The notes below the pieces were generated by a model. It saw only the letters and a list, made by a program, of their open reading frames with translations. It did no database searches and was not told where the DNA came from. Below are positions 1-64,000 of a DNA stretch of 64,000 nt, in pieces. How positions within the stretch are numbered: the stretch's first letter is position 1; every line of letters starts with the position of its first letter. This DNA is from Methanosarcinaceae archaeon. GTDB lineage: Archaea > Halobacteriota > Methanosarcinia > Methanosarcinales > Methanosarcinaceae. The position numbers were made by a program, and so were the translations under genes. Location: contig JAIPUR010000005.1 in the NCBI GenBank assembly GCA_020055655.1, forward strand, positions 1 to 64,000, written 5' to 3'.

Positions 1-1
1 C

Positions 2-544
2 GTTCTGGACGAAAAAGGTATCTCATCAGCACTTCTCATCGGTGCTCTGATTGCAATTCCGGGACTTTTCGGTACGTTTTCAGCACTGACACATGTCAGG
101 GTTTCAAACTATCTTACAGAGATGAAGACAAATTTCTTCTTCTTCATCATGCTCGGAACAGGCATTTTCATCCTTTCAATTGCACCGGATATGACATCAC
201 TTATATCCGGGCTGGTAATAACAGGATTGGCTTTTGGTATCATCAATGCCACAAATCTAAGCTGGCTTGGAAGGATTGCACCAGAAGAATCACGTGGAAA
301 GATATTTTCCGGGTTTACCACCGTACTCTTCCTTGGACAATTGGTCAGCCCTTTGATCATCCAGCCAATTCTGAAAAGCGGTACTCTCTACGATGCTTAT
401 GCATTCCTTGGAATTGCCGGTGTCGGGTTGGGACTAGCATTTGGAATTGTTAGTGTAATGGGAATCATAGATCAATCTGTTCTGACCATCGAACATCCGG
501 TGGCAATGGAAATGGAAGAATTATATTTTGAAGATATAGAATAG
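2..544 (+). CDS. MFS transporter, C-terminal part (5' end outside window)
   Basis: The frame is open from the left edge to the stop at 542-544, so only the last 180 residues are visible. It shows alternating hydrophobic helices with a short basic loop in the style of a major facilitator (APEESRGKIFSGFTT), then two more helices and an acidic C-terminal tail. MFS proteins are inner-membrane secondary transporters. The substrate cannot be read from this half. An internal ATG at 122 is not the start, because the frame continues upstream with transporter-like helices. There is no same-strand partner close downstream; the next gene begins about 200 bases later with its own upstream AT-rich region. 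Confidence 0.8.
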   Translation, partial: VLDEKGISSALLIGALIAIPGLFGTFSALTHVRVSNYLTEMKTNFFFFIMLGTGIFILSIAPDMTSLISGLVITGLAFGIINATNLSWLGRIAPEESRGKIFSGFTTVLFLGQLVSPLIIQPILKSGTLYDAYAFLGIAGVGLGLAFGIVSVMGIIDQSVLTIEHPVAMEMEELYFEDIE

Positions 545-742
545 TAAGATTTTTTCAAAAATACCAATAAGTTCTTTCATAAAAATTAGGCGTACGATCC
601 TGCTGTATATGTTGGGGTCGTGTGATGATTTTGTTAAGGGTTCCTACTAAGCCAAAATCAAAATCCTTTTAAGCTTTTGAGCATTATTCCGATACAATGT
701 CACCTGTTTTCAAGAACAACAGGATATTTAAAGGTAGTTTGT

Positions 743-1744
743 ATGAATGAAGATGTGAACATACTTGGTGGAGGAATAAGCGGTCTTGCATGTGCGATCA
801 TCCTTCGCAAAAATGGACATGATGTTAATGTTTATGAAAAAAGGAGCTCTATTGGTGCAAGATTCAATGGGGATTGGCAGGGTTTAGAGAACTGGTCTGA
901 AAAAATTGATGTCTTAGAACAAATTAGATCTTATGCCATCGACACATCATCTTTTGATTATACATCTCTTAGTAAGCTGGACATTCATTATTCAAATAAA
1001 ATAAGAACTCTTCAGCAAAAAAATGCCTGTTATTTTTTGAAGCGAGGAAATTGCGAAGAATGCCTGGATACAAACTTGTGCGAACAAGCTCAGAAATTGG
1101 GAGTAAATATTCATTTCAATTCCAGCCCTGATGAAAGTACACCCATTCACGTAAATGCTACCGGTCCTAAAAACAAACAGATCCTTGCAAAAGGAATAAA
1201 ATTCACCACAAAACATGAAGATGTCTATAAAATGGGTTTTGGAAGTGAATTTGCAAAAGGATTTTATTCATATCTTGTTATCAGAGATGGTCACGGAACA
1301 ATTTCAACCGTTTTCCATCATGAAGATGCACAGCATTCTAATAAATACCTTCAAAACACAGTTGATTATTTTTCAAAATACCTAGATAAGGGTGATCTGG
1401 AAACAGGTCACAAGTTTGGCGGTTATGGAGCCTTTGAGATCAAAGACTCATTCTATGATGAAAATGGTGCAATGCTAATAGGAGAAGCAGCCGGTTTTCA
1501 GGATTACCTCTGGGGATTCGGGATGAGATATGCATTCCAGAGTGGGTATTTTGCTGCAAGAAGCATAATGTATGGAGAATCTTACAGCGACCTGATCAAA
1601 GACAATTTGCTTCAAAAAATGAGACATTCAAAAAGGAATAGATCAATTTTTGAAACTATGGGTCCTCTGGCATATCCTCTTGCGTATTATGCATTGAGCT
1701 CTACTAAAAAACCGCTAAAGCTCTTAAATCTGATATATAGATAA
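743..1744 (+). CDS. FAD-dependent oxidoreductase, geranylgeranyl-reductase-like
   Basis: A 333-residue flavoprotein. The N-terminus carries a Rossmann dinucleotide motif (LGGGISGLACA) followed by a glutamate-ending second strand (VNVYEK), as in FAD proteins of the GR2 class. Near residues 255-295 is a second FAD motif (GAMLIGEAAGFQDYLWGFG) typical of geranylgeranyl reductases and related archaeal lipid or quinone reductases. Four cysteines lie close together near residue 100-115 (NACYF, NCEEC, NLC) and could bind metal or form disulfides. I chose the ATG at 743 because it follows an AAGGT-type ribosome site and places the Rossmann motif six residues in; an upstream TTG at 677 would add 22 unlikely residues. 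The substrate is unknown. Confidence 0.75.
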   Translation: MNEDVNILGGGISGLACAIILRKNGHDVNVYEKRSSIGARFNGDWQGLENWSEKIDVLEQIRSYAIDTSSFDYTSLSKLDIHYSNKIRTLQQKNACYFLKRGNCEECLDTNLCEQAQKLGVNIHFNSSPDESTPIHVNATGPKNKQILAKGIKFTTKHEDVYKMGFGSEFAKGFYSYLVIRDGHGTISTVFHHEDAQHSNKYLQNTVDYFSKYLDKGDLETGHKFGGYGAFEIKDSFYDENGAMLIGEAAGFQDYLWGFGMRYAFQSGYFAARSIMYGESYSDLIKDNLLQKMRHSKRNRSIFETMGPLAYPLAYYALSSTKKPLKLLNLIYR

Positions 1745-1772
1745 GGTTACGAGCCGTCGTGTATCTGGAATA

Positions 1773-2798
1773 TTACCAATTATCCAGGCAAGACTGGCAT
1801 TCTCCACCTACTGCATCCATCAGGGTTTTAGTATTCCCGTTGACCAGTTTCTCTGAGAAATCACGCTCATTGACCAGATAGTCAAAAAGATCATTGGATC
1901 TGGGTTTTTTCCATTTGAGATCATAATCACTTGTTACAGGAGGATCGAGGAAGAAATTCCTGATCTCTTCAACTGGATACTCTGAGCGAATGTCCTTGTC
2001 TTCTTTTCTGATTATGGTGTCAATGTTCTCATGTTTCTGGATGAGCTTGAGGGCAGTCTTTGCACCTACACGGTATATACCTTCATTAAAATCAGTACCA
2101 ATACAGATACTCATATCGATAAGTTGCTCGCGGGTTAATTCCAGATTAGCCAGCGACTCACTCAATGAGATATCTTCCGGAGTGATAGAAATATAAGCCT
2201 TCTTGCCAGGAACTTTTCGTTTTCCACTACTACCCATATTGCGTACAACATTCTCAGCTCCGAAAAGGAAAGAATCGTAATCCTGTGAGCCTACAGAATC
2301 AGCATCTCCACGGGTTACCATAAAAGCTGCCTGTGCCTCTGCTTCGGATTCCGCTTGTACATACGGAATTCCCATAAGATCTAAGATCTTCTTGGATTCT
2401 TCAAGAATCTGTGGGGTTATTCTGGAGGTTCCCTGGGCATACTTTTTCATATTCTCAATGTTACCTTCATCCTTGGCGATCTCATACTTGCGGGCTGCAT
2501 CCTGCTTGCATTCCTTGCGTTTATCAAGAGTGTCCCGTTTCATATCAGGTGGTTTTCCATCAAAAATGAAAACTGGTTTAATACTGGAATCTCTCAACTT
2601 GCTGGTTCTTGAAAAAAGACCCGTAAGATGTGACGTTGGGTTTCCAGAGGAATCAGTGAGCAATGAACCATCACGCTGGCGAATTGCACTTAGAAACTGG
2701 TATATGGTGTTGTAAGCATCAATTGCAATCACCTTTCCAGATAGCTCTTCGTACGTGATTGGATTTTTTGTGAGTAAAGCTCCTATTTGTGTGCCCAT
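1773..2798 (-). CDS. fen: Flap endonuclease 1
   Basis: FEN-1 removes 5' flaps in Okazaki-fragment processing and repair and acts with PCNA. The 341-residue protein has the usual archaeal length. The XPG N-domain holds VIAIDAYN and VFIFDGKPPDMK, the internal domain holds YVQAESEAEAQAA and GSQDYDSFLFGA, and GTDFNEGIYRVG marks the H2TH region. These supply the acidic residues that bind two metals. The C-terminus ends in QSCLDNW, a PCNA-interacting peptide. The start at 2798 follows GAGGA on the minus strand; longer upstream frames add a non-homologous AT-rich leader. Downstream of this gene the oxidoreductase at 743 converges on it. Confidence 0.95.
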   Translation of the reverse strand: MGTQIGALLTKNPITYEELSGKVIAIDAYNTIYQFLSAIRQRDGSLLTDSSGNPTSHLTGLFSRTSKLRDSSIKPVFIFDGKPPDMKRDTLDKRKECKQDAARKYEIAKDEGNIENMKKYAQGTSRITPQILEESKKILDLMGIPYVQAESEAEAQAAFMVTRGDADSVGSQDYDSFLFGAENVVRNMGSSGKRKVPGKKAYISITPEDISLSESLANLELTREQLIDMSICIGTDFNEGIYRVGAKTALKLIQKHENIDTIIRKEDKDIRSEYPVEEIRNFFLDPPVTSDYDLKWKKPRSNDLFDYLVNERDFSEKLVNGNTKTLMDAVGGECQSCLDNW

Positions 2799-2923
2799 TA
2801 TAATTCCTCGTAAATCTCTTTCTTTTTCCCTTCTTGTTCTACTCCAATTGACATTATAGTTTATATTGATGTTGAAAGTAGGATATAATTGAAGAAGAAT
2901 TATAAAGTAGAAAATAGAAAAGT

Positions 2924-3193
2924 TCATACCCGTTTCTGAGCTTTTGTATAGATGAAAATTTCTAGTTCTATCACGAAGAAGAACGAACTTGCTATCAGCA
3001 CATAAATGAGAGGAATTGGAAATTGCTTTAAAAATGTATAGAATGGACCATGCAGTTTCCTTGTTTCAGCTTCATTGTATGCATGCTTTGTCAGACGTAT
3101 TGATGCTTCACCATTACTGAGACCTTCCTTACTTTTTTCTAGGAGACTGAAGGTCTCATCTGTGGTGGCATGGTAGCACTTGACCTCCCCCAG
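2924..3193 (-). pseudogene. Fossil of a cation-transporting P-type ATPase N-terminus
   Basis: An 89-codon stop-free stretch bounded by TGA on both sides and lacking an ATG. Its translation has the layout of the cation-ATPase N-terminal domain (PF00690): a short start, then LLEKSKEGLSNGEASIRL, then TRKLHGPFYTFLKQFPIPL leading into the first hydrophobic helix. Intact proteins of this family run about 800-900 residues, so over 90 percent is missing; the frame stops right after the first membrane segment. No phosphorylation motif DKTGT is present. It sits upstream of fen and on the same strand, and its start codon appears lost. The match is by family pattern only. Confidence 0.6.
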
Positions 3194-3288
3194 TCATAGA
3201 ATAAGGTTCTACATTTTGACTTAAATTATTTTGTAGTTGAGTTTGGGATACCAATCAATACAAAAGTAATTAGACACTTTCAAATAAC

Positions 3289-4056
3289 ATGGACACAATG
3301 AATTTCGATGGCTCATGCGATCCCAATCCCGGTGGACGAATGGGATTTGGCTGGGTTATCAATTGGGATAAGAAGAAGTCTCCCACAGAAGGCAAGGATG
3401 AAAAACAGAGACATCCAGAAAACACGAATAACGTAGCAGAATACACTGCACTAAAAGAAGGTATCCTTCAGTACCTGAAACTTGGTGGAAAAGGTCCTCT
3501 GCAAGTATACGGCGACAGCAAGCTTGTCATCAGCCAGATATCAGGCAAGTGGAAGGTCAAGAACCAGAAACTTGCAGTCATCCACAAGCAAATAAATGAG
3601 ATCATCAAAAAACACGATCTCAAGGTGAAATTCAACTGGGTGCCAAGGGAGGAGAACTCAATTGCAGATAGACTTGCAATGCCAAAAAACGCTTCCAAAA
3701 CCACTCCTGTTAAACTGGAAGACAGAAAGTTCGTCACTGATGTAAATAGGGCCTCTATTTCCCCGCAACTTCGCCTGAGTATCAATAAGTTGAATACAAA
3801 TCCCACACCCGGATTTAAAAACTTCGCCCAGCTACGTACCGGCGGCCTTGATACCTTTTCCAGAAAAAAGATGAATGAACTAAGCGAAGAAGCTGGAAAG
3901 AAAGCTGTGGAAATAGTCAAAAAAGAGTTTCCCAATAGCACTAAAGATCAGGAATCTGCGCTTCGATGGATGCTTAGAGGATTGAGCACTGATCTGGCTG
4001 TGAGAAAAGTCAAGGTGGATGTTGAGATCAGTAAGAAGCGTAATAAAAAGAAGTAA
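3289..4056 (+). CDS. rnhA: RNase HI family protein with C-terminal extension
   Basis: Residues 1-135 form an RNase H fold: FDGSCDPNPGG gives the first catalytic Asp, NNVAEYTAL the Glu, VYGDSKLV the second Asp and NSIADRLA the last Asp, so the DEDD set is complete. The enzyme cuts RNA in RNA-DNA hybrids. The remaining 120 residues are basic (ending KKRNKKK) and are not part of the catalytic fold; they may bind nucleic acid. The protein is 255 residues, longer than bacterial RNase HI of about 155. The ATG at 3289 is used; an ATG three codons later is also possible. It lies divergent from the ATPase fossil. Confidence 0.85.
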   Translation: MDTMNFDGSCDPNPGGRMGFGWVINWDKKKSPTEGKDEKQRHPENTNNVAEYTALKEGILQYLKLGGKGPLQVYGDSKLVISQISGKWKVKNQKLAVIHKQINEIIKKHDLKVKFNWVPREENSIADRLAMPKNASKTTPVKLEDRKFVTDVNRASISPQLRLSINKLNTNPTPGFKNFAQLRTGGLDTFSRKKMNELSEEAGKKAVEIVKKEFPNSTKDQESALRWMLRGLSTDLAVRKVKVDVEISKKRNKKK

Positions 4057-4077
4057 ATTGAAAGAGGGAATAATCCC

Positions 4078-4734
4078 TCAATCTAACAAAATAAGCGTGT
4101 ACTGGGATGGTATCTCATCGCTCAGAGGAAATGAGGGCAGCTCAATGCCAAGTTTTTCCAGTGTTTTATCCATTCTTATTCCAAGTCCCATGATACATGG
4201 CCTGCGAATAGTAGGCTGATGGCATGATCCTTGTGAGCCTGCACATGCAACGTCTGAGCAATCACTGTTAGCACACCACGTACACATGCCCGGAAAAGTA
4301 CCAAGGGCCATGTTGTACCCAAGGCTCCACGCTAATTTTTCAAGCTCAATAGTCCCCGGCTGTATTATCTCCTTACGTTCCCTGATCACAGTTTTCAAAG
4401 TACTGACAAACTCTTCCTGAGTTTTACTATCCTCTGCCGGAACAACACTGTATTTTATGAAATTCTCACTCACTTCTCTTGAAAACACATTGCTGGATTC
4501 CCAGTGTATAAGCAAAGCCCACTCATATTCCGCAAGCATCCTCCGGAACTCATCAACAGTAGGTATGAACGGCGGACAAACCTGACTTCCATACCCATTG
4601 CAGCCAAATATGCACTTCAGAATGGTTCTGTTCTCCACCACAATATCCTCTGCGCGAAAAAGCTTGATACTGTTCGCGCCAAGAGTATCAGCTTCCGATT
4701 CAAATCTTGCGCAGTCTTTTTTTGGTATATTCAT
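4078..4734 (-). CDS. DUF2284 cysteine-rich metal-binding protein
   Basis: A 218-residue cytosolic protein with the DUF2284 layout. Cysteines cluster at CIFGCNGYGSQVCPP (near residues 41-55) and at MCTWCANSDCSDVACAGSQG (near residues 150-170), with a further SCHQP and RRPC, which suggests an iron-sulfur or zinc centre. There is no signal peptide. The family is common in methanogens and anaerobes, with no biochemical role I can name. It converges with the RNase HI gene (22 bases between stop codons) and has its own upstream region, so it is probably monocistronic. Confidence 0.75.
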   Translation of the reverse strand: MNIPKKDCARFESEADTLGANSIKLFRAEDIVVENRTILKCIFGCNGYGSQVCPPFIPTVDEFRRMLAEYEWALLIHWESSNVFSREVSENFIKYSVVPAEDSKTQEEFVSTLKTVIRERKEIIQPGTIELEKLAWSLGYNMALGTFPGMCTWCANSDCSDVACAGSQGSCHQPTIRRPCIMGLGIRMDKTLEKLGIELPSFPLSDEIPSQYTLILLD

Positions 4735-5233
4735 AATTTCAATTGGAAACTAATAGTTGATTTATTTATTGATTTGTGCCAGATAATTTTTGCTTGCTCT
4801 TAGATTAATAATAATATGTGATTTTGATCAGTTCCTATTAGCCATAATAAAGGAAGTGTAAACGATGGTGAAATCTTCATTTGTAATATTCATTTGTAGT
4901 CTTATAGGATAGCAGTTCCAAGCATCGATCATTTTTTGTTCTAATTATATTTTATCCTCTTTGGATATATCGCATTCATTGAGATATTGAAGAATTAGAT
5001 CTTTATCTTTATCCTCGGCTTGCAAGCTTGTTCTACATTAATGATAAAGATGAACTATTTCCTTTTGTTCTGGACTTAAAAAGCATATTATGGGCTAATA
5101 CACAAAGACACAATCTTCTTTGCTTTTTAAACAGTCCTATTGAGAGAAAAAATATTTTTCTCTATGAAATTTAATAGCAGCTTGAATTTTAAGTGCGTTG
5201 TATTTTTTGCTACTATTTGATTTTAAAATGCGA
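4735..5233. other. Gene-poor intergenic region
   Basis: About 500 AT-rich bases between the DUF2284 gene and the promoter of the zinc-ribbon genes. On the minus strand around 4955-5035 there is a short stop-free stretch reading LQAEDKDKDLILQYLNECD that could be a gene relic, but it is too short and has no recognisable family. I see no RNA gene, repeat or other coding region here. Confidence 0.5.
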
Positions 5234-5338
5234 TTTGCTTATATATGAGTATTTCATACCTATGAGCGGGGTAGAGGCAAGTTCTCTACATATTAGTTAA
5301 GAGCATGAGGTTGTGGAAGACCTCTTGCAACATGGGGG
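5234..5338 (+). promoter_or_regulatory. Promoter and two-hairpin leader of the zinc-ribbon genes
   Basis: A TATA box (GCTTATATATG) lies near 5237-5247. The transcript would then contain two consecutive hairpins: GTAGAG at 5271-5276 with CTCTAC at 5284-5289 (seven-base loop), and GCATGAGGT at 5303-5311 with ACCTCTTGC at 5320-5328 (one mismatch, eight-base loop). The ribosome site, a run of five G near 5334-5338, follows directly, so the second hairpin could control access to it. Pairing was read by eye. Confidence 0.4.
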
Positions 5339-5345
5339 AAATAAA

Positions 5346-5480
5346 GTGAAACAATTAGATAAGTGCCCGGAGTGCAGCTCACATCTGCACGATGGTGAAC
5401 ATGTACAGATATGTGGTGAGTGTGGTTACTGGACAAGAAAAGGAACTGCAAGGTTAGATGCTATTGATTTATTTACTTGA
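5346..5480 (+). CDS. Very small zinc-ribbon protein, 44 residues
   Basis: The frame starts with GTG at 5346 after GGGGGAA and ends with TGA at 5478. It encodes two CxxC knuckles, CPEC and CGEC, separated by 14 residues, which is the spacing of a zinc ribbon. The tail is short and basic and then hydrophobic (ARLDAIDLFT). Small two-CxxC proteins of this kind are frequent in archaea and usually unstudied. The next small zinc-ribbon gene follows after nine bases, so the two are probably one transcript behind a structured leader. A role in transcription or translation regulation, or in metal sensing, would be guesswork. Confidence 0.65.
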   Translation: MKQLDKCPECSSHLHDGEHVQICGECGYWTRKGTARLDAIDLFT

Positions 5481-5489
5481 GGTTGGATC

Positions 5490-5615
5490 ATGAATAAAAC
5501 AAAAGGTAATTCGTGTCCTCGCTGTAAATGCGAGCTTAAAAGACAGGTGCTTGGAATCAATAGGGTGTTTTATTGTCCGCTTTGTGGTAATATGACATCC
5601 GATGAGTTGGCATAA
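5490..5615 (+). CDS. Very small zinc-ribbon protein, 41 residues
   Basis: ATG at 5490 follows GAGGTTGGATC, and the stop TAA is at 5613. The 41 residues contain CPRC (with a further Cys two residues on, KCE) and CPLC, the two knuckles of a zinc ribbon, and a basic stretch ELKRQV between them. It lies nine bases behind the 44-residue zinc-ribbon gene, which supports co-expression of two different miniature zinc proteins. The 3' end touches an Hsp20-like relic on the opposite strand. The function is unknown. Confidence 0.65.
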   Translation: MNKTKGNSCPRCKCELKRQVLGINRVFYCPLCGNMTSDELA

Positions 5616-5730
5616 TTGCTATACCCATCATCCTTTCTCTTTTTGTATTCAGTGAACACTGTACTCCTGCTTTTCTTTTAACTGTATCGTGATCAACATT
5701 CTCAGGAAGCCAGAATTTCTGTTCCACACA
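5614..5730 (-). pseudogene. Degenerate Hsp20 (alpha-crystallin) fragment
   Basis: Inside a 73-codon minus-strand frame, the stretch QKFWLPENVDHDTVKRKAGV followed by SLNTKRERMMGI matches the end of the alpha-crystallin domain of small heat-shock proteins (FRLPENVD..KVKAKY..GVLEVTLPKKE..GI). Only about 40 residues of the domain survive, several consensus positions are changed, and the N-terminal two thirds are absent. It is most likely a decayed copy and not a functional gene. Confidence 0.4.
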
Positions 5731-5963
5731 TCGCCCTGAGATATTTGATTGAATCAAATCAATTCCTGCACGATGCAATTGACTTGTAAAGAACTATGCT
5801 ATCAGTGAGTCCTTCGTTTCTCGATTAGTAATTCTTGAGGATTATGTTCCACTAATAAACCAACACAATGTAATATAATTTGTAAATTTTCAACTAGTAT
5901 AAATATATTGTCACAATTCTAATGGAAAACAAAGTTAAAAAACGCTATCATGAGAGAGAAAAA

Positions 5964-6038
5964 TGCTCCGGCCGGGATTCGAACCCGAGTTTTCAGCTCG
6001 AAAGGCTGGAATGATTGACCGGACTACACTACCGGAGC
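5964..6038 (-). tRNA. tRNA-Glu (UUC), copy 2 of a tandem pair
   Basis: The 75-base minus-strand gene folds into a cloverleaf: acceptor GCTCCGG pairs with CCGGAGC, the T arm is TCGGG-TTCGAAT-CCCGG and the seven-base anticodon loop CTTTCGA carries UUC. The discriminator base is A and no CCA is encoded. The anticodon stem has a C-A mismatch at its outermost pair. The sequence is identical to the copy at 6098-6172, 59 bases upstream on the same strand, so both are probably made from one precursor. Glutamate tRNA also feeds haem and corrinoid synthesis through glutamyl-tRNA reductase. Confidence 0.95.
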
Positions 6039-6097
6039 ATTGCGATTTAATTTAGTAAAATTAAAGTATTGTTCAAAAACAGTGTGAGAGACTGAGG

Positions 6098-6172
6098 TGC
6101 TCCGGCCGGGATTCGAACCCGAGTTTTCAGCTCGAAAGGCTGGAATGATTGACCGGACTACACTACCGGAGC
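6098..6172 (-). tRNA. tRNA-Glu (UUC), copy 1 of a tandem pair
   Basis: Identical in all 75 bases to the copy at 5964-6038, with the same arms, UUC anticodon and no encoded CCA. This is the promoter-proximal copy: a TATA element lies about 40-50 bases upstream on the minus strand. The exact identity of the two copies points to recent duplication or gene conversion. Confidence 0.95.
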
Positions 6173-6205
6173 ACATCGATTTTACTTTAATTGAACGACT
6201 CCAAC

Positions 6206-6230
6206 ATAACGCATATATTTAATAAAGGTT
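6206..6230 (-). promoter_or_regulatory. TATA promoter of the tRNA-Glu pair
   Basis: On the minus strand the sequence AACCTTTATTAAATATATG contains a consensus archaeal box A (TTAAATATATG, near 6212-6222) preceded by purine-poor A-rich DNA. It is 40-50 bases ahead of the first tRNA, which leaves a leader of about 15-20 bases. Confidence 0.55.
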
Positions 6231-6239
6231 TCGCCTGGA

Positions 6240-6605
6240 TCAGGCGGTTTCCTCTGTATTCTCTGCCTCGTTTCCGATATTCATGACCCAGAAAGTAAGC
6301 TTATCGCAGATTTCTGGCTGGCATGCATCCCTGCATCCTGCACATGGGGAGAAAATATCGCCTGCCATCAGAAGCTCAAAAGTAGGTTCTTTCTCTACTT
6401 TGATACTCAGACGGTACGTTCTTGCACCATTGGAAACAGCAGACTCTCGTGTGATCAGGTCATCATCCAAAATTTTGGACACAATTCTGGAGCACTTACG
6501 ACTGTCGATCTCCAGAAGTTTCCAGAGCTCGTTTTGGAAAACGCCCTCTTTATGATCACGAATTACACCCAATGCATCTTCTTCAAGAGTCATGTTATTA
6601 TCCAT
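6240..6605 (-). CDS. Winged-helix regulator with C-terminal cysteine cluster
   Basis: A 121-residue cytosolic protein. Residues 5-65 form a winged helix (GVFQNELWKLLEIDSRKCSR as the helix-turn-helix, then the wing LITRESAVSNGARTYRLSI). The C-terminus carries CAGCRDACQPEIC, a four-cysteine set that could hold zinc or an iron-sulfur cluster and make the protein redox- or metal-responsive. The ATG at 6605 lies seven bases after the LSm stop codon, so it is translated behind LSm. An alternative ATG lies four codons on. The targets are unknown. Confidence 0.7.
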   Translation of the reverse strand: MDNNMTLEEDALGVIRDHKEGVFQNELWKLLEIDSRKCSRIVSKILDDDLITRESAVSNGARTYRLSIKVEKEPTFELLMAGDIFSPCAGCRDACQPEICDKLTFWVMNIGNEAENTEETA

Positions 6606-6612
6606 TAAAATA

Positions 6613-6837
6613 TCAGTTTTCCATTGGTACAACAATTATGATATTGTTTCCGCGCAGAACCACAGAACCAAGGGAACGCAGACGTTCACCATCTGCCATC
6701 TCGACTGTATCTATCAAATGAAGATTCATATAGTCGTCAGCACTCTGTAAAGTACCTTCAAGAAGATGAAGGTCGCCTTTCATCTCAACCTGGACTTTAG
6801 ATCCAATCAATTTCTGGACTTTCTTATTAGGGAACAA
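6613..6837 (-). CDS. Sm-like archaeal protein (LSm/SmAP)
   Basis: The 74 residues carry both Sm motifs: Sm1 in [20 protein letters not shown] with [11 protein letters not shown], and Sm2 in [15 protein letters not shown], where RGNNI matches the RG(D/N) RNA-binding loop. LSm proteins form heptameric rings that bind uridine-rich RNA. The likely start is TTG at 6837, because GAGGA lies six bases before it and no ATG is available in frame. The wHTH gene follows after seven bases in the same transcript. Confidence 0.9.
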
Positions 6838-6976
6838 AACTAATCCTCACATCAATTATAGAAGAATGATCTAATAATAACACTAAATTGCCATATAAAT
6901 TTACAGGCTAATTAAATTAGCTAATATCCTATTTATTATTAGCGATTTAACAGCCTTGATCTTTACACCTGAAAAA

Positions 6977-7342
6977 TCACATATAACCCTGTATCTCAGT
7001 AGTATCCTGTACAGGTGCCTCAGCTTTTTTGACCACTCCCGGCCTTTTTATAGGTCCGAACTTTGATTCATATTCCTGTATATGCTGGGTCAGCCACTTT
7101 GAAAGCTCAACTGTCGCCAGCGGCGAAAGGATAACTTCTGATTCTATCTTTCTGCGAATCACCTGAAACTCGTCGCCCTTTGCCATAGGCAGTGGCTCAT
7201 CATTATAGAAACCGATTCTGAAATCATACGGGCTATGGCCACCTACGGCACCAATAGAATATACCTGCTTGAAATCCTCCGGCTTGTAAATTTCTATCCT
7301 GGCCTTTCTCTTATCTTTAAATTCTACAGGTTTATCATCCAT
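6977..7342 (-). CDS. DUF3467 family protein
   Basis: 121 residues. The conserved part begins at VYSIGAVGGHSPYDFRIGFY and ends with SEVILSPLATVELSKWLTQH and YESKFGPI, the layout of DUF3467, a small beta-rich cytosolic family found in bacteria and archaea without assigned function. The C-terminal 20 residues are variable. It stands alone between LSm and the helicase gene on the same strand, with more than 100 bases on either side. Confidence 0.7.
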   Translation of the reverse strand: MDDKPVEFKDKRKARIEIYKPEDFKQVYSIGAVGGHSPYDFRIGFYNDEPLPMAKGDEFQVIRRKIESEVILSPLATVELSKWLTQHIQEYESKFGPIKRPGVVKKAEAPVQDTTEIQGYM

Positions 7343-7460
7343 GATATTGATTCCTAAACAAATAATTTAACTCTAATGTGTAAACATCATTTTAAAGGGT
7401 TTGGGTTTTTGAAACCTGAAACTATAAATTTGAAACTTGAGATTTGAGATCGAACATTTA

Positions 7461-9938
7461 TTAGCCAACAATATCCTTCCTGAGGCGACGTGCAGCAGAA
7501 GCAATATCCTTTTTAGAATACACCCTTGCGATCATCTCAACAGCATCCAGATTGCGCACAGCATTATCAAGATAGCCAAGAACATCACCAGGATATGCCG
7601 TCACACCATACCTATCTTCAAGCTTTCTCACAATACCAACAGGGTCATAGCCCTCAGCTCTCGTTGAGATCAGCTTTTCAGAGAACTTACGCTCGACACA
7701 ACCACAATTCGGAGAATCTCTGCAACTACATGTCATAAAATCAGATGCGAACTCGAATATCTGGTCACGGAGCACAATATCCAGTTGCTCCAGGTTCTCC
7801 CCATCAAAAAGAATATCGATCGAAGCACCCTGGAAAACCCTCGATGGCATATTAATACCAAGTGATGCGGATATTCTTGCAGCATATTTAAAATATACCG
7901 AATCGAAGAACTCCAGATTGGAAATAATGGCTATTGGATCCTGGCCTACCATCACAGCATCCCTTATCAAAAAGGCCTTAGAGACAGAAAGGAAATTACC
8001 AGATGCAATTTTACCAAACTTTGTAAGCGATACCTCAGAACCTTTACGAGTCAAAAATTTATACCTTTCAAGTTTGGACAGCAAAAAATTGATACTATAG
8101 TCCACCAGCATATTAGAATGGATTCGCTTGAGATCAGCAAGCGATGAAGTCACTGCAGTAGTAGCAAGGACCTCCTCAAGCTTCTCATCCTCACCATAAT
8201 CAACCTCTGTATGCTGCATCTCTCCCTTTAGCAATTTCAAGGCAACAGCATCCTCTGTGTCGCCTTTATCACTGGAATACTTCTTGTTCGGTACCGCAAG
8301 TAACACAACTTCACCACGGTCATGGTAATCCGGCCTTCCGGCACGTCCCAGCATCTGCAGGAAATCCTGCATATTCAGCCATTCAATACCCATTGCAAGT
8401 GATTCAAAAATAACCTGTGATGCAGGAAAATCAACGCCTGCTGCAAGTGCTGCTGTGGTAACTACAGCAGGAAGTTTACCTTTTCCAAAGCTAGCTTCCA
8501 CCTTCTTACGCTCCTGGCTTGTAAGACCCGCATGATACGGGGCAGAATACATTGGAAGTGCTTCAGAAATGCGATGACAATTCCTTCTGGAATTAGTAAA
8601 TATGATAGTTTGTCCTTTATGACCTTTAGATGAGACTTTCGCATATTCCTGCCTGACCAGCTTTGCCATAATCTTATTTTTCGAATACTCAGGACAAAGA
8701 ATGAAATGCCTTTCAATTGGAACCGGTCTGTATTCATACTCAATTAGACTTGCCTGGAGTTGCTTTGCCCTGATCGTTGGTTCTGCGATTGTTGCTGAAA
8801 GGTATATGAATTGAGCATCAGGTGCAATATATTTCAGCCTTGCTATAACACCATCTAACCTATGACCACGTTCAGGGTCTTCAATAATATGGACCTCATC
8901 TATAACTATCGTGCCCACATGCCCCAACAGATCTGCATCCCCACTTCTAAGAATATAATCGAGACCCTCATAAGTACCTACAATAATATCGGAATCAAGA
9001 GTACGTCTCATTTTTTCAGTCTTTGAAGTTTTTATCCGGGCACTACCAACTCTTATAGAGGTCTGAATACCAATACCGGAATATCTCTTTGAGAACTGAT
9101 CGTATTTCTGATTGGCAAGAGCAACAAGTGGAACCAAGTAAAGCATTTTCCCCTTTTTACGCAGTATATTCTCAACACCTGCGATCTCACCAATAAGTGT
9201 CTTACCTGTAGCTGTTACCGAAGTTACAAGCTGGTTCTGTCCCTTTAACAGACCACTTTCAATAGAAAGTGCCTGAACCGGAAGAAGAGTATCTGATTTT
9301 TGAAGTAAAATATTCTTGAACTTTTTAACCAGCGGAAGAGATTTTATCTTCTCTGCTGAAACTGTCGTGCTTGCCTCTATGGCATCAAAACGTGTTAATT
9401 CAGGATCAAGACCCTCAGGACTCAACATTCCTATTGTCCTGTCAAGATCCCTTGATTTTAACAGTGTTTCTTCAAGACGTTCGCACAGATCATCACTGTA
9501 ATATGTCTGTGAGGTTCTGAATGTCCTGTGAAGTTCATCTATGGCACAGTCCTCGCATATCTTTTCATTATGATACTTGATAGATTTGCGATTCAGGAAA
9601 TTAAATCTATAATTTAATAAACAAAAACGACATGCATTAACAACATCAGCACTCAACTGGAAATCCTGCAACATGTCCATAAAAGAAGAGCTTTGTTGCT
9701 GATCGCTACCTTTTGCAAGCATGATCCTGTCGGCGATCCTCAGAAGGTCGATCAATTCAGAAGGAGGGCGTAGTTCCTCGTTTCCATTTTTATCCACTCT
9801 GAATTTATGAGGCCTGACACCAGTTGGACTTTTCCTTATTTCCAATTCACCTACAAAAACAGGGATCTTTTTTTTGTCCCTTATAGGCATAATAATAAGT
9901 TTTGACCTTTCGGCACTTACAAGTATCCAGAGTGTCAT
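7461..9938 (-). CDS. SKI2-like superfamily 2 helicase with N-terminal zinc domain (DUF5814 type)
   Basis: An 825-residue helicase. Residues 1-200 form an archaeal N-terminal domain with two CxxC pairs (CRFC near 103-106 and CEDC near 128-131), probably a zinc finger. The motor follows: Walker A VTATGKTL near 241-248, DEVH at 347-350, SAT near 381-383, and motif VI QMLGRAGRPDYHDRG. Further cysteines sit in MTCSCRDSPNCGCVE near the C-terminus. It is related to Hel308/Ski2 enzymes that unwind DNA or RNA; the exact substrate is not known to me. The ATG at 9938 is used, with an alternative ATG 16 codons inside. It is divergent from the RecA-fold gene. Confidence 0.85.
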   Translation of the reverse strand: MTLWILVSAERSKLIIMPIRDKKKIPVFVGELEIRKSPTGVRPHKFRVDKNGNEELRPPSELIDLLRIADRIMLAKGSDQQQSSSFMDMLQDFQLSADVVNACRFCLLNYRFNFLNRKSIKYHNEKICEDCAIDELHRTFRTSQTYYSDDLCERLEETLLKSRDLDRTIGMLSPEGLDPELTRFDAIEASTTVSAEKIKSLPLVKKFKNILLQKSDTLLPVQALSIESGLLKGQNQLVTSVTATGKTLIGEIAGVENILRKKGKMLYLVPLVALANQKYDQFSKRYSGIGIQTSIRVGSARIKTSKTEKMRRTLDSDIIVGTYEGLDYILRSGDADLLGHVGTIVIDEVHIIEDPERGHRLDGVIARLKYIAPDAQFIYLSATIAEPTIRAKQLQASLIEYEYRPVPIERHFILCPEYSKNKIMAKLVRQEYAKVSSKGHKGQTIIFTNSRRNCHRISEALPMYSAPYHAGLTSQERKKVEASFGKGKLPAVVTTAALAAGVDFPASQVIFESLAMGIEWLNMQDFLQMLGRAGRPDYHDRGEVVLLAVPNKKYSSDKGDTEDAVALKLLKGEMQHTEVDYGEDEKLEEVLATTAVTSSLADLKRIHSNMLVDYSINFLLSKLERYKFLTRKGSEVSLTKFGKIASGNFLSVSKAFLIRDAVMVGQDPIAIISNLEFFDSVYFKYAARISASLGINMPSRVFQGASIDILFDGENLEQLDIVLRDQIFEFASDFMTCSCRDSPNCGCVERKFSEKLISTRAEGYDPVGIVRKLEDRYGVTAYPGDVLGYLDNAVRNLDAVEMIARVYSKKDIASAARRLRKDIVG

Positions 9939-10043
9939 TAATGCAGTCAGATAGTTTATTCATTATATATAGTATTGGTTTTTGAAAGAAAGGTTTAATA
10001 ATATAAAAATCAATATAATAATGCATGAATAATGAGGGAAACG

Positions 10044-10874
10044 ATGCTGACTGCAAATAATACAATTAAATCTGATAGTTACAATCAGAGAGCATCGGAA
10101 AGCAATACTGACAAATCTCTTTATGATAATCTGAAGAAGACATCGGAAAATAAAGATTATCAAGAACAAGATATGATTCACACAACAGGTATTGCAGTTC
10201 TTGACAGAACTCTTGGCGGAGGATTGCCGGCAGGCTCCCTTACATATTTTTCAGCTGATCCTCGTTCAATGTCTGAGATATTCATCTACCAGTTCACCCA
10301 ATCCAGAAAAACATATTATTTTACCACAACAAGAAGACCAAAATATGTTTTTGAAGACATTGTAAGTGCTGGTTTTGATCCTTCAAACATTATTTTTGTT
10401 GATATCTACAGTGAATACTACTTTAGCTCACATGGAGATATGACTGAAAATGTCGGTAACGAATATGCCGATTCAAAGATAATAGAATTCACTGAATACA
10501 ATATACGAAATATCGAAAATGATTCAAAAGGTGAAGACATCAATATAATTATTGACTCATTCTCTTTTTTCATGAATTTAAGCGTCAATCCGGGCATAAT
10601 AAAACAGTTGACGAACCTGCTTTATGAAACTACAAAGAATTTGCAATGTCTCACATACTTCTACTGCATAAAAGGAGGGCAGCCCGAATTTATTGAAAAT
10701 AGCATTATCTTCAATTCAGATGTCATTTTTGAAGCAAGTCTGGAAAGAGCATCGGATAAAGTAATCAGCACATTGTATATTCCGAAAATAAGAGGGATGA
10801 TCCCAAGTGCAGAAATAATTAAATTCAAGATCGGAGAAGGTGTACAGATCGACACTTCAAGAGATATTGCTTGA
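10044..10874 (+). CDS. RecA/KaiC-fold protein without Walker A
   Basis: A 276-residue RAD55/KaiC-like protein. The motif TGIAVLDRTLGGGLPAGSLT is the classic entry to a KaiC domain, but the expected GDPGSGKT loop reads SADPRSMSE, so the lysine and the following hydroxyl residue are gone. The Walker B strand INIIIDSFSFF is kept. It therefore probably cannot hydrolyse ATP and may act as a scaffold or partner. The first 45 residues are polar and low-complexity. The ATG at 10044 is chosen because GAGGG lies five bases before it; an ATG at 10032 overlaps that site. Confidence 0.7.
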   Translation: MLTANNTIKSDSYNQRASESNTDKSLYDNLKKTSENKDYQEQDMIHTTGIAVLDRTLGGGLPAGSLTYFSADPRSMSEIFIYQFTQSRKTYYFTTTRRPKYVFEDIVSAGFDPSNIIFVDIYSEYYFSSHGDMTENVGNEYADSKIIEFTEYNIRNIENDSKGEDINIIIDSFSFFMNLSVNPGIIKQLTNLLYETTKNLQCLTYFYCIKGGQPEFIENSIIFNSDVIFEASLERASDKVISTLYIPKIRGMIPSAEIIKFKIGEGVQIDTSRDIA

Positions 10875-10903
10875 TATACCCTATTGATTCTTTTATAATT
10901 ATT

Positions 10904-11701
10904 TCAGAGATAAGCATCTGATGTTGCCATCGAGCAATTGCATGAGCGCTTTTCTGGAATTTTGGAGATGGTATCAAAAAGAAGTTCAAAGAGCTTTTCC
11001 TGCGTATCATCAAGTGTTTCCAGCAACTCACTTACCGTTAACTTAGCATCATTGAAACCACATGCATTGTTGGTCACAGTACATATGGATGCATAGCAGA
11101 GGTTAAGTTCCTTGGCCAGGGCTACCTCTGGCAGACCGGTCATGCCCACAATATCTCCAAAATGACTCATCATCCTGATCTCGGCCCTGGATTCAAACCT
11201 GGGACCTTCGGTACAAACGTAAACAGCTTCTGAAAAACCAATATTTACTTTTTTCAGCGAAGCCTTTAATCCATCTTTTATTTCAGGACAATATGGTTCT
11301 GAAACATCAACATGTACAGTCTTTTTATCGTAAAATGTAGAAACACGGTTCTTTGTAAGATCCAGGAAATCATCGGCAAGCACAAAACTACCGATCGGAT
11401 GATTTTTCATTGTCCCCACAGAATTAGTAGAAATAATACGTTTGATCCCAAGTTTTGAAACAGCACATATATTGGCACGATAGTTGATCATGTGAGGAGG
11501 AACATGCGTACCTCCATTTGTGTGTCTAGGTATAATAGCAACATTTTTGCCTCCCATCTCATAGACAGACACATTTACATTGCCAAAGTTAGTAGAAACA
11601 TTTATATTCCCCATACATTCCGGGAAAAATGAATTTACACCGCCAATTATAGCAACACATAATTCAGGTATTTCCTCTAGTTTATTTTTGCATTCTGGCA
11701 T
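10904..11701 (-). CDS. mtnP: Methylthioadenosine/methylthioinosine phosphorylase (PNP family)
   Basis: 265 residues of the purine nucleoside phosphorylase type 2 family. Signature parts are IIPRHTNGGTHVPPHMINYR, IISTNSVGTM and CTEGPRFESRAEIRMM. The enzyme phosphorolyses methylthio-nucleosides left over from polyamine and SAM chemistry. In methanogens a homologue is known to prefer methylthioinosine, and I cannot decide between the two from sequence. It is the last gene of a run ileS-mptE-DUF373-mtnP, 17 bases behind the DUF373 gene. The C-terminus (RSCNCSMATSD) is cysteine-bearing and not part of the fold. Confidence 0.85.
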   Translation of the reverse strand: MPECKNKLEEIPELCVAIIGGVNSFFPECMGNINVSTNFGNVNVSVYEMGGKNVAIIPRHTNGGTHVPPHMINYRANICAVSKLGIKRIISTNSVGTMKNHPIGSFVLADDFLDLTKNRVSTFYDKKTVHVDVSEPYCPEIKDGLKASLKKVNIGFSEAVYVCTEGPRFESRAEIRMMSHFGDIVGMTGLPEVALAKELNLCYASICTVTNNACGFNDAKLTVSELLETLDDTQEKLFELLFDTISKIPEKRSCNCSMATSDAYL

Positions 11702-11717
11702 TAGATACCCTCATTTA

Positions 11718-12812
11718 TCACTTCTTTTTCTTTGCCTTCGTTTTTTCATCAGAAGATATCTTAATACCTGCAAGAGCAACTATTAAGGCAAATACTACTG
11801 AATACACAAAGTACTGCACTCCATTGCCTGACAAAGGACCGGTTATTACAGGATCTACGGATAAAAGGTATGTACTTGCACCCCAGAAAAGCAGACCAAT
11901 AGAAGTTACAAAAAATCCTGGGACGATATAATTGACCGTAGGTTCTCCATTCTTACGACAATCCATTATCTTTCCTGCATCAGCAAGCAGAATAGCTCCG
12001 GTATATAGCCATACTGTTGAATTGACAAATACTGTCACAAGAGGAATCATTCCATAGTACCACATGCCTTCTTTCGTATAAAGCTCCCATATACTCACCA
12101 GGCCAAGTATAGTAGCAACCAGTGCAATTACAGCAGCTGTTGCATAGGTGAAAAAAGACATTCTTCCCGAATAAAAAGAATCTTTCACTTTTTCCCATAA
12201 GTAATTGATATTCTCGCCAAATCCTCTGTAAAGCATGTATATTCCAATTGCAGCGAGGATACCAATAATCGCTCCCTGAGGGTAATCGATCAGAAGGAAA
12301 AATGCATAGATCAATGATGCAAGACCAAGCGGGACAAAAAACGTTTGCGATATCTTAGGATCATTGAATGCATGCTTAATAATATAATAAGTACTCTCAA
12401 GGTTTGCGCTCTGCATAACAACAATACGCTTCACAGAATCTATCTTTATTCTTGATTGTACAATTGGCAAAAGACTTTCATCCTCTGCACCATCGGAAAT
12501 AAAGATTGCAGACTCAGCATTGAATTTCTTTAGAAGTAAGTCAAGTTGGTTTGCAATTTTCTGATCAGAGATGATCCCAACGTTCTTATCACCTGCAAAA
12601 GTGATGATCTCAGCATCAACACCTTTGGCAGTGAGTTCATCAAATACCTTTACTCCACCAAATATTGTATTGGTATCAGAATCTTCAGGGTCAGCTGTTG
12701 CAAGCTTTACAGCAGCCTCTATGTTAGCCTTTCTTCCAATAAGAGGTGACCTGACATGAGCTTTTTCGCCAATGTCATCATCTCTGTCTATACAAATTAT
12801 CAACTTTTCCAT
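11718..12812 (-). CDS. DUF373 membrane protein
   Basis: 364 residues. The N-terminal 150 residues are a soluble domain beginning LIICIDRDDDIGEKAHVRSP, an aspartate-rich strand-loop seen in DUF373, with FISDGAEDE further on. The rest holds about six transmembrane helices (for example VPLGLASLIYAFFLLIDY) and ends in a lysine tail. The family is restricted largely to archaea and has no known role. It sits 91 bases behind mptE on the same strand. Confidence 0.8.
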   Translation of the reverse strand: MEKLIICIDRDDDIGEKAHVRSPLIGRKANIEAAVKLATADPEDSDTNTIFGGVKVFDELTAKGVDAEIITFAGDKNVGIISDQKIANQLDLLLKKFNAESAIFISDGAEDESLLPIVQSRIKIDSVKRIVVMQSANLESTYYIIKHAFNDPKISQTFFVPLGLASLIYAFFLLIDYPQGAIIGILAAIGIYMLYRGFGENINYLWEKVKDSFYSGRMSFFTYATAAVIALVATILGLVSIWELYTKEGMWYYGMIPLVTVFVNSTVWLYTGAILLADAGKIMDCRKNGEPTVNYIVPGFFVTSIGLLFWGASTYLLSVDPVITGPLSGNGVQYFVYSVVFALIVALAGIKISSDEKTKAKKKK

Positions 12813-12903
12813 AAAACTCCAGTAAACATTTAATTGCAGAAAATATAAATAGATTCTGATAAAATCGCAATTCTGAAGGACTTAAAAAATAGAAGAAACA
12901 AAC

Positions 12904-13542
12904 TCAGAACTGATCTGGAAATACCATATCAATGAGTCTGTTAGCCCATTCAAGCTTCTTCTTCTTGATAGATGTAACATTGTCATCAGCAAGATCAAAG
13001 CCTACCAATGTAATGCTAGCTGCATCGAATTGTTTTGCAATGAAAACACAGCGATCCCCATCACTGAATCCACCAAAGTTATAGACATTCTCCAGTGGAA
13101 CTGACTGGGTACTTCCAACCATATCCTGCATAAGGGGAACATATTTTTCCATTTTTTCAATGTTATCCCCATGTGCATGGACAACCACTATGGAACCCAT
13201 ACTGTTAGCAAGTATTTCGTTATCCAGGTCTCCATCAAGATCTGTTACTATCAGATCAGGCACAACATCCTTTTCTATTAAAGCTGTTGTAGCAGCATCA
13301 GCAACCACGATCACGTAGTCATCGATATCTACAAGATCCAGATCATTTCTGAGACATGGAGCATTCCCACAAACCAGAACATCTTTTCCACTTATGAGTT
13401 CATCAAGAACAGAGACTTCTACAGAATTTGATCCATCCAACATTTTTGAAAGAATGATGGCAGCTTGCTCATCACCCTCTCTGCTAAAACCCATATCCTC
13501 AAGAATTTCTGAGTAAATGGGCTCCCATTCTTTAAAATCCAT
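12904..13542 (-). CDS. mptE: 6-hydroxymethyl-7,8-dihydropterin pyrophosphokinase, MptE type
   Basis: MptE transfers pyrophosphate from ATP to 6-hydroxymethyl-dihydropterin in tetrahydromethanopterin synthesis. The 212-residue protein matches the archaeal DUF115-type enzyme: KDVLVCGNAPCLRNDL, VVADAATTALIEKDVVPDLI, VTDLDGD and VHAHGDN are the conserved nucleotide and metal-binding parts, with GGFSDGDRCVF near the end. It is unrelated to bacterial FolK. It lies nine bases behind ileS and its product feeds the cofactor used by Mch, encoded later in this window. Confidence 0.85.
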   Translation of the reverse strand: MDFKEWEPIYSEILEDMGFSREGDEQAAIILSKMLDGSNSVEVSVLDELISGKDVLVCGNAPCLRNDLDLVDIDDYVIVVADAATTALIEKDVVPDLIVTDLDGDLDNEILANSMGSIVVVHAHGDNIEKMEKYVPLMQDMVGSTQSVPLENVYNFGGFSDGDRCVFIAKQFDAASITLVGFDLADDNVTSIKKKKLEWANRLIDMVFPDQF

Positions 13543-13551
13543 GATATCAGA

Positions 13552-16500
13552 TCACACAGCAGAAATTCCGATGCTCATGGAAATACCTTCAACATCCCAG
13601 TCTTTCACAAGATCACCAGCAGCTTCTACATCAAGTGCGATCACCTGAACATCTGCCCTGACCTCTTTTGCAATGAATTGTTCGAAATCAAGAACCAGAT
13701 CAAGAACTCTTTCATCATCAATTCTGATAAGAGCTTTTATTCCCTGATCGACCAGGAGGTTGAGTTCTTTCCTCATGTCCTGAACCCTGCGGATAACTTC
13801 TCTTGAGTAACCCTCGGATTCGATCTCACGACTAAGCTGTGCATCCACATAAATGACCCCTGCACTTGATTCTGCACTTGCGACCATTTCAGGTACAGTC
13901 TCTTCGAAATTGACCATTTCACTTGTGATGTTAACAGTTACGCCACCTGCGATCTCAGTTTCAAAATCACCACTCGCAAGAGCAGCTTTAAGTTCTTTCA
14001 CATCAGCTTGCTTGATAGCAGCTATAACCTTTCCTGCGTCGGCCTTGAATACAGGACCAATAGCCCCGGGGTTAGGATTTGCTTCAGATCCAAGTTCATC
14101 CCATGATTCTCCGACACCAGTAAGAACAATATCCTTAGAATTGGTCTGGTCCATGAGAACTGACTTGAGACTTGAAACAGCTTCAGCAGCTTGCTGGTCA
14201 ACTGGGCTGAGAACTATGCGGCTTACAGGCCACCTAAGTTTCCTGCCAACCTTCTGACGTGCATTGGATGCTGATTCCACGATCGATCTGACAAGCTTCA
14301 TATGTGCTTCAAGCTCTGTATCAACAAGAGAGTCGTCAACTTCAGGCCAATCACACATATGTACAGATCCAGGTTCATTTTCATCGACATTTCTCACAAG
14401 GTTCTGATACATCTCTTCAGCAAGGTGTGGCATAAAAGGAGCAATGATCTTGGACAAGGTCACAAAAACATCGTAAAGTACACGATATACTGCCAGTTTA
14501 TCCGGATCATCAGCCTCTACCCATGTCCTTGGGCGAATAAGCTGGATATACCATCGGGATAGATCTTCCAGAATGAATTGGTTTACAGATCTTAATGCTC
14601 TGTGCAATGTACACTTAGCCATGGCATCGCCCACGTCAACTATGAGTGACTGTGCTCTGGAAAGTATCCACTTGTCTTCTTCACGCAGGTGTGGTTTGAC
14701 AGACTCAAGTGACACCTTTGTGGGATCGAACTTATCAAGAACCATATACGGTAATGGGAAACGATAAACATTCCAGAGAATATTTAATGTCCTGTTAATG
14801 TTTCCAAGTTCATCCTGGGCGAATTTCATATCATCCCAGGGAGCGCTTGAAGATAGAACAAAACTTCGTAGTGTGTCTGCACCGAACTTCTCTATTACAT
14901 CGCCAGGTGCAACAACATTACCAAGACTCTTTGACATCTTCCTGCCTTTTTCGTCAAGAGTGAAACCATGCATGAGTACACTCTTGTAGGGAGCCTTCCC
15001 AAAAGCCACCATACTGGCACCAAGCTGTGAATAGAACCATCCACGCGTCTGGTCCTGTCCTTCTGCGATGAAGTCTGCAGGCCACCATTTATCAAAGTCT
15101 TCCTGTTGCTGTGGGAATCTGAGAGTTGCCCATGATGCCACAGCAGAATCAAACCATACATCGAATACATCTTCGACGCGTGACATCTTACTGCCACATT
15201 CACAATCGAGTTTTATGGCATCTACGTAAGGTCTGTGAAGCTCGATATCCTCGGATGCATTTGAGACCTCCGTAAGCTCATCTCTTGTTCCTACCACATG
15301 CATCTTGTCACAGCTGTCACATTTCCACACAGGAATTGGAATACCCCAATAACGCTGACGGGATACACACCAGTCACGTGCACCTTCCACCCAGTTCTTA
15401 AACCTTGCAGAACCTGCCCATTCAGGATACCAGGTTACTTTTTCGATCTCAGAGAGCATCTCTTCCTTGAGTTCGCCGATCTTTATGAACCACTGCTCTG
15501 TTGCAAGATAGATTATAGGTGTTTTGCAGCGCCAGCAGTGTCCATACCTGTGATCTACAGTGAACTCTGCAAGCAATAATCCGCGCTCATTGAGATCTTC
15601 AATAACGACCTTATTTGCTTCGCGGATATGCATACCTGCATACTCACCAGCTTCTTCGGTATAACTACCATCTGAACCTACAGGACAGAAGATAGGCAGA
15701 TCATTCTTTACACCAACATCAAAATCGTCCATACCATGGCCAGGTGCAATATGTACGCAGCCAGTGTTCTCTGCAGTTACGTAATTTGCAAGATATACAT
15801 TATGATCTATGGTTGCCTGTTTTGGTACTTTATCTGCAAGAGCATGCTCATATGCAAGACCTGCAAGATCTTCACCAAGCATTGTATCAAGCACTTCAAA
15901 GTCAGCATACCTTCCTTTTCTGAGGATATTATCAACAAGCTCAGAAGCTATTATCAGAACTTCTTCCTTTCCATCAGATGCAACAGCTTTGACCTTTGAA
16001 TATTCAAATTCAGGATGTACTGCAACAGCAATGTTAGAAGGGATTGTCCATGGAGTTGTTGTCCAGATGATAATAAATGTATCTTCCTCATCCTTTACCT
16101 TGAACTTAACAAATATAGATGGATCAGTTCTGTCAGCATACTCTACTTCGGAATCTGCAATTGCAGTTTCGCAACGTGGACACCAGTTTACAACACGTTT
16201 ACCCTGTTCAAGCAAGTCTTTCTCATATGCACGCTTGAGAGTCCACCATGCAGCTTCGATGTACTCATCACGAAGTGTCATGTAGGGGTCTTCCCAATTA
16301 AGCCATGCACCAAGATTCTTGAACTGCCCAGTCATATTATCTTTCTGCTTCAGGGCAAATTCTTTACATTTAGCAATAAAATTTTCAACACCATAAGCTT
16401 CAATATCCTTCTTTGAAGTGAAACCCAGTGCTTCCTCTACTTTTACTTCAATAGGCAGACCATGCATATCCCATCCGGCACGGTCGATCATATCATAGCC

Positions 16501-16725
16501 ATTCATTGAGCGGTAGCGTAAAATGGAGTCCTTGAGAATTTTGTTCCATGCAGTACCAAGGTGAATGTGTCCGGTAGTATAAGGTGGACCATCTACGAAA
16601 AAGAACTTTTTAGCACCTTTCCTCTGTTCACGTACTTTAGCATACGCGTCTGTTTCATCCCAGAACTCATGAGTCTTTTTCTCAATAGTTTCCGGGTCAT
16701 ATTGATTAGTGATCTCCTCTATCAT
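13552..16725 (-). CDS. ileS: Isoleucyl-tRNA synthetase
   Basis: The 1057-residue class I synthetase is full length. HIHLG (the HIGH motif) is at residues 53-57 and KMSKS at 596-600. The CP1 editing domain lies between, with [11 protein letters not shown] near 221-231. Zinc-type cysteine pairs are present at CPRC (182-185), CWRC (397-400) and CDSC (469-472). The C-terminus is the archaeal/eukaryal form with a long tRNA-binding extension. It charges tRNA-Ile in the cytosol. It is the first gene of the ileS-mptE-DUF373-mtnP run and is divergent from fprA across about 240 bases. Confidence 0.97.
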
Positions 16726-16967
16726 CTAAGGTTCTCCATTGTTAATTTTGATATGGGTATTGCTACTACAATATTTAATTTAAACGTATGGTATCCGTAT
16801 AAGCTGATAATTCCATCTAAGTCATAATAATCCTGTATTTTACTGAGATCATGAGTGCTTTATCAGACATAACATTATATGTCAGCGAACCAATTATTCT
16901 TATTATCAACTTCAAAATCGACTTCTATTTTGAATCTATATGATCATGAAAATTGGGAGACAATCAA

Positions 16968-18158
16968 ATGAATAAATATGCTATACCCGAAATATCTGAG
17001 AACGTATTCTGGGTTGGTTCAAAAGACTGGAACCGCCGCTTATTCGATGCATTGATACCACTGCCACAGGGAACTTCTTACAATGCATATTTTGTAAAGG
17101 GAGATAAGAAGACTGCACTTATAGATTCTGTCAATCCAGGTTTTGAAAAAGAACTGGAAGCTAAAATTGAACAGATAGGAAGTGTTGAGGAAATAGATTA
17201 TCTCATCATGAATCATGCTGAACCTGATCATTCCGGCTCCATTCCCTACATAATGAACCTTGCACCTGAAATTGTACTTGTTACCACAGAAAAAGGTGCG
17301 AAGATGGCAACAATGTATCACAACATTCCTGAAGAGCGAATGATGATAGTCAAGCAGGATGATACTCTTGACCTTGGTGGAAAGACTCTTAGGTTCATAG
17401 AAGCACCGTGGCTCCACTGGCCTGAAACAATGTTCACATTCCTTGAAGAAGACAGAGTATTATTCTCATGTGATTTCTTTGGAGCACATACGGCTTTTGG
17501 ATTCTATGATGATGAAGTCGAAGATCTCATTGGTATCGCAAAAAGATATTTTGGAGAAATAATGATGCCATTTAAAGGACTTGGCAAAAAAGGCTTGAAG
17601 AAGGCCATCGATCTCGACCCGCTCATGATCGCACCAAGCCACGGCCCAATATATCGAAATCCAGAAAGAATATTCGAAGCTTATATGACGTGGACCCACG
17701 GCAGAACAAAAGAGAAGGTAATCATTCTCTATGTAAGTATGTGGAACTCAACCGAAAACATGGTACAGACCATTGTTGAAACACTTACATCTGAAGGGAT
17801 CGAGCTTTGCCTTTACAATCTCACAAATGCAGATATCGGCGATATAGCAAGAGAACTTGTAGACTCACGTGCCATTGTTGTAGGAACTCCTACATTGCTT
17901 GGAGGTATGCACCCTCTTGCATTACATGCCGTAAACCTTGCTAAATCCCTGCGTCCTCCTTTCAAATATGCTGTTGCTCTCAGTTCCTATGGATGGGGAG
18001 GCGGTGCAGTCAACCAGCTTCAGGGAATTTTGAAAAATACACAGCTTGAAATTGTAGGAGCAGTTGATGTCAAGGGACCATGTAATGAAGAAGACTTTGA
18101 AAATATCAGAGAACTTGGAATGGAGCTTGCCAGAAAAATAAAAGAGGATAAGGAATAG
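16968..18158 (+). CDS. fprA: A-type flavoprotein FprA (F420H2 oxidase)
   Basis: 396 residues. The first two thirds form a metallo-beta-lactamase-like diiron domain with the ligand set NHAEPDHSG near 81-89 and CDFFGAH. The last third is a flavodoxin domain (VSMWNSTENM, VGTPTLLGGMHP, SYGWGGGAV) that holds FMN. In methanogens this enzyme reduces oxygen to water with reduced coenzyme F420. The ATG at 16968 follows GGGAGA; the TTG 15 bases upstream overlaps that site. An MsvR-like redox regulator and an F390-synthetase-like gene in the same window fit an oxygen-response role. Confidence 0.93.
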   Translation: MNKYAIPEISENVFWVGSKDWNRRLFDALIPLPQGTSYNAYFVKGDKKTALIDSVNPGFEKELEAKIEQIGSVEEIDYLIMNHAEPDHSGSIPYIMNLAPEIVLVTTEKGAKMATMYHNIPEERMMIVKQDDTLDLGGKTLRFIEAPWLHWPETMFTFLEEDRVLFSCDFFGAHTAFGFYDDEVEDLIGIAKRYFGEIMMPFKGLGKKGLKKAIDLDPLMIAPSHGPIYRNPERIFEAYMTWTHGRTKEKVIILYVSMWNSTENMVQTIVETLTSEGIELCLYNLTNADIGDIARELVDSRAIVVGTPTLLGGMHPLALHAVNLAKSLRPPFKYAVALSSYGWGGGAVNQLQGILKNTQLEIVGAVDVKGPCNEEDFENIRELGMELARKIKEDKE

Positions 18159-18215
18159 TTCCTCAACATTATTCACACAGATATCAGAATTAACAGATCA
18201 ATTGGAGCCTAAAAT

Positions 18216-18644
18216 ATGACATCGGATTTAGAAAATTTATATAATGAAATGATGGATGAAGCTGTAGATGATACTGAAAAAGTATGTACATCCCTGATCT
18301 TTGAATTTGGAGCAAAGGTCAGTGAACTTATGACCCTTAAAGCAAATAACTTTGAGAAAGAAGGAAATGACCTTTTAATTGCAATTCCAAATATGGCAAG
18401 CCTTGAGTACCAGACAAGTGTTGAAGTTGCACACAGAAAGATGAAACTTGAATTATCAAAAAATCTGGTTGAAAAAGCACTTGAATCTCCTAATCCAACA
18501 TTCTTCAGTAAAAACGTGATTGACAGACTTAAAGCTAAAGGATTAGATACAGACGACATAATGGAAATGAGAACCACGGAATTGAAAGAGAAGGGATTTA
18601 CTCAAAGAGAAGTTGACGAGTTTATGGGAGTTAAGCTCACATAA
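18216..18644 (+). CDS. Small protein resembling a degenerate tyrosine-recombinase catalytic domain
   Basis: 142 residues, ATG behind GGAG. No confident family. The order of elements resembles a tyrosine recombinase catalytic domain: FEFGAKVSELMTLKANNF looks like the first-arginine helix (usually GLRVSELL) but has Lys in place of Arg, and DDIMEMRTTELKEKGFTQRE with VDEFMGVK resembles the HxxR and LGH region with Arg kept but the histidines and the nucleophilic tyrosine missing. If related, it cannot recombine DNA. It follows fprA after 57 bases on the same strand and could share its transcript. The resemblance is a reading by eye. Confidence 0.55.
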   Translation: MTSDLENLYNEMMDEAVDDTEKVCTSLIFEFGAKVSELMTLKANNFEKEGNDLLIAIPNMASLEYQTSVEVAHRKMKLELSKNLVEKALESPNPTFFSKNVIDRLKAKGLDTDDIMEMRTTELKEKGFTQREVDEFMGVKLT

Positions 18645-18662
18645 TAATGTCAATTATTCAAC

Positions 18663-18698
18663 TCGCTTTCTTTTTCTCTATTTTTACTTTTCTTTTCG
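18663..18698 (+). terminator. T-rich archaeal terminator
   Basis: Several runs of four to five T broken by C or A follow the stop at 18644, the usual form of archaeal intrinsic termination. No hairpin is needed or seen. Confidence 0.4.
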
Positions 18699-18835
18699 CA
18701 ATCATAGCCTCTATTTTCAAATAAAGACAATAGTGATTGTTCTCAATAATCTAATTGTCCCGAATTAAAATTATTTAGATGCTGAAATACAACTAAAATA
18801 AAATGCAATTAGCTTAAATAAAAAAGGAAAGAAAA

Positions 18836-19678
18836 TCAAACTTCTTTCACAACACGGAAACCAATATCATTTTTGCGACTTCCTTCGCCCATGTCATCCC
18901 TGTGTCCTGAGCGGCAGTTCTCAGCAGCATTGTCCCAGCTTCCACCACGGTAAACACGACGATCAACTCCACCTTCCCATACTCTGCTATCAGATGGTGC
19001 TCCCTGGTAATTGCTGTGATATTCATCCATCACCCATTCAGCAACGTTACCGTGGACATCATAAAGTCCCCATGCATTTGCTTCTTTCATACCAACTGGA
19101 TGAGTCTTGTCTTCTGAGTTCTCAGTAAACCATGCATATTGGAATAGTTCAGCTTCCTCTGAGCCCCCGAATGAATATGCTGTATTGGTTCCAGCCCTTG
19201 CTGCATATTCCCATTCAGCCTCTGTTGGAAGCCTGTAACTATCCGTTTCTTCCATTTTATTGAGCTTATCCAGGAACCTGTTTGCATCTGACCAGGATAC
19301 TTTGTCTACAGGATGATCGCTGCCTTTGAATTCAGATGGTTCGGTACCCATTACTGTCTTCCATTCTTCCTGTGTCACTTCATAAACACCAATGTAGAAG
19401 TCATTAGGAACTGTGACCTGGCGAGTAGGCCTTTCGTCTCTGTCACTGTACAGTTCATCCTCTGGAGAACCCATTATGAATTCACCGGATTCGATCATTA
19501 CAAATTCCATGCCAATTGAATTGGTAATGGTACTGTCATCCACTTCTTCCCCTTCTTCGACAACTACTGTGCTTTCTTCTTCGACCACTGCCTCTTCAGA
19601 GTCAGCACAGCCACTGGAAAATACAGCAAGCATTAACATAACACATAGTATAGATATTTTCAATATATTTTTGGCCAA
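18836..19678 (-). CDS. Formylglycine-generating-enzyme-like lipoprotein
   Basis: 280 residues. The N-terminus is a lipoprotein signal (LMLAVFSSGC, lipobox SSGC), so it should be anchored outside the cell. After an acidic linker comes an FGE-sulfatase domain: NSIGMEFVMIESGEFIMGS, YEVTQEEW, HPVDKVSWSDA, YRLPTEAEWEYAARAG, GLYDVHGNVAEWVMD and VYRGGSWDNAAENCRSGHR. True FGE uses a cysteine pair for copper; this protein keeps only the final NCRSGHR cysteine, so enzymatic formylglycine formation is doubtful and a binding role is more likely. TTG at 19678 follows AGGGGGC and is the best start. Confidence 0.8.
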   Translation of the reverse strand: MAKNILKISILCVMLMLAVFSSGCADSEEAVVEEESTVVVEEGEEVDDSTITNSIGMEFVMIESGEFIMGSPEDELYSDRDERPTRQVTVPNDFYIGVYEVTQEEWKTVMGTEPSEFKGSDHPVDKVSWSDANRFLDKLNKMEETDSYRLPTEAEWEYAARAGTNTAYSFGGSEEAELFQYAWFTENSEDKTHPVGMKEANAWGLYDVHGNVAEWVMDEYHSNYQGAPSDSRVWEGGVDRRVYRGGSWDNAAENCRSGHRDDMGEGSRKNDIGFRVVKEV

Positions 19679-19832
19679 AAAATGCCCCCTTTGTAATTAA
19701 TGATTATGTCATTTAATTAACAGTGTAATTTAAATGTTTTGTTATATCATAAAAAGAAGAGTAAAATCAAAAATGGATATAACAGAACAAAAATAGAATA
19801 CAGAAATGATGTGGATAAACAGATTTTTTAGA

Positions 19833-20198
19833 TCATTCTCCATCAAAGGCTATATTCTGGATATTTTCAAGTAATATATCCGAGAATACCAATTTTTCAA
19901 TGGTTCTAGCAACATATTTCCTATTTTGGTGCTTTTGGATGTCTTCGTTTGTCCTGAGATCAGAATCGACCTGTATCCTTACAAGTGCGAATCGAAATGA
20001 ATCTTCATCTGCTATCTGCAGATTAAAGAATGCTTCCAGATAATAAGGAAGCTTGTATGGCTGATCTATAACTTCACAAAGATAAAGTATTTCTTCCGGA
20101 ATCTCAGAAAGTGAATCCTGAACATCCATGCTTCCTGTAAGCAGTTTTAGCGTATCAACTGAATAGTTTCTGCCATTGATGATCACAAACCGATCCAT
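19833..20198 (-). CDS. Hypothetical protein downstream of cobY
   Basis: 121 residues, ATG start. I do not recognise it. It is acidic, soluble and helix-rich, beginning MDRFVIINGRNYSVDTLKLL, with no cysteine pair or membrane segment. It lies 15 bases behind cobY on the same strand, so it may be the last gene of the cobalamin operon. No function is proposed. Confidence 0.6.
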   Translation of the reverse strand: MDRFVIINGRNYSVDTLKLLTGSMDVQDSLSEIPEEILYLCEVIDQPYKLPYYLEAFFNLQIADEDSFRFALVRIQVDSDLRTNEDIQKHQNRKYVARTIEKLVFSDILLENIQNIAFDGE

Positions 20199-20213
20199 AC
20201 AAGTATCCTCCGA

Positions 20214-20855
20214 TCAATGTTTTTGTTGAAGAGCAGTCTTTTCAGCAAGTATCTCAGTTAGTATCTCTTTACACTTTTTCAGTTCAGATACTGTATTGAT
20301 ATTAAGTGCCAGCTCCTTACGATCAAGGATCAAGCTTTCATAATCCTGCTCATTATCAACATCTTTTCCATCTAATATATTTATTCCAGCAGGAACTATC
20401 AACCTGCCAGCCCAGTTGAAAACTGTATCAGGACGAATTCCAAGGCCTTTGCAAACAGTTATTGGCGAGAATACCGACATTGCCGGTTTTTGGCATTTAT
20501 CATATTCACTGATTATATCTTCAATAATCTCTGGATTTAAAAGAGGAATATCCGCCATTAGTATAAGTACAGGATCATCGATCCCGGCACTTTTTACAGC
20601 GTGTATCATATCCCCCACATAATTCCCACCACCAGTCTGAATAACTTTGACCCGGCCTTCGTAGAGCGATTCTACAAAGTCACCGGTACTGGGAGTTGCC
20701 GGAGAAACAGCAACATAGATACTTCCTATAATCTCAGTATCTTCGAGAGCTTCAATTACATACGATATTAAGGGCTTTCCAAGGAGCTCAACCCTGGGTT
20801 TTTCACCCATACCAAGTCTGCTTCCAAAACCACCTGCCATTATTATAGCGTCCAA
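20214..20855 (-). CDS. cobY: Adenosylcobinamide-phosphate guanylyltransferase, archaeal CobY
   Basis: 213 residues with a nucleotidyltransferase fold: MDAIIMAGGFGSRLGMGEKP is the GTP-binding loop and LMADIPLL the metal-binding strand. CobY activates adenosylcobinamide phosphate to the GDP form and replaces the bifunctional bacterial CobU in archaea; it has no kinase domain. It overlaps the end of cobS by 13 bases. The last 10 residues (EKTALQQKH) are variable. Confidence 0.9.
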   Translation of the reverse strand: MDAIIMAGGFGSRLGMGEKPRVELLGKPLISYVIEALEDTEIIGSIYVAVSPATPSTGDFVESLYEGRVKVIQTGGGNYVGDMIHAVKSAGIDDPVLILMADIPLLNPEIIEDIISEYDKCQKPAMSVFSPITVCKGLGIRPDTVFNWAGRLIVPAGINILDGKDVDNEQDYESLILDRKELALNINTVSELKKCKEILTEILAEKTALQQKH

Positions 20856-21673
20856 GGAAGACCTCCAAGGTCATACTTTAAAGCAAGAGTTATCACGATC
20901 AAAGAAATTATTCTGCCGATCTCATTAGAAGATCCTATTACATCACCATTGACTCCACCAAAGTGCCTTTTACTCACGTTCATCAAAATAAAAGTTGCAA
21001 TAATGGAAGCAAGGAAAGCAAAGATACCCACCAGAGCCATATCCAGATAATAGAAAGCAAGTGCACAGGGCACTATACCCAATACAAAACCAGCGAGATA
21101 CTTAGGTAGTGTAGTATTTTCCACAAGTATTGAACCCAGACCTTCATGAATAGATTTACCGAAGGCTGCAACGGTAAGCATTGACTGTTTTGCAGATATT
21201 TCCGCCACAAACATTGACAGGAGAACAATAAGTGCTATGCTTACCCCTGTATCTGCAGATGTGGCACTAGCCTCATCAAGGAGAGATAGCAAAGAAGAAT
21301 ACAGTGAAAGAATAATAAGGGATGCAAATGCAACTCCACCGATTCCAAGTGACATATCCTTGAGTGCCTTGACCTTCTTCTCAAGTGAACCATGAGCGGT
21401 CATACCATCCCCTATATCTGCAATTCCATCAAGATGGTTCAAGCCTGTAAGGTAGTATATGAAAACTATAGTAAGAACAGCAGTTAACTGGAAAGACAGT
21501 GCTGATGCCAGAACATAGGATACTAGCCCTATCATCAGACCAATCACAATTCCTACCAACATATGCAAATATGTCCTTTTGAAAAACTCATCCAGCCCCT
21601 CCATTGTGATTCCCACAGGAATCGTTGAAAGGAAACCAAAACTTGAGCGAACTGCTAATAAAAATGCATTCAT
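20843..21673 (-). CDS. cobS: Adenosylcobinamide-GDP ribazoletransferase (cobalamin synthase)
   Basis: 276 residues, polytopic membrane protein. It carries the CobS signature FYLTGLNHLDGIADIGDG-like segment (here YYLTGLNHLDGIADIGDG), with acidic residues for metal binding. CobS joins the lower ligand to adenosylcobinamide-GDP. The ATG at 21673 gives the conserved opening MNAFLLAVRSSFGFLSTIPV; an upstream in-frame start would add 34 residues that overlap the end of cobZ. It is followed with overlap by cobY. Confidence 0.92.
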   Translation of the reverse strand: MNAFLLAVRSSFGFLSTIPVGITMEGLDEFFKRTYLHMLVGIVIGLMIGLVSYVLASALSFQLTAVLTIVFIYYLTGLNHLDGIADIGDGMTAHGSLEKKVKALKDMSLGIGGVAFASLIILSLYSSLLSLLDEASATSADTGVSIALIVLLSMFVAEISAKQSMLTVAAFGKSIHEGLGSILVENTTLPKYLAGFVLGIVPCALAFYYLDMALVGIFAFLASIIATFILMNVSKRHFGGVNGDVIGSSNEIGRIISLIVITLALKYDLGGLPWTL

Positions 21674-21698
21674 CTGGATATCACACCACCTTGATTGT

Positions 21699-22259
21699 TT
21701 AATTTTCAGATTTGCCTGAAGATGAGCGGGCTGCTTCAGCCATGGCCCTTGTGTACATATTTGCAGAAACTCCACCTATGAGTCCGCCAATAACATCATC
21801 CATGAAAGGTCCCAGAGTGGAAAGTAAACCTGGCTTTTTCTTGTCAAAACGGACAAACTCGAACATTCCTTTATCACCACTTATGTATTTTGAAATGCTC
21901 ATCCCGATAACCTCATCAGCGATCAGGAATGTAAGATCCCTTTCATAAGAACTTTTACTTATATTTGGAAGAGTACCGGCCTTCCCTTCCCTTTCCAGCA
22001 GTATTCCAGAATAAACAAGCATGCAGAGATTTGGATCAGAAAGTGCTATGTCAAGTTCTTCAAGGAACCTTTCTTGTGCAAGTTCTCTTGTTTCGATACC
22101 AGGGTGAGGCGCATAAAGCTCCATAGCAGAGTCTACAAGCATGTCTATAGTTATCCCCTGATTGTCAAGTATCTCGACAATATCATGCATGATCTCACCT
22201 TCCAGCTCTTCTGCCTGACCTTTTTTACGATTTTCAGATTCAATGTCAGATAGTTTCAT
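21699..22259 (-). CDS. cobZ: Alpha-ribazole phosphate phosphatase CobZ
   Basis: 186 residues. The C-terminal domain resembles phosphatidylglycerophosphatase A (ADEVIGMSISKYISGDKG and FMDDVIGGLIGGV). CobZ of Methanosarcina mazei is known to dephosphorylate alpha-ribazole phosphate, replacing bacterial CobC. The N-terminal half, with DNQGITIDMLVDSAMELY, is the archaeal part. It lies between cbiB and cobS on the same strand; a pentanucleotide repeat array is in its upstream gap. Confidence 0.85.
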   Translation of the reverse strand: MKLSDIESENRKKGQAEELEGEIMHDIVEILDNQGITIDMLVDSAMELYAPHPGIETRELAQERFLEELDIALSDPNLCMLVYSGILLEREGKAGTLPNISKSSYERDLTFLIADEVIGMSISKYISGDKGMFEFVRFDKKKPGLLSTLGPFMDDVIGGLIGGVSANMYTRAMAEAARSSSGKSEN

Positions 22260-22297
22260 TCAAATCACTCTGCTTGTCAAATTTAAATTCAAATTTA

Positions 22298-22332
22298 AAG
22301 TTAAGTTAAGTTAAGTTAAGTTAAGTTGAGTT
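22298..22332. repeat. AAGTT pentanucleotide array
   Basis: Six perfect AAGTT units (22298-22327) and a seventh degenerate one (GAGTT) fill the short gap between cbiB and cobZ. Such arrays expand and contract by slippage. The array begins about 38 bases upstream of the cobZ start (22259), so a change in length would alter the cobZ leader or promoter spacing. Confidence 0.9.
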
Positions 22333-22339
22333 TAACCGA

Positions 22340-23335
22340 TCAGATTAATGTTACATTATTAATAGAATAAATAACCACTGAATAGAATACGATAGCTAAA
22401 AAGGAAGCTACCATTATTATCCACGCAGTAAGCTTAATGTCTTCTGACACAGGGAGAGAGTAATCTTTCCCCAGTACATAGGCATTTGGTTTTTCGAGTT
22501 TGACCCCGAGAGCACCAGCAATGGAAGCCATTGGAAATCCGGAGTTTGGAGATGGTGTTTTGAGGCAGTCAGAGAAAGCACAGCTTAATGCCCTTGATGC
22601 ACTCACATTTCTTCCGCTTTTAAAAAATATTTTTACAATCAAAGATGCAGCGGCTATAAAGAATATAGATATTCGGGCAGGTACCCAGTTGAAAAGATCA
22701 TCCATTTTTGCTGAGAACCAACCTATATCAAGGTGTTTCTCATCCTTGTATCCAACCATGGAATCAAGTGTACTGACTGCCTTGAACATATAAGCTGCAA
22801 TAAGACCAAAAGGACCGAATGCGGAATAGAAAAAAAGTGGCGTTAATATTCCATCAACATAATTCTCAGATACTGTCTCAATAATGGATGATGAAACATG
22901 CCCCTCATCAAGTTTTGAAGTATCCCTGCTAACATACATAGATAGGTTTTTTCTGGCATTGTCAATTTTACCGGAATCAAGTTCTTTTCCGACATCAACA
23001 GCGGCTTCGAACAGACAACGTACTGAAAATGTTGATTTAAGGAAATAGGCTGCCACAAGAATACGTATTATTTTAGGTATTGCATCTATACTAAAGAATA
23101 AAAGTACAATATATGCAATAGCCATTGCAAAGAATATAGTAGAGAGACCCAGAACTATTCCATATAACCTTCTGTTCTTTGCAGGTGCTTTTGCCTTAAA
23201 TTTGGAGATCAGATTCCCCATCCATACAACCGGATGGATCGCAAATGGTGGTTCACTCAATAAAAGATCGTAAACATATGCTACAAAAAGAATAGATAGC
23301 AAGTCTGTGAGCCCAAGCTCTACAGGCACTATCAT
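22340..23335 (-). CDS. cbiB: Adenosylcobinamide-phosphate synthase
   Basis: 331 residues with five or more membrane helices. Characteristic parts are DLLLSEPPFAIHPVVWMGNL at the start, YVSRDTSKLDEGHVSSSIIE and ETVSENYVDGILTPLFFY in the middle, and SPNSGFPMASIAGALGVKL near the end. The enzyme attaches aminopropanol phosphate, made by CobD, to adenosylcobyric acid. Its ATG overlaps the stop of the upstream cobD by four bases (ATGA), so the two are translationally coupled, matching their consecutive steps. Confidence 0.93.
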   Translation of the reverse strand: MIVPVELGLTDLLSILFVAYVYDLLLSEPPFAIHPVVWMGNLISKFKAKAPAKNRRLYGIVLGLSTIFFAMAIAYIVLLFFSIDAIPKIIRILVAAYFLKSTFSVRCLFEAAVDVGKELDSGKIDNARKNLSMYVSRDTSKLDEGHVSSSIIETVSENYVDGILTPLFFYSAFGPFGLIAAYMFKAVSTLDSMVGYKDEKHLDIGWFSAKMDDLFNWVPARISIFFIAAASLIVKIFFKSGRNVSASRALSCAFSDCLKTPSPNSGFPMASIAGALGVKLEKPNAYVLGKDYSLPVSEDIKLTAWIIMVASFLAIVFYSVVIYSINNVTLI

Positions 23336-24825
23336 AGGTGTGTCTCCATGACATTTTTCCAGGCTTTTTCAAGACTTTCTTTACCTCTTCCTTCCTTTGT
23401 AAATATGGCAATGAGTCCGTCGACAACTTCCGGTTTGTGGATCACATTACAATAAAGGCAACTCCATACATGACCACCACTGGAACTATCTATCCACTGG
23501 CCACCTGTGCGTTCATCCTCACATGGGTAGAATGGGCAGAAACAGAATGTACAATCCTGATCCTCAAAGTGGCAACAATAGTAATCACATTCAAGATTGC
23601 TTCCCATCCTTCCACACTTTGCTGCATTCTCAAGATTGGTATCAAGATATATCTCTGCCTGTTCTCTGCCCCATTCGTAGATCACCTGCTTAATGGTAGC
23701 TACTACCTTTTCATTTTCAGCCCTTGTTCTGATAGCGATTCTAATAAAATTGTCACCAATTTCTTGGAAAGAATTACAATCGCGTATGAGAACTGCATGT
23801 GATGCCATACGCTCTGAAAGTTCAGTTGAATTCAATGACAGATCAGTGATATCAACAAATATGTAATTAACACTGCTCTCTATTGGTTTAAAACCCCGGC
23901 GAGATAGTTTTTCCATCAGGAAATACCTTTCTGTTTCAATGAACTTGCGGGATTCCACAAGGTAGCGGCTATTGACACCACCATCCATATTCAAAAGAGC
24001 AGTTGCTACTGTGTCAGCTATGCAACCAAGATTCCAGGAAAGTCTCGCGTTGTTGAGAACCTTTGCAAGTGATGAGTTAGCAATTCCGAATCCCATCCTT
24101 ATCCCAGGAATAGCAAAAGACTTTGTCAGTGAGCGCTGTATGAAAAGATATTCGTTACCTTCAACCATATCCGCGGTGCTCTGTGAAGGATCAGCAAGTT
24201 CTATGAAAGCCTCATCAACGAAGAGGATGGTTTTGTGTAGTGCACATTTTTCTGCAAGACCTATGATCTGTTCCCTGCTCAAAAGTCTGCCTGTTGGATT
24301 ATTAGGAGTACACACGAAAAGTATCTTAGCCTCATCAAGAAGCTCATTATCAAGTTCAAAGATGTCTTCCTGAAGCACATATTTTATATTCGCCCCAAGA
24401 ACCTCACACTGAACTTCATACTCACTGAATGTGGGTTGTGGGATGAGCACTGTGTCACCGTCATTAATAGTACATTCTGCAACAAGACGGATTATCTCTG
24501 TGGAACCATTACCTGGTATTATATTATCAGCGGTAACGCCCATTTTAACAAATCTTGCAGCAGCTTCCCTGAAATCATTATAGCGATTATCAGGATATTG
24601 TTCCATTTTTTCCAGACCTTTATTTAAAAGGTCCTGCAGATCCATTCCGGTATAGGCATGATCAAATGGAGTTCCATAAGGATTCAAACTTGCACTTGCA
24701 TCAAGAATCTCATCTTCTGGGATGGAATGTTCCTGAGCATTCTTTTTGATCAATCCACCATGTGATGGAGGATTCAGTTCTAAAAGGTGCTTTTTTACCG
24801 GAAGGGATGGTTTATGCTCTGACAT
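23332..24825 (-). CDS. cobD: L-threonine-O-3-phosphate decarboxylase with C-terminal metal domain
   Basis: 497 residues. Residues 1-370 are a fold-type I PLP enzyme: HGG near 25, CTPNNPTGRLL, LFVDEAFIELAD, and the Schiff-base lysine in RSLTKSFAIPG (K235). The C-terminal 110 residues carry CDYYCCHF, QDCTFCFCPFYPC and WSCLYCNVIH, a cysteine-rich metal domain. The M. mazei enzyme of this layout is reported to have both threonine kinase and threonine-phosphate decarboxylase activity and to contain metal centres. It makes the aminopropanol phosphate used by CbiB. ATG at 24825 is preferred over GTG at 24834. Confidence 0.92.
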   Translation of the reverse strand: MSEHKPSLPVKKHLLELNPPSHGGLIKKNAQEHSIPEDEILDASASLNPYGTPFDHAYTGMDLQDLLNKGLEKMEQYPDNRYNDFREAAARFVKMGVTADNIIPGNGSTEIIRLVAECTINDGDTVLIPQPTFSEYEVQCEVLGANIKYVLQEDIFELDNELLDEAKILFVCTPNNPTGRLLSREQIIGLAEKCALHKTILFVDEAFIELADPSQSTADMVEGNEYLFIQRSLTKSFAIPGIRMGFGIANSSLAKVLNNARLSWNLGCIADTVATALLNMDGGVNSRYLVESRKFIETERYFLMEKLSRRGFKPIESSVNYIFVDITDLSLNSTELSERMASHAVLIRDCNSFQEIGDNFIRIAIRTRAENEKVVATIKQVIYEWGREQAEIYLDTNLENAAKCGRMGSNLECDYYCCHFEDQDCTFCFCPFYPCEDERTGGQWIDSSSGGHVWSCLYCNVIHKPEVVDGLIAIFTKEGRGKESLEKAWKNVMETHL

Positions 24826-24867
24826 GATAATCACAAAACTCTTGTTAATTAGATGTACGAAATATGT

Positions 24868-26403
24868 TCAACTTTTTTTAGAATCGGATATTTTTTCCAG
24901 ATATGGTTCTATTACTCCAACCCATGCTCTATTAATATTTTTATCTGTGTCCCCTTCATGCATCAGCACATCGAGTACAGCTTCAGCATTATGAGCCTGG
25001 TGCAATATGTTACAGAACTCACAGCTCCAAACTTGTCCACCGGTTGCGCTCTCTATCCACATTCCACCTGTTCTTTCATCATCACATGGATAGAAAGGGC
25101 AGAAGCAAAAAGTACAATCCTGACCATGAAAATGACATGGATAGTAATCACAATTATTTCTGCTGGAAGCTTCATCACTTCCACCATGCTCAATTGTCTC
25201 TGCCAGTTTTTCCCGTGCTTCTTCTTTGCTATATTTAGCATAGACTTCATCGATCTTATGGAATAATTTGTCAAATTCATTACGTGGGCGGATAGATAAC
25301 CTAAAATATCCTTTTTCACCATCGAAAAAGTCCTTGCAGTCACGTATCAAAAGACCGTGTTCAGCAAATCCGTCGTAAAGTTTTGACGAATCCATGAAAT
25401 GGCCTTTCATGTCCACAAGAATATAATTTGCATTGCTCTCAACTGGTTCGAACCCGAATAATGAGGAAAGATGAGCCATAGTGTACTCTCTTTCTTCCTG
25501 GATGAATTTCCTTGAATCACGTAAATATTTGCTGTCGACACCACCTTCCATACTCAAAATGGAAGTTGCTATCTGTTCAGTGACAGCACCAATATTCCAG
25601 GAAAGACGCGCTGCATTTAGCACTTCGGATATTGTTAGGGATGTAATTCCATAAGAGAACCTTATACCTGGCATTGAAAATGTGTTTGTGATAGAGCGGA
25701 TCACAAATAAGTAATTATTATTGTTTGTAAGGTCTGTGACTGTCTGAGTTGGATCATCGGATAGATCAATAAAAGACTCATCCACTATTAATAATGTTTG
25801 ACATTTGTCACATTTTGAAATTAAGCTCTGAAGATTATTTTTTGTGAGCAATTTACCTGAAGGATTATTGGGATTGGTCAACAATATTGCTTTTATGTCC
25901 GCGAGATCATCTTCCGATAATGACAAAATATGTTCATCCCTTACTCTGGAAACATTGGCACCAAATGATTCACATATACGTATGTATTCCAGTGGACATG
26001 GAACTGAGACTATTAAATCATCTTCTTCATAAACAACACATTCCATAAGCAGACGGAGTATTTCACATGAACCGTTACCTGGCACTATATTTTCTGGTCC
26101 TGTACCATTCTTTAGAAATGAAGCTGCAGCTGCCTTTAACCCTGTGTAACGATTATCGGGATATTGCTCGAGTCTTGATACTGATTCTTTGAGTATCCTG
26201 TCGATATCAAGGTCGCTTTCGGTAATATCAAAGGGATTTCCAAGTGGATTCAGACTTTTGCTGAAATCAAGAATATCTGATTCGGGTAATTTTGACCCGG
26301 ACAGAATTAGATCCAGCTGTCCACCATGATTACACGGAGATAAATCCTTTAGATGATGTTTGAAAGGACAAGGAGTGTTATCTTCAGTCACAATTATCAG
26401 CAC
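24868..26403 (-). CDS. CobD paralogue lacking the PLP lysine, metal domain intact
   Basis: 511 residues, about the same length and layout as the adjacent cobD and 42 bases upstream of it. The PLP-fold landmarks are kept (LNPLGNPF, LTNPNNPSGKLL, LIVDESFIDLSDD, RLSIRPRNEF) but the Schiff-base lysine is Asn240 in RSITNTFSMPG; the codon AAC at 25684-25686 needs two base changes... at the third position only one change to become Lys. The C-terminal cysteine domain (NCDYYPCHF, CTFCFCPFYPC, WSCEFCNILH) is fully conserved. It cannot be a normal PLP decarboxylase; kinase-only, regulatory or subunit roles are possible. The start (GTG 26403 or GTG 26391) is uncertain. Confidence 0.88.
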   Translation of the reverse strand: MLIIVTEDNTPCPFKHHLKDLSPCNHGGQLDLILSGSKLPESDILDFSKSLNPLGNPFDITESDLDIDRILKESVSRLEQYPDNRYTGLKAAAASFLKNGTGPENIVPGNGSCEILRLLMECVVYEEDDLIVSVPCPLEYIRICESFGANVSRVRDEHILSLSEDDLADIKAILLTNPNNPSGKLLTKNNLQSLISKCDKCQTLLIVDESFIDLSDDPTQTVTDLTNNNNYLFVIRSITNTFSMPGIRFSYGITSLTISEVLNAARLSWNIGAVTEQIATSILSMEGGVDSKYLRDSRKFIQEEREYTMAHLSSLFGFEPVESNANYILVDMKGHFMDSSKLYDGFAEHGLLIRDCKDFFDGEKGYFRLSIRPRNEFDKLFHKIDEVYAKYSKEEAREKLAETIEHGGSDEASSRNNCDYYPCHFHGQDCTFCFCPFYPCDDERTGGMWIESATGGQVWSCEFCNILHQAHNAEAVLDVLMHEGDTDKNINRAWVGVIEPYLEKISDSKKS

Positions 26404-26557
26404 AAGGTATGCACATCAGATATATTAATCTATTCAAGTTGAGTTGCGTACTCATCAAGATCATTAGTTAGGGCAAGAACAGATAAATTCATAAAAGGTA
26501 ACAATCAATTCATCATAAGAACTTATAATAAGTCTATAGATCCATGGAGAGAATAAA

Positions 26558-27316
26558 ATGGCAGATGAAATTGATTATGATATCATTGGCAATGATATGC
26601 AAATAGTTGAGATCGAGCTTGATCCGGGGGAATCAGTTAGAGCTGAAGCTGGTGCTATGATGTATATGGGACCAGGAATCAAAATGGATACTTCAACTGG
26701 TGGCGGATTACTCAAAGGCTTAAAAAGAGCAATTACGGGAGAAGGATTTTTCATAACCAGTTTCACACATGAAGGAAAGAATAAAGGATATGTAGCATTT
26801 GGTGCCCCATATCCCGGAAAGGTCATAGCTCTTGATCTTGGCAATCTTGGAGGAAGTTTTCTTTGTCAGAAAGATGCATTCCTATGTGCTGCAAAAGGAA
26901 CAGAGGTCGACATTGCACTCACCAAAAAAATAGGTGCTGGCCTTTTTGGAGGCGAAGGTTTTATACTCCAGAGACTTTCCGGCGATGGAATGGCTTTTGT
27001 ACATGCCGGTGGAACTATTATTAAAAAAGAACTTCAGTCTGGAGAAACGATCAGAGTAGATACCGGGTGTATTACTGCATTTTCAGAGAGTGTAAAGTAT
27101 GATATTCAAATGGCCGGTGGCTTTAAGAATGCTCTCTTTGGTGGGGAGGGGCTGGTACTTGCAAATATGACCGGACCAGGTATCGTATATCTACAGAGTT
27201 TGCCATTTTCCCGCCTTGCTGACAGAATTGTGGCAGCTTCCAGCCATTACCAGAGAGGAGAATCTAATAACGAAGGTACTCTTGGATCACTCCTTGGTGG
27301 TGACAGATCTTTTTAG
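26558..27316 (+). CDS. AIM24/TIGR00266 family protein
   Basis: 252 residues with the glycine-rich beta pattern of the AIM24 family: ELDPGESVRAEAGAMMYMG, then GGGLLKGLKRAITGEGFF, GAGLFGGEGFILQRLSGDG and NALFGGEGLVLANMTGPG. The family occurs in bacteria, archaea and mitochondria and its biochemical role is unknown. There is no signal peptide or membrane helix. The ATG at 26558 follows GGAGAG. The phosphoesterase gene follows after 53 bases on the same strand. Confidence 0.85.
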   Translation: MADEIDYDIIGNDMQIVEIELDPGESVRAEAGAMMYMGPGIKMDTSTGGGLLKGLKRAITGEGFFITSFTHEGKNKGYVAFGAPYPGKVIALDLGNLGGSFLCQKDAFLCAAKGTEVDIALTKKIGAGLFGGEGFILQRLSGDGMAFVHAGGTIIKKELQSGETIRVDTGCITAFSESVKYDIQMAGGFKNALFGGEGLVLANMTGPGIVYLQSLPFSRLADRIVAASSHYQRGESNNEGTLGSLLGGDRSF

Positions 27317-27369
27317 GCAGTATGTCTGAAAGCTGGATACTATAAAAAGAATGTAGGACAGGTTAATTC

Positions 27370-28023
27370 ATGAGAGTACTTGCAATAGCAGATCCACACG
27401 GGAATTATTCCAGTATAAAAACACTACTTGAAATAGCCGGTAAGATAGATATGGTCATGATAGCTGGCGACATTACCAATTTTGGTCCTGACGAAAAAGC
27501 GAATGAACTTATAGACATGTTCGATCAAACCGTCATGGCGGTCCCTGGAAATTGTGATCATACAACCATATTGGAATTATTGGATAGATCACGTGCCATC
27601 AATCTGCACAATAATGTAACAAGTATTGACGGAATAAGCTTTGCAGGAATGGGAGGATCCAATCCCACACCATTTTGCACTCCTTTTGAAATAGAAGAAG
27701 AAGAACTTGATGAAGAGATATCGCGCCTCTTGATCAGAGCTGAAGATACAGGATATCCAATTGTCCTTTTGACGCATGCTCCTCCTCACAGTTTTCTGGA
27801 CAATGTTGGTGATAATCACGTGGGATGTCACGCTTTTGCCAGCCATATGGATAAGGTAAAACTGATTATCTGTGGACACATACATGAAGCCAGAGGTATA
27901 ATTAATAATTGTGGGACATTGATCGTTAATCCGGGAATGGCTTCCGAAGGATCAGCAGCTGTAATTGAGCTATTACGCTCAGGCAATGATCTGGAAGTGC
28001 ATGCTGAACTTATTAAAGTTTAA
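27370..28023 (+). CDS. Calcineurin-like metallophosphoesterase
   Basis: 217 residues with the metallophosphoesterase motifs: IADPHGNYSS (Asp and His of motif I), IAGDITNFGP (GD), VPGNCDH (GNxD/H), LLTHAPPH and ICGHIHEARG (GHxH). These bind two metals and hydrolyse phosphoesters; the short length and sequence resemble YfcE-type archaeal enzymes. The substrate is unknown. A lipoprotein gene follows after 48 bases and may share the transcript. Confidence 0.88.
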   Translation: MRVLAIADPHGNYSSIKTLLEIAGKIDMVMIAGDITNFGPDEKANELIDMFDQTVMAVPGNCDHTTILELLDRSRAINLHNNVTSIDGISFAGMGGSNPTPFCTPFEIEEEELDEEISRLLIRAEDTGYPIVLLTHAPPHSFLDNVGDNHVGCHAFASHMDKVKLIICGHIHEARGIINNCGTLIVNPGMASEGSAAVIELLRSGNDLEVHAELIKV

Positions 28024-28071
28024 TAAGAAAATATTAAATCCCCAACGTCATAATTGAAAATAGGTGATATC

Positions 28072-28533
28072 ATGAAATTGAAATTGTTTGCTGTGCTTTT
28101 TTTAATGATGGCCCTGATCGTATCCGGATGTGTGGATGAAGGAACAGAAGTCATTGAAGAAGAGAGTCCTGAGGATGTACAAGTAAATGAAACTCCAATG
28201 GAAGAGGAAAATCTAACAGAGGAAGAAGAGGATGTTGATGATGATAAGCTGAATATCATTGAATCTGAAGAACCAAGAATATATACAGTACGCCTTGAAA
28301 ATTTCCTTGCTCAGCCAAGTAACCTTACCATAAATAAAGGTGACAGCATTGCATGGATCAACTTTAACAACCCAAAGAGATTATTTACAGTCGTAAGCAA
28401 TGAGGGAGAATGGGATAACTTTACTCTTAATTACAGAAAGCAGTATGACCATACATTCAACGAAAGTGGAACATACACCTACTATATACTTGGCTTTGAA
28501 GAAAGAATGAAAGGAACCATTATTGTTAAATAA
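28072..28533 (+). CDS. Cupredoxin-like lipoprotein without copper ligands
   Basis: 153 residues. Signal with lipobox LIVSGC, acidic linker to about residue 70, then a plastocyanin-like beta domain: [20 protein letters not shown] and [20 protein letters not shown] with KGTIIVK. In copper proteins of this fold the strands carry His before, and Cys, His, Met after; here they read Arg, Ile and Phe with only Met kept. The domain is therefore probably copper-free. ATG 28072 follows AGGTGAT. It is anchored outside the membrane. Its stop (TAA 28531-28533) precedes the trm1 start at 28556. Confidence 0.75.
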
Positions 28534-28555
28534 AACTTTATCTTCTGAGAAGCGG

Positions 28556-29716
28556 ATGAATGTCAGAACTATAATAGAAGGTGAAACTGAAATCCTGGTT
28601 CCCGTGCACGAAGAGGGAGTTTCATTTCCCCCTTCTGCAGCACCTGTTTTTTACAATCCTGTCATGGAACTCAACCGAGACATCTCCGTGGCTGCAACAG
28701 CTGTTTTTGCCAGGAGGATATCAGAGAGATATGATAAGGACATTACTGACATCACATATCTTGATGCCTTGTCTGCTTCCGGAATCAGAGGGCTACGGAT
28801 TGCTAATGAGGTAAAGATCAGTACAACTCTGAATGACTGGAGTGAGGATGCTCACAAACTTATTCTGGAAAACATCGAAAATCTTGGTTTGGAAAATGTA
28901 GAAGGAACCTGCAAGAATGCTAATTTAGCAATGTACAAGAGCAGGTATAATATAGTAGACCTCGACCCCTTTGGCACACCTGCACCTTTTTTAGCTGCAG
29001 CAGCCCGTTCTGCAGTTAATATGCTGGAAGTTACAGCAACTGATACTGCACCTTTATGTGGTGCACATTTGAATTCAGGTATACGTAAATACGCTGCAAT
29101 ACCTTTCAATAATGAATACCACAGCGAGATGGGGGTTCGCATTCTCTTGGGAAAGGTCGCAAGGGAACTTTCAGCCCACGATAAAGCAATGAATCCCCTT
29201 CTGTCTCATGCTACTCGCCACTATGTCCGCAGCTACCTTGAAATTAACAAAGGTGCTAAAAAAGCTGACAAAATGCTCAAAAACCTTGGATATATATCCC
29301 ATTGTCAAAAATGTGGCCATAGAGAATTGTATTATGGAATTGTATCTCATATCAAAGAATCATGCACAATGTGTGATTCTAAAACAATTACTGCTGGTCC
29401 GCTCTGGCTTGGACAATTACATCAACCTGAATTCTGCCAGGAAGTTATAGAAGAGATCGAGAGCAGAGAGCTCGGTACAAAAGAACATGCTATCAAAATT
29501 ATTGATGTTTGCATGAATGAATTAGATATTCCTACTTTTTATGACCAGCATATAATATGTAGAAAACTTGGAGTATCAGCTTCTTTAATCACTACTCTCG
29601 TTGAAGCCCTAAAGCAGAATGGGTTTTTAGCTTCAAGAACACATTTCAGTGGAACTTCGTTCAAAACGGATGCAAATATAGCTGAAATTGAGAAAATCAT
29701 TCTTGATATCCGATAA
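28556..29716 (+). CDS. trm1: tRNA (guanine26-N2) dimethyltransferase Trm1
   Basis: 386 residues, full length. N-terminal motifs [19 protein letters not shown] and [14 protein letters not shown] (SAM loop) and [11 protein letters not shown] (catalytic motif IV) are diagnostic. The C-terminal part has a zinc knuckle (CQKC and CTMC). The enzyme makes m2,2-G26 in tRNA. ATG at 28556 gives the normal N-terminus. It follows the cupredoxin-like gene by 23 bases and is probably in the same transcript, though unrelated in role. Confidence 0.95.
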
Positions 29717-29826
29717 GCATATATACTATTTTAATACATTGATATAAAGATTAATATATAATATATTATCTAATTATACATAGATAATTTAACCAGTTCT
29801 ATATTTTAGAACAAAGGGGATATTTG

Positions 29827-30390
29827 ATGACAAAGGAATATGCGGAACAACTGTTCTTACAGGAAAAACCTGCACTTGCGCTTCTTGCCATATGGTCATT
29901 ACAGAAAACTTATGCCTCTATCATTACTAAAGAGATAAATTCGACTTTTGCGCATACTACTAAAATTCTCATCAAAATGGAAGAGCATGGACTTGTTAAT
30001 TTCTCACTTGAAGGCAGAGTAAAGTATGTTGAATTGACAGAACATGGTTACAGGGTTGTAGATGCACTGAAATCACTTATTATTGCTCTGGAAGGAGAGG
30101 ATCCTGAAGACTTTATTAATGGTCATAACTCAGAAGAAAGCCTGCAAGATGGCAATAATGGACAAACAGCTATAGCTGAAAAGGTAGACAAATTGCATTC
30201 CACAATAAGTTCCATATATGAGGATAATACAAACAATGATAGTGAAACCATCAAGCGCAAAATAGGTCCTTTCAGCCGAGAGATCCAGTTATTGCTCAAT
30301 GATATAAACGGGTTAGATGTTCTTGATGATTCTATATTGAATAGATTTACTGAGATACAAGATATATTCGATAATGTTATGAACTCATAA
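29827..30390 (+). CDS. Archaeal winged-helix regulator with C-terminal helical domain
   Basis: 187 residues. Residues 10-85 form a MarR-like winged helix (LLAIWSLQKTYASIITKEIN, then ILIKMEEHGLVNFSLEGRVK as recognition helix and wing, ending LTEHGYRVVDAL). The rest is polar and helical, possibly a dimer or partner domain. ATG 29827 follows AAAGGGGA; a TTG one codon earlier is ignored. An AT-rich promoter with TATA-like ATATAATATATT lies about 70 bases upstream. The DUF2110 gene follows after 13 bases, so it may be the target or partner. Confidence 0.7.
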   Translation: MTKEYAEQLFLQEKPALALLAIWSLQKTYASIITKEINSTFAHTTKILIKMEEHGLVNFSLEGRVKYVELTEHGYRVVDALKSLIIALEGEDPEDFINGHNSEESLQDGNNGQTAIAEKVDKLHSTISSIYEDNTNNDSETIKRKIGPFSREIQLLLNDINGLDVLDDSILNRFTEIQDIFDNVMNS

Positions 30391-30403
30391 GATATCCTGT
30401 GAT

Positions 30404-31090
30404 ATGATGGTCGAGACACAATTATTGATAAAGATCTACGGTAGTAAAGAGCGTGCAACACATTCTGCTGAGATTCTAATTGAAAATGAGTTAAAAGAAC
30501 TTGAAGCAGCGGCTGAGGTTTCTACATCAAAAGATGATTGGCTCACGCTTAAAATTGAAGGTGAAGATGCAGAATTCGCATCTAACTTCCTTGTACAGAA
30601 GTATGGAGCACCTACAACAAGAACTAAAAATGGTAGTGTTCACAAAGGTTTTATACACAAGATCGAAGAAGACAGGATAGAGGTTGATATTGGGATGCTC
30701 GTAACAATTCCAAAGTCTGACCTGAACTTTTTTGGTGCCGGAAATGCACAGCAAATAGCATCACGCTTTGGGATGATCAGGTACCTTCCTGTTGAGATCG
30801 AGATGAGTGATGCAGGTGAATTAAAAGCAAGATTTACCAAGAAACAGGCTGATGCTTTCTGGGAATTAAAAAAATCAAAGCTTGACCATGTTGTCGCAAA
30901 CTCAGTAACAAAATCAGAGCTTAAAGCAGCAATAAAGAAAACAAAACATGGAAAAGATATTTACGGAATCGAGCGCCTTGGTCTTATGGAGCATATGATC
31001 ACATGCCGTGAAGGAACAGATGGACCCGGCATCGTAGCTGCCATCGGAAAATATCTTAATGGTGATTTGGCTGTGATTAAAGCAAATTGA
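30404..31090 (+). CDS. DUF2110 family protein
   Basis: 228 residues, archaeal conserved protein. It has an acidic N-terminal domain, a small barrel-like centre (HKGFIHKIEEDRIEVDIGML) that resembles an S1-type or OB segment, and a C-terminal helical part. I know of no function. It overlaps no neighbour and follows the winged-helix gene by 13 bases, consistent with one operon. ATG at 30404 is followed directly by a second ATG. Confidence 0.7.
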   Translation: MMVETQLLIKIYGSKERATHSAEILIENELKELEAAAEVSTSKDDWLTLKIEGEDAEFASNFLVQKYGAPTTRTKNGSVHKGFIHKIEEDRIEVDIGMLVTIPKSDLNFFGAGNAQQIASRFGMIRYLPVEIEMSDAGELKARFTKKQADAFWELKKSKLDHVVANSVTKSELKAAIKKTKHGKDIYGIERLGLMEHMITCREGTDGPGIVAAIGKYLNGDLAVIKAN

Positions 31091-31112
31091 TCCCCTTTTT
31101 CTAATTCTTTTA
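31091..31112 (+). terminator. T-rich terminator after DUF2110 gene
   Basis: A CCCCTTTTT run followed by TTCTTTT directly behind the stop codon, in a region converging with the regulator gene on the other strand. Confidence 0.4.
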
Positions 31113-31133
31113 TTTATTAAAGCATTTTCAAGA

Positions 31134-31868
31134 TCATTTCATTATGAAAATACAGGAATTACAGCCAGAATCACAGCTTCCAACTATCTGCATATTACAT
31201 TCATTGCCAAATTTATCGCGGAATACACCCTCAAATACGCCCTGTGCGAAAGAGCACAGAGTCTTTCCTTCAATAGGGATCGATCGGCAATCAAAAAAAT
31301 CGTGAACTGCAATCTTTAAAGGTTCATTTTCAATTATTGAGAAGCTGCCTATATCATGCTCATCCCAGAAGGCGATCATTTCTTTGAACAGATCATCCCT
31401 GTTAGTAGAAACAAGATTCTTTGAGAGGCTATTTCCTACATCCCGGCCAATATTTCGCATTATAGGATCACAATTTATCCCATGCGCACGAAAACCATAT
31501 TGCACTGCATGGAAAATACATTTCAGGCATCCATACTTCCCAACGTCACCAGAGGACATAACATCAAGCATTTCCATGTAGCTTCTGACACCTGGCTCCT
31601 GGGAACATGCTACATAGTGACATTTCAATGAATATATCTTCTTGCGTTTATCATTAGAATCTACCATTTCTTCAAGAAGATTAGAAGTTTTAAGGTCTTT
31701 AAGGTGAACAGAAATAGTGGCTTTTGCTTTTTCAGTATGTTTTACAATCTCATCAAAAGATTTGGGACCGGATTTTAGAAATTCCAGAATCCCTACCTTA
31801 ACAAGACCATTTAACGCAATGAATCCTGCGTCAGTTGAAAAAATTGAGGTACTATCTCCGTTATTCAT
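31134..31868 (-). CDS. msvR: MsvR-like V4R-domain redox regulator
   Basis: 244 residues. Residues 10-85 are an ArsR-type winged helix (GFIALNGLVKVGILEFLKSG, EKAKATISVHLKDLKTSNLL). The rest is a V4R domain with many cysteines: YGCLKC, GINC, FFDC, TLC, then ECNMQIVGSCDSGCNSC at the end. MsvR proteins are methanogen-specific, use cysteine redox state to change DNA binding and regulate oxidative-stress genes. ATG 31868 is chosen because the upstream in-frame residues are promoter DNA. The gene is divergent from taw2, with an inverted repeat just upstream of its TATA box. Confidence 0.78.
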   Translation of the reverse strand: MNNGDSTSIFSTDAGFIALNGLVKVGILEFLKSGPKSFDEIVKHTEKAKATISVHLKDLKTSNLLEEMVDSNDKRKKIYSLKCHYVACSQEPGVRSYMEMLDVMSSGDVGKYGCLKCIFHAVQYGFRAHGINCDPIMRNIGRDVGNSLSKNLVSTNRDDLFKEMIAFWDEHDIGSFSIIENEPLKIAVHDFFDCRSIPIEGKTLCSFAQGVFEGVFRDKFGNECNMQIVGSCDSGCNSCIFIMK

Positions 31869-31890
31869 GTAGTTTCTAATTAAAAAACAA

Positions 31891-31918
31891 TGTATATAAA
31901 TGTTCGCTGTGCAACGAA
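31891..31918 (-). promoter_or_regulatory. TATA box and TTCG-N8-CGAA inverted repeat of the V4R regulator
   Basis: On the minus strand a TATA box (CATTTATATACA, 31891-31902) lies about 25 bases from the regulator start. Directly upstream of it TTCG (31903-31906) and CGAA (31915-31918) form an inverted repeat with an eight-base spacer. The position suggests autoregulation; TTCG-type inverted repeats are in line with what I recall for MsvR sites. Confidence 0.5.
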
Positions 31919-31980
31919 TGAATCCATCGTAAAACAACACAGTCATAAATAATAAACATGTAAAGAAGCAAAGATAGAAC

Positions 31981-33006
31981 ATGGTTAAAATTGTTGTCGT
32001 ACCAATTGATAAAGCAGAAAGAATAAGGTCAAGTCTTCTGGAAAAAGGACTCCTCGATCTTGAAAGGAAGATAAAGGCAAAAGAGAATGATGGAACTAAT
32101 GTTACTACTTTTCTTGAAATACCAGTTACATCTGAAGTAGAAGGTATGGAAACGCTTGAACAGCCTGAACCTGAATACTACAGGAAGCAAATGTCTCTCA
32201 GAGAAAGGATTGAGGATGAGCTGCAAGATTATTATTCAGGACCTATTCCACCAGGATGGCAGATAATTGGAAAGATAATTGTTGTTAGTATTGATGAAAG
32301 CTCGAATCCTATCAAGGAACTTATTGCAAGAAAACTGCTTGAAATATACCCACAATGCAATACCGTTGTACGTGACATGGGGGTAGAAGGACAATTCAGA
32401 AAGCCTAAGAGAGAGATTATAATAGGCACACAGACAGAAACTATCAATAAAGAGAATAACTGCTTATTTAAACTCGATGTCACAAAAGTGATGTTCTCGA
32501 AAGGAAATCTCTATGAAAAAAAACTTATGAGCAACATTGGTTCAGACGAATTAATAATTGACATGTTTGCAGGCATAGGATACTTCTCCATCCCAATTGC
32601 AGTACATGCAAAACCTAAGAAGATCTATTCCATTGAATTAAATCCTGAATCTTATACATACCTGAAAGAAAATATCAGACTGAATCAAGTTGAGGATATC
32701 ATCGAAGCACTAAATGGTGATTGTGCATTGATTACTCCAAAAGCTGTTGCAGACAGAGTACTAATGGGATATGTAGGAACCACACATCACTATCTTAAAC
32801 AGGCAATCCAGGCTTTAAAACCAAGTGGAGGAATGCTACATTACCACGAAACAACTCCTGAGCAGCTATTATTTGAAAGGCCCATAGACCGCATAAAGGA
32901 TGTAGCTATGAAAGAAGGAAAAAAAGTGGAAATAAGGGAATGTCGCAAAGTGAAAAAATATTCACCTGGCGTCTGGCATATTGTTGTTGATGCCTGGATA
33001 TACTGA
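31981..33006 (+). CDS. taw2: Wyosine-pathway aminocarboxypropyltransferase Taw2 (class I SAM)
   Basis: 341 residues. The C-terminal domain is a Trm5/TYW2-type SAM fold: KVMFSKGNLYEKKLM, DMFAGIGYFSIPIA, YSIELNPESYTYL and MGYVGTTHHYL. In Trm5 the last motif contains NLP, while MGYVGTT with the FSKGN upstream is what I expect for Taw2, which moves the aminocarboxypropyl group of SAM to demethylwyosine in tRNA-Phe. The N-terminal 100 residues are the archaeal substrate-binding part. Divergent from the V4R regulator. Confidence 0.78.
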   Translation: MVKIVVVPIDKAERIRSSLLEKGLLDLERKIKAKENDGTNVTTFLEIPVTSEVEGMETLEQPEPEYYRKQMSLRERIEDELQDYYSGPIPPGWQIIGKIIVVSIDESSNPIKELIARKLLEIYPQCNTVVRDMGVEGQFRKPKREIIIGTQTETINKENNCLFKLDVTKVMFSKGNLYEKKLMSNIGSDELIIDMFAGIGYFSIPIAVHAKPKKIYSIELNPESYTYLKENIRLNQVEDIIEALNGDCALITPKAVADRVLMGYVGTTHHYLKQAIQALKPSGGMLHYHETTPEQLLFERPIDRIKDVAMKEGKKVEIRECRKVKKYSPGVWHIVVDAWIY

Positions 33007-33028
33007 GTGGACAAGAGTAACAAACAAT

Positions 33029-33505
33029 TCAGATCTCTTTTAGTTCATTTGTCAGATCTGAGTCAATAATATAATCGAAATCAATTACTTCAAGCCAGTT
33101 CTCACTTAGTAACATTGACTGGAAACAAACACCGATTATCAATTTATTCTCAGAATCACCTAATACCTCATCAACCACTTCTTTCATGACCTGAGGTTCA
33201 AGACCGATCTTTGGCATCGAAACACCACCAAGAAGAATAACCGTATCCGCATTGATAAGAGATTTTCTGTCTTCTAACTGCATCCCATGTTCTGTAGGAA
33301 CAATTAACTTTGCATCATCCAATTGTTCACCAGGAACAAAGAACATTTCCTTATCAGTATTCCTTAATACAAAAGCCAATAGTTCTGCAAATGGAGTACA
33401 AAAACCTGCTGAACCGAAAAACACAATGGTCTTTGAATCTGTTGTTATTTTTCTAAAATCATTAAGCTGTCCGCCAATTCCCTTAGAAGTATTCAATACT
33501 TCCAT
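33029..33505 (-). CDS. DUF2124-like protein downstream of mch
   Basis: 158 residues with a Rossmann-like alternation: TIVFFGSAGFCTPFAELLAF, EMFFVPGEQLDDAKLI, TVILLGGVSMPKIGL and LIIGVCFQSMLLSENW. The layout agrees with the archaeal family DUF2124, no function known. It lies 62 bases behind mch on the same strand and is probably co-transcribed. Two cysteines (FCTPF, VCFQS) lie at ends of predicted strands. The family call is from memory. Confidence 0.6.
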   Translation of the reverse strand: MEVLNTSKGIGGQLNDFRKITTDSKTIVFFGSAGFCTPFAELLAFVLRNTDKEMFFVPGEQLDDAKLIVPTEHGMQLEDRKSLINADTVILLGGVSMPKIGLEPQVMKEVVDEVLGDSENKLIIGVCFQSMLLSENWLEVIDFDYIIDSDLTNELKEI

Positions 33506-33567
33506 CTAAGCACCTCTTTAAAAATAAGTTAGTACAACCAGAGTTGTACTGAAATAAAAAAAATTAT

Positions 33568-34530
33568 TTATACTTCCTTTACGCCAAATGACTCGCGCAG
33601 GATACCAGTGTTAATCCTTCCGCTAGTATATGTTTTTTGGTCTGCAAGGTTGTTGATGGTGATCTTTGCTGGTGCAAACATTCCTGCATCTACTTTAAAG
33701 AAGTCAAATCCTGCTTCTTTGAAGGTTGTGAAGAATGGCTTACCATAATCTCTTGAAGTTGTTGATGGTACTTTACTAATAAAGTCAGGAAGCGCTTCAG
33801 AATCCTTGTAATCTACTGTGTAGTAGGTCTCACCACAGTAAATGACACAGTCATTTGTGGAACCCATGCACTTTGTATCGTCTCCGACAATCGGTGCAAT
33901 CGGTGCAACACCAAACGCGCTCTTGATAGTGTTAATATCAAAACCTATAGATTCCATCTTGTGAATACCAGTCTCTACAACACGAGCTGAGATCTGGACA
34001 CTACCTGCAATAGATGCTGTTGGTGCAACTGCGATGTAAACATTTTCAGAGTCGATACTGCAGTGCTTTGCAATATAGTCCACAACTTCTTCATTTGGAA
34101 GTTCACTGGATTCCATAACAAGCACAGCTGCCTCAAAATCATCCTTGTATTCTATTTCTTCATAGAGTTCTTTTGGTTTAAGACCAAGTGCCCTTGCAGG
34201 ACCTGAGCCCATTCCAAAGTATTTACCTACTGAAATTCTCCAGCCAGCATACTGAGATGCCATGCATGCAATTGTAGGATAGTCAGTTGAGATCTGGATA
34301 GCAGGTACTGGCAATCCATCGAGATCGAACTTTGTATAAGTTACTTCGGCAAGATCTGCAAGACACAGACGTGAAAGGTAAATACCTGCATCGTACCCAC
34401 CGTCCATATTGACACCACAATCAATGATAGTGGCACCATTTTTAAGCTCAGTGGACTCTACCTTAAGGTCTTCTTCCCAGTCAAGCATCTCATCAATAAT
34501 TGCAAGTCCTTTTTCGTTAACACTTATCAC
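33568..34530 (-). CDS. mch: Methenyl-tetrahydromethanopterin cyclohydrolase
   Basis: Mch hydrolyses methenyl-H4MPT to formyl-H4MPT (and back) in the central C1 pathway. The 320-residue protein is full length and begins [18 protein letters not shown], the usual opening. Conserved parts are [40 protein letters not shown] and [22 protein letters not shown] at 34530 follows AAGGGTGAT. A strong TATA/BRE promoter lies about 50 bases upstream. The DUF2124-like gene follows. This gene ties the window to a methanogen. Confidence 0.96.
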
Positions 34531-34576
34531 GTATTATCACCCTTATATGTCGATTGCCTGTCATTGGGTAGATAGA

Positions 34577-34592
34577 CATATATAGGTTTCGA
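34577..34592 (-). promoter_or_regulatory. mch promoter
   Basis: On the minus strand CGAAACCTATATATG combines a BRE (CGAAAC) and a box A (CTATATATG). It is 47 bases from the GTG start, giving a leader of about 20-25 bases with a GGGTGAT ribosome site. Confidence 0.65.
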
Positions 34593-34615
34593 AAATCACA
34601 GCCATTATTCTCTGG

Positions 34616-36094
34616 CTACTGAGCTTTTTTCAAGGTCAGCCAGAAAATACTACCCTTACCTTCGGGATTGTCAGTTACTCCAATAAGGCCACCGTGCAGA
34701 TCCATGATACGTTTAACAATAGCAAGACCAATGCCCGTTCCGCAAATATTTTCCTTGTGAACACGTTTAAATCGTTCAAAAACAGCATTTTTATCCTTAT
34801 CAGCGATACCCTCACCCTGATCGATAACACTAACCTTCCAATACTCCCCTATGTCATCAATACTTAATTTAATGGTACTGTTTTCAGATCCATATTTTAC
34901 AGCATTTGAAATAAGATTAGTAAATACTCTTTCTACCATGGGATTGGCATGAGCAAAATATGAATCTTCAAACAATAATTCATAATTCATGTTCTTTTCA
35001 GTCATATCCATTGAGAAATTAGTTACTGAATTAGTTATTAATGATGAGATATTAATTTTTACAAAGCTAATATCCTCGACCGATTCTAGCTTAGCAAGTT
35101 GAGAAGCTCCTTCTATAAGATCGATCAACTTCGCATTTGATAGCTTTATGTTTTCTAGTATTCGCAGTTTTTTCTCATCTTCCTCAATATCCTCCAGCAT
35201 TTCGACAAAGGATTGGACAATACTTGCAGGATTTAAAAGATCGTGACGCATAATGTCCGTAAATAGATCTTTAAGTTCATTTGAATTCTCTAATTGCCGG
35301 GCATAATCCTGCAACTTAGATTCTGCCACTTTTCTCTGAGTAATGTCTTCTCCTGATATCAAAATACCAGCTATACCACCATCATCTCCACCTAATAGAG
35401 AATCATACCAATTAAAGAGTCGTTCTTCACCATCGCTTATAATAATAGGATATTCATAATTCTCATGTTGTTTAGCACGACCACTTAAAAGATCATTGTA
35501 GCCTCTTCTGATATGACTTGAATAGCTTGCAGGGATAAAGGAATCCACCCAGCTCGTATTAATAATACGCTTATATTCATATCCAATCATTTCCAGTCCT
35601 TTTTTATTAATATGGATAAGATTGTAATTATTATCCAGTACCGCCACAAGTGCCCCTACACAATCAAGATAATCATATGCTTTATTGCGGTCCAGAAGGA
35701 GAGTATCATGCTTTTCCTTAATTCTTAAAAGAGATGTGATCTTCTTTTCAAGATTGAACTTACTCACAGGTTTATTTAGAAAATCATCTGCTCCTGCCTC
35801 AATTCCACGTATGTGATCTTCACGGGAGCTTAAAGCAGTGATCATGATAATTGGAATGAAATCCATCTGATAATCCTGCCTGATAACCCGACATACCTCG
35901 CATCCATTCATATCAGGCATCATAACATCAAGCAATACTATATCAGGAACTTCATTTTTGATTATATTTAATGCATCTGCACCATTATAAGCTGTAAGAA
36001 CATCATATTCATCTTCAAGATATGCGCGCATAAGCTCAACGTTAAGTAACTCATCGTCAACAACCAATATCCTATGCTTAATTTCCGATACCAT
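34616..36094 (-). CDS. REC-PAS-histidine kinase
   Basis: 492 residues, cytosolic. Receiver domain first (ILVVDDELLNVELMRAYL, VLLDVMMPDMNGCEV with the phospho-Asp, MITALSS, NKPVSK), then PAS (near 135-265), a HisKA region with MRHDLLNPASIVQSF (the phospho-His) and a complete HATPase (NLISNAVKYG, DQGEGIAD, GTGIGLAIVKRIMDLHGG). Such receiver-first hybrids take a signal from another kinase or pass it on. It is 85 bases from mch on the same strand. ATG 36094 is preferred over GTG 36103. It is paralogous to the kinase at 44332-45813. Confidence 0.9.
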   Translation of the reverse strand: MVSEIKHRILVVDDELLNVELMRAYLEDEYDVLTAYNGADALNIIKNEVPDIVLLDVMMPDMNGCEVCRVIRQDYQMDFIPIIMITALSSREDHIRGIEAGADDFLNKPVSKFNLEKKITSLLRIKEKHDTLLLDRNKAYDYLDCVGALVAVLDNNYNLIHINKKGLEMIGYEYKRIINTSWVDSFIPASYSSHIRRGYNDLLSGRAKQHENYEYPIIISDGEERLFNWYDSLLGGDDGGIAGILISGEDITQRKVAESKLQDYARQLENSNELKDLFTDIMRHDLLNPASIVQSFVEMLEDIEEDEKKLRILENIKLSNAKLIDLIEGASQLAKLESVEDISFVKINISSLITNSVTNFSMDMTEKNMNYELLFEDSYFAHANPMVERVFTNLISNAVKYGSENSTIKLSIDDIGEYWKVSVIDQGEGIADKDKNAVFERFKRVHKENICGTGIGLAIVKRIMDLHGGLIGVTDNPEGKGSIFWLTLKKAQ

Positions 36095-36103
36095 ACATAT
36101 CAC

Positions 36104-36422
36104 TTATACATACAATAAATACCAATATATATTTACCCTTTTATCATAAAGGCAGAAATATAATTCTCCATCAGAGAACATTTAGCTGATCATCATCAGC
36201 AATGAGTACTTTATGTCGAACAAAAAATCCCATACAGCAAATATACAACTTATTTTATATAAAAAGATTGATAGAAACTTTTATCCATTATCGCTTTTAA
36301 AGCGGAATAAGAATCTATAATTAATCAGTAAAGGCAGTCATAAGCGTAAATTTACTTTAAACATCTGATTCAAATTATTGAGAATGATATGTTTAAGTAT
36401 ATTTATTAAATATATAGTAATC
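36104..36422. other. Intergenic region, nothing recognised
   Basis: About 320 AT-rich bases upstream of the kinase and of the small cysteine protein. TATA-like sequences are many because of base composition. I see no gene, repeat or RNA. Confidence 0.5.
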
Positions 36423-36641
36423 ATGATTCACGTTACACAAGAAAAATACAGTATAAACTGTCTAAATTGTCTATACAGGAAATCGATTGATCTATTCACA
36501 AAATGTGCAGGCGTCCCTGGAAGAAACAAAGCAGGGATATCGTATTACTGCGGACATCCCGAAAATTGTAATCCAGTCCCCATAATATCAAAAGAAACAG
36601 CAGTACTTGATAGTTGCCCTGTTTTCAATGAAACCATATAA
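36423..36641 (+). CDS. Small cysteine-rich protein
   Basis: 72 residues from ATG 36423 (an earlier TTG/ATG run upstream is AT-rich leader). Six cysteines are arranged as CLNC, a single Cys in FTKCAGVPG, YYCGHPENC and DSCPVF, which suggests a zinc or iron-sulfur site. I do not recognise the family. There is no signal sequence. It stands alone on the plus strand, opposite to the kinases. Confidence 0.55.
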   Translation: MIHVTQEKYSINCLNCLYRKSIDLFTKCAGVPGRNKAGISYYCGHPENCNPVPIISKETAVLDSCPVFNETI

Positions 36642-36704
36642 TGATGAAATAGTAGTAATCTGCAATTCAAACTGTTAAATACAAAAAAGGACGAGACTGT
36701 CAGC

Positions 36705-36788
36705 GAGGCGTGAATTGGCCTTTGCAAAGGTTGGTGGTATTTACAACGGATTCAGAAATGTGGTTGAACATTTATAAATTCACGCCTC
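36705..36788. repeat. 84-base inverted-repeat element, possible structured RNA (element 1)
   Basis: Perfect 12-base arms GAGGCGTGAATT (36705-36716) and AATTCACGCCTC (36777-36788) enclose 60 bases. Inside is a palindrome CCTTTGCAAAGG (36719-36730). The arms are GC-rich compared with the AT-rich surroundings, as for structured RNAs in AT-rich archaea. No frame, tRNA fold or box C/D motif is seen. Confidence 0.5.
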
Positions 36789-37128
36789 AAATTATACATA
36801 ATTATAGGTATATTTAAATTTTTTTAAATGAACTTATGTTTTTAGACAGTTGGGGCAAAGTAATGTCAAGTTCAAGTTTCCTTTTATTGATTCTTTTTCA
36901 GACCACTTAGTCCAATCTCAGTTTGATCTGCCTGAAAAACAATCTCATGTATTTAGCTTACGGCCAAGATCAAATCTTTTTTGACTAAATAATCTTCACC
37001 GACTGCTTTTTCACGGCATAATATGATTTATTTCGATACACAAAATATGCCAGAACAAATAAAGTTATATTGATTTATTCAATGAATTTCAAAAATATTA
37101 AATACCATAATAAACATTGTAAAAATCA
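36789..37128. other. Intergenic region between two inverted-repeat elements
   Basis: About 340 bases. A plus-strand stop-free stretch near 36860-36990 reads FPFIDSFSDHLVQSQFDL and ends at a TGA, but it has no recognised family. It could be a gene relic. Nothing else is seen. Confidence 0.35.
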
Positions 37129-37226
37129 GAGGCGAAGTGGGATAAAACAATACAACCTGTATAACCAACCATAATACTGTGAGTGGTTCCTCTGCATTTT
37201 AGACATAACATAACTGGCTTCGCCTC
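37129..37226. repeat. 98-base inverted-repeat element, possible structured RNA (element 2)
   Basis: Nine-base arms GAGGCGAAG (37129-37137) and CTTCGCCTC (37218-37226) enclose 80 bases. The arms share the GAGGCG end with the element at 36705-36788, about 400 bases away, though the interiors differ. Size, end sequence and isolation in AT-rich DNA are alike. Confidence 0.45.
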
Positions 37227-37495
37227 GCCTCCAAACAATTTTAAAACATCCATATATATCCACATAAATATCAAAAGATAAAACCAGCTATTGATTAATT
37301 GGCTATGTAGAAAACCTACTTTAGATTTTATTTTAGCATAACAATTTAAAATGTATTAACCCCTGAGTATTACTTACCACAATAAAAGAAAAAGGGAATC
37401 ATTGTGTTTGTTCCAGATTTTTTAGCCGGCATTCACTTTACAAACTTATTATTGGAATTAAGTCCGTATCTTTTCATAGATTGCCAAATTAGAGG

Positions 37496-37610
37496 TAAAA
37501 AAAGTACTGGAATCAGTAAAAGAAGTCAAATTCAAGATATTGATATATAGCCTTGAAAAATACTTCAAGGTTATATTTATCATCCAAATGAGGAAATCTG
37601 TAGAGACGAT
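37496..37610 (+). mobile_element. Decayed 3' end of an insertion sequence (copy 1)
   Basis: Translation of both frames gives KYWNQ, a stop, a frameshift and then YSLEKYFKVIFIIQMRKSVET. The copy at 61443-61612 reads [19 protein letters not shown] and [14 protein letters not shown], so the two are the same transposase C-terminus. The terminal repeat is degenerate at 37594-37608. The relic abuts the stop codon of the histidine kinase on the opposite strand. Confidence 0.55.
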
Positions 37611-39494
37611 TTATTCTAAATTGAAACCTATAGGCATTGTGAAAGTGAATTTAGTTCCTTTCCCAAGCTCACTTTCAACCCAGATTTCCCCTCCATGTGC
37701 CTCAATATATTTTTTTGCAATTGAAAGCCCTAATCCGGCTCCCCCTTGTCTACGTACAAGGTGTGGCTCAATTTGAACAAATGGATCAAATATTCCATCT
37801 ATGTTTTCTTTTGAAATTCCTATTCCAGTATCCTCAACAAATACTTGAAGCATCTCACCACTAAGCTTAGCATTGATTTCTATAAAACCATTGTCTGGTG
37901 TGAACTTGATAGAGTTTCTTATAAGATTATAGAGAATCTGTTTGAATTTGGTTTTATCTGCTTTGATATCTTCAACTTGCAGTTCGATATTGGCATTAAT
38001 AACGATCTCTTTTTTTAGTGCAATAGGTTTTAGCGTATATATTAATTCATTAATTGTATCATAAACAGAGAATGATTCATATTGAAGATTAAATGCATTG
38101 GATTCAAACGTTGAGATGTCAAGTATCTCGTTGACTATATTTAGAAGATGTTTACCACTATTCAATACAGTATTTACATATTTCTTCTGTTTTTCGTTCA
38201 GGCTTCCAAACCCCTTATCAAGCAAGAGATCAGAAAAACCGATAATAGAATTTAATGGTGTCCTCAGCTCATGACTCACAATACCTAAAAACTCAGTCTT
38301 GGCTCGGTTGGCGACTTCAGCTTCGGTTTTTGCCTGAATTATTTTTTGCTCATATTCCTTACGATCAGTGATATCTCTTCCAACACCAAGTATACCAATA
38401 AGTTTGCCATTATCATCATACATTGGTTTTTTAATCGTTTCAATTATTTCACTATGTCCATCATCAGCAAATGTAATTTTTTCTTCATTTATTGTAAATG
38501 TGTTAGATTCAAGAGCTTTTTTGTCCATCTGGGTAAACATATTAGCTCGATCTTCATCCAAAAAATCATAATCAGTCTTTCCGATTATCTTTTTCTCTTT
38601 TGCACCAAAAAACCTTTCAAATTTAGAATTGCAGCTAATATACATTCCATCAGGATCTTTCAACCAGATCAAGTCAGGAATTGTATCAATTAGAGTTCGT
38701 AGATGTGTTTCACTTTTTTGAAGAGCTTTTTGTGAAAGAATCATCTTTGTAATATCACGAGCAGATCCATAGATTAATTCATCGTACACAAATAGCTTCC
38801 ATTCAAGATAAAAAAATGATTGACTTTTACTAAAATATCTATTAATAAAAGATGTAGACAGTTTACTGGACAAAGACAAAAGTTTTTCTTCAGTTTCTTT
38901 TTTGTCATCCGGATGAACAAAATGAAGATAATTTTTTTCTTTTAAATCATCAATTTCAAATCCAAGAACATTATACCATGCATTATTCAAGCTGAGGAAA
39001 TTTCCATCAAAATCAATTATAAACAAAAGATCAAAAGTATTATTAAAATAATTGTTAAATTCATTTGTTTTTTTAACTAATTTAATCTCAGCTTTTTCTT
39101 TGTCCAATAAGTATTTCTTTTTTTCAAGAACTTCTTTCACTGCAAATGGTAATCTGGCAATATGTTCTTTAATAACATAGTCTGAGGATCCTGCTTTCAT
39201 ACATTCAACGGCTGTTTCCTCATTCATTGATCCAGTAAAAATGATGAACGGAATTTTTGAGTCATTTGCTAAAGATAAACTTAGTGCTTCCATCCCATCA
39301 AATGTTGGTAGGGCGTAATCTGAAATGATCAAATCGGGTTTGAAGTTTTTTAATTCTGACAAAAAATCATTTTTAGTTTCAACGATAGATGCATCAAACT
39401 CAAGGCCACTATTTTTTAATTCTCTTATGGCAATTTCTGCATCATATGGAATGTCTTCAAGAAAAAGTATGCGTAAATTTCCCTTTTCTTCCAT
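37611..39494 (-). CDS. REC-PAS-PAS-histidine kinase
   Basis: 627 residues, cytosolic. Order: receiver ([29 protein letters not shown] with the phospho-Asp), PAS near 150-265, PAS near 285-405 ([32 protein letters not shown]), HisKA ([20 protein letters not shown]) and HATPase ([39 protein letters not shown]). All kinase motifs are intact. ATG 39494 follows GAGGTGA. It is the last gene of a three-gene kinase-regulator-kinase operon. The 3' end touches a transposase relic. Confidence 0.92.
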
Positions 39495-39506
39495 ATTCAC
39501 CTCAGT

Positions 39507-39944
39507 CTAGACTTGGTTTAAAAGTAACCAATAAAGTCCTAAATCTCTAACAGCTTCCACGAATTTATTAAAGTCAACGGGTTTTACAATATAACTATTA
39601 GCTCCTAGGTTATAACTTTCAACAATGTCTGATTCTTCCTTTGATGAAGTTAGCATTACTACAGGAATTTTTTTAGTAACTGGATCTGTTTTGATAGCTT
39701 TTAAAACTTCTAATCCATTTATCTTAGGAAGTTTTAAATCTAAAAGAATAACTTTTATTTTTTTACACATTCCTCTTTCATTATATTCACCACGACAAAA
39801 AATAAAATCAAGTGCTTCTTCGCCATCATCCAGTACCTTTATTGGATTATATATATTATTTTTTTTAAATGCGCGTAATGCCAGTTCAGCATCGTAAGGA
39901 TTATCTTCTACAAGTAAAATCTCAATTTCATCATCTTCTTCCAT
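39507..39944 (-). CDS. Single-domain response regulator (Rcp1-like)
   Basis: 145 residues, only a receiver domain: EIEILLVEDNPYDAELALRA, the long alpha2-beta3 loop EEALDFIFCRGEYNERG typical of the phytochrome-partner Rcp1 type, VILLDLKLPKINGLEV with the phospho-Asp, VVMLTSSKEESD and VKPVDF. There is no output domain, so it should act by protein contact or as a phosphate relay. It lies six bases behind one kinase and 12 bases ahead of the next, and probably carries phosphate between them. Confidence 0.92.
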   Translation of the reverse strand: MEEDDEIEILLVEDNPYDAELALRAFKKNNIYNPIKVLDDGEEALDFIFCRGEYNERGMCKKIKVILLDLKLPKINGLEVLKAIKTDPVTKKIPVVMLTSSKEESDIVESYNLGANSYIVKPVDFNKFVEAVRDLGLYWLLLNQV

Positions 39945-39950
39945 AAGTAC

Positions 39951-42239
39951 TCACCTTTCAGGCATTGAAAAATAAAATTTTGAACCTTTATTAATTTTTC
40001 CTTCAGCCCAAACTTCTCCCCCATGACGGTGGATAATTTGCTGAACAATTGCCAATCCAACACCTGTTCCTTCAAATTCATCTGTACGGTGCAACCTCTG
40101 GAAAATACCAAAAAGTTTCTCAGCATATTTTGCATTAAAACCTACTCCATTGTCTTTCACATAATATACATTCTTTCCATTTTCGGAATAATTTCCCACT
40201 TCAATTATTCTTTCATCTTTCGGCATAGTATATTTTAGTGCATTCGACAGTAAATTGCTCCAAACTTTCTTTATAAGCACTGAATCACCATAACACTGAG
40301 GAAGAGATGAGATCGATAAATCAAATGTATCTTTTTGATCATGTGTCGCAATTTCTTCATAAACAGAATAAACCATCGATTCCATATCAATAGTTGAATA
40401 ACGAAGTTCGATCCTTGTAACTTTTGACATGGACAATATATCTTTAATAAGCTGATCCATCTTTTGAGAATTTTCTCTGACAACATTCAATAGTCTTATA
40501 CCTTCATCATCAAGTTTATTGGCATAGTCTTCTACAACTATTTGGGAGTAAGCATCAATTGCACGTAATGGTGCACGAAGATCGTGTGACACTGAATATG
40601 CGAATGATTCCAGCTCTTTGTTAGTATTCTCTAATTGTGATGTACGCTCTTTGACACGTTCCTCAAGTTCAATTGAATTTTGTTGAATTTGTGTGTTCAG
40701 TTCCGACTGGTGAACAGCTATAGCAAGCTGAGTGGCAACTTCATATACAATTTCGTGGCATTCCTTGCTGAAGAAGTTAATTTCGGAAGAAGCCAAGTTC
40801 AGAACACCAATCAATTTATTTTCTACAATAAGCGGCACACTCAGAGCTGAGCGCATTCCCTCCTTAATTAGCAATTTTGCTAAGGGAGAAGATGGTTCTT
40901 TCACTTCCCGCAAATCAGAGATGAGCAATGATTCGCCTCTTTCCAACTTCTCAATATTTAGGTTCTGGCTTAATTTTAAATGTGTGCCTTTTTTTATCTG
41001 AGAATCATAGCTTGATTCAACAGCAAAAACAAGCATATCGTTATTTTCGCTGTCTAGTAACATTAAACGTGCAAAGGGACAGGATACCAATTTGCGCAAA
41101 CGTTTCAACACATTGTCTGCGATCTGTTCAGTGGAAAAAGAAGATATGATACTTTTATCAATTTCATGCAACATGTTAAAGCGTTCATTATACTGCCTTA
41201 TTTTTAATTCAGCTTGTTTGCGCTTAGTAAGATCCACAATTACTGCAATCGCATATTTTACAGAATCAAATTCATCCCTTACAACCCTAGAATATAATTT
41301 TACCCATACAATGCTACCATTTTTGTGAATATACCTTTTTTCTATTTCAAATTTGTCTGTTATTCCTGAGAACACATCTTTAATGCATTGCTCAGCAAGA
41401 TAAATATCATCATGATGTGTTATGGTTTTAAAATCTAGATTTAATAGCTCATTTTCCGAATAACCTATAATTTCGCAGAAACGGGAATTGATTTTTAGGA
41501 ACTGTCCCCCTGGAGAGACTTGAGCAATACCAACTGCTGCTTGTTCAAAAAGGCTCTTGAAAAGCTTTTCACTCATTTTTAGTTCATCTTCAGCTTGTTT
41601 GCGCCTAGTAATATCCTGAACAGTGGAAATCATTAGATTCTGTTTATAAATAGGTATATTCTTTGCTGAAATAATTCTTTTCTCACCATTTTTTGATATG
41701 ATCTCAAGGCTATCCCACTGCATTCTACCTATGTCGCCTGATCCTATATCCTCCATTATCCCTTCTTGAACCTGCTTTCTATAAACTGGATCTGGATAAA
41801 CGTGCTTGAAAAAAGAATCAATATCTGTTATTATTTCACTTGGCCACCCATATATATTTTCGAATTCCTTGTTCATATATGAAGCAGAACCTTCATCTAT
41901 GTAGTTCACTGCAAGACCAATAGGAAGATTATCCAGAATTGTTTCAATGAATTCATTTTTCTTTTTAACATCTTCTTTAGATTCTATGATTAATCCATGT
42001 AAAATATCTATTTCTTTTATTTTTGGTTCTAAGTATGAATAGAAATATACTCCAGAGGCCATAACAAAAAACCAACCTTTGTAGGTTTGGAGCCTCGAAT
42101 TGAGCACAATATCTGAAAAAAACCATTGCAAAAACTGATCTGAAAATAGAATCCAAATGCAGGCTACAACAATATAGAGAACTATAATTCTCTGTATTTG
42201 TGTTATTTGAATTAAATTTTTACCCACGTTTGTACCCAC
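39951..42239 (-). CDS. Membrane PAS-PAS-GAF histidine kinase
   Basis: 762 residues. Two membrane helices at the N-terminus (IVLYIVVACIWILFSDQF and GWFFVMASGVYFYSYL) enclose a short loop. Then PAS near 100-215, PAS near 225-345, GAF near 360-510 (SCPFARLMLLDSEN, SVPLIVENKLIGVLNLAS), HisKA (VSHDLRAPLRAIDAYSQIV) and HATPase (NLLSNALKYTMP, DNGVGFNAKYAEKLFGIFQRL, GTGVGLAIVQQI). The C-terminal half is of the phytochrome-like kinase type that partners Rcp1-like regulators, which is what follows. First gene of the three-gene operon. Confidence 0.93.
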   Translation of the reverse strand: MGTNVGKNLIQITQIQRIIVLYIVVACIWILFSDQFLQWFFSDIVLNSRLQTYKGWFFVMASGVYFYSYLEPKIKEIDILHGLIIESKEDVKKKNEFIETILDNLPIGLAVNYIDEGSASYMNKEFENIYGWPSEIITDIDSFFKHVYPDPVYRKQVQEGIMEDIGSGDIGRMQWDSLEIISKNGEKRIISAKNIPIYKQNLMISTVQDITRRKQAEDELKMSEKLFKSLFEQAAVGIAQVSPGGQFLKINSRFCEIIGYSENELLNLDFKTITHHDDIYLAEQCIKDVFSGITDKFEIEKRYIHKNGSIVWVKLYSRVVRDEFDSVKYAIAVIVDLTKRKQAELKIRQYNERFNMLHEIDKSIISSFSTEQIADNVLKRLRKLVSCPFARLMLLDSENNDMLVFAVESSYDSQIKKGTHLKLSQNLNIEKLERGESLLISDLREVKEPSSPLAKLLIKEGMRSALSVPLIVENKLIGVLNLASSEINFFSKECHEIVYEVATQLAIAVHQSELNTQIQQNSIELEERVKERTSQLENTNKELESFAYSVSHDLRAPLRAIDAYSQIVVEDYANKLDDEGIRLLNVVRENSQKMDQLIKDILSMSKVTRIELRYSTIDMESMVYSVYEEIATHDQKDTFDLSISSLPQCYGDSVLIKKVWSNLLSNALKYTMPKDERIIEVGNYSENGKNVYYVKDNGVGFNAKYAEKLFGIFQRLHRTDEFEGTGVGLAIVQQIIHRHGGEVWAEGKINKGSKFYFSMPER

Positions 42240-42811
42240 CTAATTTATATTACCCGTACATTATATAAATGATGTAGGAATGTAATTATATATTTATTTA
42301 TCAAGACATATAAATCCAGCGTATCATAAATTAATACAAAATGAGATTATCAAATTGGTCTTTTCCCTTCGTTCGAGCTTAATGGATTTTATCCAGAAAC
42401 CCATTTCATCTTATCATACCTACAAATGAAAAGTTTTTAATCTTATATACCAATTCAAACTCAAAAAAATTATACTAGTATGCTCTTGTTGTTGGAAATC
42501 TTCTATCATAATGAATTTATGTTGTACTTTACCCACACTATATAGTAGGGAATATAGGGGAAAAGGCTATAATCATACCACATTTCACTTTTCTGAGAAA
42601 AATATTAGAATTAGATATTGTTCGCCATACTTTTCGGAAACGCTAGAAATATCATGAATTGGCAATGAATACCATAAATACATATCAAACATCGTTTGGA
42701 ATAATTTAGGATATATTTTTCAGGATAAAGTTAATAAAATCGTAGCTCATGTGAATTTCTCTTTTATGTCCTAATATCAATGATTTCTACAGAGTAGAAA
42801 TAAAATAACTA
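42240..42811. other. Intergenic region with a terminal-repeat trace
   Basis: About 570 AT-rich bases. At 42784-42801 the sequence GATTTCTACAGAGTAGAAAT is a near palindrome that also contains the ATTTCTACAGAG end of the local insertion-sequence family, so a decayed copy may have ended here. No gene is seen. Confidence 0.4.
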
Positions 42812-44052
42812 TTAATTACTATGTTTCTTCATGAGTGCACCCAAAACTCTTTTTTTTATATTCAGGGCTTTAATTTCTTCGTATCTCTTGAATTTACTAA
42901 AATCTAGATTATCATCATCATTAACAAATTGATGTTTAATTATTGACAGGATTTTTTTAATTTCACCTAATCCTTTGTTAGTCAGTTCAAAATCATCCAT
43001 ATCAAGAAAATCATGATCTATAAAGTGTCTGTAAGCTGTATCATAATCATATTCAGTAAAATTCAAGTCCTTAAACAATGGTTTAGTATCAGAGCTGCTC
43101 ATAATATAGAACCAAAAAAGAAGTATTGTTTTAATATCTTCTTTCTTATTAAGAAGAACGTGTAATGCGATTATAACAGAAAAATCAGAATTTTTAACAT
43201 AAATTGTTGAGTTGGAAAATGTTTGTATTTCCAATCCAAACCCATAAATTTTAAAATTTTCGAATTGGATTTTAGTTATATCCTTGATGGGCAGATATTT
43301 CCACAGGTCTTCTACAAAAACGTGCCCAAAAAGAGATGATTTTCCATTTTTCCATACTATACTGCTAGTACCCTCAGCAGACGGTAATTTATCAAGGTGG
43401 TCCCAGTGTTTGCTTAATTCAGCAAAATTATTCTTTATATTTGCACCTATTTTTTTGTGGTCTGATTCTTTTATATCTGCCAGTATCTTTTTCCCTTTTT
43501 CTGTTATTGATGCATATTCATCCACAAATTCACTTTTTCGAAGGGTTTGAAAAGACTTTTGAATTAACTCTTTATTATTATCAAAAATTGGAAGCAGAAT
43601 TTCAGAGCTTTTTTCACCAATAGCAAGAAGAAACAGTAATCTTATTTCTTCAGCGGTCATGCTTCCAAGTAAATAATTTTTTTTCAGACCCAAGCGACTA
43701 CTTAAATAATATTTTAACTTTGAGATATCACTAGCTTTGCCTGCAAACAAGGAAGAAAAACGAGTCTGACCATGTCCTATAGTTGCTTTTTTCCCCTATA
43801 ATCAATTATAAGAAATGATGCACATTTACTTGTATTTTGTATTTTTTTCTTAATTGAATCACATGTTGGCCTATTTATATATTCAATTTCTTGATAGTGT
43901 AATTTTCTTGTTTCATTACCAAAATTGATGTCAATAGATGAGTCTGTTAACCTAACATTCCATTCTTGCCAGTATGAAGAATCAATGCTAACCATTGTAG
44001 ATATATATGGTACATCCGTGATTCCATATAAATTAAATTCAGCATATATCAT
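42812..44052 (-). CDS. CheF-like protein split by a -1 frameshift at A_AAA_AAG
   Basis: Two frames join into one 413-residue protein. The first runs from ATG 44052 to TAG 43777; the second continues to 42812 without a convincing own start. In the first frame GGA AAA AAG forms the canonical slippery heptamer (43786-43792); slipping back one base reads on as GCA ACT ATA GGA, four codons before the stop. The joined N-terminal 190 residues resemble the C-terminal part of archaeal CheF (PF04283): a PH-like beta domain (WNVRLTDSSIDINF, KLHYQEIEYI), then a winged helix (LLFLLAIGEKSSEILLPIF, ITEKGKKIL). A second, similar unit follows (FELTNKGLGEIKKIL). It may be a programmed frameshift, a decaying gene or a sequencing error. 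Confidence 0.6.
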
Positions 44053-44331
44053 GTTATCAAACTTTTTGGGAAAAGTATAGTTTCCATTTATTAATAGCTT
44101 TTAGCTTTGTGGAACTTTTAGGTGAAATCATCAAATTAGCTCATATAATCATCTAAACACGACTTTCGGCTCTTTAGAAATCCTATCAAAATGAACGTAT
44201 ATGAACTGGAATTTGATTTATAGCCCCAATATCATGTAACATATCATAGAATATTTGAAGTAGGATTATGTTCGAATATTGAGAATTTCTATGGAGCTGA
44301 AAAATTAACAGTTTATCGTAATTCTCTATAT

Positions 44332-45813
44332 TTATTCAGCTTTCTTCAATCCAATACAGAAAACCCTCCCTTTTCCATTCGTTTTATCTATAACACAAAC
44401 CTTTCCACCATGGAGTTCTATAAGTCTTTTTGTAATGGAAAAACCCAAGGGGTCACTTTGATATTCTATCTGATTATTATCATAGTTGACTTCCAAACTA
44501 TTTATTTCATCATTTGGTTCATAAACAGAACTTTCGCCATAATCAAATTCAATCCTCCAGAAGTTATAATCGTCTTTAATGTTGATATGAATAACAGAAT
44601 TTTTAGGGCTTTTCTGGATAGAATTTGAAATGATATTGCTGAAAATATCTTTCAGTGTATCGTTAATATATGAATTGTAAACACCTTGACACTCCATCTC
44701 GACTTTAACATTTTTGATTTGTGCCTCAAATTCAAATAAGTCGACAAGATCTATTAGCACTTCTACAATATTCTGTCTACTTACGTCCAATTCTTTATAG
44801 GAATTCAAACCGGTATATTTGGAAGTTTCCTTTATTTTTCCCTCCATGTTTCCAATGGTTTTTTTTATAGTATGAAGCATTTGTTCTTTGTAAACATTGT
44901 CCTCAATATGAAGAAGTGAATCAACAAATGTCATTAAGGAAGCTACAGGGGCCAAAAAATCATGCTTCATTATGTCAAAGATAATAGAATTTACATTGTT
45001 TGAAAATTCCAAATCTTCAGATCGCTCTTTTAGCAGATTTAAATTCCGCCTTTCCCTAGTAATATCATTCCCGGAGCTCAAAATACCTTCAATATTTCCA
45101 TCATTGTCTCTAATAAAAGAACTTCTCCAGACGATTAATTTTCTTTCACCATCTTTACTTAACACAGGACTTTCAATATCTTCAATTATCTTGACATTAT
45201 TTTTTTTAAGCTCTTCGAGTTTCATTTGCATATCAACTTGTGAATCTTCAAAAATTATTAAATCACACAAGTTCTTCCTCAGAAGCTCTTCCTCAGTATA
45301 GCCAAGAACATCACAGCATTTGCTATTAACCATTGCAATATTATAATCGGTATCTAAAGCAATCAGCATACAACCTGCTATATTTAAATACTGCTGATTT
45401 TTATTGCGCTCATTGGTAATAGACTGGTGCAGAAGAGTTTTTTCAATAAGATTCTCCACTCTTGCCCTAACTTCTAGATTATCAATTGGTTTAGAAAGGA
45501 ATTCGTCAGCTCCAGCCCTAATCCCATTAATTCTATCCTTTTTTGTAGTAAGTGCAGTGATCATAATGATTGGTGTCAATTGTGTTCTTTCTTGCAAGCG
45601 GATTCTCTTGCAAACATTATAACCATCAATATCAGGCATCATTATGTCGAGTATTATAAGGTCTGGTGTTTCACGTTCCACAATGTCAAGAGCTTCTTGT
45701 CCAGTAAGTGCAGTCAGAATATTATAATCATCCTCGAGAATTGCGGACAATAATTTCAAATTTGAAGGTTCATCCTCCATTATCAGAATACTAGATTTAC
45801 ATGAATAAACCAT
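44332..45813 (-). CDS. REC-PAS-histidine kinase with degenerate ATP-binding domain
   Basis: 493 residues, same layout as the kinase at 34616-36094. Receiver (ILIMEDEPSNLKLLSAIL, LIILDIMMPDIDGYNV with phospho-Asp, LSKPID), PAS near 140-265, HisKA with MKHDFLAPVASLMTF (His kept). The HATPase keeps an N box (NIISNSIQKSP), but the G1 box DxGxG reads FDYGESS and the G2 box GTGLGL reads DPLGFSI. It may not bind ATP and could act as a phospho-acceptor or scaffold. Upstream and downstream gaps separate it from neighbours. Confidence 0.85.
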   Translation of the reverse strand: MVYSCKSSILIMEDEPSNLKLLSAILEDDYNILTALTGQEALDIVERETPDLIILDIMMPDIDGYNVCKRIRLQERTQLTPIIMITALTTKKDRINGIRAGADEFLSKPIDNLEVRARVENLIEKTLLHQSITNERNKNQQYLNIAGCMLIALDTDYNIAMVNSKCCDVLGYTEEELLRKNLCDLIIFEDSQVDMQMKLEELKKNNVKIIEDIESPVLSKDGERKLIVWRSSFIRDNDGNIEGILSSGNDITRERRNLNLLKERSEDLEFSNNVNSIIFDIMKHDFLAPVASLMTFVDSLLHIEDNVYKEQMLHTIKKTIGNMEGKIKETSKYTGLNSYKELDVSRQNIVEVLIDLVDLFEFEAQIKNVKVEMECQGVYNSYINDTLKDIFSNIISNSIQKSPKNSVIHINIKDDYNFWRIEFDYGESSVYEPNDEINSLEVNYDNNQIEYQSDPLGFSITKRLIELHGGKVCVIDKTNGKGRVFCIGLKKAE

Positions 45814-45923
45814 GTTATCACCTTAACTAGTTAGTATTATACATCAGTGATACTATATATTTATATTGTTATATATTTTGTTATGGATCGAGATCATCAA
45901 ATTAGCTCATAATTTCCTTTATT
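45814..45923. other. Intergenic region carrying a repeated 16-mer
   Basis: The sequence ATCATCAAATTAGCTCAT near 45891-45908 recurs at about 44128-44145 downstream of the kinase gene, so both flanks of the gene 44332-45813 carry the same short repeat. Nothing else is seen. Confidence 0.4.
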
Positions 45924-46079
45924 CTAATTTGATAAGCATTTTTCCTCAAATATAATTCGCAAAAGATTTTGGCCTTCTTGCAAAATACCCTCACCCACAT
46001 TGATAATATCGAAACCAAGTATTTCATTATCTAGCACAACATTCAATCTTATTTCGATTTTATCAAGGAAAATATTCCT
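45924..46079 (-). pseudogene. Unrecognised coding relic
   Basis: A stop-bounded stretch of 51 codons without ATG that reads like protein: IEIRLNVVLDNEILGFDII, then GEGILQEGQNLLRIIFEEK. No family is recognised. The composition, with regular hydrophobic spacing, suggests the C-terminal end of a lost gene. It is too short for a firm call. Confidence 0.3.
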
Positions 46080-46416
46080 TTACTTATTTTTGTTTTGAAT
46101 AACTTAAATAATTTAATAATCCCATTATTAATTTTTGCTTGTCTCAAGCATAATAATTCAAACCGAACTTATTCGGAGATTTTATCGATTACGACATACA
46201 TTATTACATGAAGAAGATTCAAGCAAATAGCCATTTACTCTTAATGGCCGTATCAGGAAAGATTGAGATATTGGCATGTCAAAAGGAGTTCATACCATAG
46301 CGTTCCACTATAAAGGGGACTGGGAGCACTTGCATAGAATAATTTTACCTGGAATGGCTTAAGCGCAGTTTTCAGCCATAATTAGGTAAACAGAACAAAA
46401 GGGAAACGTTAAACAT
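46080..46416. other. Intergenic region, nothing firm
   Basis: About 340 bases. A 28-codon plus-strand frame beginning near 46277 (MSKGVHTIAFHYKGDWEHL) is too short to support. No RNA or repeat is seen. Confidence 0.4.
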
Positions 46417-46557
46417 ATGGTTGAGAGCAACTTGGCAATAAGGGGCATTGAAAAACTGACTGATAACTTCATTGCAATTATTATAATTCTTTCAGCAATT
46501 TATTTTGTGGCAGCTAGATATGATATTCCAACATGTTCGCTACTGAATTTGGTATAG
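46417..46557 (+). CDS. Possible 46-residue single-helix membrane protein
   Basis: ATG 46417 lies 12 bases after AAGGGAAA; the stop TAG is at 46555. The translation has a polar N-terminus (RGIEKLTDN) and one strong hydrophobic segment (FIAIIIILSAIYFVAA). Small membrane proteins of this kind are easily missed. There is no homology evidence; the support is the ribosome site and the hydrophobic pattern. Confidence 0.35.
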   Translation: MVESNLAIRGIEKLTDNFIAIIIILSAIYFVAARYDIPTCSLLNLV

Positions 46558-46691
46558 TTTGTAACATATTAAATACTTTAAAAATTAATAAAGTAATTAG
46601 CCGGAATATATATATCCTATAGAATAACACTTTTATTTATTGATTTGCAAAAAAGCAATCAAAATTTAAAGAATAATAAGGAGTGCCGGAA

Positions 46692-47252
46692 ATGAAATTA
46701 TTAAATATATTAGTATGTTTGCTAATCGCAACAAGTTTACTTTTGTCGGGCTGTGCAGAACAAGCCCAAGAAGAAAGTATGGAAACTGAAGAAATGGCAA
46801 CTGATGACATGGAAGCCGAAGAAGATGAAGCTGAAGAAATGAATATTGTTGAAACAGCAGTTGCTGCAGGTTCATTTGGCACCCTGGTGACTGCAGTTCA
46901 GGCAGTCGGACTTGATGAAACATTGATCGGTGAAGGGCCATTTACAGTTTTTGCACCAACAGATGACGCATTTGCTGAATTACCTGAAGGTACACTTGAA
47001 GGATTGCTGGAAGATGAAGAAGCACTTACATCCGTACTTACCTATCATGTAGTTGCTGGAGAAGCAATGTCAGGTGATCTGTCAGATATGATGGTGCTTG
47101 AAACCGTACAGGGCGAAGAAGTTACTATATACATCACCGATGGAAATGTAATGGTCAATGACGCAAACGTAGTTCAGGCAGATATAGAAACCAGTAACGG
47201 AGTAATTCATGTCATTGATAAGGTAATACTACCACCTTCTATGACAAGTTAA
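46692..47252 (+). CDS. Fasciclin-domain lipoprotein
   Basis: 186 residues. Signal and lipobox LLLSGC, an acidic linker rich in Glu, then a complete FAS1 domain: [50 protein letters not shown] and [14 protein letters not shown]. Fasciclin domains mediate adhesion or bind small molecules; here it should be anchored on the cell surface. ATG 46692 follows AAGGAG with ideal spacing; the GTG at 46683 overlaps that site. A TATA-like sequence lies about 85-130 bases upstream. Confidence 0.9.
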
Positions 47253-47389
47253 TAGGTTAAATTAACCTATTTTCTACATTTTTTGTTAAATTTTAATTTT
47301 GATCTATGGATATGTGCTTTTATCAAAGACCAAATCTCTATAAATGTTAATAAGAGATGCTATGCCGCAATCTGTAAACTTATGCCAGT

Positions 47390-48745
47390 TCATCTCCTGT
47401 CAACTAACCTCTTTGGTCTGCCTTTGATACGATATAATTCAAGCTCTCCAGGCCCTACATAGTTGAAAATGATGTTCAGAATTCCCTCAGAATGCGCATT
47501 TTCCAGATTTTTTTTGTACTTAAAAAAGGATTCCAGGAAATTATTCTCTATGACATTTTCATCACATTGAGCTACATCATTGCATTCCATGCTCACTCTC
47601 AGGGTCACCTCACCTTCATCTTCTCCACCATAAAGGAAGGCTTCATATTCACCTGTAAGATATTCCATATTCACTCTCTGGAAAACTCCCTTTTCAATAT
47701 CAACACGATTGAACGGTGTTCCAGCTATCCAAAAAGTCTCAGCTTCCCTTTCCGGATTCATTATCTTCATGTGCGTTCTTCCACAGGCGCATTTGTCCCG
47801 TGTCATTACAACCGTTGTGTCTTCAGTATCATAGTTCAAAAGAAGGTTGCCACTTTTAGCACCTACTGGAAGTAATGTTGTGAGCACCATTCTACCACAT
47901 TCCCCGTCCTTTACAAATTTGCTTATTTGAGGATCATAAACATCCATATGTACCAGGTCTTCTGGAACATGTAATCCACTTATGTCACTACATTCACCGC
48001 ACATGGTTCCTTCAGTGCTACCATAGGTATTGTATACATCACAGTTCCATATTTCAGAAACATATTGGCGTGCTTCTTCTGGGAAACTCTCGCCACCTAC
48101 AACAAGACGCTGAATGCTCGATTCTGTGGGATCAATACCTTCGGCTTTCATTCTTTTTGCCAAACGTATAAGTTTAAAGATACTAGCTACAATAGAGGTT
48201 GGTTTGTAAGATTCCATGATCCTTACTGGAAATGTACATTTACCTTCCGGTATGATGCTCATCCCTATGCTTCTGGCTGCCAATGTCATGGTATTAGCAC
48301 CAATATTCATTCCGTATGAGGCACAAACAACTACCCTGTCCTCTTCATTGAATCCCTGGGACATAAAACTACGTGAATATTTTTCTGCATATCTTTCCCA
48401 ATCTTCCCATGTCAGGAAGAAAGATTTCGGTGTTCCGCTGGTCCCACTGGTTTCATGGACAGTGAATACATCCTTCCAGTCAACTGATTTAAAACCAAAA
48501 TCCTCTTTTTCAGGAGGTTGATTCTCACGGATGGTCTTTCCTGAGATGATAGGAAGTTCAAGCAGGTCTTCATGGGACCTTATATCAGAAGCTTTTATAT
48601 TATGCTCCCTGAACCATTTTTTGTAGAAAAGTGAGTTTTCAGCAGCATATTGTACTGTGTACCTGACCCTTTCATCGACAATGGAATCGAGTTCTGCTCT
48701 TTCCATGGTCTCAATGTCTGAATTATAGTATCTTCTTTTATTCAT
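47390..48745 (-). CDS. Coenzyme F390 synthetase-like / phenylacetate-CoA ligase family enzyme
   Basis: 451 residues of the adenylate-forming family: HETSGTSGTPKSFFLTWEDW is the phosphate-binding loop, VVGGESFPEEARQ and YNTYGSTEGTMCGEC follow, then LLNYDTEDTT and KCACGRTHMKIMNPERE. The relatives in methanogens are F390 synthetases, which adenylate or guanylylate coenzyme F420 under oxygen stress, and PaaK-type CoA ligases. I cannot separate them by sequence. A palindrome sits just upstream of its TATA element. Confidence 0.75.
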   Translation of the reverse strand: MNKRRYYNSDIETMERAELDSIVDERVRYTVQYAAENSLFYKKWFREHNIKASDIRSHEDLLELPIISGKTIRENQPPEKEDFGFKSVDWKDVFTVHETSGTSGTPKSFFLTWEDWERYAEKYSRSFMSQGFNEEDRVVVCASYGMNIGANTMTLAARSIGMSIIPEGKCTFPVRIMESYKPTSIVASIFKLIRLAKRMKAEGIDPTESSIQRLVVGGESFPEEARQYVSEIWNCDVYNTYGSTEGTMCGECSDISGLHVPEDLVHMDVYDPQISKFVKDGECGRMVLTTLLPVGAKSGNLLLNYDTEDTTVVMTRDKCACGRTHMKIMNPEREAETFWIAGTPFNRVDIEKGVFQRVNMEYLTGEYEAFLYGGEDEGEVTLRVSMECNDVAQCDENVIENNFLESFFKYKKNLENAHSEGILNIIFNYVGPGELELYRIKGRPKRLVDRR

Positions 48746-48783
48746 CTTTGATCGGACCCATCCATCGCATAGTTTCTTAATTC

Positions 48784-48808
48784 TTTAATTATATCGATCA
48801 TATGATCG
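48784..48808 (-). promoter_or_regulatory. TATA box with adjoining 14-bp palindrome
   Basis: The perfect palindrome CGATCATATGATCG (48795-48808) abuts a TATA-like ATATAATTAAAG (48784-48795) about 40 bases upstream of the ligase start. A looser related site, ATATCATACGATAT, is at 48875-48888. Such placement fits an operator for a dimeric regulator. Confidence 0.45.
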
Positions 48809-48933
48809 CTTTAATTTCAAGGTATCTTACAATTCTAATTCCGGCAAATTAAAGGTATTATATTTTGTTATTTTATATCATACGATATCGCTTTTAAATA
48901 ATCAATGTTCATCTGACAAAAAAGGAAAGGAAA

Positions 48934-49203
48934 TCATATTCCTTTCGAAACCATAAGTTTTATGAACTCTGTGGATTCCATCACAGGAGAACTTTGTATA
49001 TAACAAATATCGGACCATGGAAGGTTAAATTCAGCATATGCTTCCGGACTTTCGGTTTCATAGAGCATGAAATACCTTCCACCGTTGAGATCGACCCATT
49101 GGTTTATAATTTTTATGTTTGCAGGAGGGCGTAACTCCTTAAAGTGCTGAATTATCTTTTCACTATCTTTTGGTTCCCAGGTGCTTATACTAAAGAATAA
49201 CAT
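48934..49203 (-). CDS. DUF3303 family protein
   Basis: 89 residues with a ferredoxin-like alpha-beta pattern: MLFFSISTWEPKDSEKIIQH, IINQWVDLNGGRYFMLYETE and FNLPWSDICYIQSSPVMES. This matches DUF3303, a small dimeric alpha-beta barrel family without known role. It is followed after 30 bases upstream-wise by the DUF378 gene on the same strand, so the two may be one operon with the DUF378 gene first. Confidence 0.8.
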   Translation of the reverse strand: MLFFSISTWEPKDSEKIIQHFKELRPPANIKIINQWVDLNGGRYFMLYETESPEAYAEFNLPWSDICYIQSSPVMESTEFIKLMVSKGI

Positions 49204-49233
49204 TTATTCCTCCTAATTAACAATTATCTATTT

Positions 49234-49428
49234 TTATTTCTTGGTAGCAGCGAAATATATCATATAAACTGCTGAAAGACCCACCACAATGTAAACTATT
49301 CTGGATATTAATGACATTTCACCGAAGATCGTTGCAACAAGATCGAAATTAAAAGCGCCAACAAGCCCCCAGTTTAGACCACCAATAACGACTAAAGCTA
49401 ATGCTACTAGATCAATACTTTTAAACAT
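49234..49428 (-). CDS. DUF378 small membrane protein
   Basis: 64 residues with two membrane helices and the family core VIGGLNWGLVGAFNFDLVA, then IVYIVVGLSAVYMIYFA. DUF378 proteins are widespread and uncharacterised. The start follows a GGGGGTGAG site. The DUF3303 gene follows after 30 bases. Confidence 0.88.
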   Translation of the reverse strand: MFKSIDLVALALVVIGGLNWGLVGAFNFDLVATIFGEMSLISRIVYIVVGLSAVYMIYFAATKK

Positions 49429-49897
49429 TTTCTTCTCACCCCCGTGGAATTGATAATATAACTTTATAAATTAAGCTATATAAGTTTGATTGATTATTTT
49501 AAAAAAAGTTATAATTTTTTGTTTATGATTTTCCCTTTATTTTCTCTTTTTGAAATCACAACATATATGCTCGTAAAATTGCAAACGTGAATCCTGCCGG
49601 GCATAAAGATTTTTATAAGAGTCTTAAAGTTAACCTGTAGTGACATCGTTGATCGGAAGAATGTTAGCTAGAGCATTGACAGTGATCATGATGAAAAAAG
49701 TTACCAGCACGACAATTCTAATCATTGTGGTCTTATATTTCCTTTCTATGCCTTTTCCTTTCCTATGAATAACTATGCCTTTAGATAGATTGAAATGTCA
49801 CCACTGTCAGTCCATTCCAACAATCATATATTGGTTGGGAAGTAAATAAGTATTTAGAACGAGCATAAAAAAATCTATTGTTCTGATACATGTTTAC
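49429..49897. other. Intergenic region, possible tiny membrane peptide
   Basis: About 470 bases. On the plus strand a frame near 49649-49768 could encode 39 residues from TTG ending in a hydrophobic segment (TILIIVVLYFLSMPFPF). No ribosome site is clear and I do not call it. Nothing else is seen. Confidence 0.35.
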
Positions 49898-50494
49898 TCA
49901 TGCTTGTGTTTGTAGTAATTTTTTGAGTTGAATGAAGTGCTTATCGATAAATACTACTACAACAATTAAAGCCATGGTAATCCAAATTAACTGCATTATT
50001 CCAGATTGTAGATCTGTTCCTATTAACCAGGCATGAATGAAAATCAACAAGAAAGCTATGTAATTTAGATAATGTAATTTAATCCATTTCCTTCCAAGCT
50101 TCTTTCTATAGAACCCAGCTGAAACAGCAATTATTATTAGGTAGAATGCGGGTCTCCCGGCAAGCTCTAAAAAGTCCATCAATGGATAAAATACTGGAAC
50201 TAAAACTGATGCACTCTTTTCTTCAAAAGCAAATGCAATAGGATGTAAAATCATTAGAAGAATACCAATCTTGGCAAGGAAATGATGTATTGCAATAAAC
50301 CCTTTGCCAAAGACTTTTTTCATCTGGATCATGTATTCAGATGATAATATTGCTAAAAAAATAAAGAAGTATGCAAACAATCCTGTAGCTCTATCGACCA
50401 TACGCAAAGGATTATCTTTTTCTTGAAAAAGTGAGAGCATGAGAATTCCAGAAATCAGAACCACAAATGATAGAATCTTAATTTTGGTTTGCAT
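49898..50494 (-). CDS. Ferric-reductase-like membrane protein
   Basis: 198 residues with about six membrane helices. Conserved histidines lie in IAIHHFLAKIGILLMILHPI and IKLHYLNYIAFLLIFIHAW, the pairs expected to hold haem in ferric-reductase-like or MsrQ-like domains. No flavin or NAD domain is attached, so electrons must come from a partner. ATG 50494 follows AGGTGAT. No neighbour suggests the partner. Confidence 0.75.
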   Translation of the reverse strand: MQTKIKILSFVVLISGILMLSLFQEKDNPLRMVDRATGLFAYFFIFLAILSSEYMIQMKKVFGKGFIAIHHFLAKIGILLMILHPIAFAFEEKSASVLVPVFYPLMDFLELAGRPAFYLIIIAVSAGFYRKKLGRKWIKLHYLNYIAFLLIFIHAWLIGTDLQSGIMQLIWITMALIVVVVFIDKHFIQLKKLLQTQA

Positions 50495-50816
50495 TTTTAA
50501 TCACCTATAGATTAGAAACTTCGATCCAATAAATTTTCTAGTGTTCCGTAAATGAAGTAAAAAAACATAAAGTAAAGCCTACAAACCAATCTCCCTTAGC
50601 AAATCCATTCCAACATGCCTATTTTACAATCTCTTTTCTCTTATATATTCATTTTTGTGTTAAATTAGTAAACAAAAAAGTCAAAGGAAATTATGTGCCT
50701 AAAAATGGAGTAACCTTTTTATTTATACTTATCCCAAGCATCCCATGAAAAACTAAAGATCTTTAAGTCATTGATCACGGTTATACTTATAAACTTATAA
50801 ATACAAATTCTATTCA
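50495..50816. other. Intergenic region, nothing recognised
   Basis: About 320 AT-rich bases between the ferric-reductase-like gene and the DUF523/DUF1722 relic. TATA-like sequences occur near 50640 and 50780-50800. No gene, RNA or repeat is seen. Confidence 0.5.
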
Positions 50817-51069
50817 ATGAGAGACTTTCCAAAACCAATTGCACTTGTTAGCAGGTGTGTTGAAGTTGATAAGGTACGCTATAATGGACAGGTGATTCCC
50901 TCAAAGGTCGTACATGATGTGAAAGTATATGCTGGTGCAAGTATGGCTCCAATTGTCGAAAAAGGTGCAGGGCTCTTGCAAAAGAAGTTATTTCCAGGAT
51001 TCGTTCTTGTATCCATATCCTGAAAAACTTAAAGCTGAAGTGGATGACCGAAGAGAAAAATACTATTAG
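50817..51069 (+). pseudogene. Collapsed DUF523-DUF1722 gene
   Basis: The first 35 codons read ALVSRCVEVDKVRYNGQVIP, the opening of DUF523 (usually SKCL...CRYNG). The frame then passes through a GAGLL segment resembling later DUF523 sequence, and a +1 shift near 50990 gives SYFQDSFLYPYPEKLKAEVD and a stop at 51069, which resembles the end of DUF1722. Intact two-domain proteins are about 320 residues, so most of the gene is deleted. Confidence 0.5.
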
Positions 51070-51137
51070 AGAGACTAATATATTGAAAATATTCAATTAC
51101 TGTGGACAAATAATTTTCATTCCTAAATGGGGGTTTT

Positions 51138-51752
51138 GTGTTGAGCAAGAGAACTAATCTATTTTTACAGTTTTCAAAACTGTTTTATTCTTTTTTCTTT
51201 AGTCAAAGAGAAGAGAATCCTGATGCAGACATTGATGAGTGGAGTATTAGCCCATCTGAGCTTTGTGCAGGAGAGATATTGAACATAGAAGGTAAAACAA
51301 GACCTGAAGAAAATATTGGTATGAATGTTTCATTCTCAGTATCCTCCCCAGTTGTCGATGGAATTTACAAATATACTTTTGACAATGTTCGTATACCAGG
51401 CGGCAGCAACAGTTTTAGAGTCAGGTCACAAAAAGTAGATGATCTTAATTTTATTGTGCGTATGTTTGTAGACTTTAAAAGAAGTTTTGATGCAGAGAAT
51501 GGAGTTGCCGAATTCTTTGAAAAGAACATCCCTTCAGGAAATTATGAAATAACAATAGAAGGCAATGCACTAGATGGTGAAAAAGAAGTTAAAATAGATT
51601 TCATAGCCAGCCAGACAATAAGAGCAGATGAAAAAGGAAACTTTAGTTACCAATATGATACCGGTTCACTCCCCGATGGAGATTTTATAGTGACAATAGG
51701 TAACAATGAAAAAACAATTAAATTAATGCCTTCTCAACGTGATGAAAAATGA
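51138..51752 (+). CDS. Hypothetical beta-rich protein
   Basis: 204 residues, GTG start after GGGGG. I do not recognise a family. The first 25 residues are weakly hydrophobic (LFLQFSKLFYSFFFSQ) and could be a poor signal. The rest looks like two beta-sandwich repeats with ISPSELCAGEILNIEGKT and GNYEITIEGNALDGEKEV, and SLPDGDFIVTIGNN at the end, as in archaeal surface proteins with Ig-like modules. It lies directly behind the DUF523/DUF1722 relic. Confidence 0.65.
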   Translation: MLSKRTNLFLQFSKLFYSFFFSQREENPDADIDEWSISPSELCAGEILNIEGKTRPEENIGMNVSFSVSSPVVDGIYKYTFDNVRIPGGSNSFRVRSQKVDDLNFIVRMFVDFKRSFDAENGVAEFFEKNIPSGNYEITIEGNALDGEKEVKIDFIASQTIRADEKGNFSYQYDTGSLPDGDFIVTIGNNEKTIKLMPSQRDEK

Positions 51753-52051
51753 ATCTTTAACATTTGTATAAACGTTTTTATCAACTAAACATAGACATGG
51801 ATGCACATTTTTATGAAATCAAATTTCAAGTTCTAACATGAGCATTTGATATATTTCAGTATATTAGAAAATGCGCATCAAACAAGACATATAATTTCGA
51901 AGTGTACTGTTTTTACTAAAGTGTATTCTGAGGATCAACATAAATGAGCTGGATAGCAAGCGTGGCGATTGAAGGCAGCAAACTCTCCTTCAAGATAATT
52001 TCTATCGAATAATCCTGGGCTCATCTTTGTTCATCCTGTTACTGCAAATAC
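51753..52051. other. Intergenic region, nothing recognised
   Basis: About 300 bases after the beta-rich protein. No frame, RNA fold or repeat could be supported. Confidence 0.5.
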
Positions 52052-52288
52052 CTACCATATCCTGGAACTCATTCCATGGAAGTGCATAAACACTGTTTTT
52101 CTGTTAAGCCCGGTAATTCCAGCAATATCTATAATTGAACGTGGATTCTCCAAAATACTTAAAGTGTGTAATGATGAAAATTTTAATATCTTATTCAATG
52201 GAAGACGAGAATATCCCACAATAATATTTCTCAATGAACGAGAATGTAATGATTCAGAAACCTGTAAGAAAAAGTTAATTTCATGCAT
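52052..52288 (-). pseudogene. Possible helix-turn-helix fragment
   Basis: A 78-codon frame with ATG start whose C-terminal half (HTLSILENPRSIIDIAGITG followed by LNRKTVF) resembles the helix-turn-helix of ArsR/winged-helix regulators. The protein ends within what would be the wing. It is short for such a regulator and stands alone, so it is probably a remnant. Confidence 0.3.
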
Positions 52289-52356
52289 TACCAGTCTTTT
52301 CTGAATATCACGGTAACCGAGGAGTTGAACTCATACAATAATCATGAATATGTGAA

Positions 52357-52403
52357 CTTTTCATCATCCGAAACACATAAATCTGCAATAAGTAATATTG
52401 TGT
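52357..52403 (+). promoter_or_regulatory. Conserved promoter of small membrane protein copy A
   Basis: These 47 bases are identical to 61871-61917. They contain CCGAAAC (BRE-like) and ACATAAAT (TATA-like), about 25 bases before the ATG, which points to a leaderless or nearly leaderless transcript. Confidence 0.6.
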
Positions 52404-52589
52404 ATGGAGTTTAGAAGAGACTTTTATGTGTCTGCTTTTGTCGGTGCATCGCTTTCCTATATATTCAATGTAATAGCATTCACGGGTGAATTAGATCTGT
52501 TCAGATGGTTTGTGTTCGCCGTGTTTTTCCTCATTGTGACGTATGGTTTTGAGAAATTTATAAACTGGGCAAATAGATTTGAAGACTAA
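52404..52589 (+). CDS. Duplicated 61-residue membrane protein, copy A
   Basis: MEFRRDFYVSAFVGASLSYI starts a protein with two membrane helices and a conserved polar tail FEKFINWANRFED. It differs from copy B (61918-62103) at about five residues and is preceded by an identical promoter block. Both copies stay open and most base differences are silent or conservative, so both are likely functional. No family is recognised. A TTG two codons upstream is possible, but the ATG fits the leaderless promoter. Confidence 0.65.
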   Translation: MEFRRDFYVSAFVGASLSYIFNVIAFTGELDLFRWFVFAVFFLIVTYGFEKFINWANRFED

Positions 52590-52678
52590 CAAATGTAGTA
52601 AGTAATCTTGGAATTCATGTAAAACAAACTTCCATTCTGTTTTTTGGGAGAAAAAGATGATAGGATCAGATTAAATCA

Positions 52679-52780
52679 GGCTCTGTAGAAATCCTTGATA
52701 TTTGGGTAAATGAAAGTTAACTAAAATTCATAAAGTACTTGGTGTTATTGAATGTTTTTGCTAGGTTTTCTACAGAACCC
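52679..52780. mobile_element. MITE with 15-bp terminal inverted repeats
   Basis: A 102-base element. Left end GGCTCTGTAGAAAT (52679-52692) and right end TTTTCTACAGAACCC (52766-52780) are inverted repeats. The right end matches the ATTTCTACAGAGCCC end that follows the transposase relic at 62855-62920, so a local insertion sequence could have mobilised it. No frame lies inside. A target duplication is not obvious. Confidence 0.6.
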
Positions 52781-52798
52781 ATTTTTTCTTAACAAACC

Positions 52799-52845
52799 TC
52801 GCTTGTATAATCTTTTTATAAGCGTTGTATTTGTACTTTAATGCC
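52799..52845 (+). repeat. Repeated promoter-like block, copy 1
   Basis: CTTGTATAATCTTTTTATA and then GTTGTATTTGTACTTTAATG are nearly identical to 61682-61728. Here the block ends in ATG (52841) of a short frame that soon breaks; in the other copy the same position is ACG. It may be a duplicated leaderless promoter of a lost gene. Confidence 0.5.
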
Positions 52846-53154
52846 GATGGCTATCACTATTAAAGGTACTGCATTTCCACTCGGTGAAATAAAAAAAGGT
52901 TGGGGATTCCATTTTCTGAAGCAGAGAATGTCATCTATTCTCTCAAAGGTTCTGTGCTTCGTATATGCCCACGGGATAGACCCCACGAATGTGACTTTTC
53001 TGAAGATCCTTTTGATCTTACTGCCCTTGGAATTTTCTTGAACATAAGTTCGAGTCAAAGCTACATATTATTTCTAAACGTGGAGTTAGGGGGGCCAATT
53101 GAAGAACAGCATTTATTCAGAAGTGGTTTATGGGCACGCATGAGGAGGGTTTTC

Positions 53155-53346
53155 ATGTGTGAGTACAGGTTATTTTTAATTGATATTATTGGAGCGATTG
53201 ATGAGATCGAAGAGTTCACTTCAGGAATGGACTTCACTGAATTTCTCAACCATAGGAAAAACCAGAAGGTAGTTGTGAAGAATATCGAAATCATTGGTGA
53301 AGCCGCTAAGAATGTGCCAGATGAGATAAAAGAATTTTTTATATAG
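53155..53346 (+). pseudogene. Truncated HepT-like HEPN toxin
   Basis: ATG 53155 follows GAGGAGG. The 63 residues match the N-terminal half of HepT (DUF86): FLIDIIGAIDEIEEFTSGMD, then FLNHRKNQKVVVKNIEIIGE and AAKNVPDEIKEFF. The frame stops there, before the RX4-6H active-site motif of HEPN ribonucleases, so it should be inactive. The usual partner, an MNT nucleotidyltransferase antitoxin, is absent; 300 bases of broken frames precede it. Confidence 0.6.
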
Positions 53347-53366
53347 AAAAAGGCTTTCTAAAAACT

Positions 53367-53765
53367 CTACTCTTTAATCTCTTCTTCTGTTTCCTCTGGC
53401 TTTTCTTCCATTATCTTGAGTTCACATTTATTGTCCACATCGCATACAATATGTGCGGTGCCAAATACCTCTTTTAAAGGGACAACAAAACCCAATCCTG
53501 TTCCTGGTTTGTTCAAACCCACTTCTTCATTGATAACATTTATTATACCACTGGCTTTTTCAGATTCTGCAAGTGTTAAAACTATTTCTTTTTCTGGCTC
53601 TATAAACATTCCGAGCAGTTTCTTGTTCTCATGAACCCCTCTACCACGCCCAAAAACGATGGTCCCACCTTTTGCACCTGCTTTGCAGGATGCATTTACT
53701 ACCTCGTCACCCCAGCCTTTCTTTACTATGCTTACTATCAGTACCAGATTATTTTCATCATTCAT
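53367..53765 (-). CDS. P-II-like signalling protein
   Basis: 132 residues with the P-II fold pattern: VLIVSIVKKGWGDEVVNASC, AKGGTIVFGRGRG (T-loop region, shortened), EPEKEIVLTLAESEKASGII and GTGLGFVVPLKEVFG. The uridylylated tyrosine of GlnB is absent. It overlaps the end of the DUF1538 gene by eight bases. P-II proteins control a transporter next to them, so this one probably regulates the DUF1538 pair in response to nucleotides or a metabolite. Confidence 0.8.
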   Translation of the reverse strand: MNDENNLVLIVSIVKKGWGDEVVNASCKAGAKGGTIVFGRGRGVHENKKLLGMFIEPEKEIVLTLAESEKASGIINVINEEVGLNKPGTGLGFVVPLKEVFGTAHIVCDVDNKCELKIMEEKPEETEEEIKE

Positions 53766-54483
53766 TATTTCTCAATCCTATATATTTTACGTATACACCT
53801 AAAAGCATTACAAAAATGATTGGGGCCAGGGCAATCAATGCTATCATACCAAAGCCATCAATAACCGGGTCTCTGCCCCCAAGTGATGAAGCAACGCCTA
53901 CTGCCATAGACATCAAAAAAGTGACAGCCATTGGTCCGGTGGCCACCCCTCCTGAATCAAAAGCGATGGCTACGTAATCCTTGTCGCTTATCCACATCAG
54001 CAGTATCGACAACATATAGGCTGGTATTACTATATATAAAAAAGGAATATCATAGACCAATTTTGTCATGGCTATGCCAACAAATACTGCAACAGCTATG
54101 GATAAAGTATAAAGCATGAGATTTGCCCGAATATATCCACTGGATGATTTCTCTATTTGGTAGCACAATACTCTAACGGCAGGTTCTGCAAAAGTAGCAA
54201 GGAAACCAAGAAGAATTCCAACCGGAATTACTATCCATGTTTGCTCAAAACTACCGAAGAAGTAACCCATCTCTAAACCCACAGCAAAAAAACCATTATA
54301 AACACCATAGAGGAACAATATCATTCCTACAGCAGTCATGCTTATTCCCAGTGACAGTTTTATAAGCTCTGAAGATGGGAATTTAAGGTATAATATCTGA
54401 AAAATAATGAAGAATATTATGAGGGGCATCAAAGCCTCAAAGACCTCTAGAACGATGGCAAGCAGAGTCTGTCCATGTTCCAC
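53758..54483 (-). CDS. DUF1538 membrane protein, second half
   Basis: 241 residues with seven or so membrane helices. The conserved core is VAIAFDSGGVATGPMAVTFL with DGFGMIALIALAPI after it. This motif also occurs in the preceding gene (YDAGGVTTGPMTVPVILAL), so the two are homologous halves of what is often one protein of about 480 residues. GTG start five bases behind the stop of the first half. A transporter role is inferred from the P-II gene that follows. Confidence 0.8.
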   Translation of the reverse strand: MEHGQTLLAIVLEVFEALMPLIIFFIIFQILYLKFPSSELIKLSLGISMTAVGMILFLYGVYNGFFAVGLEMGYFFGSFEQTWIVIPVGILLGFLATFAEPAVRVLCYQIEKSSSGYIRANLMLYTLSIAVAVFVGIAMTKLVYDIPFLYIVIPAYMLSILLMWISDKDYVAIAFDSGGVATGPMAVTFLMSMAVGVASSLGGRDPVIDGFGMIALIALAPIIFVMLLGVYVKYIGLRNNE

Positions 54484-54488
54484 ACTGC

Positions 54489-55178
54489 TCAGGCAAACAC
54501 CCCCATAAGCATTACGCTGATTATCGGTCCAATGGATGCTAGTCCGATGAGCCCGAAACCATCGGAAAGTTCTGATTTATCACCCAGCACAGAAGCAGTA
54601 CCTATACCAAGTGCAAGTATAACCGGGACGGTCATGGGTCCTGTTGTCACGCCGCCAGCATCGTAGGCGATGGCAATGTACTCAGGTTTTGTTAAAAAGG
54701 AAAGTATTATGACGATCAGGTACCCAGCTGTCAGAAGATATTTTATCGGTACATTATAAATGATCCTTAGCATTGAGACCGATACAAAGAAGCCCACACC
54801 GCAAGCAATGGAAAATATCAATAAATTACGAGAAATACCATCAGTTGACACAGAATTGATCATGGTGCTCAATAACCTTACATCAGGTTCTGCAAGTGTT
54901 GCCATGAAAGAGAGCAAAAATGCAACTGCTACTATGAATATCACTGAATTATGCTTTGGCAGTTCAGCGCCGATCGATTCACCTAGTGGCAGCATTCCTA
55001 TCTTTACGCCCATCAGGAAAAACACCATACCTACAATCACCAGCAGTACTCCTGTAATGAATGATATTAATATATCAGAACTCATACCTATTATGAGAAT
55101 AATTACAATAATTGCCACGCTAAGGGGCAGCACAGCCATGACAACTTCCTTGAATGTTTCTTTAAAATCATCTATCAT
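54489..55178 (-). CDS. DUF1538 membrane protein, first half
   Basis: 229 residues. Membrane helices with the repeat core AIAYDAGGVTTGPMTVPVIL and LSDGFGLIGLASIGPIISV, and an acidic loop LATLAEPDVRLL that recurs in the second half as FATFAEPAVRVL. ATG start. It is the first of three tightly spaced genes ending with the P-II gene. Substrate unknown. Confidence 0.8.
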   Translation of the reverse strand: MIDDFKETFKEVVMAVLPLSVAIIVIILIIGMSSDILISFITGVLLVIVGMVFFLMGVKIGMLPLGESIGAELPKHNSVIFIVAVAFLLSFMATLAEPDVRLLSTMINSVSTDGISRNLLIFSIACGVGFFVSVSMLRIIYNVPIKYLLTAGYLIVIILSFLTKPEYIAIAYDAGGVTTGPMTVPVILALGIGTASVLGDKSELSDGFGLIGLASIGPIISVMLMGVFA

Positions 55179-55316
55179 GGTATTATTCTCTTTTTAGCCC
55201 CTTATATTAAAGTTCACAGATATGACAATCCTATTTCTAAAGTTGACCTTGTTTACAATACAATAAACTGGAAAATATCCAACATATCATATCTCATATT
55301 GTCTATAAAAATATTG

Positions 55317-55658
55317 TCATCTAATTTTGAAATTATGTCTGAATGCACATAGGGAAATAAAGTATCCATGCTGAGAAGTATCGATTCTCTTTCCAGGTAT
55401 ATTCAGTTTGAAGTAACCACGACTTCCATTAATAGATTCTATTAATTGAAGATCTTCATGTTCTCTAATAAAATGAGTTGTTATGTTTTTATCAATTGTT
55501 TCGCAATCATAGCTAATCAAAGTACCATCAAAAGTACAAAAATCAACTACAAAACTCTCTGAGAATTCAACCGAATCTAAAATTTCACCATTGTTTTGCA
55601 GGGTCTCTTTAATAATTGCAGCGACAATATGAGTTCCCTTCTGATATAATAATCGGTG
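55317..55658 (-). pseudogene. Unrecognised open stretch, possible gene relic
   Basis: The minus strand is open from TAG at 55659-55661 to the stop at 55317, 113 codons, but the only start is an internal TTG. The sequence GTLISYDCETIDKNITTHF with FIREHEDLQLIE slightly recalls the end of Sun/NSUN methyltransferases, and the end (HGYFISLCAFRHNF) does too. I would not assign it. Confidence 0.25.
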
Positions 55659-55841
55659 CTACTCATGCATTCAATAGAAAAAAGCCACTTATATTCAGCG
55701 ATGTAAACGAAGTTGAGACATCATCAGAACTAAAAGACAGCTTGAAGAAAAAATATATCCATTATTTGCTAACTTTCTGGCTGGTCCGGCTTGAAGCTGC
55801 AGCTTTAGTATATCTTGTCTATAAAATCGGAACGGAATAGC

Positions 55842-56579
55842 ATGGTTGAGCTCAATGCGGCTTTACATGGCACCTCAAAGAAGCCTATTACTCTCATGAA
55901 ATATGTTCAGAAGGACCGTCTCAAGAGAGATACATACGGTATTTATGGTGCTTCCATGATGGAGCCCATTGAGCTCAGTATTCGGAACTTGTTGAACATC
56001 AACCATGGATACGTTTCCTTTGTTAAGAAATACGGCAATGGAAGATATCTTATCAATTTCAAATTCCTGGAAAAACTGGTCGAGCAGGAGATCGTCAGCA
56101 TCGAGGATGCACAGAATGTCATAGACGCCTGGCTTGACGAGCACAAGTACCTCTCAGAAAACGAGGAAATTGCTGCATTGGGGTTGGATGTTATTCCTGT
56201 TGATGCGAAAGGATCCCTAGACGTCATGTCGTTCAAGATATCTCTGGAAACAGACATCCAGATAGGTCTGTTGCAGTCATCACTCAGTATGGGAAATGCA
56301 AAAGAATCCACATATGCAGCCGGATATGTCTCAGAAGAGGAACGTATGGTTGTCCTAAAAGGTCTGCAACATATTGTCCGGAACATCTCTAATAGTGCTA
56401 TCAATATGCGTCTTCGACTCATGAACAAAAAGGAAGATTCTGTTTGGATAGAGTTAGAGGAGCTGAGTCGACCGCAGTTTGAGTCCCGTGATGTGATAGA
56501 ATGGTACAATAGCGGAGTCCTCACGAAAGAACAGCTTCTCAAATGGGGGTTTCCCGGTGGAAGGGGAATAAGCAGATGA
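55842..56579 (+). CDS. Phage portal protein, C-terminal fragment
   Basis: 245 residues from ATG 55842 following GGAACGGAA. The C-terminal part resembles SPP1 gp6-type portal proteins: MSFKISLETDIQIGLLQSSL, GNAKESTYAAGYVSEEERMV, then RPQFESRDVIEWYNSGVLTK. Full portals are above 400 residues, so the N-terminal half is missing and a stop lies 36 bases upstream of the ATG. It is one base ahead of a MuF-like gene, the usual order in tailed-phage head modules. A prophage remnant, probably inactive. Confidence 0.6.
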   Translation: MVELNAALHGTSKKPITLMKYVQKDRLKRDTYGIYGASMMEPIELSIRNLLNINHGYVSFVKKYGNGRYLINFKFLEKLVEQEIVSIEDAQNVIDAWLDEHKYLSENEEIAALGLDVIPVDAKGSLDVMSFKISLETDIQIGLLQSSLSMGNAKESTYAAGYVSEEERMVVLKGLQHIVRNISNSAINMRLRLMNKKEDSVWIELEELSRPQFESRDVIEWYNSGVLTKEQLLKWGFPGGRGISR

Positions 56580-56580
56580 T

Positions 56581-57393
56581 ATGATGTCACTCCTGAAATC
56601 TCCTGAAATGGTCCGGGTCGAGAACCAGCTTATATCTCTTTTTGACCACACCATGGAAAGAGCATTTAGATTAAGGACCACGGGATATGAGCGTGAGCTT
56701 GTCCACAATGTTCGTAGGGAATTTGATTCCAAGACATATGTGAAGCAACTGGACAATATTATCACTGCGATCATCAAGCAATCGTTGCTATACGCAGATA
56801 ATCAACTGAAACAGATGTCTACAGCTGCAATCGAAGATTCATATGTAATTACAGAAGAAGCTGTAAGGATATCCACAGAGCTGGCAGACAATGTTGTAGA
56901 GTCTATCGTCCACATGTTCAAAGATGATGCTATCTATACTACACATCCCAACCAGCTGGCCAGAAGGATAGTAGAATCCTGGGAAGGAGAACGATACAAG
57001 GCAGTTAGATTTGCCAGGATCTTCACTGCAGACGTTGCCACCAACACTACAGTGTACCGATATAGGCAGCGTGGTGTGGAATACGTTGAATTCGATGCTG
57101 AGCTTGATGATAGGACAAGTGATCAGTGTAGGGCTTTGCACGGGACAGTGTTCGACCTCTCAAAGGGTTCCGTGGACCTGTATCGTCCTCCGCTACATCA
57201 CAGCTGTAGGAGTGGTCTCAAAATAATCTCCATCCATCAACAGATAGACACGGATAAATTATTTGAAAACAGAGATTTCAGCAGTTATGAAAAAGCTTTC
57301 AAGGAGATTGACGTTTTTAACAAAAAGTATCGCATAAATAAATTCGTGCTTGATGCTGACATAGAGACAAGATTGGCAGGGATGAAAACCTAG
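56581..57393 (+). CDS. Phage minor head (MuF/SPP1 gp7-like) protein
   Basis: 270 residues. The MuF-type C-terminal domain is clear: RYRQRGVEYVEFDAELDDRT, then SDQCRALHGTVFDLSKGSVD and PPLHHSCRSG, with the cysteine and histidine pair expected of this domain (PF04233). The N-terminal half is helical. In tailed phages it follows the portal gene, as here. Two ATG codons (56581, 56584) are available. No capsid, terminase or integrase gene is seen nearby, so the rest of the prophage is lost. Confidence 0.78.
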   Translation: MMSLLKSPEMVRVENQLISLFDHTMERAFRLRTTGYERELVHNVRREFDSKTYVKQLDNIITAIIKQSLLYADNQLKQMSTAAIEDSYVITEEAVRISTELADNVVESIVHMFKDDAIYTTHPNQLARRIVESWEGERYKAVRFARIFTADVATNTTVYRYRQRGVEYVEFDAELDDRTSDQCRALHGTVFDLSKGSVDLYRPPLHHSCRSGLKIISIHQQIDTDKLFENRDFSSYEKAFKEIDVFNKKYRINKFVLDADIETRLAGMKT

Positions 57394-57539
57394 GTATAAT
57401 ATTGGATGTTTAACTTCCGCTTGATATTATGAGATGGTCTTTCAAGTTTATGTTTAGCATTAAAAAATGGATTTTAGATTTGTTTTGAAGAAAATTGAGA
57501 TTTCCAGAAAAAATAAAAATGAAAAAAGATGAACAAGGA

Positions 57540-60500
57540 TTACTTCTTTCCCTTTGTTTCATCGATTTTTTTTTTGATATCCTCCTGTGCCTTTTTCATG
57601 TGAGGTTTGGCCTTTTCATATCCTTCCTTTGTCTGTTGTGAAGCAAATTCCGCACCTTTGGCAGTGTAATCAGCAGCTTTTTTACTTGCATCCCTTATGG
57701 CAGGTATCCCTTTATCGTTGAATTCCTGAGACCCTTTTTTAATAAGTTTTTGCGCCTTGCCCTGTGCTTTTTTCAGGTCCAAGGACTTTGCCAGATTCCC
57801 TGACTTTTTCATGACCACAAAACCTGCACTAGCCACAAAACCGATGAGTATCAACGGTATCAGCCATAATAAAGAAAGACCTCTGTCGTTATCGGCATCA
57901 AGTTCATCATCTGATAACTTTACATCTACTTCCTGACCAAGATCACCTTCATATGCATATGTAGGTTCAACATCATTATACACAACATATTCCATGTCAC
58001 CCGTAACACCTGTACTTTCCAGTGAGAACTCATGTTCATCGAAGTAATCTTCGGGCTCTTCCAGTTCTTTTATCAACTCTTCATTACTGATAGTATAGAT
58101 TTTTTCAGCAGTATATTCCACAGAGTAAGGTTCAATGCTGATCTGTGCCGGAACGTCTGATGGAAGAGGCTGAACATACAATAGGCCATCTCGCAGGTCG
58201 ACTACGTATTCATAGTCATCACCATATCCTGGATCAGGATAATGCACTTTTACAAGATACTGACGTATCTCATCATCTTTTACTTTCAGGTAAGCACCAT
58301 CTATCCTTACGGCAGTGCTCCTGTTACTTCTTTCATAGTTAGCAGCTTTTCCGATAACCATGCTTTTCTTATATTCGATCTCAGAAGTGGAATTCAAACA
58401 TCCCAGATCAAAGAATACTTCACCTGAATCATATCTTCTATTATTGTTAGCATCCCTGAAACCTTCAAAAGTGTCCCTCTTACCGTTGCCTTCTGTGGTA
58501 TCAGCAAAGAAACCGTGTTCAATGAATATTTTGTCTATCTCCGCAGATTTGCTGGGATTTGCTTCCCTGAAAGCAACATAATAATCATAGAAATCTGTTC
58601 TCTGAACCTTAAGCACGGACCACATATCATAAAGGGACAGGGAAAGAGAATCACCATTGTCGTTTTTCTTATCATACATATCCCACAGAACAGAGGCAAC
58701 TGCAAATTCCTCATCGTAACCTTTCCCATCCCACGGATGATAATTATTCTCAAGACTACCAAAAGATGCATAAATATCCGATTTTGTCTTTCCATCAGCC
58801 GGATTGCTGTCACCGAACTTATCGGAGATCACAAGAGCAATGAACTCCGCAAAGCCTTCATCAAAGGAATCTGCAGTGTTAGGGTTCAGGAACCCATCAT
58901 GGTTAACTGTACCTGCCTCTTTACCGCCGCTTGTCCATCCACCATAGTTAGCATACATCAGATGATGGGCGAACTCATGGTACTCACGGTTCTTCGGCCT
59001 GTTCGAGTTGGAGTATCCAGCATCATTACTTGAAATAAGGATTTGTGATTCTCCCGGAGAATAGAGGGTATTGTCATTGTTATTGCCCACAAGTATCTCC
59101 ACAGGTAGCTTGTAATCTATGTTGGCCTCAAGGTCAACAAGACAAAAATCTACAGCCTCAGCTGTATGGGCATAAATGACACCAAGACTTTTCATATCAG
59201 CAAGATCGCCGGTACTGCTGGCTTTATCCCTTCCCTGAGAACCATCCAGTCTGATATGGGCTTCGATATTTCCCTGATCAACTATAGTCAGTTCCTGGTA
59301 ATACCAGACATTTTTGTAAGTATTTCCATCCAGATCATAAAGTAGGAAATAATTCGTATCATCCCTTTCGTAGGAAAGAATAACAAAGAATTCTACTTTA
59401 ATATTCTTCTCCTTATCATCTATTTCCATTGTAACAGGAATCTGAAAATCACCATGTTCATCTGCTATACCTTCAAATACCTCGCCTTTTACCCTTGCTT
59501 CAAGCTTTGTATATGGTAGTGGGTTTCCATCAGCATCGCTGACCGAACCGCTTATGTACAGAGTCTCAGGCCCTTCTTCAAGGGGTAATTCTGTTTCAAA
59601 AACAGAAGGATATGAACCACTGGAAGTACCAACGGGTGTATAATACTGACTTCTGGCTATGTTATGGAATTCATCCAGAGATTCTTTGACAGCAGAATCC
59701 ACATCTACATCTTTTACACCCTGGATCTCCTTTGCTATCCATGTTTTATAGATTACAAAATCATTGACAACTACCTCAGATGTATAGCCTAAAGAGATCG
59801 AATACTCATCATAAGGTTCTCCGTTGTCGTCATAAAGTGTTTTTTTTGACTTGTCAACACTAAACATGTAGTAACCCCTGGAAGGACCTGTATTTCCCGG
59901 GCTACCATAATATTCAGAAACTTCCATACCTTCTTTAGGATTATCAAGGTATTCTTTTGGTATGGATGTGCATGATATATAATCGTCATTGACATTTCCA
60001 TAACATACTTCTCTGCCAAAAGATCCCATATAGCGCTGCATAGGATCATAAATTGAATTCACATCAGACGCCCTCACATAACCGAAACTGGGAGTATAAG
60101 TTACTTTATCCCAGTATTCTGTCTTGAATTCTCCATCGGGAAGGTCCGGAAGATCCGCATAAAAGCTTACAGGTGAAGCATGAACTTCCTTTGAGACAGT
60201 TCCGACTGTACCCATATACATTCCCCAGTCCGGATATTTGCTTTTCATTTCTTCAACATCACCGTAAAACCGGAATGATACGGCTGCTTGCTCATCTCCT
60301 TCCCTGAAACCTGAAAAAATCACAGCATCAAAAACGATCTCATCCTCACCTGAATATTCAAATTCGTTTGGTCTGGAAGTTTCACCATTTCTTTTTAAAT
60401 TGATATTTCCATGAGTACTCACACTGATCCTATGTGTAAGTTCCCGTAACATGGGATCATCAATGACCAGTTTTACCTGAAATATTTCACCTGACACCAC

Positions 60501-60593
60501 ATTATCTGGCATTTCTATCCTGGCATTCTGTCCGGCAGAAACAAGAGGGCAGAGCAGGATAAGTAACATAATCAAAACAACATATATTCTCAT
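57540..60593 (-). CDS. Large membrane-anchored surface protein with HExxH metallopeptidase-like domain
   Basis: 1017 residues. A signal peptide (VVLIMLLILLCPLVSAG) leads to a long extracellular part with an early beta domain, a carboxypeptidase-regulatory-like module (YISGSVSDADGNPLPYTKLE, DEHGDFQIPV) and a catalytic-looking domain with HEFAHH (His539, Glu540, His543) and DEGFAEF (Glu579), the arrangement of gluzincins. One membrane helix (LLWLIPLILIGFVASAGFVV) and a lysine-rich cytosolic tail of about 120 residues end the protein. ATG 60593 follows GGTGGT; longer frames add a non-signal leader. It follows a PH-like and a small membrane gene on the same strand. Confidence 0.8.
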   Translation of the reverse strand: MRIYVVLIMLLILLCPLVSAGQNARIEMPDNVVSGEIFQVKLVIDDPMLRELTHRISVSTHGNINLKRNGETSRPNEFEYSGEDEIVFDAVIFSGFREGDEQAAVSFRFYGDVEEMKSKYPDWGMYMGTVGTVSKEVHASPVSFYADLPDLPDGEFKTEYWDKVTYTPSFGYVRASDVNSIYDPMQRYMGSFGREVCYGNVNDDYISCTSIPKEYLDNPKEGMEVSEYYGSPGNTGPSRGYYMFSVDKSKKTLYDDNGEPYDEYSISLGYTSEVVVNDFVIYKTWIAKEIQGVKDVDVDSAVKESLDEFHNIARSQYYTPVGTSSGSYPSVFETELPLEEGPETLYISGSVSDADGNPLPYTKLEARVKGEVFEGIADEHGDFQIPVTMEIDDKEKNIKVEFFVILSYERDDTNYFLLYDLDGNTYKNVWYYQELTIVDQGNIEAHIRLDGSQGRDKASSTGDLADMKSLGVIYAHTAEAVDFCLVDLEANIDYKLPVEILVGNNNDNTLYSPGESQILISSNDAGYSNSNRPKNREYHEFAHHLMYANYGGWTSGGKEAGTVNHDGFLNPNTADSFDEGFAEFIALVISDKFGDSNPADGKTKSDIYASFGSLENNYHPWDGKGYDEEFAVASVLWDMYDKKNDNGDSLSLSLYDMWSVLKVQRTDFYDYYVAFREANPSKSAEIDKIFIEHGFFADTTEGNGKRDTFEGFRDANNNRRYDSGEVFFDLGCLNSTSEIEYKKSMVIGKAANYERSNRSTAVRIDGAYLKVKDDEIRQYLVKVHYPDPGYGDDYEYVVDLRDGLLYVQPLPSDVPAQISIEPYSVEYTAEKIYTISNEELIKELEEPEDYFDEHEFSLESTGVTGDMEYVVYNDVEPTYAYEGDLGQEVDVKLSDDELDADNDRGLSLLWLIPLILIGFVASAGFVVMKKSGNLAKSLDLKKAQGKAQKLIKKGSQEFNDKGIPAIRDASKKAADYTAKGAEFASQQTKEGYEKAKPHMKKAQEDIKKKIDETKGKK

Positions 60594-60782
60594 TTTACCA
60601 CCAGCACTTTTTTTAAATTTTGATTTAATTACCCATTTTTTAAGTATCAAAAGCTTATACAAATTGAATGATAAAAATAAAAGAAATAAACAGGAACATG
60701 AGTTAATCACATGTTCTGACCTTGCACACCATTACATGGAAGTATCCCGTACCTAACGATCAAGAAAAATTCCATACATTGA

Positions 60783-61253
60783 TCATTTTACCCTGTTACC
60801 GTATATGGTCTGCAATTGTCCCTTCGGATCAAAATCTGTTTTGTACTTCAATTTCCCTGAATCCGCCTTGATGATAAGCTCCCAGGTTGTTTGAGTTATG
60901 CCATCGTCATCAGACCTGGTCTTCTTATTGACCTTTATTGAACTGATAGTTGAGTTAGGAATTGCAAAATTCGCTTTGTCCTCTGCCAAGGCAGTCTGTG
61001 CACTCATACCTGCATATCTTTCTGCGTATTTGTTCACACCGGATATCTGAGCACCCCACTGACTAAAGAAGCCCTTACCTTCAGCTTTGGCCTGTGCACG
61101 GGAATCTTTTATAACCTGATTCAGCATTTCACGTGTAACCTTTGCTATGACGGTAGTATCAGACGTTGCGATCAAAGTGAACATATCATAGGATATACCC
61201 AACATCTTACTTTTCTTTATGTTTGGAACAATACCGATTATTCTGTCATCCAT
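60783..61253 (-). CDS. PH-like domain protein of the metallopeptidase operon
   Basis: 156 residues, from ATG 61253 following GAGGTTT (an ATG at 61271 is also possible). [19 protein letters not shown] and ISYDMFTLIATSDTTVIAKV start a bacterial-PH-like fold, an Ala/Gln-rich helical insert follows (IKDSRAQAKAEGKGFFSQWG), and the fold closes with WELIIKADSGKLKYKTDF. No signal peptide, so cytosolic. It may meet the lysine-rich cytosolic tail of the metallopeptidase. Its start overlaps the stop of the upstream membrane gene by eight bases. Confidence 0.6.
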   Translation of the reverse strand: MDDRIIGIVPNIKKSKMLGISYDMFTLIATSDTTVIAKVTREMLNQVIKDSRAQAKAEGKGFFSQWGAQISGVNKYAERYAGMSAQTALAEDKANFAIPNSTISSIKVNKKTRSDDDGITQTTWELIIKADSGKLKYKTDFDPKGQLQTIYGNRVK

Positions 61254-61428
61254 AGGAAACCTCTTTGCCATCTATTGAATTGAAACCACTTCTGTACCAT
61301 AGAATTACAACCATAGATGATAATAATAAAGGTATAAAAGTAATAAATATATAAAGATTATCTTTTGATCCTCCTATTAAACCAAATAGTAAAACAGGTT
61401 CCAGCCGTATATTCACCTGATACTGCAA
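61246..61428 (-). CDS. Possible small membrane protein at the head of the operon
   Basis: 60 residues with one hydrophobic segment ([20 protein letters not shown]) and a short polar tail. The TTG start at 61428 is weak; GTG five codons in is an alternative. Its stop overlaps the start of the PH-like gene by eight bases, which suggests translational coupling and supports it as real. No homologue is recognised. Confidence 0.4.
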
Positions 61429-61442
61429 AAGAATTATTACTT

Positions 61443-61612
61443 CCGGAAAAATAATCGGATACGATCAAGCAGAAAGGAAATATAGCGAACAAATCAAGGT
61501 TAAAAAGTACTGGAATCAAGTGAAAGAGGTCAAATTTAAGTTGTTAGTACATAACCTTGACAGATATGTCAAGGTTATATTTGTTATTCAAGCAAGGATT
61601 TCTAAAGAGGCC
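61443..61612 (+). mobile_element. Decayed 3' end of an insertion sequence (copy 2)
   Basis: The frame reads [19 protein letters not shown], then [20 protein letters not shown] and [12 protein letters not shown], a transposase C-terminus that also appears at 37496-37610 and 62855-62920. It is the longest copy, about 55 codons, without an N-terminus. The terminal repeat is altered (61598-61612). Confidence 0.55.
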
Positions 61613-61681
61613 TTAAATAAATTAAATTCTAAAGTTTTTTTAAACTACAAATAGTGATTTAGATCGGAATTCTACAAAGTG

Positions 61682-61728
61682 CTTGCTTGTATAATCTTTT
61701 TATACCTGTTGTATTTGTACTTTAACGC
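61682..61728 (+). repeat. Repeated promoter-like block, copy 2
   Basis: Nearly identical to 52799-52845 but with ACG in place of the ATG. It lies about 190 bases upstream of membrane protein copy B, so both duplicated blocks occur near each other at 52.3-52.8 kb and at 61.7-62.1 kb, in opposite order. Confidence 0.5.
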
Positions 61729-61870
61729 TGATTCTCCACAATTGAAAAAGAAACTCTAAGGTAAAGGAAATAGGCCTTTTTTGATCGGTACGTATCTTTA
61801 CTTAATACCACAGTAAAGATAAGTCGAACTCATACTCTAATGGTCATGAATACATGGTCATATGTGCAAG

Positions 61871-61917
61871 CTTTTCATCATCCGAAACACATAAATCTGC
61901 AATAAGTAATATTGTGT
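61871..61917 (+). promoter_or_regulatory. Conserved promoter of small membrane protein copy B
   Basis: Identical in 47 bases to 52357-52403, with the same BRE-like CCGAAAC and TATA-like ACATAAAT about 25 bases before the ATG. Confidence 0.6.
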
Positions 61918-62103
61918 ATGGAGTTTAGAAGAGACCTTTATGTGTCTGCTTTTGTGGGTGCATCGCTTTCCTATATATTCAATATAATAGCATTCACGGG
62001 TGAATTAAATCTTTTCAGATGGTTTGCATTCGCCGTGTTTTTCCTAATTATGACATATGGTTTTGAGAAATTTATAAACTGGGCAAATAGATTTGAAGAC
62101 TAA
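61918..62103 (+). CDS. Duplicated 61-residue membrane protein, copy B
   Basis: MEFRRDLYVSAFVGASLSYI and the tail FEKFINWANRFED; two membrane helices. It differs from copy A (52404-52589) by about five conservative or semi-conservative residue changes and about a dozen bases. The similarity continues for some 60 bases past the stop (CATTCTGTTTTTTGGG). The unit was therefore copied with its promoter and 3' flank. No family is recognised. Confidence 0.65.
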   Translation: MEFRRDLYVSAFVGASLSYIFNIIAFTGELNLFRWFAFAVFFLIMTYGFEKFINWANRFED

Positions 62104-62289
62104 CAAATGTAGTAAATGATTCTGGGAATTATGTAAAATAAACTGCCATTCTGTTTTTTGGGGAAACCTGATCGAAGTAAAAGTAATGTGGGAAGGGAAT
62201 GGAGAAATATTTGAAAAAACAATTCCTGATATGAGAAAATGACTTGACCCTATTATATTTAGGCGAACCCACATTTGAGGTGGTAGGAA

Positions 62290-62745
62290 TTGAACAAAGT
62301 TATAAAGTTGATTATTTTATCCCTAATTACTGTAGCTGTTGTCTTAACTGCAGTAATCCTAATTAGCAATTTATACTTCACTGTGAATTCTGTCGAGACG
62401 GGCAGTGAACAGGTTGTCAGAATAAGTGAGGAAGACCTGGATAACGACCTTTTGATTGGAAGAAGCTATGGTTACGAGGATCGTCTGGTATTCACATATG
62501 TTCCTCGTACTCCAGAACAGAAGATCGATCTATATGCTGACTATAAAATAAAGGAAGATGGCACAACATTAGCCGCTGGAAAGCACAGACCATATGAGGA
62601 TGTTTCTGTTGATAACCCAATAAGCTTTGAAGTTCAAAGGAATCCATCCTCTGTGTATGAACTCGATATATCCGTCGAAGATACAGATGGAAAGCTGGTC
62701 CATAAAAGCAGTATGACACTCGGGTCGAAGAATAACTATAATTAA
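62290..62745 (+). CDS. Hypothetical membrane-anchored protein
   Basis: 151 residues from TTG 62290 after GAGGTGGTAGG. One N-terminal membrane helix (LIILSLITVAVVLTAVILI) is followed by an extracellular domain of beta pattern (DRLVFTYVPRTPEQKIDLYA, then ISFEVQRNPSSVYELDISVE). No cysteines and no recognised family. It stands alone between copy B of the 61-residue protein and a transposase relic. Confidence 0.6.
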   Translation: MNKVIKLIILSLITVAVVLTAVILISNLYFTVNSVETGSEQVVRISEEDLDNDLLIGRSYGYEDRLVFTYVPRTPEQKIDLYADYKIKEDGTTLAAGKHRPYEDVSVDNPISFEVQRNPSSVYELDISVEDTDGKLVHKSSMTLGSKNNYN

Positions 62746-62854
62746 ATATGTTGGAGTATGAGAGAAAGCCGGTTCTTTAGCTTTCCCTCTTGAGGTGGTA
62801 TCAAGGCAGAATGTACCGAAATCAATCAAAGGAGGCTAATTCAAACTAGTTAGC
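62746..62854. other. Intergenic region
   Basis: About 110 bases with no gene. It leads into the transposase relic that follows. Confidence 0.5.
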
Positions 62855-62920
62855 TCTTAAACTTGAAAGGGGTATGTCAAGATCATATTTATTGTTCAAA
62901 TAAGTATTTCTACAGAGCCC
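62855..62920 (+). mobile_element. Decayed 3' end of an insertion sequence with intact terminal repeat (copy 3)
   Basis: GYVKIIFIVQISISTEPN is read through the end, where ATTTCTACAGAGCCC (62906-62920) is the terminal repeat itself. It shows that the transposase frame in this family runs into the inverted repeat (the ISTEP residues). Only about 20 codons survive. Confidence 0.5.
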
Positions 62921-63076
62921 AATTTTAATCAAGTCTTGATTAAAGAATGTGTATATGTATACATATCTTCAGAAAAATTATTGTTTTCCTTCACACCCCT
63001 ACAATATCATCAAGCTACTTTTGAGTGCGTCCGTATACTGCTCTTAATTCTTTGATTTACTTTTTCATTCAACATC

Positions 63077-63463
63077 TCATTTTCTCCTGAACCAGAACTT
63101 GAACAGATTTGCCGTGATTATCATTGTGAAAAATACAATCGCGATAACAGTATTGACGTCAACTAAAACAATTTGAAAATAATTCACCCAGAATATACCC
63201 GTCAGCACAAAGAAAGTTATCACCCATGAATAAGAAAGGCTGATTGAACCTATTTTTCTGCTCCGTTCATCCTGAACTGGACCTTCTCCATATCTAAACG
63301 CATAGAGAATACCAAACATGATAAGGACAGTACCCATTGTCACAAGAGTGATAGTTATGATCTGATCAAATTGCATGAAAAATTCCACAAATATTCCTGC
63401 AAGTAAAATCAAAGCACCTGCAAAAATCCGATTTCTGTATTTTTTTGGTATATTAACCGACAT
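63077..63463 (-). CDS. DUF2178-like membrane protein
   Basis: 128 residues from ATG 63463 following GAGGT. Four membrane helices in two pairs around the conserved cytosolic segment QDERSRKIGSISLSYSWVIT, which is the family mark. DUF2178 proteins are usually paired with a small XRE-type regulator, as here (63556-63750). The role is unknown. It is the last gene of a three-gene run. Confidence 0.7.
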   Translation of the reverse strand: MSVNIPKKYRNRIFAGALILLAGIFVEFFMQFDQIITITLVTMGTVLIMFGILYAFRYGEGPVQDERSRKIGSISLSYSWVITFFVLTGIFWVNYFQIVLVDVNTVIAIVFFTMIITANLFKFWFRRK

Positions 63464-63555
63464 GTTGTACCTCATTATTCCCATTGTCTTAAAATTAAAA
63501 ATATAATATATTAATATGTGTTGTAAACGTATACTTCTATAAATTGATGTTAACA

Positions 63556-63750
63556 TCATTCTTCATAAAGAAAAATATCTTCAATTGAACACTCAAAATA
63601 TCGTGACATCCTGAATGCCAATTTTATACTTGGATCGTATTTACCACGCTCTATCGCATTGATAGTTTGTCTTGTCACTTCCATTTCATCAGCCAGATGT
63701 TCCTGGGTAATGTCTCTCTTTGCTCTCCAGACTTTTAAAGTGTTCTTCAT
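63556..63750 (-). CDS. XRE-family helix-turn-helix regulator
   Basis: 64 residues, a single helix-turn-helix domain: LKVWRAKRDITQEHLADEME, then VTRQTINAIERGKYDPSIKL and FECSIEDIF. This minimal type regulates the membrane protein genes next to it. It sits between two DUF2178-like genes on the same strand, 17 bases behind the first. Confidence 0.88.
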   Translation of the reverse strand: MKNTLKVWRAKRDITQEHLADEMEVTRQTINAIERGKYDPSIKLAFRMSRYFECSIEDIFLYEE

Positions 63751-63767
63751 TCAAAAACCATCCTGGA

Positions 63768-64000
63768 TCACATTTGTCTTTTGTACCAGTAGTAATATCC
63801 CACATATGAGATCGTTGTTATAACAAACAATAAAGACACAATAGGGTAAGCTTGAATGTCAAATTCTGTGACGCCAAGAAATGCCATCAATACACCTTCG
63901 AGAATAATAAGTATTATCAAAGTTTTGTGACTAGCTTTCTCAGAGATATAATATATTCTTTCATCTTCCACCACGGTTCCTTTATTCTTGAGCCGGATAC
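63768..64000 (-). CDS. DUF2178-like membrane protein, C-terminal part (5' end outside window)
   Basis: The frame is open from the right edge to the stop at 63768-63770. It reads KGTVVEDERIYYISEKASHK, the family mark, then two membrane helices (LIILIILEGVLMAFLGV and IVSLLFVITTISYVGYYY). The GTG codons at 63971-63976 are inside the conserved segment and are probably not the start. It is paralogous to the gene at 63077-63463. Confidence 0.65.
   Translation of the reverse strand, partial: IRLKNKGTVVEDERIYYISEKASHKTLIILIILEGVLMAFLGVTEFDIQAYPIVSLLFVITTISYVGYYYWYKRQM

Follow-up and report, generated by a model that had tools for sequence, protein, structure and literature searches.

What does a CobD-like protein do when it has lost the lysine that forms the Schiff base with PLP and is encoded directly beside an intact CobD? 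This question is raised by a tandem gene pair in the window, a stretch of 64,000 nucleotides from a Methanosarcinaceae archaeon. The upstream gene (24868-26403, minus strand, GTG start) codes for a lysine-less CobD paralogue of 511 amino acids. After a spacer of 33 bases it is followed by the gene of a lysine-bearing CobD (23332-24834, minus strand, 500 amino acids), identified by Pfam, NCBIfam and alignment, and the two proteins share 43% identity across 502 amino acids, end to end. Both match Pfam Aminotran_1_2 and the Cys-rich, zf-like PF04071. The initial annotation had described two adjacent genes of one layout, an Asn codon facing the partner's Lys codon and a fully retained cysteine pattern, and all three observations were confirmed. 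Codon 240 of the paralogue is AAC (Asn; 25684-25686, minus strand) and aligns with AAG for Lys238 of CobD (24121-24123). Every conserved Cys and His ligand of the metal domain is present in paralogue and partner and invariant in all aligned copies. In the paralogue the core of this domain, located by Pfam and alignment, spans residues 418-468 (24998-25152, minus strand) and contains eight conserved Cys, His424 and His468.

The pair belongs to a cobamide operon on the minus strand. CobD is followed by cbiB (adenosylcobinamide-phosphate synthase; 22340-23335, Pfam CobD_Cbib), a phosphatase gene (21699-22259, Pfam PgpA), cobS (cobalamin-5-phosphate synthase; 20843-21775, Pfam CobS) and a nucleotidyltransferase gene (20214-20855, Pfam NTP_transf_3). 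From operon context and general knowledge, we take the phosphatase and nucleotidyltransferase genes to be cobZ-like and cobY-like, respectively. At the operon end lies a gene for a 121-amino-acid protein (19833-20198, minus strand), which gave no match in a Pfam search and can be recognised at the corresponding position in other Methanosarcinaceae.

By fold, the paralogue belongs to the CobD/HisC-related aminotransferases (Pfam; Foldseek against 1lc7, TM 0.87 by target). Its AlphaFold2 model, with a mean pLDDT of 83.9 and a metal domain of low confidence, matches the structures of HisC and S. enterica CobD. The paralogue also carries PF04071 with all Cys/His ligands, as is typical of M. mazei-type archaeal CobD. 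In the NCBIfam model of L-Thr-P decarboxylase CobD (TIGR01140) it scored 229 bits, below the curated cut-off of 290.55; the lysine-bearing neighbour, at 289 bits, also stayed just under this value. With Asn240, the paralogue lacks the Schiff-base lysine that marks an L-Thr-P decarboxylase. In the phylum as a whole, PF04071 is found as a fusion partner of CobD or of CbiZ and in small free-standing proteins, one family of which directly adjoins cobD. By association in these fusions, PF04071 is a cobamide-pathway domain. The fusion to the adenosylcobinamide amidohydrolase CbiZ was seen at L147, where it was confirmed by Pfam, and at similar loci (L141-L168).

Methanosarcina mazei CobD (MM2060) shares with the paralogue the two-domain layout, the cobamide operon setting and the ligands of the Cys-rich C-terminal domain. 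The paralogue differs from it in lacking the Schiff-base lysine, the ring-stacking Phe and the DEA motif, and in accompanying an intact CobD as an additional copy. S. enterica CobD (PDB 1lc5/1lc7/1lc8/1lkc) has the N-terminal fold and several substrate- and phosphate-site residues in common with the paralogue, which lacks the lysine and possesses an extra metal domain. S. enterica has a separate kinase, PduX.

Comparison of 59 lysine-containing and 36 lysine-less relatives revealed that the PLP pocket is altered well beyond the lysine. The PLP-stacking Phe (CobD Phe136), which aligns with the aromatic residue of E. coli HisC and S. enterica CobD at that place, is present in 59/59 lysine-containing and 0/36 lysine-less copies; in the paralogue it is Pro137 (CCA, 25993-25995, minus strand). 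The DEA motif, with Ala209 invariant in all 59 lysine-containing copies, has become DES in all 36 lysine-less ones (Ser210 in the paralogue). Likewise, Gly248 occurs in 59/59 lysine-containing copies and is replaced by Ala or Ser in 35/36 lysine-less copies (Ser250 in the paralogue). The initial view that all landmarks other than the lysine were kept was therefore too strong, and the change is not one of the lysine alone. Several residues have nevertheless been retained. The paralogue still has the pyridine Asp, the Asn of the PNNP motif, the phosphate-site Ser and Arg and the substrate-site His and Arg residues, with roles assigned according to what is known of CobD and HisC. The pyridine Asp and the phosphate Ser/Arg are kept in 27/27 Methanolobus lysine-less copies, and the equivalents of the substrate-site His25, Arg351 and Arg369 in the paralogue and most Methanolobus copies. 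In other lysine-less genera the substrate-site residues are not uniformly kept, which we count against the reading preferred below.

A cofactor site of this kind might support PMP-dependent or other new B6 chemistry that needs no Schiff-base lysine. In the sugar 3-dehydratases ColD, E1 and SpnQ, which also have the aminotransferase fold, the lysine is replaced by His, and E1 and SpnQ additionally contain an Fe-S cluster (PMC8987622). Two observations would fit such chemistry: Methanolobus retains the pyridine Asp and the phosphate-site Ser and Arg in each of its 27 copies, and five Methanomethylovorans-type sequences have His at the lysine site. The dehydratases, however, have an invariant His and an intact cofactor site, neither of which is true of the lysine-less CobD copies: these carry a variety of residues at the lysine site (N, R, D, G, H, T or Y), have lost the ring-stacking aromatic in 36/36 cases and, in genera other than Methanolobus, lack the phosphate-site residues. 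We therefore regard B6 chemistry of this type as very unlikely. A shifted lysine was likewise rejected as a replacement. Most Methanohalophilus operon copies, such as L085:6914-8392, carry a lysine on the residue just preceding the normal position (RSLKD/RSLKY); L076 is an exception, and Methanolobus has none.

The lysine-less gene is widespread among relatives. It is present and intact in 27/27 genomes of the window's own genus, identified through named relatives as Methanolobus, and lacks the lysine in all of them (N24, R1, D1, G1), so that neither a sequencing error nor a strain-specific mutation accounts for its absence. Eight Methanohalophilus-type sequences have D (4), T (2), Y (1) or N (1) at this site. 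The initial annotation had proposed that lysine in all homologues, or a broken and hence decaying gene in sister strains, would refute its idea; the relatives displayed neither, and the idea survived. Among other CobDs sampled across the phylum, including haloarchaeal-looking ones, no loss of the lysine was seen. A third, very degenerate class of lysine-less CobD-like proteins has lost the HGG, YPDN and GNG motifs and kept the Cys-rich domain. It gave strong matches in only 2/112 genomes of the family, at L135:8160-9668 (G063, Methanolobus) and L136:7444-8895, minus strand (G069, Methanomethylovorans). The copy in G063 is flanked by rnhB-like and purQ-like genes and is not part of the cobamide operon.

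Purifying selection acts on the lysine-less gene. Between closely related genomes, compared in pairs, omega was 0.09-0.20 for its N-domain (PLP fold) and 0.03-0.16 for its C-domain (metal), compared with 0.05-0.11 for the N-domain of CobD. An N-domain evolving about twice as fast as that of CobD could be taken as a sign of a decaying duplicate. Yet omega is well below 1, the gene is intact throughout Methanolobus, the pocket changes are recurrent and the metal domain is more conserved than that of CobD: within Methanolobus, mean identities were 0.60 (N) and 0.80 (C) for the lysine-less copy and 0.75 (N) and 0.75 (C) for CobD. Given purifying selection and conservation across Methanolobus, we rejected decay as extremely improbable.

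Phylogenetic analysis pointed to more than one origin of the lysine loss. The Methanolobus and Methanomethylovorans lysine-less copies formed one clade (support 100/99), and those of Methanohalophilus grouped with the second, lysine-bearing copy of Methanococcoides. A single origin, with all lysine-less copies grouped, was rejected by the AU test with all columns (p-AU 0.0103) and after removal of the 59 pocket columns (p-AU 0.0009); the tested group left out the third class (L131, L132), whose branch is too long to place. As long branches are present, the AU evidence that the lysine was probably lost at least twice is good but not absolute. Synteny agrees with independent losses. In Methanolobus the lysine-less gene is the upstream member of the tandem pair; in Methanohalophilus it directly precedes cbiB in the same operon type, with the lysine-bearing copy located about 21-26 kb away where both share one contig. 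Two pocket changes, DEA to DES and Ser355 to Asp, are recurrent, being seen in each of the lysine-less lineages. In Methanococcoides, an extra CobY-like gene lies between the two lysine-bearing CobD copies (L053:8491-9135, L054:8527-9153), in addition to the CobY usually encoded at the end of the operon.

The two copies are constrained in a reciprocal manner. Of the sites conserved to at least 90% in 25 single-copy CobDs, with thresholds and groupings of our own choosing and relatives that are not independent points, the lysine-less Methanolobus copies retained 0.68 in the N-domain and 0.92 in the C-domain, while their CobD partners retained 0.91, 0.79 and, in the tail beyond residue 468, 0.54. 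The ranges of the two groups did not overlap. Methanomethylovorans exhibited the same reciprocal pattern; Methanohalophilus displayed only its N-domain half. General divergence would not readily account for shifts in opposite directions in the two domains. Since the Cys/His ligands are kept in both copies, the CobD partner is relaxed in its C-terminal tail rather than at its metal site. This location of the drift, like the partial pattern in Methanohalophilus, counts against the reading that we prefer.

The lysine-less protein is very probably functional, with a role distinct from ordinary PLP decarboxylation. M. mazei CobD is reportedly a bifunctional L-Thr kinase and L-Thr-P decarboxylase with metallocentres and, to our knowledge, it is the sole archaeal L-Thr kinase reported for cobamides. 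As the reported second activity of a bifunctional CobD, the kinase is the obvious candidate for a retained function. We propose that an ancestral methanogen CobD combined the PLP decarboxylase fold and the Cys-rich metal domain in a single chain, and that duplication was followed by a division of roles. The downstream gene would have retained PLP decarboxylation; the upstream gene would have lost ordinary PLP catalysis and kept a non-decarboxylase role linked to the metal domain. Its product would most likely supply L-Thr-P to the neighbouring CobD, perhaps in a mixed complex, and CobD would convert L-Thr-P to aminopropanol phosphate for CbiB. We give this division, with L-Thr kinase as the most likely retained role, a chance close to but somewhat short of even, and both the kinase activity and the contact between the two proteins are inferred. 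The isolated metal domain of M. mazei CobD is said to have no activity and not to be strictly required for either activity, a further point against this proposal.

A catalytically inactive partner is nearly as likely as a kinase. Such a prozyme-like protein would activate or regulate CobD in a mixed dimer through its fold and metal domain, which would fit tandem genes within one operon. In this fold, Tyr80 of CobD reaches the PLP site of the partner subunit. All 27 Methanolobus and all five Methanomethylovorans lysine-less copies retain its equivalent, although their own lysine and stacking Phe are gone; the Tyr motif is, however, conserved for other reasons as well, and Tyr is replaced by Phe in 3/4 Methanohalophilus copies. 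In trypanosomes, dead paralogues of AdoMetDC and deoxyhypusine synthase stand beside an active enzyme of the same pathway (PMC5201418, PMC3663545). They serve as precedents by analogy only, as the folds are unrelated. We consider a prozyme-like role possible, if tentatively so, the sequence being compatible with either kinase activity or CobD activation as the retained function.

Within the lysine-less protein, constraint is strongest in the metal domain, and the third, more degenerate class keeps the Cys pattern outside the cobamide operon. Both would also suit a sensor, linked to metal, redox state or corrinoids, for which the CobD fold serves as scaffold and which regulates the operon or pathway, with no part in the L-Thr and L-Thr-P steps. 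The position in the nucleotide-loop operon persists in two lineages, though, and we regard a sensor as unlikely. With strict retention of the metal domain and an independent lysine loss in a related genus, the tandem pair appears to reflect a division of labour that has been maintained, rather than decay. The initial suggestion that two activities of one chain have been divided gains support from reciprocal constraint, two independent losses and operon position.

In the literature open to the search, we found no description of a lysine-less CobD. We see in the copy a variant form within an established family, one that yields a testable prediction, and no new kind of system. A dedicated L-Thr kinase with a metal domain and a PLP fold devoid of PLP catalysis may have arisen from at least two independent splits of bifunctional CobD, a conjecture of low confidence; if true, kinase activity would be found in a fold from which it is not otherwise known. 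In Methanolobus, nature has separated the parts, placing a chain incapable of ordinary PLP chemistry beside a chain with an intact PLP site. This natural separation bears on where the kinase activity of CobD resides and on what its metal domain does.
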